DNA of 32,402 nt from Acidimicrobiales bacterium (GCA_024644005.1 JAHELU010000023.1:1-32402), one strand, 5' to 3'. Positions 1 through 32,402 are shown, counted from the first letter of the stretch. Made by a program: numbers and translations. The notes: generated by a model from the sequence alone, not told the origin.

Positions 1-389
1 ACGGGCTGGGCCTGGCCATGGGCGCCAAGCTGGCCCATCCGGACAAGCTCTGCATCAACGTCTGGGGCGATGCGGCCATCGGGTTCACGGGCATGGACTT
101 CGAGACTGCGGTCCGGGAGCGCATCCCGATCCTGTCGATCCTGCTCAACAACTTCTCGATGGCCATCGAGATCCCGATCATGCAGGTGGCCCAGGAGAAG
201 TACGGCAGCACCGACATCTCCGGCCACTATGCCGACATGGCCCTGGCCTTCGGTGGCTACGGCGAGCGGGTCGAGGATCCGGCCGAGATCGTGGCCGCCC
301 TGGAGCGGGGCATCGCCAAGACGAGGGAGGGAACGCCGGCCCTGCTCGAGTTCATCACCGCCAAGGACCACACCTACTCGACGTTCTGA
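1..389 (+). CDS. Thiamine-diphosphate-dependent enzyme, C-terminal part (partial)
   Basis: The gene enters from the left edge and the frame is open from base 3; only the last ~129 residues are visible. They match the C-terminal ThDP-binding domain of the acetolactate synthase / 2-oxoacid decarboxylase superfamily. The diphosphate/Mg-binding motif begins at WGDAAIGFTGMDFE and closes about 26 residues later with LLNNFSM, the usual GD(G/A)...NN spacing. The next segment (VAQEKYGSTD, then GHYADMALAFGGYGERVEDP) is the typical end of this domain, where the cofactor-domain surface meets the partner subunit. The substrate cannot be read from this fragment. The 29-nt gap to a 2-hydroxyacid dehydrogenase suggests co-transcription and related 2-oxo/2-hydroxy acid chemistry, which is inference. 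The family call is firm; the exact enzyme is unknown. Confidence 0.85.
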   Translation, partial: GLGLAMGAKLAHPDKLCINVWGDAAIGFTGMDFETAVRERIPILSILLNNFSMAIEIPIMQVAQEKYGSTDISGHYADMALAFGGYGERVEDPAEIVAALERGIAKTREGTPALLEFITAKDHTYSTF

Positions 390-418
390 GCGTCGAGCGG
401 AGAACCGAGGCTCGAACG

Positions 419-1366
419 ATGACCAAGGTCGCAGTCGCCAGTCGGCTGTTCAACCTCATGCCCCAACTGGCCGAGGAGCTGCTGACGGACTTCCCCGACG
501 CCAAGATCGCCACCAGGTCGGTGGCCGCCGAGGACGACCTGATCGAGTTCCTCGACGGCTACCAGGTTGCGGTGATCGGCATCGAGCGGTTCACCGAGCG
601 GGTGCTGTCGGCCCTGCCCGAGCTCGAGGTCGTGGCCTGCTGCTCGGCCGGTGTCGACCACCTCGACCCCGTCCTGCTCAAGAAGCACGGTGTTCGGATG
701 GGGTGGATCCCGGGCGTCAACAGGTATGCGGTATCGGAGCTCGCTCTGTGCCTGATGCTGGACGTGGTCCGCAATGTCAACTGGGCCAACGTGCAGCTCC
801 GGGCCGGCCGCTGGGCGGTGCCGGCTCGAGGTCAGCTGCTGCGGAATCGAACGGTGGGCATCCACGGCTGCGGCAACATCGGCAAGGAGGTGGTGAAGCT
901 GCTGCAACCGTTCGACGTGCAGGTCCTGGCCTGTGATCGGGAGGACTACCCGGCCTTCTACGAGCAGTACCACGTGACCCCCGTCTCGCCGGCGGAGCTG
1001 TGGGCCGGGTCCGAGATCCTGAGCATCCACCTGCCGAGGAACTCGTCGACGATCGGTCTGTACACCGCAGAGGTCCTCGACCAGCTGCGTCCGGGGGTGT
1101 TCCTCGTCAACACGGCACGGGGCGGCATCGTCGACGAGAGCGCCGTTGCGGAGCGACTGGCCGACGGCAGGATCGCCGGGGCCGCCTTCGATGTGTTCGA
1201 GCGCGAACCCGTCGATGCCCCGGAGCTGATCGCATCCCCGGACTTCGTCGGACTACCCCACATGGGGGCCAGCGCCCGCGAGGCATGGCTCGCGATGGGC
1301 CGGGCTGGCATCCGGGGCATCACCGAGAACGCAGTGCCGGAGCCAGGGGTGTACCCGTTCGACTGA
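419..1366 (+). CDS. D-isomer-specific 2-hydroxyacid dehydrogenase
   Basis: A 315-residue NAD(P)-dependent dehydrogenase expected to interconvert a 2-oxo acid and a D-2-hydroxy acid in the cytosol. Visible signatures are CCSAGVDHLD in the substrate domain, the Rossmann motif G150-C-G152-N-I-G155, NTARGGIVDE carrying the catalytic Arg (about R234), VFEREP with the catalytic Glu (about E263), and LPHMGAS with the catalytic His (about H281). Length is normal for the family (about 310-340). The ATG at 419 is preceded by a GAGG sequence about 9 nt upstream. It follows the ThDP enzyme on the same strand by 29 nt, so the two probably form an operon. The gene converges on the 1390 gene with only 23 nt between. 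The specific substrate (phosphoglycerate, glyoxylate, another) cannot be assigned. Confidence 0.9.
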   Translation: MTKVAVASRLFNLMPQLAEELLTDFPDAKIATRSVAAEDDLIEFLDGYQVAVIGIERFTERVLSALPELEVVACCSAGVDHLDPVLLKKHGVRMGWIPGVNRYAVSELALCLMLDVVRNVNWANVQLRAGRWAVPARGQLLRNRTVGIHGCGNIGKEVVKLLQPFDVQVLACDREDYPAFYEQYHVTPVSPAELWAGSEILSIHLPRNSSTIGLYTAEVLDQLRPGVFLVNTARGGIVDESAVAERLADGRIAGAAFDVFEREPVDAPELIASPDFVGLPHMGASAREAWLAMGRAGIRGITENAVPEPGVYPFD

Positions 1367-1389
1367 GGGCGAGCTCCCGCCGAGTGCGC

Positions 1390-1791
1390 TCAGGGGCCAC
1401 CATCCGAGCGCGGCCCGTCCAGCTCGTCGAGCCCCCATCGAGCCTCCAGCTCTCCGATGGCCCGGTCGATCGCCTGCGCCCTCGTCGATCGGCGTCGAAG
1501 GGGCGCCGGCGGGCGGGGGGCGCTCGGTGCTGCCGCCCCGAGGTCGTCGAGGATGGGCTGCAGCCCGGCTTGGGCCGACGCGTCGCTGAGGATCGCGTCG
1601 GCGACGATGCCGGTGAGGTGGTGCAGCTCGGCCGGTCTGAGGCTCATCGACGTCGAGCGCGACACGTCGATGAGCGGGTCCGGCCGGCGGACGTCGACTG
1701 GGTAGCGCTGCAACTCGCGCGACAGGACCTGCAGCCCGAGCGCCACGAAGCCGATCGCCACCACCACCAGCACCACCAGGGGCCCGCTCAT
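1390..1791 (-). CDS. Small membrane-anchored protein, last gene of the MoxR/DUF58 operon
   Basis: A 133-residue protein of unknown function. The N-terminus (PLVVLVVVAIGFVALGLQVL) is a single hydrophobic segment, probably a membrane anchor or uncleaved signal. The rest is a soluble tail with an Ala/Pro-rich stretch and a short predicted helix (RAQAIDRAIGELEARWGLD) near the C-terminus. The ATG overlaps the stop of the upstream DUF4129-like gene in an ATGA arrangement (1788-1791), which fixes the start and implies translational coupling. As the fourth gene after MoxR, DUF58 and DUF4129-like genes, it is likely an accessory membrane component of that system. I do not recognise a family. Confidence 0.75.
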   Translation of the reverse strand: MSGPLVVLVVVAIGFVALGLQVLSRELQRYPVDVRRPDPLIDVSRSTSMSLRPAELHHLTGIVADAILSDASAQAGLQPILDDLGAAAPSAPRPPAPLRRRSTRAQAIDRAIGELEARWGLDELDGPRSDGGP

Positions 1792-3110
1792 GGATCGTCT
1801 GGCCGGTCGGGCGGCCCGTCGAGCTGCCCCCTGTGCGGGTCCCGGTCCCGCGTCGAGCGATCGACCTCGGTCAGGAGGTCCCCGATGGCGGCGAGGGCAC
1901 TGCGGCGCATCGCCTCGTCGACGTTGCCATCGTCGAAGCGGGCCCGTTCGAACAGCGTGGTCAGTGTGGCCATGGCCGGCATCGCCGAACCGAGCGTGGA
2001 CATCGTCCTGGTCAGGAACTCCCGCTCGGTCTCGGACGAGCCTCTGGTCAACCGGAGCTCGCCGAGCCGGAGCTCGATGTTGGCGTAGCCGAATCGGATG
2101 GCCCGACCGGGATCCTGCTCGGTCTCGATGTCGAGCCGGAGGCCGTGCAACAGGCCGGCCAGATCGTCCTCGTCCACCTCGACGATCTCGTCGTCCTGCT
2201 CGGCCCGTCCCGGCGTGGCCAGACCGAACGACTCGTCCTCGTCGTCGGGGTCGATGTCGTCGAGCTCGAACACGGCCTCCGGCCGGCGAAGGGCGAGGTA
2301 CAGCACCCCGAGCGCGATGGTGATCACCAGGATCACAACGAGCGTCAGTCCCCGCTGGACCGTTTCCGGATCGACGGCGGTCGGGCCGGCAGTGGTCGTC
2401 GTGGTGGCGACGGTGGTCGTCGGCGACTCGAGCGTGGAGTCGGGACCGGTCCGGAGACCGGTCCTGGCCTGCGCGCCCATCACCACTACGATCACGACGA
2501 TGGTGGTCAGCATCGCTGCGAGTGCCGCCCTGACGATCGGCCCGGCCAGGTCGTTCCGTTGCTCGAGGCGGTCGCCCAGCGGCCGGGCGAAGAGGGGCAG
2601 GCCCGCCCCGGCCAGCCCGATCGGGACCCAGGCTGCACCGGAGGGCGGGCGCTCGGCGAGCTGCCACGTGCCCACGACGATGGCTGCGACGGTGGCGGCG
2701 GCCGCCCCCGATCGAAGGAGGTATCCCCCGACGAGGCCGGGCCCGAACCGGCTCGGCCGGCGAGCGTCGAGTGAGAACCGGACGGTTTCGTTGACAGCCA
2801 GCAGGGTGAGCGCCAATGCGACCAGTTCCACCAGACCGGGCGGACCGGTGACCGCGAGCCCGACGAACCCGAGCAGCACCAGCCCGAGATACAGCCCGAG
2901 CGAGTTGCCGGTGACGACGGTGGCCAGCACCAACGTCGCCACCACCAGGGCCCAGGTCCAGCCGCGGCTCGAATCGGTCACTCCGGCGGCGAAGGACCCG
3001 ACCAGGACCCAGCAGACGCCGAGCAGACCGACCAGTGCGGGAAGGACCGACAGTCGCCGAGCGACCCGGGACGTCGACGCCTCATCGGTGTAGACCGAGC
3101 TCACGCCCAC
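1788..3110 (-). CDS. Polytopic membrane protein with C-terminal DUF4129-like domain
   Basis: About 440 residues. The N-terminal half has many hydrophobic segments (roughly residues 18-45, 50-110, 130-180 and 190-215), then a Thr/Val-rich extracellular-type loop (TTTVATTTTTAG), another transmembrane helix (TLVVILVITIALGVLYLAL), and an acidic cytoplasmic linker (DDIDPDDEDES). The last ~110 residues (DPGRAIRFGYANIELRLGELRLTRGSSETEREFL ... NVDEAMRRSALAAIGDL) resemble the DUF4129 domain that commonly accompanies MoxR and DUF58 proteins. The start is uncertain: GTG at 3110 and GTG at 3104 are both possible. It lies 31 nt after the DUF58 gene and overlaps the next gene by 4 nt. Its role is probably in the membrane complex served by the MoxR ATPase; the biochemical activity is unknown. 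Confidence 0.8.
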   Translation of the reverse strand: MGVSSVYTDEASTSRVARRLSVLPALVGLLGVCWVLVGSFAAGVTDSSRGWTWALVVATLVLATVVTGNSLGLYLGLVLLGFVGLAVTGPPGLVELVALALTLLAVNETVRFSLDARRPSRFGPGLVGGYLLRSGAAAATVAAIVVGTWQLAERPPSGAAWVPIGLAGAGLPLFARPLGDRLEQRNDLAGPIVRAALAAMLTTIVVIVVVMGAQARTGLRTGPDSTLESPTTTVATTTTTAGPTAVDPETVQRGLTLVVILVITIALGVLYLALRRPEAVFELDDIDPDDEDESFGLATPGRAEQDDEIVEVDEDDLAGLLHGLRLDIETEQDPGRAIRFGYANIELRLGELRLTRGSSETEREFLTRTMSTLGSAMPAMATLTTLFERARFDDGNVDEAMRRSALAAIGDLLTEVDRSTRDRDPHRGQLDGPPDRPDDP

Positions 3111-3141
3111 CCACCGGCACGACCGTTGCGGGGAGCAATCG

Positions 3142-4398
3142 TCACGACGCCGGCCGCCGTCTCGCCAGTGCGGCCACGGGCAGCTCCAACGGTTGATCGG
3201 CCCGCCACCGCATCACCGGAACCCCGTGCCGCAACAGCTGCTGCCGCCGCCGGGCCAGCACGACCCGCCACAGCCGGGCGGCCAGCTCCGCCGCTTCGCC
3301 CGGCGCATCGCCGAGGTGATCCTCCACACTGCACTCCAGCACCGCCACCTCGATCCCGTGCAGCCGCAACTCGATCGGCAGGAGCGCCATGTCGGGATCG
3401 GTCAAGCCGGTCAGCATCACCACCATCGTCCCGGCATCCAGGTCGTGGAGCGGCAGCTGCTCCAGCCTCGGGGCGCGCAGTCCCGCCTCGACCTGCGATT
3501 CGAGCAGGGCGTCCAACAGGCGGGCCTTCTGGAGCCGACCCTGCCGAGGTCGGAACCAGCGGATGTGCCGGCCGACATCGAGCAGGCCCACCCGGTCGTG
3601 GGCATCGAGATTGCTGTCGGCCAAGCCCATCGCCGCCCGCACCGCCCGCTGGACCAGGCGATTCCCCTCCGGACCGAGGTCCCGGAACGTATCGAGCAGG
3701 AAGACCAGGTCGCCCGACTGGTCGGGGTGGCGGACCGTCACCCACCGCTCACGTCGTCTCGCCGAGACCCGCCAGTTGACCGACCGCATGGTGTCACCGA
3801 CCCTGAACGGCCTGACCTCGGCGAAGTCCGAGCCCTCCCCGTGACGGCGGGACCGGTGATCGCCCACCCTGGCCCGCAGCCGGGCCGGGACCACGACCGA
3901 GCGACGGTTGCCATCCCTCGGATGGACCCGAATGGCCAGGTTCGGGTGATGGACGGCCGAAGCGACGAAGAGGCCGAACGGCCCGCGGGCGATGGTCTCG
4001 ACCCGACCGGGGACGGCAACCCCCCACCTGGTCAGCTCCATCGGGAACCGGACGACGGCCTTGCTCCCTGCGGGGATCGACACGACGGCGTGACGGATCC
4101 CGCTGACGGGTTCCAGATCGGGCGGCACCTCGATGCCGACCTGCACCCACGGCACCGAGGTGACCGACTGGACGGTGATGACGAGATCGATCCGGTCGCC
4201 CTCGACGGCCCGGGTCGGCCCGTCGACCGAGACTCGCAGCTCAGGCCGACGATGGGTGAGAGCGGCGGTGGCGGCGAGGAGGATCGCCGGACAGGTGGCG
4301 ATGGCGAGCAGCGGACGACCGGCGACGACCGCGAAGAGCAGCACCGCCACCCCGCCGAGCAGGAGGATGAGGAACCGGGGACTGGTCTGGTGGTTCAC
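3142..4398 (-). CDS. DUF58 domain-containing protein (VWA-like MoxR partner)
   Basis: A 418-residue protein. The N-terminus has two hydrophobic segments (FLILLLGGVAVLLFAVVAG and LLAIATCPAILLAATAAL), followed by a beta-rich region and the DUF58 core: EVRPFRVGDTMRSVNWRVSARR is the hallmark motif, and DLVFLLDTFRDLGPEGN begins a VWA-like fold with a degenerate metal site. DUF58 proteins are regularly encoded next to MoxR AAA+ ATPases and are thought to act as partners in assembly or activation of membrane or secreted complexes. The GTG start at 4398 overlaps the MoxR stop (GTGA, 4395-4398), so the pair is translationally coupled. Longer upstream starts would run deep into the MoxR gene and are rejected. 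Confidence 0.9.
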   Translation of the reverse strand: MNHQTSPRFLILLLGGVAVLLFAVVAGRPLLAIATCPAILLAATAALTHRRPELRVSVDGPTRAVEGDRIDLVITVQSVTSVPWVQVGIEVPPDLEPVSGIRHAVVSIPAGSKAVVRFPMELTRWGVAVPGRVETIARGPFGLFVASAVHHPNLAIRVHPRDGNRRSVVVPARLRARVGDHRSRRHGEGSDFAEVRPFRVGDTMRSVNWRVSARRRERWVTVRHPDQSGDLVFLLDTFRDLGPEGNRLVQRAVRAAMGLADSNLDAHDRVGLLDVGRHIRWFRPRQGRLQKARLLDALLESQVEAGLRAPRLEQLPLHDLDAGTMVVMLTGLTDPDMALLPIELRLHGIEVAVLECSVEDHLGDAPGEAAELAARLWRVVLARRRQQLLRHGVPVMRWRADQPLELPVAALARRRPAS

Positions 4399-5498
4399 CC
4401 GGTGCCGACGCCGTCGGCCGGGAAGTCCTCCCGGTCCACCGCGATCTCCACATCCCGATCCGTCAGGGTGGTCGGGGTCGGCACCGAGGCCAGGCACTCG
4501 TCGATGACGTCGGTCTCCCTGACCCCCCGGACCCAGGCCTCGGTCCGCAGGACCAGCCGGTGGGCCAGGACCGCCCCGGCGAGCACCTTCACGTCGTTCG
4601 GCGTTGCGAACGTCCGCCCCTCCAGCGCTGCCTTGGCCCTGGCGCTCCGCAACAGCGCCAGCCCTCCTCGTGGACTCGACCCGATCTCGAGCGACGGGTG
4701 AGCCCTTGTGGCCTCGACGATCGAGACGACGTAGTCGATCACGTCCTGGCTGGCGGTGATCCGCTCGACCGCGGCCTGCATGGCTGCCACCTGCGCCGGT
4801 GACGCCACGGGCTGCAGATCGGGCTGCTCGGCACCCCGCTCGACACGTCGTCGCAGCAGCTCCCGCTCGTCGTCCGGTGACGGATAGCCGACGCCGACCC
4901 GCAGCAGGAAGCGGTCGAGCTGGGCCTCGGGGAGGGGATAGGTGCCCTCGGTCTCGATCGGGTTCTGGGTCGCCAGCAGGAAGAACGGCCGAGGGAGCGG
5001 ATGCGAGGTGCCGTCGACCGTGATCTGCCGCTCCTCCATGGCTTCCAGGGCTGCAGCCTGGGTCTTCGACGGGCTGCGGTTGATCTCGTCACCGAGCACC
5101 AGGTTGGCGAACAGCGGACCGGGGGCGAAGGTCGGCCGGTCGTCGAACCCCGGGACCACCGAGCCGGTGAGGTCGGAGGGGATCAGGTCCGGCGTGAATT
5201 GGATGCGGGAGAACGTCAAGCCCGTCACCGTGGCCAGAGACCGGGCGATCAGGGTCTTGGCCACGCCGGGCACGTCCTCGATCAGCACGTGGCCGTCGGC
5301 CAGCAGACCGGTCACGATCAGCTCCAGGACCGCCCGCTTGCCCACGACGGCCCGTTCGATCTCCGTGACGATGTCGGCCGACAGGGCGGCTACGCTCGAG
5401 GCGGCATCGCTCGAGGCAGCATCGCTCGAGGGCTCGGGTTCCGGGGGAACCGAGCTCGTGATCGACGGGTCGATCGGTTCGACATGCTGACCGCTCAC
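4395..5498 (-). CDS. MoxR family AAA+ ATPase
   Basis: A 367-residue ATPase using the GTG at 5498. It has the MoxR form of Walker A (HVLIEDVPGVAKTLIARSLA), Walker B (LVLGDEINRSPSKTQAA), the sensor-type ATQNPIETEGTYPLPEAQLDRFL block and a C-terminal AAA lid. MoxR ATPases act as chaperones that insert cofactors or remodel partner complexes, usually with DUF58/VWA proteins such as the one encoded immediately downstream. Start choice: a GTG at 5537 would add 13 residues with little sense, whereas the GTG at 5498 sits 8 nt after TACCGT, the same leaderless arrangement seen at several genes here. The low-complexity Ala/Ser N-terminus (AASSDAASSVAA) comes from a 15-bp tandem repeat. First gene of a four-gene operon. 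Confidence 0.93.
   Translation of the reverse strand: MSGQHVEPIDPSITSSVPPEPEPSSDAASSDAASSVAALSADIVTEIERAVVGKRAVLELIVTGLLADGHVLIEDVPGVAKTLIARSLATVTGLTFSRIQFTPDLIPSDLTGSVVPGFDDRPTFAPGPLFANLVLGDEINRSPSKTQAAALEAMEERQITVDGTSHPLPRPFFLLATQNPIETEGTYPLPEAQLDRFLLRVGVGYPSPDDERELLRRRVERGAEQPDLQPVASPAQVAAMQAAVERITASQDVIDYVVSIVEATRAHPSLEIGSSPRGGLALLRSARAKAALEGRTFATPNDVKVLAGAVLAHRLVLRTEAWVRGVRETDVIDECLASVPTPTTLTDRDVEIAVDREDFPADGVGTG
5391..5435 (-). repeat. 15-bp tandem repeat in the 5' part of the MoxR gene
   Basis: Nearly three copies of a 15-bp unit lie at 5391-5405, 5406-5420 and 5421-5435, sharing the core CGCTCGAGG on the plus strand. They encode the repeated AASSD/AASSV segment of the disordered MoxR N-terminus. 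Because the unit is a multiple of three, copy-number change would not break the frame. Confidence 0.7.
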
Positions 5499-5506
5499 TC
5501 GACCCA

Positions 5507-5512
5507 ACGGTA
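5507..5512 (-). promoter_or_regulatory. -10 element of a predicted leaderless promoter for the MoxR operon
   Basis: TACCGT on the minus strand, 8 nt before the GTG at 5498. The spacing is that expected between a -10 box and the transcription start, so the transcript would begin at the start codon. No ribosome binding site is evident upstream of this GTG. Confidence 0.5.
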
Positions 5513-5552
5513 ACGCACCCACCGAATCCGGGCACACCCCGTCACGACGGCG

Positions 5553-6503
5553 TCAGTGCTGCTGGCCTGCGAGCCCCGGCGGTGGCTCGGTGTCCTGGGT
5601 CGCCACTGGCGGTGGCTCGGTGCCTGAGCGCAGATAACGCAGCAGCTGACGATCGTGGCGGGTAAGAGCTCCGATCTTGTCCGGCGACCACGGCGACCAT
5701 CGCGGCGGCTCGCCCTCGGGCACATCGCCGGTCACCGTCGCCCGCTGGATGATGCGCTCACCCTCGAAGTCGTTGAGCACGGTGTGCTGGGTGCAGCGGT
5801 TGTCCCACATGGCGATCGTCCCCTGGGTCCAGCGGTAGCGGACGGTGAACCGGGGTTGGGTGACCCAGGCGGTGAGCAGCCCCAGCAGCGCCTCGCTCTC
5901 GGCGTGACTCATCTCGACGATCCGCCGGGTGAAGTGCTGGTTGACGTACAGCACCTTGTCGCCCGTCTCGGGATGGCGGCGGACGACGGGGTGCACGGCC
6001 ATCTTGTCCGAGCGGCCATGGGGATGGGCGTCGTGCAGTGCGGTCAGCCCGTTGCACAGGTCCTTGATCGGGTCGGACAGGGCCTCGTAGGCCATGACCA
6101 GGTTGGTCCACATCGTGTCGCCCCCGATGTCCGGGCAGGTCACCATGTTCAGGACCGACATCACCGACGGTGACGGGAGGAACGTCAAGTCGGTGTGCCA
6201 CTCGTCGGCAACGCCGCCGGCCGACGCCGCGAGCTCGAAGATCTCCGGGTGATCGAGGTTCGGGTTCTTCAGATTGGGATGGGCCTCGAGCGGCCCGAAC
6301 TGCCGAGCGAGCGCCAGGTGCTCATCGAGCGTGAGGTCCTGGCCGGGGAAGAACAGGACCTTGTGCTCCAGCAGCAGCGACGTGATCGTGGTGGCCTCGG
6401 ACGGGCCGGCCGTTCCTAGATCGATCCCGCGGACCTCGGCCCCCAGCGCAGCGGCCAGTGGGGTCGCCTCGACACCGATCCGAGTGTCGTCGATGCTGGT
6501 CAT
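5553..6503 (-). CDS. TauD/TfdA family Fe(II)/2-oxoglutarate dioxygenase
   Basis: A 316-residue protein of the taurine/alkylsulfonate/2,4-D dioxygenase family, expected to couple 2-oxoglutarate decarboxylation to hydroxylation of a small acid substrate. The iron site is visible: H103-x-D105 in EWHTDLTF and the distal His in CTQHTVLND (H240). The 2-oxoglutarate-binding Arg is R254 in IIQRATVTGD. FFPGQDLTLDEH and GGDTMWTNLVMAYEAL are typical family segments. The ATG at 6503 has a clear AGGAG 6 nt upstream. A TAGTCT -10 box at 6551-6556 would give a leader of about 40 nt. Length is slightly above the usual ~280-300 because of a Pro-rich C-terminal tail. It is divergent from a PhyH-type oxygenase and followed 54 nt later by the MoxR operon. 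The substrate is unknown. Confidence 0.9.
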   Translation of the reverse strand: MTSIDDTRIGVEATPLAAALGAEVRGIDLGTAGPSEATTITSLLLEHKVLFFPGQDLTLDEHLALARQFGPLEAHPNLKNPNLDHPEIFELAASAGGVADEWHTDLTFLPSPSVMSVLNMVTCPDIGGDTMWTNLVMAYEALSDPIKDLCNGLTALHDAHPHGRSDKMAVHPVVRRHPETGDKVLYVNQHFTRRIVEMSHAESEALLGLLTAWVTQPRFTVRYRWTQGTIAMWDNRCTQHTVLNDFEGERIIQRATVTGDVPEGEPPRWSPWSPDKIGALTRHDRQLLRYLRSGTEPPPVATQDTEPPPGLAGQQH

Positions 6504-6628
6504 GGCGCTCTCCTGTCCCCGCTCTGCGTCAGCTTCCGTTCTCGGGAGCCAGACTACGCCGGGCCGTCCAACGGGGGAAACCGGCGGCGACGTGCGCCGG
6601 CCGAACGGGCTCTCGTAGGCTTGCGGTG
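6504..6628. promoter_or_regulatory. Divergent promoter region between two 2-oxoglutarate oxygenase genes
   Basis: This 125-bp gap carries a minus-strand TAGTCT (6551-6556) upstream of the AGGAG and ATG of the TauD-type gene, and a plus-strand TAGGCT (6616-6621) 7 nt before the GTG at 6629 of the PhyH-type gene. The two genes therefore use different initiation modes, leadered and leaderless. No obvious operator palindrome was seen. Confidence 0.45.
6616..6621 (+). promoter_or_regulatory. -10 element of a predicted leaderless promoter (PhyH gene)
   Basis: TAGGCT followed by 7 nt and the GTG at 6629; no Shine-Dalgarno sequence lies between them. Confidence 0.5.
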
Positions 6629-7507
6629 GTGGAGACCGCCCAGATCGCCCAACATCTCGAACGGATCGAGATCGACGGGTACACGATCGTGGAGGACGCC
6701 ATCAGCGCCGAGCTCAACGACCGGCTGCGGGACACGATCCGCCAGATCTTCGACGAGCTGGACGTTCGACCGAAGGGCAACCGTGCAGAGGGGTTCGCCA
6801 CGAAGCGGCTCTACAATCTGGTTCCCCGCCACCCGCTGTTCCAGGAGCTGCCGGTCCAGGAGAGCGTGCTGGCGGTCGTCGACGAGCTGCTGGAACCGGA
6901 GTGCCTGCTGTCCGGCACGACGGCCATGGACATCGGGCCGGGCGAGCGGCTCCAGGGGCTCCACGCCGACGACGGGTTGTTCAAGATCGGTCGCCCCCAC
7001 CGGCCGATGATGTCGACCACGATCTGGGCCCTGACCGACTTCACGGCGGAGAACGGAGCCACCAGGATCGTGCCCGGGTCGCATCGGGAGCCCGGACACC
7101 CCGACCCAGACGACGAGTCGATCGCGGTCCCTGCCGAGATGCCGGCGAGGAGCGTCCTGATCATGGACAGCCAGCTGTGGCACTGCGGCGGGCCAAACAC
7201 CACAGAGGACCAGTGGCGGCTGGGGCTCAACGTGCAGTACGTCCGGGGCTTCTTCCGCACCCAGCAGAACCACTATCTGTCGATCCCCCACGAGCAGGTA
7301 CCGACCTTTTCGCCGCGGCTCCGGCAGCTGCTCGGCTTCGAGCTGTACCGGGGCATCATGGGCCACGTCGACGGTCGCAGTCCGGCCGCCGTCGTCGGGG
7401 CCGCTACCGAGAAGGCTGCGGCGTACGGCGCCAGCACCGACGACAATCCCTTCGGCGATTCCGAGGTCGCCGCACCGAGGCCGGCTGACGGCGAGCCCGG
7501 CGCCTAG
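6629..7507 (+). CDS. Phytanoyl-CoA dioxygenase (PhyH) family protein
   Basis: A 292-residue Fe(II)/2-oxoglutarate oxygenase of the PhyH family. The iron ligands are readable as H112-x-D114 in LQGLHADDGLFK and H185 in DSQLWHCGGPN. R197 in WRLGLNVQY fits the 2-oxoglutarate-binding arginine. The substrate-side loop ENGATRIVPGSHREPGHPDPDD is characteristic. Two in-frame GTGs occur at 6626 and 6629; 6629 is preferred because TAGGCT ends 7 nt before it, as at other leaderless genes in this window. The C-terminal ~35 residues are low-complexity. PhyH family members hydroxylate many lipids and small molecules, so the substrate cannot be named. Confidence 0.9.
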   Translation: METAQIAQHLERIEIDGYTIVEDAISAELNDRLRDTIRQIFDELDVRPKGNRAEGFATKRLYNLVPRHPLFQELPVQESVLAVVDELLEPECLLSGTTAMDIGPGERLQGLHADDGLFKIGRPHRPMMSTTIWALTDFTAENGATRIVPGSHREPGHPDPDDESIAVPAEMPARSVLIMDSQLWHCGGPNTTEDQWRLGLNVQYVRGFFRTQQNHYLSIPHEQVPTFSPRLRQLLGFELYRGIMGHVDGRSPAAVVGAATEKAAAYGASTDDNPFGDSEVAAPRPADGEPGA

Positions 7508-7550
7508 CGTCCTCAGCGAGTAGGCCCGGCCGCTCGCTTCGCCACGGTTG

Positions 7551-7575
7551 GATCTCGGCTCCACGAGCCGAGATC
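7551..7575. terminator. Perfect inverted repeat between convergent genes, likely bidirectional terminator
   Basis: GATCTCGGCT (7551-7560), a 5-nt loop, then AGCCGAGATC (7566-7575): a perfect 10-bp stem. It lies midway between the ends of the PhyH gene (7507) and the luciferase-like gene (7619), the expected place for a terminator shared by convergent genes. There is no T-tract on either side, which is common in high-GC actinobacteria. Confidence 0.65.
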
Positions 7576-7618
7576 TCGGCGCTGTGTATCCGGAGGATCC
7601 GCCTACCGGCTGATCCTC

Positions 7619-8692
7619 TCAACCGACGTAGGGGAGCAGCTCGGTTCCCACCGTCTCCAACACCTCGAACCGAGGGTCGAACGGCGGGAGGATCATCACC
7701 TGGTCGAGGCCGGCGTCGTCGAGGGCTCGGAGCCGCTCGATCAGCTGTTCGCGGGTGCCGACCAGGCACGACCCCTCGATCAGCTCCTTGGTCAGGAACC
7801 GCCGCTCCTCAGGCAGGACCCAGCAGTTGTGCCCGGCGTGGACCCGCTGGTGACGGCGCTGCGGGTCCACCTGCTCGACCACCTGCCGGTACTCGTCCCA
7901 GATCTCGGCCACCGGGCCGGACGGAGCTCGACCATAGTTCCGGTACTGGTCGTAGCTGTAGTGCAGCGAGGCCATGGCGAACGCCCCGCACAGGTCCTTC
8001 ACCCGCTCGGAGTCCGTTGCCTCGCCGGGTTCCAGCACCACGATGGTGGTCAGGCTGCAGGTCAGGTAGCGGGCGCGGTCCATGGTTCCGCCCTGATCTG
8101 CCGCACCCCGCTCGATGGCGGTCCAGACGCGTTCCATGAACGACGGGTCGGGCGGGATCGAGAGGACGGCACCGTCGCCGTGCTTGCCGGCCAGTCCCAG
8201 CGATCGGGGGCCGAAGCCCGAGACGTACAGCGGTATCGGATGCTCGAAGTCGACGAATCCCCGGTCGGCCATGATGTGACGGATCGGCGAGGACCTGCCC
8301 CGCCACTCGAACTCGACCTCCTGGCCGGACAGCAGCGGGCGGATCGTGGTCAGGTAGCGGTCGAACTCGTCGATCCGCATCGGTTTGTGACCCATGATCC
8401 GCATCGCCGTGTTGCCGGTGCCGATGCCGAGGAACGTCCGGCCGGGGGCCAGCCGGTTGATCGTGGCGATGCTGGCGGCCGTCACCGGGGCAGGGCGGGT
8501 GGCGGCCACCGCCACCCCGGTCCCCAGCCGGATGGAGGAGGTTCGGGTGGCGGCCAGCGCGAGGCAGGCGTAGGGATCGCTCCAGATCATGTGGCTGTCG
8601 GCCAGCCAGGCGTGGCTGAAGCCGAGCTCCTCCGCCCTGACGACGTAGTCGATGTCGTCGATCTTCGACGCGACGCAGATCCCGAGGTCCAT
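7619..8692 (-). CDS. LLM-class (luciferase-like) flavin/F420-dependent oxidoreductase
   Basis: A 357-residue TIM-barrel protein of the bacterial luciferase-like superfamily. The start MDLGICVASKIDDIDYVVRA, the segment GFSHAWLADSHMIWSDPYACLALAAT, SIRLGTGVAVAATRPAPVTAASIATINRL and GRTFLGIGTGN are the standard N-terminal strands of F420-dependent members. PLYVSGFGPRSLGLAGKHGDG is the cofactor-side strand common to them. Use of F420 rather than FMN is inferred from the lineage and these motifs. The ATG at 8692 follows TAGTGT by 6 nt, so the mRNA may be leaderless. It is divergent from an AraC-type regulator, which could control it. The substrate is unknown. Confidence 0.9.
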   Translation of the reverse strand: MDLGICVASKIDDIDYVVRAEELGFSHAWLADSHMIWSDPYACLALAATRTSSIRLGTGVAVAATRPAPVTAASIATINRLAPGRTFLGIGTGNTAMRIMGHKPMRIDEFDRYLTTIRPLLSGQEVEFEWRGRSSPIRHIMADRGFVDFEHPIPLYVSGFGPRSLGLAGKHGDGAVLSIPPDPSFMERVWTAIERGAADQGGTMDRARYLTCSLTTIVVLEPGEATDSERVKDLCGAFAMASLHYSYDQYRNYGRAPSGPVAEIWDEYRQVVEQVDPQRRHQRVHAGHNCWVLPEERRFLTKELIEGSCLVGTREQLIERLRALDDAGLDQVMILPPFDPRFEVLETVGTELLPYVG

Positions 8693-8698
8693 CCGGTG

Positions 8699-8704
8699 AC
8701 ACTA
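8699..8704 (-). promoter_or_regulatory. -10 element of a predicted leaderless promoter (LLM oxidoreductase)
   Basis: TAGTGT on the minus strand, 6 nt before the ATG at 8692. The rest of the 155-bp divergent gap holds plus-strand TACACT (8786-8791) and TACGAT (8812-8817), candidates for the AraC gene promoter. Confidence 0.45.
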
Positions 8705-8847
8705 CAGTCGGCGCCCCCGGTAGCGGTACCGGAGCTCGTCCCTGGCCGGCAGGTCCGAGTTCGTTGGCGTTCGACGGCCCGTCGCTACACTCCGGCCGCA
8801 GACCGACCTGATACGATGCACGCCCCGCCAGGAGAAGCCGCCGCCTC

Positions 8848-9741
8848 GTGAGTGATGGGAATCCGCAGCCGGGCCTCACCGACGAGGCCGGCGACAGAGC
8901 CGTCCCTGCGGTGTCCGTCGCGACCACGGACGCGCTTCGCCTGGATCCTGACTGGTGTGACCGGGTCGAACGGGCCAGCACCCATGTCCTCATCCACCCC
9001 GGTCAGGGCCGGGGTCGTCACATGGTCGACTTCCGGTGGCACCCGGTTGCTCCACACCACGTCGTCCACATCCAGCCCGGCCAGGTCCACCGGTGGGATC
9101 CGGCCGGAGGTTTCACGGCTGCCGTCATCCTCGTCCGCCCGGACGCCTGTCCGATCGGCTTGTTCGAGCCGGCCGATCCGCACCCCCTGGTGGCTCTCGA
9201 GGGCGCAGCTACGGTCGTAGCGGCCGTGGCCGCCGACCTGGTGGCCGAGCAGGCTCGGCCCGATCCGAACCCGGCGGTCATGGCGGCCGGGGCGACGCTG
9301 ATCCTCCACCACGTGGCGCAGGCGGCCAGGCGGGCGAGCACCATCGCCACCGATCGGGCCGACCTGCTGCGAGCCTTCCGCTCGGAGGTCGAGGGATCGT
9401 TCGCCACCACGAGATCGGTCTCGCACTACGCCAGAGCCATCGGCACGTCGCCGAAGACGCTGAGCCGGGCGACCGGCAGCCTGACCGGTCGATCGCCGAA
9501 GGAGCTCATCGATCGCCGGGTCATCCTGGAGGCTCAGCGCCTGCTCTCACACACCACCGAGTCCGTGTCGTCGATCGCAGCGGCCCTCGGCTTCAGCGAA
9601 GCCACCAACTTCACGAAGTTCTTCGTCCGTCACACCGGGACCAGCCCGCTGGAGTTCCGGGTCGTCGGCTCGGAGGTCGAGCCGGACGGGGATCAGCGCC
9701 CGGCCAACGAGCGCTCCACCGCTCGTTCGCCGCTCATGTAG
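8848..9741 (+). CDS. AraC family transcriptional regulator
   Basis: A 297-residue regulator. The N-terminal ~190 residues form a cupin-like sensing domain (VDFRWHPVAPHHVVHIQPGQVHRW is the beta-rich core). The C-terminal ~100 residues are a two-helix-turn-helix AraC DNA-binding domain: YARAIGTSPKTLSRATGSLTGRSPKELIDRRVILEAQRLLSHT, then SVSSIAAALGFSEATNFTKFFVRHTGTSPLEFR. The GTG start lies 12 nt after AGGAGA (8830-8835). It is divergent from the luciferase-like gene, its most likely target. Its 3' end overlaps the convergent flavoprotein gene by 49 bp, so the last 16 residues are antisense-constrained. The effector is unknown. Confidence 0.92.
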   Translation: MSDGNPQPGLTDEAGDRAVPAVSVATTDALRLDPDWCDRVERASTHVLIHPGQGRGRHMVDFRWHPVAPHHVVHIQPGQVHRWDPAGGFTAAVILVRPDACPIGLFEPADPHPLVALEGAATVVAAVAADLVAEQARPDPNPAVMAAGATLILHHVAQAARRASTIATDRADLLRAFRSEVEGSFATTRSVSHYARAIGTSPKTLSRATGSLTGRSPKELIDRRVILEAQRLLSHTTESVSSIAAALGFSEATNFTKFFVRHTGTSPLEFRVVGSEVEPDGDQRPANERSTARSPLM

Positions 9742-10994
9742 GACTCGTCGGTCCAGATGTAGGCCCAGTCCCCGTATCGGCCGCAGTACTCGATGCCGAT
9801 GTCAGCGAGGTAGCCGTGGACGATCTCGGTGCAGGGGCCGGCGTCCAGATCGAAGATGACGTTGGCGTAGGGGATGTAGCGGGCTTCCTCGACGAGATAC
9901 GTGTCGTCCTCCCGCAGGATGCCCATCGCGATGAGCTCTCGCCGGACCGGCTCGATCTCCTCCTCCGGTCGGTGGTCGAGCGGCTTGTACTTGTCGGAGT
10001 AGTAGACCTCCACCTGCACGGCGCCATGTCCCGGCGGCACCGTGCTCGAGCTGAACATGTGGGGGAAGCTCATCCGGACGCTGCGGATGTCCTCGTCGTA
10101 GACGTACCGCCAGTGGCAGGGTGACAGGTCGTCCCGGTCGATCCCGAAGTTGACGACGACGCACTGGGAGCACGAGAGCCGGCCTGCCGCGTCCACGACA
10201 TCCGGTGGAGCCGGCAGCATCTTGATCAGCTCGGGGAGTGGGACCGAGCTGATCAGGCAGTCGTAGCGCTCGATCGTCCCGTTGCCGAACCGGACGGTGG
10301 ACTGCTCGGGATCGATTGCCACCGCCTCGTGGCCGAGGTGTAGCTCGGTGCCGGCGTGGAAGGCCTTGAGGTACTCGGCGAAGCCGTTTCGTTTCGGATA
10401 GCGGAACGTGTCGACATAGTGCTGCTTGCCTGGGGACGGGGCTAGCGCTCCCCGGAGGATCTCTCCGAGGTCGGCCCGGTAGAGGCGAGGCCCGAGCCAG
10501 GACGTGTTCATCAGCGTCGGGTCGACCGTGTGGTACTTGCGCCCATAGGCCGATGGGAAGTTGTCCGCGAACGTCTGGCCGTAGGCGGTCAGCAGCCAGT
10601 CGTAGTAGTTGGCGAAGTGGTCCGGGGTCGGCTTCGCGCTGACGTCGACGAAGTCCTCGATGATCCTGGCCACGAGCTCGGTCGGCAGGCCGTGGAGGTT
10701 GGCGATGGCCGGATGCACCACCCAGTGACCCTGGTACCAGTTGTCGACGTCGGCCCGCAGGATCTCGTACTGGCCGTCGACGGCGTCGGAGAACACCTGC
10801 TGCATGCGCTCGACGCTGGTGAAGGAGATGTGGGGGCCGTCGTCGAACAGGAAGCCGTTGTTCTCGAAGGTGGCGGTGTGGCCACCGGGGAACGGGTTCT
10901 TGTCGAACAGCCGGGGGGTGATGCCCTCGGCCAGGAGCCGATCGGTGGCTCCCCACGCCGCCATCCCCGAGCCGAGAATGATCGTACCGGTCAT
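9693..10994 (-). CDS. FAD-dependent protein of the amine-oxidase / UDP-galactopyranose mutase-like group
   Basis: A 433-residue flavoprotein. The N-terminus has a dinucleotide-binding motif (TIILGSGMAAWGATDRLLAEG), followed by the second FAD motif NPFPGGHTATFENNGFLFDDGPHISF, typical of the protoporphyrinogen oxidase / UDP-galactopyranose mutase-like clan. A late segment (GIEYCGRYGDWAYIWTDESYMSGERAVE) resembles the C-terminal FAD-binding strand plus helix. The ATG at 10994 follows a GAGGAG sequence and overlaps the stop of the upstream epimerase gene as ATGA (10991-10994), so the two are coupled. That pairing suggests a step in nucleotide-sugar or glycan metabolism, but a mutase activity is not shown. 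Longer upstream starts are rejected because of the overlap. Confidence 0.85.
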   Translation of the reverse strand: MTGTIILGSGMAAWGATDRLLAEGITPRLFDKNPFPGGHTATFENNGFLFDDGPHISFTSVERMQQVFSDAVDGQYEILRADVDNWYQGHWVVHPAIANLHGLPTELVARIIEDFVDVSAKPTPDHFANYYDWLLTAYGQTFADNFPSAYGRKYHTVDPTLMNTSWLGPRLYRADLGEILRGALAPSPGKQHYVDTFRYPKRNGFAEYLKAFHAGTELHLGHEAVAIDPEQSTVRFGNGTIERYDCLISSVPLPELIKMLPAPPDVVDAAGRLSCSQCVVVNFGIDRDDLSPCHWRYVYDEDIRSVRMSFPHMFSSSTVPPGHGAVQVEVYYSDKYKPLDHRPEEEIEPVRRELIAMGILREDDTYLVEEARYIPYANVIFDLDAGPCTEIVHGYLADIGIEYCGRYGDWAYIWTDESYMSGERAVERSLAGR

Positions 10995-11935
10995 CGTCGC
11001 TCCTCTCCTGATCGTACCTCGCCGGTCGACCGGCCGAGCCACCAGTCCGTCGTGTCGGCCAGGCCCCGCTCGAGGCTGATCCTCGGTTTCCAGTCGGTGT
11101 GCGTCGTCAGCCGCTCGATGTCGGCCACGATCTCCGCCGCCGTGTCGGCTCCTTCCGGTCTGGCCCCGAACCTGAGCAGCTCGGGACGACCGGCGATCCG
11201 GCCGAGCCGCTCGGCAATCGACCGCACCTCGACCGCCTCGCCGGCGCCGATGTTGAACGGCCCGGTGGCATCGGAGCGCAGCAGCGCCAGCAGGGCGGCG
11301 GCCACGTCCCGTGCGTCGAGGTAGTCACGCCGCTGCCGACCCTCGGTCAGCTCGATCGGTTGGCCACGGTCCAGCGCCAGGATGATGGACGGGACGAGCC
11401 GGTCCGGCTGCTCGTGGGCCCCGTAGCAGAAGAAGGGCCTGGCCACTGCGGTCGACAGGTCGACGGCGAGCGCCTCGGTGAGCGCCGACAGCTGGGCCTT
11501 GGCCCGACCGTATGCGGTGTCGGGCCGCAGCACCTGGCTCTCGACCCGCACCCCGGACCGAGCGTTGCCGTACTCGATACAGGAGCCGAGCTGGACCAGT
11601 CGCTGCCCGCCGCTGGCCCGGAAGGCGCGGAAGAGCCGCTTCGAGGCCTCGACCCAGCGGGCGTTCTCGGGGGACCGGTACCGATCCCGGTGCTCCGGTC
11701 CCAGCCAGGCCAGATGGCAGAGATGGGTCGGGGCGACCCGTTCCATGAGGGCGTCGACGGCACCGCCGTCGAACAGATCGAGCTGGTGGCTGGTCACCTG
11801 TGGGCCGAGGTCGACGGGAGACCGGACGGCGACGTGGAGCTCGCCGGCTCCGTCGGTCCCGACGTCGCAGTGGCCGAGCAGGTCGACGAGGTTGGAGCCC
11901 AGGAATCCGGTGGCACCGGTCAACAGCAGTCTCAA
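10991..11935 (-). CDS. NAD(P)-dependent epimerase/dehydratase (extended SDR)
   Basis: A 314-residue extended short-chain dehydrogenase. The NAD-binding motif is G7-A-T-G10-F-L-G13. The catalytic residues are S118 (LGSCIEYG), Y142 and K146 (TAYGRAK). PFFCYGAHEQPDRLVPSIILALDRGQPIELTEGRQRRDYLDARDVAAALLALL is the usual nucleotide-sugar epimerase region. The start is a TTG at 11935, chosen because TAGAGT ends 8 nt upstream in the window's leaderless pattern and because the Rossmann motif then begins at the normal distance from Met1; longer starts add unrelated residues. It overlaps the downstream flavoprotein gene by 4 nt. Probable function is interconversion of an NDP-sugar; the sugar is unknown. 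Confidence 0.88.
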   Translation of the reverse strand: MRLLLTGATGFLGSNLVDLLGHCDVGTDGAGELHVAVRSPVDLGPQVTSHQLDLFDGGAVDALMERVAPTHLCHLAWLGPEHRDRYRSPENARWVEASKRLFRAFRASGGQRLVQLGSCIEYGNARSGVRVESQVLRPDTAYGRAKAQLSALTEALAVDLSTAVARPFFCYGAHEQPDRLVPSIILALDRGQPIELTEGRQRRDYLDARDVAAALLALLRSDATGPFNIGAGEAVEVRSIAERLGRIAGRPELLRFGARPEGADTAAEIVADIERLTTHTDWKPRISLERGLADTTDWWLGRSTGEVRSGEERR

Positions 11936-11943
11936 GGGTCCGT

Positions 11944-11949
11944 ACTCTA
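11944..11949 (-). promoter_or_regulatory. -10 element of a predicted leaderless promoter (SDR gene, TTG start)
   Basis: TAGAGT on the minus strand, 8 nt before the TTG at 11935. It supports a TTG-initiated leaderless mRNA for the epimerase and flavoprotein pair. Confidence 0.45.
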
Positions 11950-11979
11950 CCGTCGTCGCCGCCGCGGATCCGGGCCAGA

Positions 11980-12798
11980 TCAGGGGTCGAGCTGGCGGAC
12001 CAGGAGCCTGGTACCGAGGTTCTTCTCCGGTGGGAGCTCGTAGCCACCGGGGATCGGTCGCAGGTCCGGCACCGAACCGGGGTGCGCCACCGACAGCTCG
12101 ACCTGGAGGAGCCTGCCGGGGCGGTCGCCGAGCCAGTGCCGGGGACCGGCTGCGGTCGGGCTGAGCAGCTTCACCGTCCACGGGCCGGACCGCAGCACGG
12201 CGGTGGGCCCGAGCGGGTGGCGCTGGCGCTCGACCTCGGTCATGGCCAGCACCCCGGTGAACAGCTTGACCGCGGCATCGAGGTCGGCGACGAGGTGGGT
12301 GACTGCGTCGATGGTGGTCGTCTCACCCTGATCGGTCGGGGGCAGCGGCGGCGGGTCCTGCCAGCCACTCTCACCACCGGGCTGAGCCAGCTGGATCACG
12401 ATCCCGTGGCTCTGCTTGGGGTGGAGGAACGCCTCCTTCCAGTCGGGATCGCCGAGGTTCTCGTTGACGACGTCGTAGCCGGCGATCCTGGCCTCGTCCA
12501 TGACCGCTTCGATGTCGCCCACCTTGAACGTGAAGTGATGTGGCCCCGGGCCGTTCCGGTGGAGGAAGCGCTCGATGAACTCGCTGCCGGTGTCGGGGTA
12601 CGGCTCGACGAACTCGAGCTTCGTGCCGCCCGAGAACTCGACCTGGCAGAAGTAGAAGGGGTCGACGCCGGCCTCGGTCGGCCCACCGAGCCAGCGGCCC
12701 CCGAGCTGGTAGCAGTAGCGAACGACCTGGTCCCAGGCCCGCCTGCTGGCCAGGGCCAGGTGGTCGAGCGTGGGGGCGGTCGTCCCGGGATCGGCCAT
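11980..12798 (-). CDS. Two-module VOC (glyoxalase/methylmalonyl-CoA epimerase-like) protein
   Basis: A 272-residue protein with two vicinal-oxygen-chelate halves. The first half reads LDHLALASRRAWDQVVRYCYQLGG, then VEFSGGTKLEFVEPYP and GPGPHHFTFKVGDIEAVMDEARIAGYDVV, ending HPKQSHGIVIQLAQ. The His and Glu positions fit the metal ligands of glyoxalase and methylmalonyl-CoA epimerase families. The second half (IDAVTHLVADLDAAVKLFTGVLAMTEVE) is shorter and more divergent. The ATG at 12798 follows TAGATT by 7 nt, matching the leaderless pattern. The upstream epoxide hydrolase gene ends 31 nt before it on the same strand. The activity (isomerase, dioxygenase or other) cannot be decided. Confidence 0.82.
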   Translation of the reverse strand: MADPGTTAPTLDHLALASRRAWDQVVRYCYQLGGRWLGGPTEAGVDPFYFCQVEFSGGTKLEFVEPYPDTGSEFIERFLHRNGPGPHHFTFKVGDIEAVMDEARIAGYDVVNENLGDPDWKEAFLHPKQSHGIVIQLAQPGGESGWQDPPPLPPTDQGETTTIDAVTHLVADLDAAVKLFTGVLAMTEVERQRHPLGPTAVLRSGPWTVKLLSPTAAGPRHWLGDRPGRLLQVELSVAHPGSVPDLRPIPGGYELPPEKNLGTRLLVRQLDP

Positions 12799-12805
12799 CC
12801 GCCAG

Positions 12806-12811
12806 AATCTA
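12806..12811 (-). promoter_or_regulatory. -10 element of a predicted leaderless promoter (VOC gene)
   Basis: TAGATT on the minus strand, 7 nt before the ATG at 12798. It lies in the short gap after the epoxide hydrolase stop, so the VOC gene may have its own promoter as well as read-through. Confidence 0.45.
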
Positions 12812-12828
12812 CCGGCCTGGAGCGGCGG

Positions 12829-13956
12829 TCAGCGGATGGTCCGGAAGAAGGCCCGCACGTCGTCGACGAACAGCTCCGGTTGCTCGAAGGCGGCGAAGTG
12901 GCCACCCCGGTCCATCTCGGTCCAGTGGCGCAGGTTCGGGTAGAGCGCCGCGCACCAGCGGGGCGACGACGGCAGGATCTCCTTGGGGAAGGCGGCCACG
13001 CCCGTCGGCACCGTGACCGGTTCGGAGCGGAATCGGCCGAAGCTCTCCCAGTAGAGCCGGGCCGAGGAGGTGGCGACGTTGTTCAACCAGTAGAGCATGA
13101 TGTTGTCGAGCATCTCGTCCCTGGAGAGGGCGTTCTCCGGGTGGCCATCGCAGTCGGTCCACGCCCAGAACTTCTCCAGGATCCACGCCGCCTGGCCGGC
13201 CGGCGAGTCGGCGAGGCCGTAGCCGAGGGTCTGGGGCCTCGTCGCCTGCTGTTTGGAGTAGCCGGAGTCCCACTCCTGGTAGTGGGCGAGCGCCGCCATC
13301 GCGGCGCGCTCCGCATCGGTCTCGGGGCTGTCGTCGGGCCCCGGTCGTCCCAGCGGCATGTTCAGGTGGATCCCGATGCAGCCACTGCCGTCGATCGAGC
13401 CGATCACGGTGGTGACCGCCGCCCCCCAGTCGCCGCCCTGGGCGACGAACCGCCGGTATCCCAGCTGGCCCATCAGTGCCACCCACGCGGACGCGACCCG
13501 CGCCACCCCCCAACCGGTCTCGGCCGGCTTGGCCGAGAATCCGTAGCCCGGCAGTGACGGGCAGATGACATCGAAGGCGTCCGCTGGATCGGCACCGTGG
13601 GAGCGGGGATCGGCCAGCGGCTCGATCACCTTGTGGAACTCGACGATCGACCCCGGCCACCCGTGGGTGATCAGGAGCGGGAGGGCGTCCGGTTCGGGGG
13701 AGCGGACGTGCACGTAGTGGATATCGAGACCGTCGACCGTCGTCGTGAACTGGTCGAACCGGTTCAGCGCCGTCTCCCTGGCCCGCCAGTCGTAGCCGTC
13801 CGCCCAGTACCGGCAGACCTCCTGGACGTAGCTCAGCGGGGCGCCCTGGCTCCAGTCGTCCACCGGTTCGGGGTCCGGCCACCGGGTCTGGTTCAACCGG
13901 CGGTCGAGATCATCGAGCGCTGCATCGGGCACGGCAATGACGAAGGGTTCGGCCAT
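12829..13956 (-). CDS. Epoxide hydrolase (microsomal EPHX1-like alpha/beta hydrolase)
   Basis: A 375-residue alpha/beta hydrolase. Residues ~1-110 form the epoxide hydrolase N-terminal domain (FVIAVPDAALDDLDRRLNQTRWPD ... DWSQGAPLSYVQEVCRYW), which separates this group from ordinary hydrolases. The oxyanion motif HGWPG is at 98-102, the nucleophile is D176 in QGGDWG, and the catalytic His is about H353 in RGGHFAAFEQPE. Expected reaction: hydrolysis of an epoxide to a diol through an ester intermediate on the Asp. The ATG at 13956 (MAEPFVIAVPD) is preferred to a TTG at 13992. The gene is divergent from the secreted protease gene. The physiological substrate is unknown; terpenoid, xenobiotic or lipid epoxides are all possible. 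Confidence 0.92.
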   Translation of the reverse strand: MAEPFVIAVPDAALDDLDRRLNQTRWPDPEPVDDWSQGAPLSYVQEVCRYWADGYDWRARETALNRFDQFTTTVDGLDIHYVHVRSPEPDALPLLITHGWPGSIVEFHKVIEPLADPRSHGADPADAFDVICPSLPGYGFSAKPAETGWGVARVASAWVALMGQLGYRRFVAQGGDWGAAVTTVIGSIDGSGCIGIHLNMPLGRPGPDDSPETDAERAAMAALAHYQEWDSGYSKQQATRPQTLGYGLADSPAGQAAWILEKFWAWTDCDGHPENALSRDEMLDNIMLYWLNNVATSSARLYWESFGRFRSEPVTVPTGVAAFPKEILPSSPRWCAALYPNLRHWTEMDRGGHFAAFEQPELFVDDVRAFFRTIR

Positions 13957-14077
13957 CCCGAGCACTGCAGCAGATCGCTGGACCGGCCTCAAGTCGGACG
14001 GTGGCCCTGATCGGGTCCGATGACCCAGCCCGCTGAGCGGCCCTACCCGGCGGCCTGACCGCCGAGGCGATCGTCGG

Positions 14078-14083
14078 TACTCT
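14078..14083 (+). promoter_or_regulatory. -10 element of a predicted leaderless promoter (secreted protease)
   Basis: TACTCT, 8 nt before the GTG at 14092. A CTGACC at 14055-14060, 17 nt upstream, is a reasonable -35 element. Confidence 0.5.
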
Positions 14084-14091
14084 CGGCTGCG

Positions 14092-14919
14092 GTGGTGGGC
14101 GCACGGGCGGGACGGGTCGGCATGCTGGTGCTGTGGCGGTTGCTGGCCGTGCTCGTCGTCTGTGCCGGGCTCTCCTGGGTGGCCGGGGCGGCCAGGGCGG
14201 AGCTCGTGAAGCGGTCGGCTGCGGTGGACCGCTCGCCGATGACCGAGATCGAGCGCACCGCCGCCACCGCGCTCGCAGCCCGATGGACGGTCCGGGTCTC
14301 ATCGACCGGCTGCGACAATCCGGTGGTCGGAAGCGGCTTCGTGCTCGACGGGCGGGAATCGGGGAGCCCGGTGTTCGAGAGCCCCGTGCTCGACAGAGCC
14401 GTGTTCGATCACCTGCTGGTGACCAACAGCCACATCGTCTCCGGTGCCGATTCGCTGTCGATCGACCACGGCGTCGCTCAGGGCCCCGCCCTGGCCGGGC
14501 CGTCGGAGCGAACGCGGCGGGAGCTGGTACCGGTGCTGCTCGACCGACCCACGGCCGATCTCGCCGTCGCACCGTGGTTCAACGGTGGTGGGCTGGCCGC
14601 CGCCGACCGGCCGCCCTCCGTCGGAGAACCGGTCGTCGTCGCCGGCTTCGGCGGGGGTGATCGGCTCTCGGTGACCCGGGCCCGGGTTCACGCCATCGTC
14701 GACGGCGGGCCCTACGGCAGCGAGGACCGGGTCCTGTTGCTCAATCGACCGTCGGCTCGGGGCGCATCGGGCGGCCCGGTGCTCGACCGGCGCGGCTCGG
14801 TGGTCGGGGTGGTCAGGGCCACGGAGACCACGATCGGGCTCACGGTGGCCGTCTCGCTCGCCGAACTGACCGAAGCAACGCGCTCCATGTCTATGAATGG
14901 TATCGAAACGCGCTGCTAA
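14092..14919 (+). CDS. Secreted or membrane-anchored trypsin-like serine protease
   Basis: A 275-residue S1-type protease. The N-terminus has a hydrophobic segment (MLVLWRLLAVLVVCAGLSWVAGAARA, about residues 11-36) that reads as a signal peptide or anchor. The catalytic triad is visible: H114 in TNSHIVSG, D156 in TADLAV and S226 in RGASGGPVLD. This is the layout of actinobacterial trypsin-like proteases such as MarP and related HtrA-type proteins; no PDZ domain follows. GTG at 14092 fits the leaderless promoter spacing. The last dozen codons (SMSMNGIETRC) lie in unusually AT-rich DNA, so the C-terminus may be recent. It is divergent from the epoxide hydrolase gene. Confidence 0.87.
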   Translation: MVGARAGRVGMLVLWRLLAVLVVCAGLSWVAGAARAELVKRSAAVDRSPMTEIERTAATALAARWTVRVSSTGCDNPVVGSGFVLDGRESGSPVFESPVLDRAVFDHLLVTNSHIVSGADSLSIDHGVAQGPALAGPSERTRRELVPVLLDRPTADLAVAPWFNGGGLAAADRPPSVGEPVVVAGFGGGDRLSVTRARVHAIVDGGPYGSEDRVLLLNRPSARGASGGPVLDRRGSVVGVVRATETTIGLTVAVSLAELTEATRSMSMNGIETRC

Positions 14920-14970
14920 TTGCTAAATACAGGACTAGGCAAATGTAGAATTTTGGCTAAATGAATCCGG
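14890..14970. other. AT-rich island with repeated GCTAA at the end of the protease gene
   Basis: A stretch of visibly lower GC content than anything around it, spanning the last protease codons and the start of the intergenic region. GCTAA occurs three times (near 14915, 14922 and 14956), and TAGAAT at 14946 looks like a -10 element. No stable hairpin was seen. It may be a promoter/regulator region for the 15042 gene or a remnant of inserted DNA. Confidence 0.4.
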
Positions 14971-15041
14971 AGCATGGCCGGCGGCTGATGTAGAGTCGTC
15001 GTATCCGTCGCACTGCTCTCTCGTCCCAGCCGACCGACACC

Positions 15042-16070
15042 ATGGCCACTCCCTCGGTGGAATCGGACGCGGATCTGTCGACTGGCGCGGCCGTGCGAAA
15101 GCGGAAGCGGCGCCGCTCGCCAGGGGGGCTCGGTCGAGGTCTCGCCCGGATCCTGACCGACGCCAACACCCGTCCGGAGGTGGGAGATCGCCATCGTCCT
15201 GGCCTCGTCCAGCTGGTTGGAGGGCGACCGTCCGCCAAGACGACGCGGGTCCAGCGGTTCGTGGTGGAGACGGCGCTGGCCACGATGGCCGACGGCTTCT
15301 CGCTCGATGGCGTCGTGCTGGCGACCAGGGGCCGAGAGAGCTCCGAGCACGTCGGCCGATCGGTCGGTCCGGTGTCGCTGACCGCCAGCTTTCCAGCGAG
15401 CTGGTCGGTAGATTCACCGGCTCTTCTCCAGATATACGGCAATCTCTGGGAGGATCTCCAGGATGAACGGCAGTCGACCGGGTCGTCGGTCGACCGCCGT
15501 CGCCCGACCGAGCGGGTGGTGCCGGCCGAGCACCGGCAGATCCCTGTCGGCCGCCACTGGGTCTGGATGGCGAGGCTCGACGATGGCGACCAGTCCACCG
15601 CAGCCGCGGCCATTCGAACCGCCTCGTTCTCGCCGCTGGAAGCGGAGGCGCTGGCCACCGTGATGGGGTCGCTCGTCGCAGCCTGCTCCGAGAGCGCGGC
15701 CAGGGCGGCCGCCAGGCGGTTGATCCAGGACAACACCGCCATCTCGCTCAAGTCGGAGGGCCAGGACGTCCTGGCGGAGGTGAACGCCCACTGGGAGCTG
15801 GCCGCCAACGGAGGCCCGGCCGGCCGACCGTCCCGTCGTACCGGCCTCGGGCGAGGGCCGGATCCAACGACCGCGGTGGCCAGGGCCGCGGCCAAGGCCT
15901 GCCGACCCCGCTGCGAGATCGCCTTCGCCGGCACCTCGGAGCTCGAAGAAGGCGAGGTGTCGATCGTGATGATCCGCGATCAGCGGCAGGGACTCCGGCT
16001 GGGGTATGCGCTGCGGGAGAAGGGCGATCATGGCGGGGTGGCAGAGGCCGTGTTCACCGCTGCCGGTTGA
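15042..16070 (+). CDS. Protein of unknown function with basic N-terminus
   Basis: 342 residues, family not recognised. After ~18 residues there is a very basic run (RKRKRRRSPGGLGRGLARIL), then two regions of mixed alpha/beta character (RFVVETALATMADGFSLDGVVLATRGRES; then HRQIPVGRHWVWMARLDDG) that could be GAF-like sensory folds, and a helical segment (EAEALATVMGSLVAACSESAARAAARRLIQD). The C-terminal part (CRPRCEIAFAGTSELEEGEVSIVMIRDQRQGLRLGYALREKGD) could be another ligand-binding or GAF-like module. No transmembrane segment or catalytic motif was identified. The ATG at 15042 would have a leader of about 38 nt if TAGAGT at 14991-14996 is the -10. It lies between a secreted protease and a penicillin-binding protein gene, so an envelope-related role is possible but unproven. 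Confidence 0.7.
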   Translation: MATPSVESDADLSTGAAVRKRKRRRSPGGLGRGLARILTDANTRPEVGDRHRPGLVQLVGGRPSAKTTRVQRFVVETALATMADGFSLDGVVLATRGRESSEHVGRSVGPVSLTASFPASWSVDSPALLQIYGNLWEDLQDERQSTGSSVDRRRPTERVVPAEHRQIPVGRHWVWMARLDDGDQSTAAAAIRTASFSPLEAEALATVMGSLVAACSESAARAAARRLIQDNTAISLKSEGQDVLAEVNAHWELAANGGPAGRPSRRTGLGRGPDPTTAVARAAAKACRPRCEIAFAGTSELEEGEVSIVMIRDQRQGLRLGYALREKGDHGGVAEAVFTAAG

Positions 16071-16148
16071 CGGCCACGCGGTCTCCCGGCCCACCGAGAG
16101 CCCGCAAATCACCACCGTCCTTGACCCGAATCGGCCGAGCACCCGTTG

Positions 16149-16154
16149 TACGCT
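16149..16154 (+). promoter_or_regulatory. -10 element of a predicted leaderless promoter (penicillin-binding protein)
   Basis: TACGCT, 7 nt before the GTG at 16162. A TTGACC upstream at 16121 is spaced too far (22 nt) to be a normal -35. Confidence 0.5.
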
Positions 16155-16161
16155 GGGCGCC

Positions 16162-18306
16162 GTGTTCATCCTGCGCTTCATCAAGCGCGTCGCTTCGCTG
16201 GGGATCATCCTGATCGCGATCGCGGCGGTGTCGGCCACCGCCGCGCTGCTCGTGCTACCGCGGGCGGGGACGATCATCACCGCTCACGAGGGCACCGCAG
16301 CAGATCTGGAGCTGAACGTCCTGGCAGAGCGCTCGTCGATGTTCGCCAGCGACGGCACGTTCCTGACCGTGCTGACAGAGACGGAGAATCGGGAGCCGAT
16401 CTCACTCGACGACACCCCCCAGCCGGTGATCGACTCGATCCTCACCGTCGAGGACGCCGATTTCTATGAGCACAACGGGGTCAACCTGCGCGGCACCTTC
16501 CGGGCCCTCGTCGAGAACATCAACGCCGGTGGGATCACCCAGGGCGGTTCGACCATCACCCAGCAGCTGGTCAAGATCTCGCTCCTGAGCTCCGAGCAGA
16601 ACCTCTCCCGCAAGAGCACCGAGGCCTTCTACGCGCTCCGGCTCGAGCGGCAGATGACCAAGGACGAGATCCTCGAGCGGTACCTCAACACCGTCTACTT
16701 CGGCTCGGGTGCCTACGGCATCCAGGCGGCGGCCGAGACCTACTGGGGCTACAAGGATGCCTCCGAGCTCGGCTGGGCGGAGTCGGCTCTCTTGGCGGCG
16801 ATCATCCGCAACCCGACGCAGTTCGATCCGACCCGGTTCCCGGAGGCGGCCCGGGATCGTCGGACCGTGGTGCTGAATCGCCTCCTGGCGACGGGGCACC
16901 TGACCGAGGAGGAGGCCGATCTCTACAAGCTCGCCCCGCTCCCTGCCGAGCGGCAGGAGCCGATCTCGACCAAACCACGGGACTACTTCGTGGAGGAGGC
17001 GCTGCAGGCGCTGCTCAAGGACCCGACCATCCTCGGAGGCGACGCCCAGGACCGGTTCAACCTGATCTACCGGGGCGGCCTGAAGATCCACACCACCTTC
17101 GACCCGTCGGCCCAGGCCGCAGCCGAGCGGGCCAGGGCCGAGCTGTTGCCCGAGACCGAGGAGGGCTTCACTGTCGCGATCGCCACCGTCGACACCCACA
17201 GCGGAGCGGTCCGGGCCCTCGTCGGCGGCCCGGAGTTCGACCGGGAGAAGTTCAACCTGGCCACCCAGGGCCTCCGCCAGCCCGGATCCTCGATGAAGAC
17301 CTACGTCTTGGCAGCACTGTTCGAGGCCGGGTACTCACCGAACGACGTGGTACGAGCGGATGGGCCGTGCTCGTTCCCCGACAAGACGTCCAGGACCGGC
17401 AGGTACACGGTCGGTGGCCGCTTCAGGGGTCGTCAGAGCATCGCCGCGGTGACGAGGGCATCCAACAACTGCGCATTCGTCCGGCTCGGCCAGGTCGTCG
17501 GGAACGACAAGGTGGCCCAGGCAGCCCGCCGGCTCGGTATCACCACCCTGCCGTCGTTCGCCGGTGATCTGCTGTCGCTGCCGCTCGGCGTCACGGTGGT
17601 CCATCCGATGGAGATGGCCGGGGCCTACGCCGCGCTCGGCAACGACGGCCGGTACAACAAGCCCTGGTACATCGATCGTGTCGAGGACCGGAACGGCAAC
17701 GTCATCTACCAGAAGGACACCGACGACTGGACCAAGGCCGTCGACACCAACACCGCTCGCCTGATCTCGGAGATTCTCGAGAGCAACATCATCTCGGGGA
17801 CCGGCACGAGGGCTCGCCTCGACGGTGGTCACATCGCCGCCGGCAAGACGGGAACGACCAACGACTTCGTCGACGCCTGGTTCGTCGGCTACACGGACTA
17901 CTACGCCACCGCCGTCTGGCTCGGGAACCCCGATGATGCGACCACCCGGATACGGATCCCCGGTTGGCGGGGATTCGGTGGCGGTCTGCCCGCCACGATC
18001 TGGGGTGCCTACATGAACGAGATCCACGAAGACCTCGCGCCCGTCGACTTCCCGGAGCCCGACCGAGTCAAGGGCGGACGATACCTCAGGGTCGAGGGCG
18101 AGATCGACTACTGCGCCGGGACCTCGGTCCAGGGCCGCACTGCGGGCACGGAGCTGATCGACTCCGACCAGGACGGGCGGGCGGACTGCTTCCGCCCCAT
18201 TCCGACGACGACGGCCCCCCCACCGGAGCCAGACCCCCAGCCGCAGCCCGACCCCCAACCGACCCCGACCACCGCCCCCGACACCGACGAGGTACTACCG
18301 GATTGA
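16162..18306 (+). CDS. Bifunctional class A penicillin-binding protein (GT51 transglycosylase plus transpeptidase)
   Basis: A 714-residue envelope enzyme that polymerises glycan strands from lipid II and cross-links peptides. A single N-terminal transmembrane helix (about residues 8-33) anchors it. The GT51 domain shows the catalytic VEDADFYEHNGV (E97), GGSTITQQLVK and ERYLNTVYFGSGAYGIQAAAETYWG. The transpeptidase domain has S376-S-M-K379 (SxxK), S434-N-N436 (SxN) and K562-T-G-T. A Pro-rich tail (PPPEPDPQPQPDPQPTPTTAP) follows, preceded by two cysteines (DYCAGT; DCFRP) that could form a disulfide outside the membrane. GTG at 16162 fits the leaderless spacing; the ATG far upstream adds non-homologous residues. 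Function as a peptidoglycan synthase is well supported. Confidence 0.96.
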   Translation: MFILRFIKRVASLGIILIAIAAVSATAALLVLPRAGTIITAHEGTAADLELNVLAERSSMFASDGTFLTVLTETENREPISLDDTPQPVIDSILTVEDADFYEHNGVNLRGTFRALVENINAGGITQGGSTITQQLVKISLLSSEQNLSRKSTEAFYALRLERQMTKDEILERYLNTVYFGSGAYGIQAAAETYWGYKDASELGWAESALLAAIIRNPTQFDPTRFPEAARDRRTVVLNRLLATGHLTEEEADLYKLAPLPAERQEPISTKPRDYFVEEALQALLKDPTILGGDAQDRFNLIYRGGLKIHTTFDPSAQAAAERARAELLPETEEGFTVAIATVDTHSGAVRALVGGPEFDREKFNLATQGLRQPGSSMKTYVLAALFEAGYSPNDVVRADGPCSFPDKTSRTGRYTVGGRFRGRQSIAAVTRASNNCAFVRLGQVVGNDKVAQAARRLGITTLPSFAGDLLSLPLGVTVVHPMEMAGAYAALGNDGRYNKPWYIDRVEDRNGNVIYQKDTDDWTKAVDTNTARLISEILESNIISGTGTRARLDGGHIAAGKTGTTNDFVDAWFVGYTDYYATAVWLGNPDDATTRIRIPGWRGFGGGLPATIWGAYMNEIHEDLAPVDFPEPDRVKGGRYLRVEGEIDYCAGTSVQGRTAGTELIDSDQDGRADCFRPIPTTTAPPPEPDPQPQPDPQPTPTTAPDTDEVLPD

Positions 18307-18328
18307 GCGAGGTCATCCGACCTGGCTC
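18305..18328 (+). terminator. Hairpin directly at the penicillin-binding protein stop codon
   Basis: GAGCGAGGTC, loop ATCC, GACCTGGCTC: a 10-bp stem with one internal G-G mismatch. It overlaps the stop codon at 18304-18306. No T-tract follows. It is a candidate terminator or attenuator before the zinc-ribbon gene. Confidence 0.45.
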
Positions 18329-18384
18329 GACGGGCCGGCCGTCGCCGCTCGGCGCCAGGGTCCAAACGCGATGAGGTCGGGGCC

Positions 18385-19152
18385 ATGGTCGCCCGATACC
18401 CTGGCCGACCACCGACCGAGGACGAAAACCGATTGGCCTCCCAGGCATACGAACAGATACTGCGAATCCAGGGCCTCGACGTGGCCATCATGCAGCTCCG
18501 CCACCGCAGCGACGGTCACCCGGCCCGGGCCCGCCTCGGCGAGCTCGGCGCAGCGCTGGCCGAGCACGACGAATCCGTGGCGGTCATCGAGCAGCGCCGG
18601 CACGAGCTGCAACGGGAGCAGAAGCGTCTCGACGACGAGGTGGCCTCGATCGAGGCCAGGCGCCGGGACGTCGACGGCAAGCTCTACGGCGGCCAGGTGA
18701 CCGCCTCGAAGGAGCTGCTCGCCCTCCAGGACGAGGCCGCATCCCTGCTCGACCGCCAGACCAGGATCGAAGACGACGATCTCGTGGTGATGGAGCGGGT
18801 CGAGGAGATCGAAGGCGAGCTGGCGGACCTGGCCGACCGGCGGGCCGAACTGGAGCGACAGCGGGCCGAGAGCCAGGCGGAGCTCGACACCGCTCTTGCC
18901 GAGATCCGCACCGAGCTCGAAGCGCTCGAGGCCGAGCGCACGGTGGCCGTCGAGCCAGCGAGCGCAGAGCTGCTCGAGCGGTACGAGAGCCTCCGGTCGC
19001 AGTTCGACGGTGTGCCCGTGGCCCGTCTCGTCAACGGCCGCTGCGACGGTTGCCACATCCAGCTCTCGGCCGTGGCCGTGGACCGGATGGCGAAGATGGC
19101 CGACGACGCCGTCGTCACCTGCGAGGAGTGCGGACGGTTGCTCGTCCGATAG
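18385..19152 (+). CDS. C4-type zinc-ribbon protein with long coiled coil
   Basis: 255 residues if the ATG at 18385 is used. The body is a long antiparallel-type coiled coil (ILRIQGLDVAIMQLRHRSDG ... HDESVAVIEQRRHELQREQKRLDDEVASIEARRRDVDGKLYGGQV ... ELERQRAESQAELDTALAEIRTELEALEAER). It is followed by a four-cysteine zinc ribbon (GRCDGCHIQLS ... VVTCEECGRLLVR). This is the family with zf-RING_7 that is widespread in actinobacteria and predicted to bind nucleic acid. Family members usually begin right at the first helix, so a TTG at 18433 (giving ASQAYEQILRIQ) is a serious alternative start; a TACCCT near 18397 would favour it. It heads a four-gene run with tight spacing. Confidence 0.85.
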   Translation: MVARYPGRPPTEDENRLASQAYEQILRIQGLDVAIMQLRHRSDGHPARARLGELGAALAEHDESVAVIEQRRHELQREQKRLDDEVASIEARRRDVDGKLYGGQVTASKELLALQDEAASLLDRQTRIEDDDLVVMERVEEIEGELADLADRRAELERQRAESQAELDTALAEIRTELEALEAERTVAVEPASAELLERYESLRSQFDGVPVARLVNGRCDGCHIQLSAVAVDRMAKMADDAVVTCEECGRLLVR

Positions 19153-19154
19153 CC

Positions 19155-19637
19155 GTGCTGTTTTGGTTCGTCTTCGCTGCGCCGTTCCTGGTGGCCGAGA
19201 TCTTCAAGAGCCCCATGGTCGACTACCGCATGGTCGTGGTCGGAGCGGTGCTGCCCGTGATCGAGGTGCCCATCGGCCAGCCGTTCGTCCTCCATACCCT
19301 GCTCGCGCCGGTGGTGGCGTTGACCGTGGTCATGATGACCACCGTCGGACGACGGCTGCGGCGACGGCGCCTGCTCGGGATCCCGATCGGCATGTTCTTC
19401 CACCTCGTGCTCGACGGGACCTGGACCTCGGCGGCCCTCTTCTGGTGGCCGGCGTTCGGTACGTCGTTCTCCGGCCAGTCGGTGCCCGAGGCGACGGCGC
19501 TCGGATGGCGATTGCTGATGGAGGTGACCGGGATCGGGATCGGCGTGCTGGCGATCCGCCGGTACCGCCTGGACGACGCCGAGAACCGAGCGCGGCTGTT
19601 GCGCACGGGCCAGCTCGCCACCGGTTGGGCAGCATGA
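19155..19637 (+). CDS. Small polytopic membrane protein (possibly YdjM/DUF457-like)
   Basis: About 160 residues, mostly hydrophobic: VLFWFVFAAPFLVAEIF, then MVVVGAVLPVIEVPIG, PFVLHTLLAPVVALTVVMMTTVG, and IGMFFHLVLDGTWTSAALFWWPAFG. The segment with His and Asp in FFHLVLDGTW followed by a WP motif resembles the membrane-bound metal-dependent hydrolase (YdjM/DUF457) pattern, but this is a weak resemblance. The GTG at 19155 lies two nt after the zinc-ribbon stop; a GTG at 19128 would overlap it by 25 nt. The stop codon (19635-19637) overlaps an ATG in an ATGA arrangement that probably was the ancestral start of the next gene. Function unknown. Confidence 0.65.
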   Translation: MLFWFVFAAPFLVAEIFKSPMVDYRMVVVGAVLPVIEVPIGQPFVLHTLLAPVVALTVVMMTTVGRRLRRRRLLGIPIGMFFHLVLDGTWTSAALFWWPAFGTSFSGQSVPEATALGWRLLMEVTGIGIGVLAIRRYRLDDAENRARLLRTGQLATGWAA

Positions 19638-19720
19638 CCGGCGGAGCGGCATGGGCCAGCCGGATCGGGGGCGCTTCGGTGAGCCTGTTCGGGTGCCCTG
19701 GATCGGGGGCGATTCGGTGA
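19634..19720 (+). pseudogene. Displaced 5' end of the histidine phosphatase gene (28-codon remnant ORF)
   Basis: An ATG at 19634 overlaps the upstream stop (ATGA) and reads MTGGAAWASRIGGASVSLFG, then runs out of frame through the second repeat copy to a TGA at 19718-19720. Without the 38-bp duplication the same frame would continue into VCRHGRTTANASG, so this is probably the original N-terminus. Its stop now overlaps the current GTG (19717) as GTGA, which may keep the two coupled. Confidence 0.55.
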
Positions 19721-19737
19721 GCCTGTTCGTGTGCCGC
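19662..19737 (+). repeat. 38-bp tandem duplication covering the start of the histidine phosphatase gene
   Basis: Two adjacent copies at 19662-19699 and 19700-19737 differ at position 13 (c/a), at position 31 (g/t) and in the last two bases. Each copy contains GATCGGGGGCG followed by TTCGGTGAGCCTGTTCG, that is, a G-rich ribosome-binding-like stretch plus a GTG start and the first codons. Since 38 is not a multiple of three, the duplication shifted the reading frame. Confidence 0.9.
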
Positions 19738-20313
19738 CATGGCAGGACGACCGCCAACGCCTCCGGCCTCCTGCTCGGCCGGGCCGATCCCGAGCTCGAT
19801 CCCGTCGGTCGCGATCAGGCCCGGGCCATCGCCGGGGCGACGCCGGCGGCCGACCTGGTCGTGAGCAGCCCGCTGGCCCGCTGCCGGCAGACCGCAGAGG
19901 CCTTCGGGCGCCCCGTCCGGATCGACGAGCGCATGATCGAGCTCGACTACGGCGAGCTCGATCTCACCCCGCTCGCCGACGTGCCACCGGAGGTCTGGGC
20001 GAGCTGGCGGCGCGACAGCGACTTCCGTCCCCCGGGAGGGGAGACGCTCAACGAGCTCGAGGAGCGGGTGGCCGGCGGTCTGGCCGATCTGGTCGACGAC
20101 GCACTGGAGGGCACGGTCGTCGTGGTGACCCACGTCTCACCGGTGAAGGCGGCCCTCGCCTGGGCGCTGCAGTGCCCGATCGACATCTCGTGGCGCTGCT
20201 TCGTGGCCCAGGCCTCCATCACCGAGATCGGCGTCTCCAGCAGCGGCCCGTCCCTGCGGCTGTTCAACGGCGTGGCCCATCTCGAGTCACTCGTCGAACC
20301 GGAGCGCTCGTGA
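19717..20313 (+). CDS. Histidine phosphatase family protein (phosphoglycerate mutase-like)
   Basis: 198 residues with the GTG at 19717. The catalytic RHG motif is at the very N-terminus (SLFVCRHGRTTANASG, His8), followed by GRADPELDPVGRDQARAIA and SSPLARCRQTAEAF, and the second catalytic His in VVVVTHVSPVKAAL. This is the 2-histidine phosphatase superfamily (PhoE/CobC/GpmB-like); the phosphorylated substrate cannot be named. The start is unusual: the initiation region has been tandemly duplicated (19662-19737) and the likely ancestral ATG at 19634 is now out of frame. An ATG at 19651 is also in the present frame but would encode out-of-frame repeat sequence. The stop overlaps the next GTG (GTGA, 20310-20313). 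Confidence 0.88.
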   Translation: MSLFVCRHGRTTANASGLLLGRADPELDPVGRDQARAIAGATPAADLVVSSPLARCRQTAEAFGRPVRIDERMIELDYGELDLTPLADVPPEVWASWRRDSDFRPPGGETLNELEERVAGGLADLVDDALEGTVVVVTHVSPVKAALAWALQCPIDISWRCFVAQASITEIGVSSSGPSLRLFNGVAHLESLVEPERS

Positions 20314-20984
20314 CTGCGCCGGACCGCGGCCGGGTGGTGTCCGTGGCCGACGGCCGGCCCCGCCCGCTGTGGCGGGGGCGTCTGCACCTGATCGGGTTCC
20401 TGATCAGCCTCCCGGCCGGCCTGGCGCTGCTGTGGGTGGCCGATTCGGTCACGGCGTCGGTCGGTGTCGTGATCTACGCGCTGGGCCTCATGGCCCTGTT
20501 CGGGACGTCGGCCGCCTACCACCTCCTGGCCCGCTCCGTTGGAGCCCAGCGGATCATGCGCCGCCTGGACCACTCGATGATCTTCCTGCAGATCGCCGGT
20601 ACCTACACACCGGTCTGTCTGATGGCGTTGCCGCCTCGATGGGGCCGACCGATCCTGGTTGTGATCTGGTCCGCCGCCGTCGTCGGGGTGGTCGTCAAGC
20701 TGGTGGCCGGCGACCGGATGCTGCAGCTGAGCAACTTCCTGTACGTCGGCCTCGGGTGGGTGGCGATCATCGCCCTGCCCGTCATCCTGCGCCATCTCAG
20801 CACCGGTGAGTTCGCCTTGCTGCTCGTCGGCGGCGTGATCTACACGATCGGGGCCGTGCTGTTCTACTACCAGCTGCCCCGGCTGCGGCCGGCCGTCTTC
20901 GGCTACCACGAGGTCTGGCACGGCTTCACGGTGGTGGCCGCCCTGTCCCATTTCGGGATGGTGTGGCTCGTCACCGCAGCCTAG
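20310..20984 (+). CDS. Hemolysin III / PAQR-like seven-transmembrane protein
   Basis: 224 residues with about seven hydrophobic helices. Family signatures are visible: FGTSAAYHLLAR, RRLDHSMIFLQIAGTYTPVCL and a C-terminal GYHEVWHGFTVVAALSHFGMVW. The conserved His, Asp and Ser positions form the putative zinc site of the PAQR/CREST superfamily, in which hydrolase (ceramidase-like) activity has been proposed. GTG at 20310 overlaps the phosphatase stop, so the two are coupled. The name hemolysin III is historical; haemolytic activity should not be assumed. The gene ends 16 bp from the 3' end of the convergent RNase P RNA gene. Confidence 0.92.
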   Translation: MTAPDRGRVVSVADGRPRPLWRGRLHLIGFLISLPAGLALLWVADSVTASVGVVIYALGLMALFGTSAAYHLLARSVGAQRIMRRLDHSMIFLQIAGTYTPVCLMALPPRWGRPILVVIWSAAVVGVVVKLVAGDRMLQLSNFLYVGLGWVAIIALPVILRHLSTGEFALLLVGGVIYTIGAVLFYYQLPRLRPAVFGYHEVWHGFTVVAALSHFGMVWLVTAA

Positions 20985-21000
20985 GGCCCGCGCCGTCGGC

Positions 21001-21380
<380 letters not shown>

Positions 21381-21387
21381 ACCCTCG

Positions 21388-21416
21388 ACGGTACCAGTTG
21401 GACCAGCGGTTTGAAA
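21388..21416 (-). promoter_or_regulatory. rnpB promoter (-35 TTTCAA, 17-nt spacer, -10 TACCGT)
   Basis: On the minus strand TTTCAA (21411-21416), 17 nt, TACCGT (21388-21393), then 7 nt to the RNase P RNA 5' end at 21380. It is a useful internal standard because the RNA start is set by the P1 helix and not by a start codon. Confidence 0.7.
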
Positions 21417-21457
21417 TGGGGGTGCGCCGCAGTGCTCCACGCTGCGGCTCCGGGTCG

Positions 21458-21847
21458 CTACGCCGGTCGGGCCGCTCGGCGAGGCGCCCGATCGCTCAGC
21501 AGACCACCGCCGACCCCCATCGAGCAGGCCAGCAGGGCGGTGAGCGGGATGGCGATCCAACTGATCCGGTCGCCCCTGGCCACTGCGGTGGCGACCCCGA
21601 AGGCCTGGGCCACTCCGAAGGCGAGCAGCGCTCCGGCTGCGCCGTGCAGCATCGGGCTGTCCGGACGCAGGCGGCCGGCCACGTAGCCGGCGACGCCGAA
21701 CCCGGCGAGCACCACGGCCAGGAACAGCCAGCTCGCAAGGGCCGACCGGCCGTCGAAGACGAGCGCAGCGAGGAAGGCGCCGGGTACCAGTATGATGAGG
21801 CCGCCGGTTGCGGCGGTCCTGGCGACGGTCCAGTCGATTCTGCTCAC
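21458..21847 (-). CDS. Small four-helix membrane protein
   Basis: 129 residues with four probable transmembrane helices (TGGLIILVPGAFLAALVF; ALASWLFLAVVLAGFGVAGYVAGRL; LHGAAGALLAFGVAQAFGVATAVA; WIAIPLTALLACSMGVGGGLL). It resembles short hypothetical proteins of the TIGR04086 type, but I am not certain. GTG at 21847 follows TACTGT by 6 nt in the leaderless arrangement. The longer start at 21916 would run into the promoter and start region of the divergent rubrerythrin gene and is rejected. It is followed by rnpB on the same strand. Function unknown. Confidence 0.65.
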   Translation of the reverse strand: MSRIDWTVARTAATGGLIILVPGAFLAALVFDGRSALASWLFLAVVLAGFGVAGYVAGRLRPDSPMLHGAAGALLAFGVAQAFGVATAVARGDRISWIAIPLTALLACSMGVGGGLLSDRAPRRAARPA

Positions 21848-21853
21848 GCCGAA

Positions 21854-21859
21854 ACAGTA
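21854..21859 (-). promoter_or_regulatory. -10 element of a predicted leaderless promoter (small membrane protein)
   Basis: TACTGT on the minus strand, 6 nt before the GTG at 21847. The gap to the divergent rubrerythrin-like gene is only 74 bp. Confidence 0.45.
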
Positions 21860-21921
21860 GCCAAACCGGCGCCCGAGGGGTGCCCGGCGCCCGACGACCG
21901 AGCGGTGAGGAGACACGGACT

Positions 21922-22347
21922 ATGCCGGACCTGGGTGGATCAGCGACCGAGGCCAACCTACGCGCTGCGCTGGCCAGGGAGAGCGAGTCGAGCAGGCGGT
22001 TCCTCTATTTCGCCCACCAGGCCGACGTCGACGGCCAGCCCGAGATCGCCGCCCTCTTCAGAGCCGTCTCGGAGGGCGAGACCGGACATGCGCTCGGGCA
22101 CCTCGACTTCCTGGCCGAGGCCGGCGACCCAGTGACCGGCGAGCCGATCGGCACCACCGAGCAGAACCTGGCGGCGGCGATGGCCGGTGAGCGGCTCGAG
22201 GCCACCGCGATCTACCCCGATTTCTCCGAGACGGCCCGGCGGGAGGGCTTCGACGAGATCGCCGACTGGTTGGACAGCCTCGGCGAGGCCGAGCGGCAGT
22301 ATGCGGATCGCTTTGCGGCGGCCCTCGAGGTCCTGCGGGCCCGTTGA
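21922..22347 (+). CDS. Rubrerythrin-like diiron protein without rubredoxin domain
   Basis: 141 residues of four-helix ferritin-like fold, expected to reduce peroxide or handle iron in the cytosol. First helix LRAALARESESSRRFLYFAHQADVDG holds the first Glu. The second carries EGETGHALGH (ExxH). The third has AGERLEATAIYPDFSETARREG. The fourth reads GEAERQYADRFAAAL, where the usual ExxH ligand pair appears as ExxY, so one iron ligand may be altered. There is no C-terminal rubredoxin Cys4 centre. ATG at 21922 has a clear GAGGAG 9 nt upstream, so this gene is leadered, unlike its divergent neighbour. TrpD follows 43 nt later. Confidence 0.85.
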   Translation: MPDLGGSATEANLRAALARESESSRRFLYFAHQADVDGQPEIAALFRAVSEGETGHALGHLDFLAEAGDPVTGEPIGTTEQNLAAAMAGERLEATAIYPDFSETARREGFDEIADWLDSLGEAERQYADRFAAALEVLRAR

Positions 22348-22390
22348 CCGGCCGTTGCAACACGGAGTCGGAGCCGGTGAAGTAGCTATA

Positions 22391-23509
22391 GTGACCGGCA
22401 CGTCGACCTCAATCGCCTCGAACGACAGCACCGAATCGAGTCCGCCAGCGCTCGCAGTGGAGCCGCACGGCGGGTGGGCGGGCCTGCTCCGCACCCTGAC
22501 CGCCGGTGGCGACCTGTCGAGGGACGCAGCCAGGGCGGCGATGACCGACATCCTCGACGGTCGCAGCACCCACGCCCAGATCGCCGGGCTCCTGGTGGCG
22601 CTGGCGGCGAAGGGGGAAACGGTCGACGAGCTGACCGGCTTCGCCACCGCCATGGTCGAGGCCGCAGAGCCGCTCTCCGTCGACGAGCGGGCCATCGACA
22701 TCGTCGGCACCGGTGGATCCGATCATCGGCGTGTCCATGCACTGAACGTGTCGACGATGGCGAGCATCGTGGCGGCCTCGGCCGGTGCCATCGTGTGCAA
22801 GCACGGCAACCGGAAGGCGTCGTCGACGTCGGGCTCGTTCGATTTCCTCGAGGCGCTGGGTGTCGCCATCGATCTCGGTCCCGGCGAGCTGGAGGCCTGC
22901 GTCGGCGAGATAGGCCTGGGGTTTGCGTTCGCTCGCAGCTTCCACCCTGCCATGCGCTTCGCCGGCCCGGTTCGGGTCGAGCTGGGCATACCGACGGTGT
23001 TCAACCTGCTCGGCCCGCTCGCTCACCCCGGCCGCCTGGTCCGCCAGGTGGTCGGCGTCTCCTCGCCGGAGCGAGCTGCCGCCATGGCCGAGGTCCTCCA
23101 TGCCCTCGGGTCGTCGTCGGCGTGGGTCGTTGCCGGGGCCGATGGCCTCGACGAGGTCTCGACGACCGGCGATTCCGTGGTGTTCGAGCTGGCGTCGGGC
23201 CGGGTCCGCAGACGCGACGTCGTGCTCTCGGAGCTCGGTGTGGAGCGGGTCGATCTCGATGCCCTGGTCGGTGGGGACCCCACGGACAACGCCAGGATCT
23301 TCGACGGCGTCCTCCACGGCGACGAGGGACCGTACCGCGACATCGTCGCCATCAACGCCGGTGCCGGTCTGGTGGTGGCCGGGCTCGCCGAGACGCTCGA
23401 GGAGGGGCTGGAACAGGCGCGTGCGGCCATCGACGACGGCCGGGCTGCTGCCAAGCTCGGCCAGCTCCGGTCCGTCACCAAGGGATTGGTCGATCAGGAC
23501 CGAGCGTGA
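22391..23509 (+). CDS. trpD: Anthranilate phosphoribosyltransferase
   Basis: Transfers the phosphoribosyl group of PRPP to anthranilate in tryptophan biosynthesis. About 372 residues from the GTG at 22391. Family landmarks are LLRTLTAGGDLSRDAARAAMTDILDG, the PRPP loop DIVGTGG followed by NVSTMASIVAASAGA, KHGNRKASSTSGSFDFLEALG, FHPAMRF and GIPTVFNLLGPLAHP. The PRPP-binding stretch reads GTGGSDHRRVHALNVST and is about three residues longer than in the usual GTGGD(G/R)xxTxNxST form. GTG at 22457 (giving EPHGGWAGLLRTL) is an alternative start, favoured because a TATAGT box at 22387-22392 overlaps the first GTG. No other trp gene is in the window, so the pathway is scattered in this genome. Confidence 0.9.
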   Translation: MTGTSTSIASNDSTESSPPALAVEPHGGWAGLLRTLTAGGDLSRDAARAAMTDILDGRSTHAQIAGLLVALAAKGETVDELTGFATAMVEAAEPLSVDERAIDIVGTGGSDHRRVHALNVSTMASIVAASAGAIVCKHGNRKASSTSGSFDFLEALGVAIDLGPGELEACVGEIGLGFAFARSFHPAMRFAGPVRVELGIPTVFNLLGPLAHPGRLVRQVVGVSSPERAAAMAEVLHALGSSSAWVVAGADGLDEVSTTGDSVVFELASGRVRRRDVVLSELGVERVDLDALVGGDPTDNARIFDGVLHGDEGPYRDIVAINAGAGLVVAGLAETLEEGLEQARAAIDDGRAAAKLGQLRSVTKGLVDQDRA

Positions 23510-23571
23510 CCGGCGACTGGGCCGTTGCGACCAGTCGGACCGTGTGAGTTACTTCGGCTGATGGGTCGGGA

Positions 23572-23577
23572 TAGCCT
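23572..23577 (+). promoter_or_regulatory. -10 element of a predicted leaderless promoter (zinc-ribbon/NYN operon)
   Basis: TAGCCT, 8 nt before the GTG at 23586. TTACTT at 23549-23554, 17 nt upstream, may be a weak -35. Confidence 0.5.
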
Positions 23578-23585
23578 GTACCAGC

Positions 23586-23804
23586 GTGTCCCAGAATCGC
23601 TACCGTTGTGTTACCTGCGGCAACATGACAAGGTTCGAGGTAGTGGTTACGAGGCGCGTTCGGGAGACCCACAGCATCACGGTGGATGGAGCCGCCGGCC
23701 CGCGCCGATCCGAGGTTATCGCCGAAACCGTCGACGAGATTCTGTGCAGCTGGTGCGGAGATGGTGATGCGGTCAACGAGCTAGGGCAGACAGGAGCCGG
23801 GTGA
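23586..23804 (+). CDS. Small zinc-ribbon protein
   Basis: 72 residues. Two CxxC pairs, YRCVTCGNM near the N-terminus and ILCSWCGDGD near the C-terminus, frame a beta-rich middle (TRFEVVVTRRVRETHSITVDG), as in treble-clef or zinc-ribbon folds. It would bind one Zn and probably contact nucleic acid or a protein partner. GTG at 23586 matches the leaderless spacing. Its stop overlaps the next start (GTGA or TGATG, 23801-23804 region), so it is translationally coupled to the giant coiled-coil NYN protein and is likely its functional partner. No exact family could be named. Confidence 0.8.
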   Translation: MSQNRYRCVTCGNMTRFEVVVTRRVRETHSITVDGAAGPRRSEVIAETVDEILCSWCGDGDAVNELGQTGAG

Positions 23805-26800
23805 TGGTGGCGGAGTCTCTACAGGCGGCATGCGAACTGGCGTTCGTCGTTGCCCGCGAGGATGCGGAGTCCGATCAGGCGACCGAACCGCCAGCCGGCA
23901 TGCGGAGCTTCCTCTATGTCTCGGACCTGCCGCGCAGGGCCATCGCTGCAGCTCAGCAGGCGATCGAGGACGACTCGGGCTTCCGGTCCAGGGTCGCATC
24001 GAGGGCCAGCGAGGAGATCGTCGGTCGGGCCGGCTACCTCTGGCTCCACCGACCATCCGGATGGGCCCAGGAGTTCGAGCGGCTCACCGCCGACGACGAC
24101 TACTACGACGACCACTACGACGACGACCACTACGACGACGACCACGTCGCCGACGAGGACCGGGCCCAGGATCCGGTCGATGAGTCGTTGGACGACCGTT
24201 CGCCGGTCGAGTTGGTCAACGCCCAGCCACCGGAGCCGGACTACAGCTTCGACCCCGGCGAGACCTTCAGCCCCGCCAGTCCACCGATCGCCGAGGCACC
24301 GATGGCCACCGTCCGCCCCATCGGCGGTCCCGAAGCGGGACCGGAGCCGCCGCCCTCCTCGTTCGAGCTCGCCTCGTTCGCCGGAGCGGCGGCCGCAGAT
24401 CCCGCTGGCTACGACGTGGCGGCTTCCGGGGCCGCATCGCCAGCGGACGCCGAGGGAACGCTGATAGAGGCTTCGGAGCTGGATTTCGAGGCCGATGCGT
24501 TGGAGAACGAGCTCTCCAGCCTGCGGGGGCTCGTCGATCGGCTGGCCGGCGAGCGCGAGCTCGTCCTGTCCAGCGCTCCGCCGTCCGGGGACGATCCCGA
24601 ATACCCGGCCGTCGACGGCCGCGAGCTCGAGAGTGAGATCATGGCCCTGGAGAGCGATCTCGAAGCCGTCCGCCACGAGCTGTCGCTCGCCAAGGACGAT
24701 CTCGCCGCAGCCCGCCACGACCGTGAAGAGGCCCAGCGGTTGCACTCGGAGACGCTGAAGCGCCAGGTCGAGCTGGAGAAGGAGCTCGCCGCCGTCCGTG
24801 AGCAGCGGGTCCAGGTGGAGAACCAGGCGTCCGAGGCCCAGGTATCCGTCATCAGCCTGGAGGACAAGCTGCGGCGAACCGAGTCGCTGTTCCAGGAGGC
24901 GGAGCGCGAGCGGAACGTCATCAAGTCCCAGCTGGAGACGATGACCTCCGAGCGGAACCAGATCCGGGAGGACCGCATCGCCATCAAGGCGGAGCGCGAC
25001 GAGCTCCACTCCCGTGTCGTCGAGGTCGAGGAGAAGACCGGTGGTGTCGATGTCGGCGAGCTGACGGCGGCCAACAAGTCACTCACCCACGAGCTCGATG
25101 CGACGAGCCGTGAGCTGGCACGGATGATCGGCCAGGCGGAGAGCTTCGAGGAGCAGATCAGGACGACGACCGCCCTCGCAGACAGCCTCAAGACCGAGAA
25201 GGTCGAGCTCACGTCTCGCCTGGCCGACACCGAGCTCGCCCTCGAGACGACCATAACGCAGCACGACGCCCTCAAGATCGACAGCGAACGGCTGGCGGCC
25301 GAGGTCGGGATGCTCCGGGCCGAGCGAGATGGGTTGCAGACCCAGCTGACGGAGCTCCAGGTCAGCCTGGCCGACGTCCTCAACGAGCAGGCCGAGATCC
25401 GGCAGCGCCACGACAACGACCGCCAGGCCCTGAACGAGCTGCGGGTCGAGCGCGATGTGCTCATGGCCAGGATGAACGACTTCGAGCAGTCGGACCGTGA
25501 CTACGAGACCAAGATCCGGTCGCTCGTCCAGGAGCGGGACGATCTCCTGTCGGCCCGCGACGATCTGATCTCGGAGCGCGGTCAGCTGCGGGGCGAGGCG
25601 GCGGCGATCGCCGCCGACCGCGAGCAGATGTTGGAGAAGCTGCGCACGGTCGAGGCCAAGATCGCTCCGCTGGAGACCGAGCTGCAGGCCGAGCGCCGCC
25701 AGCGCGAGGAGCTGGCCAACCGGTTGCTCGAGCTCGACGACATCGCAGACCGCAACGCCGCCGAACTGGCGGCCGTCAACGAGGAGCGCGACGCGATGGC
25801 CGTCGCCCTCGAGGAGCTTCGAGCCGAGCGGGTCGAGGTGGCCGAGATCACGCTCGAGCGGGACAACCTCGCAGCACAGTTGGATCAGAGCGAGCGGCGC
25901 AGCCAGGACGAGGCCGACCGCAGCCGCGAGAAGCTGGCCGAGATGTCCGAGCAGCTGGCAGCGGGGGAGACCGCCAGGACGGGCCTGGAGCGGCGGCTCG
26001 CCGAGGCCCTCGCCGACGTCGACACGATGCGGACCGACTTCGATGCTGCCAACAAGGAGGTGGCTCGCCTCTCGGTGGCAGAGGAGAGCGCCACCTCGGC
26101 CGCAGCCGAGGCGGAGGCGGCGGTCGAGGCCAAGATCACGGAGCTGGCTGCGCTGCGGGAGGCCCGGGCGGCGGCCGAGGCTGAGACCGCCGAGGTCCGA
26201 GTGGCCCTGGAGCTCAAGGACTCCGAGATGCGGGCCGCCCACGAGCGGCAGGCGGCGGCGGAGGCCGAGCTGGCCGAGACCCGCGCCGCGCTCGAAGCGA
26301 GGACCGCCGAGATCGAAGCGGCGCTCGAGGCCAAGACAGCGGAGGTCGAGGCCAAGGAGGCGGAGATCCGCACCAAGGACGACGAGCTCCAGGCCACTTC
26401 GTCGGAGCTCGCCACCAAGGACGCCGCGCTGGCCGCCAGGACATCGGAGCTCGAGGACAAAGAGGCCGAGCTGGTGGCCAAGACGGAGGCGCTCGCCTCA
26501 CGGGACGCCGAGCTCGAGACGAAGACGGCCGAGCTGGAAGCCAAGGAGGCGGAGCTCGAGAACAAGACCACGGCGCTGGAGTCGCGCGACGCCGAGCTCG
26601 AGGCGAGGACGGCCGAGCTGGAGGCCAAGGACATCGAGCTCGGCACCAAGACGGCGGCGCTGGAGTCGACCGACGTCGAGCTGGAGGCGAAGACCGGCGA
26701 GCTGGAGGCCAAGGAGGAAGAGCTCGCGACGACGACCGGCCAGCTGGAGGCCAAGGAGGACGAGCTCGGGTCCAAGACGGCCGCACTCGAGTCGAAAGAA

Positions 26801-28081
26801 GCCGAGCTGGAGGCGAAGACCGACGAGCTGGAGGCCAAGGAGGCGGAGCTCGAGATCAAGACCGTGGCCCTCGAGTCGAAGCAGGCCGAGCTCGAGGCCA
26901 AGACCGCGGCGCTGGAAGCCACGGAGGCAGAGCTCGGAGCGAAGGACGCCGAGCTGGAGGCGGCCCGTGAAGCGGCCGCTCTGAGCGAGGTGACGGATCG
27001 GGAGGCTGCGCCGTCCGTGCTCGACGTCGACGCTGGAGCGCCGATCGACGGCGATCGCGATGACGCCACGGAGCCGGCCGCCGAGGCGACCGGGGAGCCG
27101 GAAGGTGCCGAGCCGGAGGCAGCCGACCCGGACTCCACGACGCTCGTCGGTCCGGCCGCGATCACCTCGCTCAACGGTGTCGAGCTCGACGAGCCGGACG
27201 CCGGCTCGTCCGACTTCGACTGGCCACCCCCGGCCGGCGAGGACGACGACGACAGCCGGTCGGTGCTGATCGACGCCGGAATCGAACCGCTGCCGCCCAG
27301 CGACGAGGACGACCTCGACGAGGTCAGCGAGCTGATCGCCAAGACGGTCAGCGAGTTCGGCACCGCTGGATCCCTCATCGATCTCGATGCCGACGTGCCG
27401 ATTGGAGACGTCGACGCCGACCTCGACCTCCGCCGACTCGCCGGCGATGGCGATGGCGATGGCGACCGAGATTCCGATGCATCGGAGCCGGGCCACATCC
27501 TGGGCAAGGACACCACCGAGGTGCTGCCCCGAGTCGCCCAGACACCCCCCAGCATCTTCGGGCCGACCGCCGAGGACACATCGCTGCTCGAGCCCTCCGC
27601 CCCCGGCGGCCGACCGTCGCCGGTCAGCACGCGGCGGGCCATCGAGATCCCGGCCGACATCCTGGACGATGAGGTGGCGGTCGCCCAGTTCGTGGTCTCC
27701 TCGCCGGATGTCGTGCTGCTGGTCGACGGTGACTCGGTGGCCAGGCTCGGTTGGCCGAGCTTACCCGTGGCCCAACAGCGCGATGCGCTGGTGACCTATC
27801 TGGCAGATCTGTCCGCCAGCAGCGGTGCCGCCCCCGATGTCGTGTTCGACGGCCGGATCGGCGACGACGACTCCCTCCCGGCGTCGCGAGCCGTGAGGAT
27901 CCGGCTCAGCACGCCCCCGACCGAACCGGCGGCGGCGCTCGACGAACTGGTGGATGCCTATCCCGAGCAGTGGCCGATCGCCCTCGTCACCGATGACAGC
28001 GAGCTGGCCGACTCGGCGAGCGAGCGAGGCGCCGCGGTCCTGAACAACGGTCAGCTGCTCGATCTGTTCATCGCCCAATAG
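23804..28081 (+). CDS. Giant coiled-coil protein with C-terminal NYN (PIN-like) nuclease domain
   Basis: 1425 residues. Residues ~1-90 are a small alpha-helical domain (RSFLYVSDLPRRAIAAAQQAIEDDSGFRSRV ... GRAGYLWLHRPSGW). An acidic Tyr/His-rich repeat follows at ~97-114, then a disordered linker, a coiled coil of about 840 residues (~221-1060, no proline breaks, with 28-residue repeats at the end), an acidic linker (~1062-1279), and a C-terminal NYN/YacP-like domain (~1280-1425). The last shows VVLLVDGDSVARLGWP (D1308, D1310), DVVFDG (D1349) and IALVTDDSELADSASERGA, the acidic residues expected of a PIN-like RNase. ATG at 23804 is 8 nt after AGGAG; GTG at 23801 is an alternative. Probably a long tether that positions an RNase. 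The gene overlaps mftF by 14 bp at its 3' end. Confidence 0.9.
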   Translation: MVAESLQAACELAFVVAREDAESDQATEPPAGMRSFLYVSDLPRRAIAAAQQAIEDDSGFRSRVASRASEEIVGRAGYLWLHRPSGWAQEFERLTADDDYYDDHYDDDHYDDDHVADEDRAQDPVDESLDDRSPVELVNAQPPEPDYSFDPGETFSPASPPIAEAPMATVRPIGGPEAGPEPPPSSFELASFAGAAAADPAGYDVAASGAASPADAEGTLIEASELDFEADALENELSSLRGLVDRLAGERELVLSSAPPSGDDPEYPAVDGRELESEIMALESDLEAVRHELSLAKDDLAAARHDREEAQRLHSETLKRQVELEKELAAVREQRVQVENQASEAQVSVISLEDKLRRTESLFQEAERERNVIKSQLETMTSERNQIREDRIAIKAERDELHSRVVEVEEKTGGVDVGELTAANKSLTHELDATSRELARMIGQAESFEEQIRTTTALADSLKTEKVELTSRLADTELALETTITQHDALKIDSERLAAEVGMLRAERDGLQTQLTELQVSLADVLNEQAEIRQRHDNDRQALNELRVERDVLMARMNDFEQSDRDYETKIRSLVQERDDLLSARDDLISERGQLRGEAAAIAADREQMLEKLRTVEAKIAPLETELQAERRQREELANRLLELDDIADRNAAELAAVNEERDAMAVALEELRAERVEVAEITLERDNLAAQLDQSERRSQDEADRSREKLAEMSEQLAAGETARTGLERRLAEALADVDTMRTDFDAANKEVARLSVAEESATSAAAEAEAAVEAKITELAALREARAAAEAETAEVRVALELKDSEMRAAHERQAAAEAELAETRAALEARTAEIEAALEAKTAEVEAKEAEIRTKDDELQATSSELATKDAALAARTSELEDKEAELVAKTEALASRDAELETKTAELEAKEAELENKTTALESRDAELEARTAELEAKDIELGTKTAALESTDVELEAKTGELEAKEEELATTTGQLEAKEDELGSKTAALESKEAELEAKTDELEAKEAELEIKTVALESKQAELEAKTAALEATEAELGAKDAELEAAREAAALSEVTDREAAPSVLDVDAGAPIDGDRDDATEPAAEATGEPEGAEPEAADPDSTTLVGPAAITSLNGVELDEPDAGSSDFDWPPPAGEDDDDSRSVLIDAGIEPLPPSDEDDLDEVSELIAKTVSEFGTAGSLIDLDADVPIGDVDADLDLRRLAGDGDGDGDRDSDASEPGHILGKDTTEVLPRVAQTPPSIFGPTAEDTSLLEPSAPGGRPSPVSTRRAIEIPADILDDEVAVAQFVVSSPDVVLLVDGDSVARLGWPSLPVAQQRDALVTYLADLSASSGAAPDVVFDGRIGDDDSLPASRAVRIRLSTPPTEPAAALDELVDAYPEQWPIALVTDDSELADSASERGAAVLNNGQLLDLFIAQ
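24092..24145 (+). repeat. Acidic Tyr/His repeat (YDDDH) in the NYN protein
   Basis: A 15-bp unit coding for YDDDH is repeated about three times, giving DDDYYDDHYDDDHYDDDH (residues ~97-114). Alternating Asp and His suggest metal or polycation binding. The unit length keeps the frame. Confidence 0.8.
26498..26959 (+). repeat. 84-bp (28-residue) tandem repeats in the coiled coil of the NYN protein
   Basis: Five full units start at 26498, 26582, 26666, 26792 and 26876, with a half unit (two heptads) at 26750-26791. Each encodes four heptads of the type SRDAELE/AKTAELE/AKEAELE/xKTAALE. The steady 7-residue period is that of a continuous coiled coil. Confidence 0.88.
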
Positions 28082-29588
28082 CGGCCCTGAGGCGGGCCAG
28101 CGCGCCCTCGCCAGGGGTCGGCCACGATACCAGATCTGGCGCGAGCGCAGTCGCCGATCGGCAGGTCACTGCGCCGTGCCAGACGCCGGCGGAGTACGAG
28201 AGATCGTCGGCGACGCCGAGCCCCAGGTCGACGAGCGCCGGTCCCGGCCGACGGGGACCGTCGAGGAGGCGGCGGGCGAAGGCGGCGACGAAGGCGATGG
28301 CGATCCGCCGCCGCAGTCGGGGGACCACGACGGCCGTTGCCACGGCGATCGGGCTCCACGCCCTGGCCAGCGCGGTGAGGGCCGAGAGACCGCCGTACCA
28401 GTGACCGCGCGCGGTCAGCAGGACGGCCTCGACCGTGGCGTCCGGCAACGGCTCGATCTTGGGTCGCAACGCCAGACCGGTGCCGATGGCCGTCGCCAGG
28501 GCCGAGACGGGCCGGCCCGCCAGTGCCAGCGCCAGCACCACCACCGTCCACGGCGAGATCCTGCACGGCGAGACCGCCGTACCGTGGCGCTCGGCCAGGG
28601 GCCCGGCTGCGGAGCCGTAGGAGAGCCGCTGCGCCAGCATGGCCGGGAGTGTCCGTCGGGGCGGATGGCTGACCTCGACGTCGGGTAGGTAGCGGATCGA
28701 GCCGTGCTCGGCCAGCCGCCAGACCAGGTCGACGTCCTCGCCATAGCGGAGTCCGGGATCGAACCCGCCGACTTCGGCGATGGCCGCCCGCCGGGCGACC
28801 AGGCAGGCGGTCGGCACGTACGGCACCGCCCGACCGGGGCCGACCAGCGATTCGACCGGCCCGAGGTCGAGCGGAGATCGGCGACGATCGTAGCGGCCGA
28901 CGAGCTGGTCGACGGGAGCGGAGCGGACCCGGGGGGCGACGGCCACCACGTCCGGGTCGTCGAGAAGATCGACCAGCCGTTGCAGGTCGGCTCGGGAGAC
29001 CTCGACGCCGGCATCGACGAAGGCAACCGCATCGGTCTCGATGGTCGCCAGCGCCTCCTGGCGGGCCGTGCCGGGTCCGCCGGCCGATCGGCGTCGACGC
29101 ACCGATACGTCCGGATCGTCGATCTCGATCGGCGGATCGGACCCGTCATCGACCACCACGATCCTGGCGGTGGCCTCCGGCTGCTCCGAGGTCGGCGCAG
29201 CGACCGAGAGGTGATCGAGCGTGTGCTGCAGCCCGCTCCGGTCGTCCTTGACCGGTATCACGACCGTCATCGTTCTCTGCGGACCGGCACCCGTGACCGC
29301 TGGCGTGTCGTCCAAGGGGTCGGGCGCAGCCCCGTTGGCGTGGGCCGGCCAACGGAGATGGGCCATGCCGTTGCGAACCAGCCGTCGAGCCAGCAGCTCG
29401 TGCTTCGGGTCGTCGCCCACGGTCCCGCCGCCGAACCATGCTCGAACCACCGCCGCCCCTGCGTCGCTCAGCCGCAGGATGGTGAGCGGGGCGCCACCGA
29501 TCAGGATCCGGCCGGCGGCAACCGTTCTCAGATCCACCGCCGGCTCCACCCGGCAGCCGGGAGGCATCGATCGGAGGGCCGGGGTCAT
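28068..29588 (-). CDS. mftF: Mycofactocin biosynthesis glycosyltransferase MftF
   Basis: 506 residues. MftF adds beta-1,4-linked glucose units to the mycofactocin precursor PMFT. The N-terminal ~90 residues (AAGRILIGGAPLTILRLSDAGAAVVRAWFGG ... LLARRLVRNGMAHLRWPA) are the family's leading domain. A GT2 (GT-A fold) domain follows from ~107 (TMTVVIPVKDDRSGLQHTLDHL; VVVDDGSDPP at ~145; AVAFVDAGVEVSRADL; GGFDPGLRYGEDVDLVWRL). The C-terminal hydrophobic region and GVWHGAVTCRSATALAPDLVSW are diagnostic for MftF. The ATG overlaps the VWA stop (ATGA, 29585-29588). Last gene of the operon here; its 3' end overlaps the convergent NYN gene by 14 bp. Confidence 0.93.
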   Translation of the reverse strand: MTPALRSMPPGCRVEPAVDLRTVAAGRILIGGAPLTILRLSDAGAAVVRAWFGGGTVGDDPKHELLARRLVRNGMAHLRWPAHANGAAPDPLDDTPAVTGAGPQRTMTVVIPVKDDRSGLQHTLDHLSVAAPTSEQPEATARIVVVDDGSDPPIEIDDPDVSVRRRRSAGGPGTARQEALATIETDAVAFVDAGVEVSRADLQRLVDLLDDPDVVAVAPRVRSAPVDQLVGRYDRRRSPLDLGPVESLVGPGRAVPYVPTACLVARRAAIAEVGGFDPGLRYGEDVDLVWRLAEHGSIRYLPDVEVSHPPRRTLPAMLAQRLSYGSAAGPLAERHGTAVSPCRISPWTVVVLALALAGRPVSALATAIGTGLALRPKIEPLPDATVEAVLLTARGHWYGGLSALTALARAWSPIAVATAVVVPRLRRRIAIAFVAAFARRLLDGPRRPGPALVDLGLGVADDLSYSAGVWHGAVTCRSATALAPDLVSWPTPGEGALARLRAAIGR

Positions 29589-30502
29589 TGCACGAGCGCT
29601 TGCAGGGCGTCGAGGACGGAGAAGGGGCCACCGACCTCGGCCACCCTGGCCCCGCAGCCGGCGGCGAGGGCCCTGGCGTGCTGGGGCTCGTCCTCTGGGG
29701 CCAGGATCGTCAGCTCGTCGAGGCCACGGGCGACCGGGACCGGATCGGCACCGGTGGTGACCTCGGCGTCGGACAGGAGGATCGTGAGCTTGCGAGCCGC
29801 CTGCGATCGGTCGAGCTGCAGCTTGGCCGCCCGTAGGGCCAGCGCCACGTCGGTGGTGCCGTGACCCCTGAGCGCCAGGACTTCGGCGACCACCGACTCA
29901 GGTGACTTCTGCTCGTCCAGCTCCTTGATCGACACCACCTTGTCCCCGAATGCGAGCACGGCGAACTGGGTCGGGGCCCGCCAGCTGCAGACGGCCGCCG
30001 CCAGCGCTGCGCTCGCCAGCCGTTCGCCGCTCATCGACCCGGACCGGTCGACCAGTAGGCAGATGGCGGTCCTCGGCTTCTGCCAGGTGGTCGTGAACAG
30101 CTCGTCGACGGCCGGTGGCCGGCGCTCAGCCCTGGCCGTCGTCAGCCGGTCGAGGCTGTCGTCGAAGTCGATGTCGCCCCCGTCGAGGGTTGCCGTGGAT
30201 CGAACCAACTTCCCCACGCCTCGGGACCGGGCACGGCCCGTCCTGGTCAGGTCGAGCACCAATCGGCCGGCCAACCGCCTCGACAGGCGGGCCAGCTCTG
30301 CGTCCGTGGCCTGAGCCATCTGGGCCAGCAGCTCCAGCGCCTCGTCAGGATCGTCGGCGAGCAGCTCCTCGAACGCCTCGGTGTCGAGCTGGCCCAGTTG
30401 CGGCGAGACGTCGGCGAAGGCCTCGTTCCGATCGAGGTCTCGTCTGCTGACCGTCCGGCGGCGCTCGTCGGCCAGGGCCTTCTCGGCGTCCTCGCCGGTC
30501 AG
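29585..30502 (-). CDS. VWA domain protein (CoxE-like) in the mycofactocin operon, apparent CTG start
   Basis: 305 residues with the proposed start. The N-terminal ~130 residues are helical and charged (GEDAEKALADERRRTVSRRDLDRNEAFADVSPQLGQLDTEAFEELL). A VWA domain follows with an intact MIDAS: D152-R-S154-G-S156 (VDRSGSMSGERL), GTTD at ~215-218 and LLSDAEVTTG (D245). Such VWA proteins partner MoxR-type ATPases, and one is fused to MftE immediately upstream. Start: after the in-frame stop at 30560 there is no ATG, GTG or TTG until an ATG at 30319, which would cut the conserved-looking N-terminus. A CTG at 30502 overlaps the upstream stop as CTGA (30499-30502), matching the 4-nt overlaps on both sides in this operon. 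The ATG at 30319 (244 residues) is the alternative. Confidence 0.8.
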   Translation of the reverse strand: MTGEDAEKALADERRRTVSRRDLDRNEAFADVSPQLGQLDTEAFEELLADDPDEALELLAQMAQATDAELARLSRRLAGRLVLDLTRTGRARSRGVGKLVRSTATLDGGDIDFDDSLDRLTTARAERRPPAVDELFTTTWQKPRTAICLLVDRSGSMSGERLASAALAAAVCSWRAPTQFAVLAFGDKVVSIKELDEQKSPESVVAEVLALRGHGTTDVALALRAAKLQLDRSQAARKLTILLSDAEVTTGADPVPVARGLDELTILAPEDEPQHARALAAGCGARVAEVGGPFSVLDALQALVQ

Positions 30503-32253
30503 GATCCGATCGTCCGGATCGGAGCCGCCGCCAGGCGGCTGGGCGCTTTTCCCGCTGCGTCACCGGATCCGTCCTCGGCGGGCTCGTCGTCCGGGGCGCC
30601 GACGATCGAGGTCCACAGCTCGGTGACCACCGACTCCGGCGTGCTGTTCGTCGACTCGTGGAGCCGGATCCGGCCCGACAGCGCGGCGAGGGCGCAGTCG
30701 AGCCCGATTGCGAAATCGGTCGGTCGGGCCTGGCGCAGCGCGCCGAGGTCCTCGGAGAGCAGCAGCAGGTCGACTGCGCCCCGCACCGACGAGCCCACCC
30801 GGACCTCGGGATGGCTCCTCGTCGCCCGGATCACCTCGACCACCTTCTCGATGTGGTCACGCGGCAGGCTGGAGGCCATGGCGGCGATGTCGACCTCCTC
30901 CTCGGCGCTCTGATACCCCATCGCCACCCGGCAGACGCGGTCGTAGATGGCGCCCGATATCCGGGCGGTCCCGACGGCGTCGAACGGGTTCATCGCCGCG
31001 ACGAACCGGAACCGCGCATCGGCCTCGATCCGACCGAGCCTGGGCACGGTGAGCTCGCCCTCCGACATGACGGTGACCAGGAGGTTCAGGGTCTCCTCGG
31101 GGACCCGGTTGATCTCCTCGAGGTAGAGGATCTTGCCGTCCCGAAGGGCCCTGATCAGCGGCCCATCGACCCAGACCGTCTCCGAATATCCGGCCTCCAT
31201 CACCTGAGCCGGGTCGAAGTGACCGGCCAGGCGGGCCGGGGTCAGCTCGGCGTTGCCCTCGACGAACTCCATCTGCTGATCACCGGCGTGCGAGATGGCC
31301 CGCAGCAGCGTCGACTTGCCGGTGCCCGGTGGGCCCTCGAGCAACAGGTGCCGGCCGGCCATCAGCGAGGCGACCACCAGCTCTGCCTCCCGGGACCGGC
31401 CGACGACCTCCCGGCGAAGCTTGTCCAGCGTCTCCGGCCCGTAGCCGTCGGTTTCCACCACCGCCTCAGCGTAGTCAGTGACCGAGGGGCTGCCCCATTC
31501 CGGTCGTCGACCGCGTGAGCGGTCGCCCAGCAGTGCCACGGTCCGCTCGACCAGGGAGGAGAGCAGCGATTCACCCTCGCTGGCGGTGGCCTCGGTGGGA
31601 TCCCCGAGCACCCCGTTGGGGGACACGCTGCCGACGCCGGCCTCGACCAGGACCGGCATCAGCTCGGTCAGCGGATCGGTGCAGCCCGGCACCGCCAGCC
31701 CGGCCCGGACCCCGTCCGGTTCGACGTGGAGCATCAGCGAGGTCTCGGTCCTGCCCGCGTGGGCGTCGATCGCCCGATCGCCGTTCGGCGGCCACCACGG
31801 GAAGAGGTGCATGACCTCGTGTCCCTCGGCCACGAGCTGTCTGACCGCATCGGTGACCGGCGCCCGGTTGCCGCCGTGGCCCGAGAGCATCACCACGCGG
31901 TCGAAGGACGAGCCGGCGGAGCGGACGAGCTCGACCACGACATGGCGGAGCGCCTCGGCGCCGATGGACAGCGTCCCGGCGAACATCCGGTGCTCCCCGG
32001 ATGAGCCGTAGGGGAGGGGTGGGGCCACCAGCGCATCGCCGAGCGCGACGGCGACCCGTTGGGCCCACGCCAGGGCCAGCTCCGTGTCGGTGTGCAACGG
32101 GAGGTGGGGACCGTGCTGCTCGGTGGCGCCGAGGGGGACCAGCAGCGTCGTTGCGGTGGTTGCCGCCACCTCCTCGGTGGTCATCGGCCCGAGCAGGCCG
32201 GCCAACGGCGCGGTGGTCGGGCGGGTCGGTCTGCGGTCGGCCGGCCTCGTCAC
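30499..32253 (-). CDS. mftE: MftE-MoxR fusion: mycofactocin creatininase-family peptidase joined to an AAA+ ATPase
   Basis: 584 residues in one frame. Residues 1-~243 are MftE, the creatininase-type peptidase that trims the cyclised MftA C-terminal dipeptide: VPLGATEQHGPHLPLHTDT gives metal ligands E45, H47 and D56, LSGHGGNR gives H126, AGRTETS gives E170, and SVSPNGVLGDPT is the family signature. Residues ~272-550 are a MoxR-type AAA+ ATPase: Walker A GPPGTGKST (307-315), Walker B ILYLEEINR (375-383) with Glu-Glu instead of Asp-Glu, and FVAAMNPFDAVGTARISGAIYDRVCR. The linker (DRSRGRRPEWGSPSVTDYAEAVVETDG) is short. GTG at 32253 overlaps the upstream stop (GTGA). A fusion of these two is not the usual mft arrangement; an internal GTG near residue 265 could also yield a free ATPase. 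Confidence 0.92.
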   Translation of the reverse strand: MTRPADRRPTRPTTAPLAGLLGPMTTEEVAATTATTLLVPLGATEQHGPHLPLHTDTELALAWAQRVAVALGDALVAPPLPYGSSGEHRMFAGTLSIGAEALRHVVVELVRSAGSSFDRVVMLSGHGGNRAPVTDAVRQLVAEGHEVMHLFPWWPPNGDRAIDAHAGRTETSLMLHVEPDGVRAGLAVPGCTDPLTELMPVLVEAGVGSVSPNGVLGDPTEATASEGESLLSSLVERTVALLGDRSRGRRPEWGSPSVTDYAEAVVETDGYGPETLDKLRREVVGRSREAELVVASLMAGRHLLLEGPPGTGKSTLLRAISHAGDQQMEFVEGNAELTPARLAGHFDPAQVMEAGYSETVWVDGPLIRALRDGKILYLEEINRVPEETLNLLVTVMSEGELTVPRLGRIEADARFRFVAAMNPFDAVGTARISGAIYDRVCRVAMGYQSAEEEVDIAAMASSLPRDHIEKVVEVIRATRSHPEVRVGSSVRGAVDLLLLSEDLGALRQARPTDFAIGLDCALAALSGRIRLHESTNSTPESVVTELWTSIVGAPDDEPAEDGSGDAAGKAPSRLAAAPIRTIGS

Positions 32254-32402
32254 CGGGTGGTGACCGGGTCGTCGTCGGCCGAGTCCGTCGGCCGGTCCTC
32301 GGCCGGCTCGAGGTAGCCCCACTCCCGCAGCTGCTCGATCGCGGCCTCGGCTCCGGCCCGGGGGTCGACCTCGAGCACCCGGGCCGCCGCCCGCTCCTGA
32401 CC
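32250..32402 (-). CDS. C-terminal fragment of the gene upstream of mftE (unassigned)
   Basis: Only 50 residues before the stop at 32250 are inside the window: RVLEVDPRAGAEAAIEQLREWGYLEPAEDRPTD and a short acidic tail. A helix-turn-helix-like end of this type is seen in PqqD/MftB-like peptide-binding chaperones and in many winged-helix proteins, so it could be MftB or another mycofactocin gene, but the fragment is too short to decide. Its stop overlaps the GTG of the MftE-MoxR gene by 4 nt, which places it in the same operon. The rest lies beyond the right edge. Confidence 0.6.
   Translation of the reverse strand, partial: GQERAAARVLEVDPRAGAEAAIEQLREWGYLEPAEDRPTDSADDDPVTTR

What the first reader, a model, noticed from the sequence alone, without database searches (positions are those of the whole stretch)
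30499..32253. Mycofactocin peptidase MftE fused to a MoxR-type AAA+ ATPase
One uninterrupted frame carries a complete MftE (all five expected metal ligands and the SPNGVLGDPT signature) followed by a complete AAA+ ATPase with Walker A and B. In the common mycofactocin operon MftE is a stand-alone creatininase-family protein. In PQQ-dependent methanol dehydrogenase clusters, MoxR and VWA proteins help assemble the cofactor-containing enzyme. A fusion here suggests that precursor trimming is physically linked to an ATP-driven loading or remodelling step for mycofactocin or its client dehydrogenase. The motifs are seen; the functional link is inference.
Basis: partly seen in the sequence, partly recalled or inferred. 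Interest (0 to 1): 0.8.

Follow-up and report, generated by a model that had tools for sequence, protein, structure and literature searches.

The report
Frameshifted helper ATPase for mycofactocin enzymes
The reported MftE–ATPase fusion is real in this one metagenome-assembled genome but unique to it; the ATPase belongs to a widespread two-part helper that travels with mycofactocin and its alcohol dehydrogenases, and its two parts are predicted to be joined when the ribosome slips back one base at a conserved signal.

Summary
In detail: one minus-strand frame (30499-32253) encodes MftE followed by a MoxR-type AAA+ ATPase inside a mycofactocin cluster (mftA/B/C lie on contig C299, joined by a 38-bp end overlap). 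The fusion is a singleton: in all 13 other loci where mftE abuts this ATPase gene, MftE ends in a stop codon. The nearest relatives have longer junctions, so a deletion probably fused the genes.

The larger result lies beside it. The ATPase and the downstream VWA gene form a conserved module, usually directly behind a TIGR03989 NDMA-dependent alcohol dehydrogenase (104 of 146 loci) and almost only in genomes with MftC (27 of 29 strong hits among 396 Actinomycetota). The VWA gene lacks a start codon. In 101 of 114 non-redundant pairs the ATPase's C-terminal Gly-Lys is written G_GGA_AAA, a -1 slippery heptamer, followed mostly after 5-7 nt by a hairpin; that heptamer occurs in frame at 2 of 347,990 other codon positions. 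Pseudonocardia-type homologues keep the heptamer with reversed, dnaX-like polarity. I predict programmed -1 frameshifting that makes AAA plus AAA-VWA (here 62 and 94 kDa), a NorQD/CbbQO-like remodeller of mycofactocin-dependent dehydrogenases. Frameshifting and function are inferred, not measured.

The parts
30499..32253 (-). MftE::AAA+ fusion frame, GTG start, 584 aa (61.9 kDa)
31519..32202 (-). MftE (creatininase-family peptidase) part
   Evidence: TIGR03964 257.7 bits, above its cut-off
30529..31458 (-). MoxR/NorQ-type AAA+ part with Walker A GPPGTGKS and Walker B ...EE
   Evidence: AAA_5; invariant columns shared with 16 homologues; nearest solved folds of a homologue are NorQ and CbbQ
30547..30553 (-). 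predicted -1 slippery heptamer G_GGA_AAA, followed by G
30523..30540 (-). predicted stimulatory hairpin AGCCGCC-TGGC-GGCGGCT, 6 nt after the heptamer
29585..30547 (-). VWA (CoxE-like, MIDAS DRSGS) frame read in -1 after the shift; first ATG/GTG/TTG of this frame only at 30319; frameshift product MftE-AAA-VWA 889 aa (94.5 kDa)
28068..29588 (-). mftF glycosyltransferase, start overlapping the VWA stop
   Evidence: TIGR03965 303.9 bits, cut-off 280
32250..32402 (-). C-terminus of an electron-transfer-flavoprotein beta-like gene continuing on contig C299 (38-bp end overlap)

Best explanation
The ATPase in the reported frame is one half of an AAA+/VWA remodelling machine that accompanies mycofactocin. 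Ribosomes translating the AAA gene slip back one base at G_GGA_AAA, helped by a hairpin 6 nt downstream, and a fraction continue into the VWA frame, giving AAA alone plus AAA-VWA. As in NorQ/NorD, where one VWA protein engages a NorQ hexamer, I infer a mixed ring in which shift efficiency sets how many subunits carry a VWA arm. I infer that it remodels TIGR03989 NDMA-dependent alcohol dehydrogenases, nicotinoproteins thought to hold NAD(H) tightly and pass electrons to mycofactocin, for example to load metal or cofactor or to reopen a closed enzyme. In the window lineage the dehydrogenase gene that lay between mftE and AAA was probably lost, and a deletion then fused mftE in frame to AAA, so the products would be MftE-AAA and MftE-AAA-VWA. 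Shown by sequence: the fusion, the module, its linkage, the signal and its conservation. Inferred: that frameshifting happens (about 0.9), the ring composition, the client (about 0.6) and the chemistry.
For: Signal: of 135 non-redundant AAA/VWA pairs, 114 stand in -1 relation; 101 carry in-frame G_GGA_AAA, 9 GGGGGAA, 2 C_CCA_AAA, 1 A_AAA_AAA. GGA and AAA are minority codons there (12.8% of Gly, 20.7% of Lys), and in-frame G_GGA_AAA occurs at 2 of 347,990 codon positions in other genes. The first start codon in the VWA frame lies a median 39 codons after the shift site although the protein upstream of it is conserved. A stem scoring at least as five G-C pairs starts 4-9 nt downstream in 85% against 13.5% of shuffles, with two-sided pair changes. 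Seven in-frame fused homologues keep G_GGA_AAA and meet a stop after 1-5 codons in the -1 frame; other lineages simply fuse AAA and VWA. Linkage: MftC co-occurrence; TIGR03989-type dehydrogenase (three tested, 513-563 bits) directly upstream in 104 of 146 loci. Fold: CbbQ/NorQ Z 24, VWA domains Z about 19, with a disordered linker near the shift site. History: AAA and ADH trees.
Against: No protein, ribosome profiling or reporter data. Mycobacteriaceae-like family f57 and one acidimicrobial family (f22) have MftC without this AAA, so the module is not needed for mycofactocin in general. In the window's own branch the adjacent dehydrogenase is gone, and the only TIGR03989 protein over the cut-off in this 83%-complete assembly belongs to a clade never paired with AAA. 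In 42 of 146 loci no dehydrogenase is directly upstream. Nine pairs have GGGGGAA, a weaker-looking site. 12 of 114 pairs have a possible start codon within 20 codons of the shift site.
Confidence: 0.72

Rival explanations
1. The fusion itself is the functional novelty: MftE trimming is physically coupled to the ATPase, which hands the released precursor or mycofactocin on to a client enzyme.
For: One frame with no stop and all conserved AAA columns kept; AAA lies directly after mftE in a large part of the family; most creatininase entries in the PDB hold six or multiples of six chains, which would match a AAA hexamer (inference).
Against: Seen in no other genome; ADH-AAA-VWA units also stand away from mftE; a single metagenome assembly.
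Confidence: 0.12
2. The apparent fusion is a sequencing or assembly artefact; the genome really has separate mftE and AAA genes.
For: Metagenome-type assembly, 314 contigs, 83% complete; every relative has a stop; one of the other two frames of the linker has stops, and an in-frame GTG GTG could start AAA.
Against: The junction is much shorter than in the nearest relatives (60 nt against 141-222), so a one-base error does not explain it; both parts keep their conserved residues.
Confidence: 0.2
3. The AAA/VWA pair is a CoxD/CoxE-like maturation system for the molybdenum hydroxylase encoded next to mftC.
For: VWA matches PF05762 VWA_CoxE; a CoxL-like large subunit lies next to mftC on C299.
Against: That subunit was recognised in only a few of the neighbourhoods, whereas the alcohol dehydrogenase is directly upstream in 104 of 146.
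Confidence: 0.08
4. VWA is made by translational coupling from a non-standard start or by transcriptional slippage, not by ribosomal frameshifting.
For: Overlapping genes often couple; the CTG/ATC near the AAA stop could be imagined as a start.
Against: Those codons are not conserved (CTC, GTC, GCA in relatives), while heptamer and hairpin are; reversed-polarity homologues exist; a run of four A is short for transcriptional slippage (general knowledge).
Confidence: 0.08

Closest known systems
NorQ/NorD (PMC9976466, PMC13036017) and CbbQ/CbbO MoxR AAA+/VWA pairs
   Same: MoxR-class AAA+ with a VWA partner encoded beside it; the model of a fused homologue matches CbbQ and NorQ at Z 24; known to remodel a dedicated enzyme or insert metal
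   Different: sequence identity about 22%; Walker B EE instead of DE; the neighbour is a mycofactocin-linked alcohol dehydrogenase; a frameshift signal or gene fusion joins the two parts
Programmed frameshifting in chlD / magnesium chelatase (PMC3711429, PMC9227772, PMC5009743)
   Same: -1 shift yields a short AAA subunit and a long subunit from one gene; other species carry a plain fusion
   Different: A_AAA_AAR sites there, G_GGA_AAA here; another AAA family and another pathway; the papers read do not mention MoxR/VWA or mycofactocin
dnaX frameshifting (established knowledge)
   Same: in Pseudonocardia-type homologues the full product is in frame and the -1 shift stops at once
   Different: unrelated protein; most members of this family have the opposite polarity
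Canonical mycofactocin cluster mftA-F (PMC3023750)
   Same: mftA, B, C, E, F and both OYE genes present
   Different: extra AAA/VWA module; no MftD over its cut-off in this incomplete genome; MftE fused
CoxD/CoxE of aerobic CO dehydrogenase (PMC3471820, PMC4240915)
   Same: AAA plus VWA maturation pair; VWA matches VWA_CoxE
   Different: linked to alcohol dehydrogenase and mft genes, not to cox structural genes

Membership tests
MftE (TIGR03964) | score over the curated cut-off of 172 bits | tested here: met
   257.7 bits
MftE (TIGR03964) | encoded with mftA, mftB, mftC | tested here: met
   all three over cut-off on contig C299, joined by a 38-bp end overlap; the join itself is inferred
MftE (TIGR03964) | stand-alone protein | tested here: not met
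   fused here; stand-alone in every relative examined; this does not touch the identity of the domain
MoxR-class AAA+ with VWA partner | AAA+ core with Walker A/B and a VWA protein encoded directly downstream | tested here: met
   VWA downstream in 134 of 146 loci
MoxR-class AAA+ with VWA partner | fold closest to NorQ/CbbQ | tested here: met
   model of fused homologue L234: CbbQ Z 24.0, NorQ Z 23.9
MoxR-class AAA+ with VWA partner | remodels or activates a specific enzyme | not testable with these tools
   needs biochemistry; client proposed from gene order only
Programmed -1 ribosomal frameshifting | X_XXY_YYZ heptamer in frame where both frames are open | tested here: met
   window GGGAAAA; 104 of 114 pairs with a canonical heptamer
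Programmed -1 ribosomal frameshifting | stem starting about 5-8 nt downstream | tested here: met
   window 6 nt; 85% within 4-9 nt against 13.5% in shuffles
Programmed -1 ribosomal frameshifting | shift shown in vivo or in vitro | not testable with these tools
   no expression data
CoxD/CoxE maturation pair | encoded with CO dehydrogenase structural genes | tested here: not met
   one CoxL-like gene near mftC in the window genome, absent from most AAA neighbourhoods
Magnesium/cobalt chelatase I/D subunits | chelatase model over cut-off | tested here: not met
   BchD-ChlD 35.9 bits against 499.55; BchI-ChlI 16.3 against 466.95

The most novel reading that the evidence does not exclude
A programmed -1 frameshift, conserved across many families of Actinomycetota, sets the ratio of AAA to AAA-VWA subunits in a dedicated activator ring for mycofactocin-dependent nicotinoprotein alcohol dehydrogenases; in the window organism the same ring also carries MftE peptidase on every subunit.
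Probability: 0.35. Interest if true: 0.85.

Novelty: new variant of a known kind. Interest (0 to 1): 0.72.

Why it matters
Mycofactocin-dependent alcohol dehydrogenases appear to hold their NAD(H) and hand electrons to a peptide-derived cofactor; how they are assembled or kept active is not described in the papers searched. A dedicated AAA+/VWA partner would name the missing component and make the question testable in cultured Pseudonocardia, Geodermatophilus or Amycolatopsis. A conserved frameshift site in a MoxR/VWA family, outside the chelatases where such a shift was known, would show how a cell fixes the unequal subunit ratio of a remodelling ring, and it means VWA genes of this family are probably annotated with truncated N-termini.

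Tried and rejected
(1) MftE-AAA fusion as a conserved architecture: rejected, stops in all other adjacent pairs. (2) AAA/VWA as a general requirement for mycofactocin: rejected, families f57 (Mycobacteriaceae-like) and f22 lack it. (3) CoxDE-type role for the neighbouring molybdenum hydroxylase: disfavoured by gene order. (4) Chelatase I/D identity: far below cut-offs. (5) CTG or ATC as the VWA start: not conserved. (6) Rfam: only two chance-level hits in the cluster region, no known frameshift element. (7) Literature: no paper in the held library was found that links mycofactocin to MoxR or VWA, or MoxR/VWA to frameshifting (Haft 2011 checked); subscription journals and preprints were not searched. 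(8) PDB sequence search with the VWA gave only chance hits.

Full report
1. Observation. The minus strand of 30499-32253 is one uninterrupted frame of 584 codons. Its first part is MftE (TIGR03964, 257.7 bits against a cut-off of 172); its second part is an AAA+ ATPase (AAA_5, 98 bits). It starts at a GTG that overlaps the stop of the preceding gene. The window is the whole of contig C136 of a 4.46-Mb, 83%-complete assembly in 314 contigs. Its last 38 bases equal the first 38 of contig C299, and the gene cut at the window's end (EtfB-like) continues there. C299 carries mftA, mftB and mftC (TIGR03969, 03967 and 03962 over cut-off), both mycofactocin OYE genes, a CoxL-like molybdenum hydroxylase subunit and, by my reading of the translations, electron-transfer-flavoprotein genes. 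The join is an inference from a short overlap, supported by the split gene.

2. The fusion is a singleton. In 13 other loci where mftE lies directly before this AAA, the MftE frame ends in a stop first. The nearest AAA relative (G002, 88% identical) has 222 nt between the aligned domains, two other relatives in the same genus 153 and 141, the window 60. A deletion that removed the stop is the simplest account; a one-base error does not explain the short junction, though an assembly error cannot be excluded. In seven relatives, one in the same genus, a TIGR03989-type alcohol dehydrogenase gene lies between mftE and AAA; these seven dehydrogenases form one clade (100/97), while their AAAs intermingle with those lying directly after mftE. 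So the dehydrogenase was probably present first and lost repeatedly, which brought mftE next to AAA.

3. The AAA/VWA module belongs with mycofactocin and its alcohol dehydrogenases. In 396 Actinomycetota genomes AAA (E < 1e-40) is in 32, MftC in 53, both in 27 (Fisher p = 2.7e-22). Of the 29 AAA genomes above 250 bits, 27 have MftC, and the two exceptions are 87-89% complete. In 61 relatives 32 of 33 agree (p = 4.8e-15). Of 26 genomes reached through named loci, 24 have MftC, among them all 15 that are named strains rather than metagenome assemblies. Relatedness of the genomes inflates these p-values. Directly upstream of AAA, 104 of 146 loci have a dehydrogenase of the TIGR03989 type (NDMA-dependent; three tested at 513-563 bits, cut-off 440), both inside mft clusters and as separate ADH-AAA-VWA units. 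TIGR03989 is one of the families Haft tied to mycofactocin (PMC3023750). The converse does not hold: families f57 (Mycobacteriaceae-like; the name is my inference) and f22 have MftC without this AAA.

4. Frameshift signal. The VWA frame in the window has no ATG, GTG or TTG until 30319, yet about 60 conserved residues precede it; the same is true of most relatives. At the end of AAA a conserved Gly-Lys is written G_GGA_AAA, followed by G (window 30547-30553). From there the -1 frame is open into VWA. Of 135 non-redundant AAA/VWA pairs, 114 are in -1 relation: 101 with GGGAAAA, 9 GGGGGAA, 2 CCCAAAA, 1 AAAAAAA, 1 with GAAAAAA. In other genes of the same loci in-frame G_GGA_AAA occurs at 2 of 347,990 codon positions. 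A hairpin follows: in 85% a stem scoring at least as five G-C pairs starts 4-9 nt downstream, mostly 6, against 13.5% in dinucleotide shuffles. Stem positions show two-sided changes (position 1: G-C 60, C-G 16, A-T 5; position 4: C-G 63, G-C 17, A-T 2), and at one fixed geometry all five pairs form in 38.7% against 18.3% (maximum 26.1%) when arms are re-dealt; a second geometry (3-nt loop) showed nothing. The sequences are related, so these counts are descriptive. The window has AGCCGCC-TGGC-GGCGGCT, 6 nt after the heptamer. Spacing and motif agree with published -1 signals (PMC4066793; G_GGA_AAG is shift-prone in E. coli, PMC5009743).

5. Independent support. In seven homologues, including cultured Pseudonocardia, AAA and VWA are in one frame but the heptamer is kept, and the -1 frame stops after 1-5 codons: the dnaX arrangement. 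In family f45 (Rubrobacter-like; the name is my inference) and some others the two are simply fused. Several routes thus lead to an AAA-VWA chain, two of them also to AAA alone. The signal is in cultured isolates as well as metagenome assemblies. A model of a naturally fused homologue (L234, mean pLDDT 79.5, pTM 0.45) shows a AAA domain, a disordered stretch at 285-323 near the shift site, and a VWA domain; the AAA matches CbbQ and NorQ (Z 24.0 and 23.9), the VWA matches VWA domains at Z about 19.

6. How it probably works. Shown: the gene arrangement, its conservation and the signal. Inferred: ribosomes make mostly AAA and a fraction AAA-VWA; they co-assemble; [quoted passage not shown] The client is most likely the TIGR03989 dehydrogenase; whether the work is zinc or NAD loading, reopening of the closed enzyme, or docking of mycofactocin is open. 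In the window the same scheme would give MftE-AAA (61.9 kDa) and MftE-AAA-VWA (889 aa, 94.5 kDa). The only TIGR03989 protein over the cut-off in this genome belongs to a clade never found paired with AAA, so its client here is uncertain.

7. Novelty. Frameshifting that yields a short and a long AAA product is known for chlD/magnesium chelatase (PMC3711429, PMC9227772) and MoxR/VWA pairs are known remodellers; I found no description of this family, of its link to mycofactocin, or of its frameshift, within a library that lacks many subscription papers. I therefore call it a new variant of a known kind.

8. Limits. Gene calls outside the tools' family searches come from my own codon-usage caller and tblastn. 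Sequence relatedness was reduced only by removing near-identical pairs. No expression data were available.

Noticed in passing
window 23801-28081 (+): A 1426-aa Glu/Ala-rich, apparently coiled-coil protein converges on mftF; a convergent long gene (about 730-1540 aa) lies downstream of mftF in many relatives.
   Followed up: no
L064:11104-13356 (-) (contig C299): A CoxL/glyceraldehyde-dehydrogenase-like molybdenum hydroxylase large subunit lies directly next to mftC; similar genes near the mft cluster in L036 and L038.
   Followed up: partly
genome G000: No MftD (TIGR03966) over the cut-off (best 291.6 against 470.85 bits) in this 83%-complete assembly.
   Followed up: partly
L123:3773-5360 (-): MftB and MftC appear as one 529-aa frame in genome G373.
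   Followed up: no
L126 and L127: Two genomes of family f45 carry a tandem of a single AAA and an AAA-VWA fusion of this family with no dehydrogenase directly upstream.
   Followed up: no
L107, L109, L182, L187, L193: Two TIGR03989-type dehydrogenase genes in tandem upstream of AAA-VWA, from different branches of the dehydrogenase tree in L107 and L109.
   Followed up: no
L200, L205, L206, L212, L225, L244: Records titled Bifidobacterium breve, Labilithrix luteola, Bacillota or Acidobacteriota carry this module at 52-61% identity; the titles look doubtful.
   Followed up: no
window 1788-5537 (-): A second, distant MoxR-like AAA gene (29% identical) at 4395-5537 with neighbours of 419 and 441 aa, an ordinary-looking MoxR operon.
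   Followed up: no
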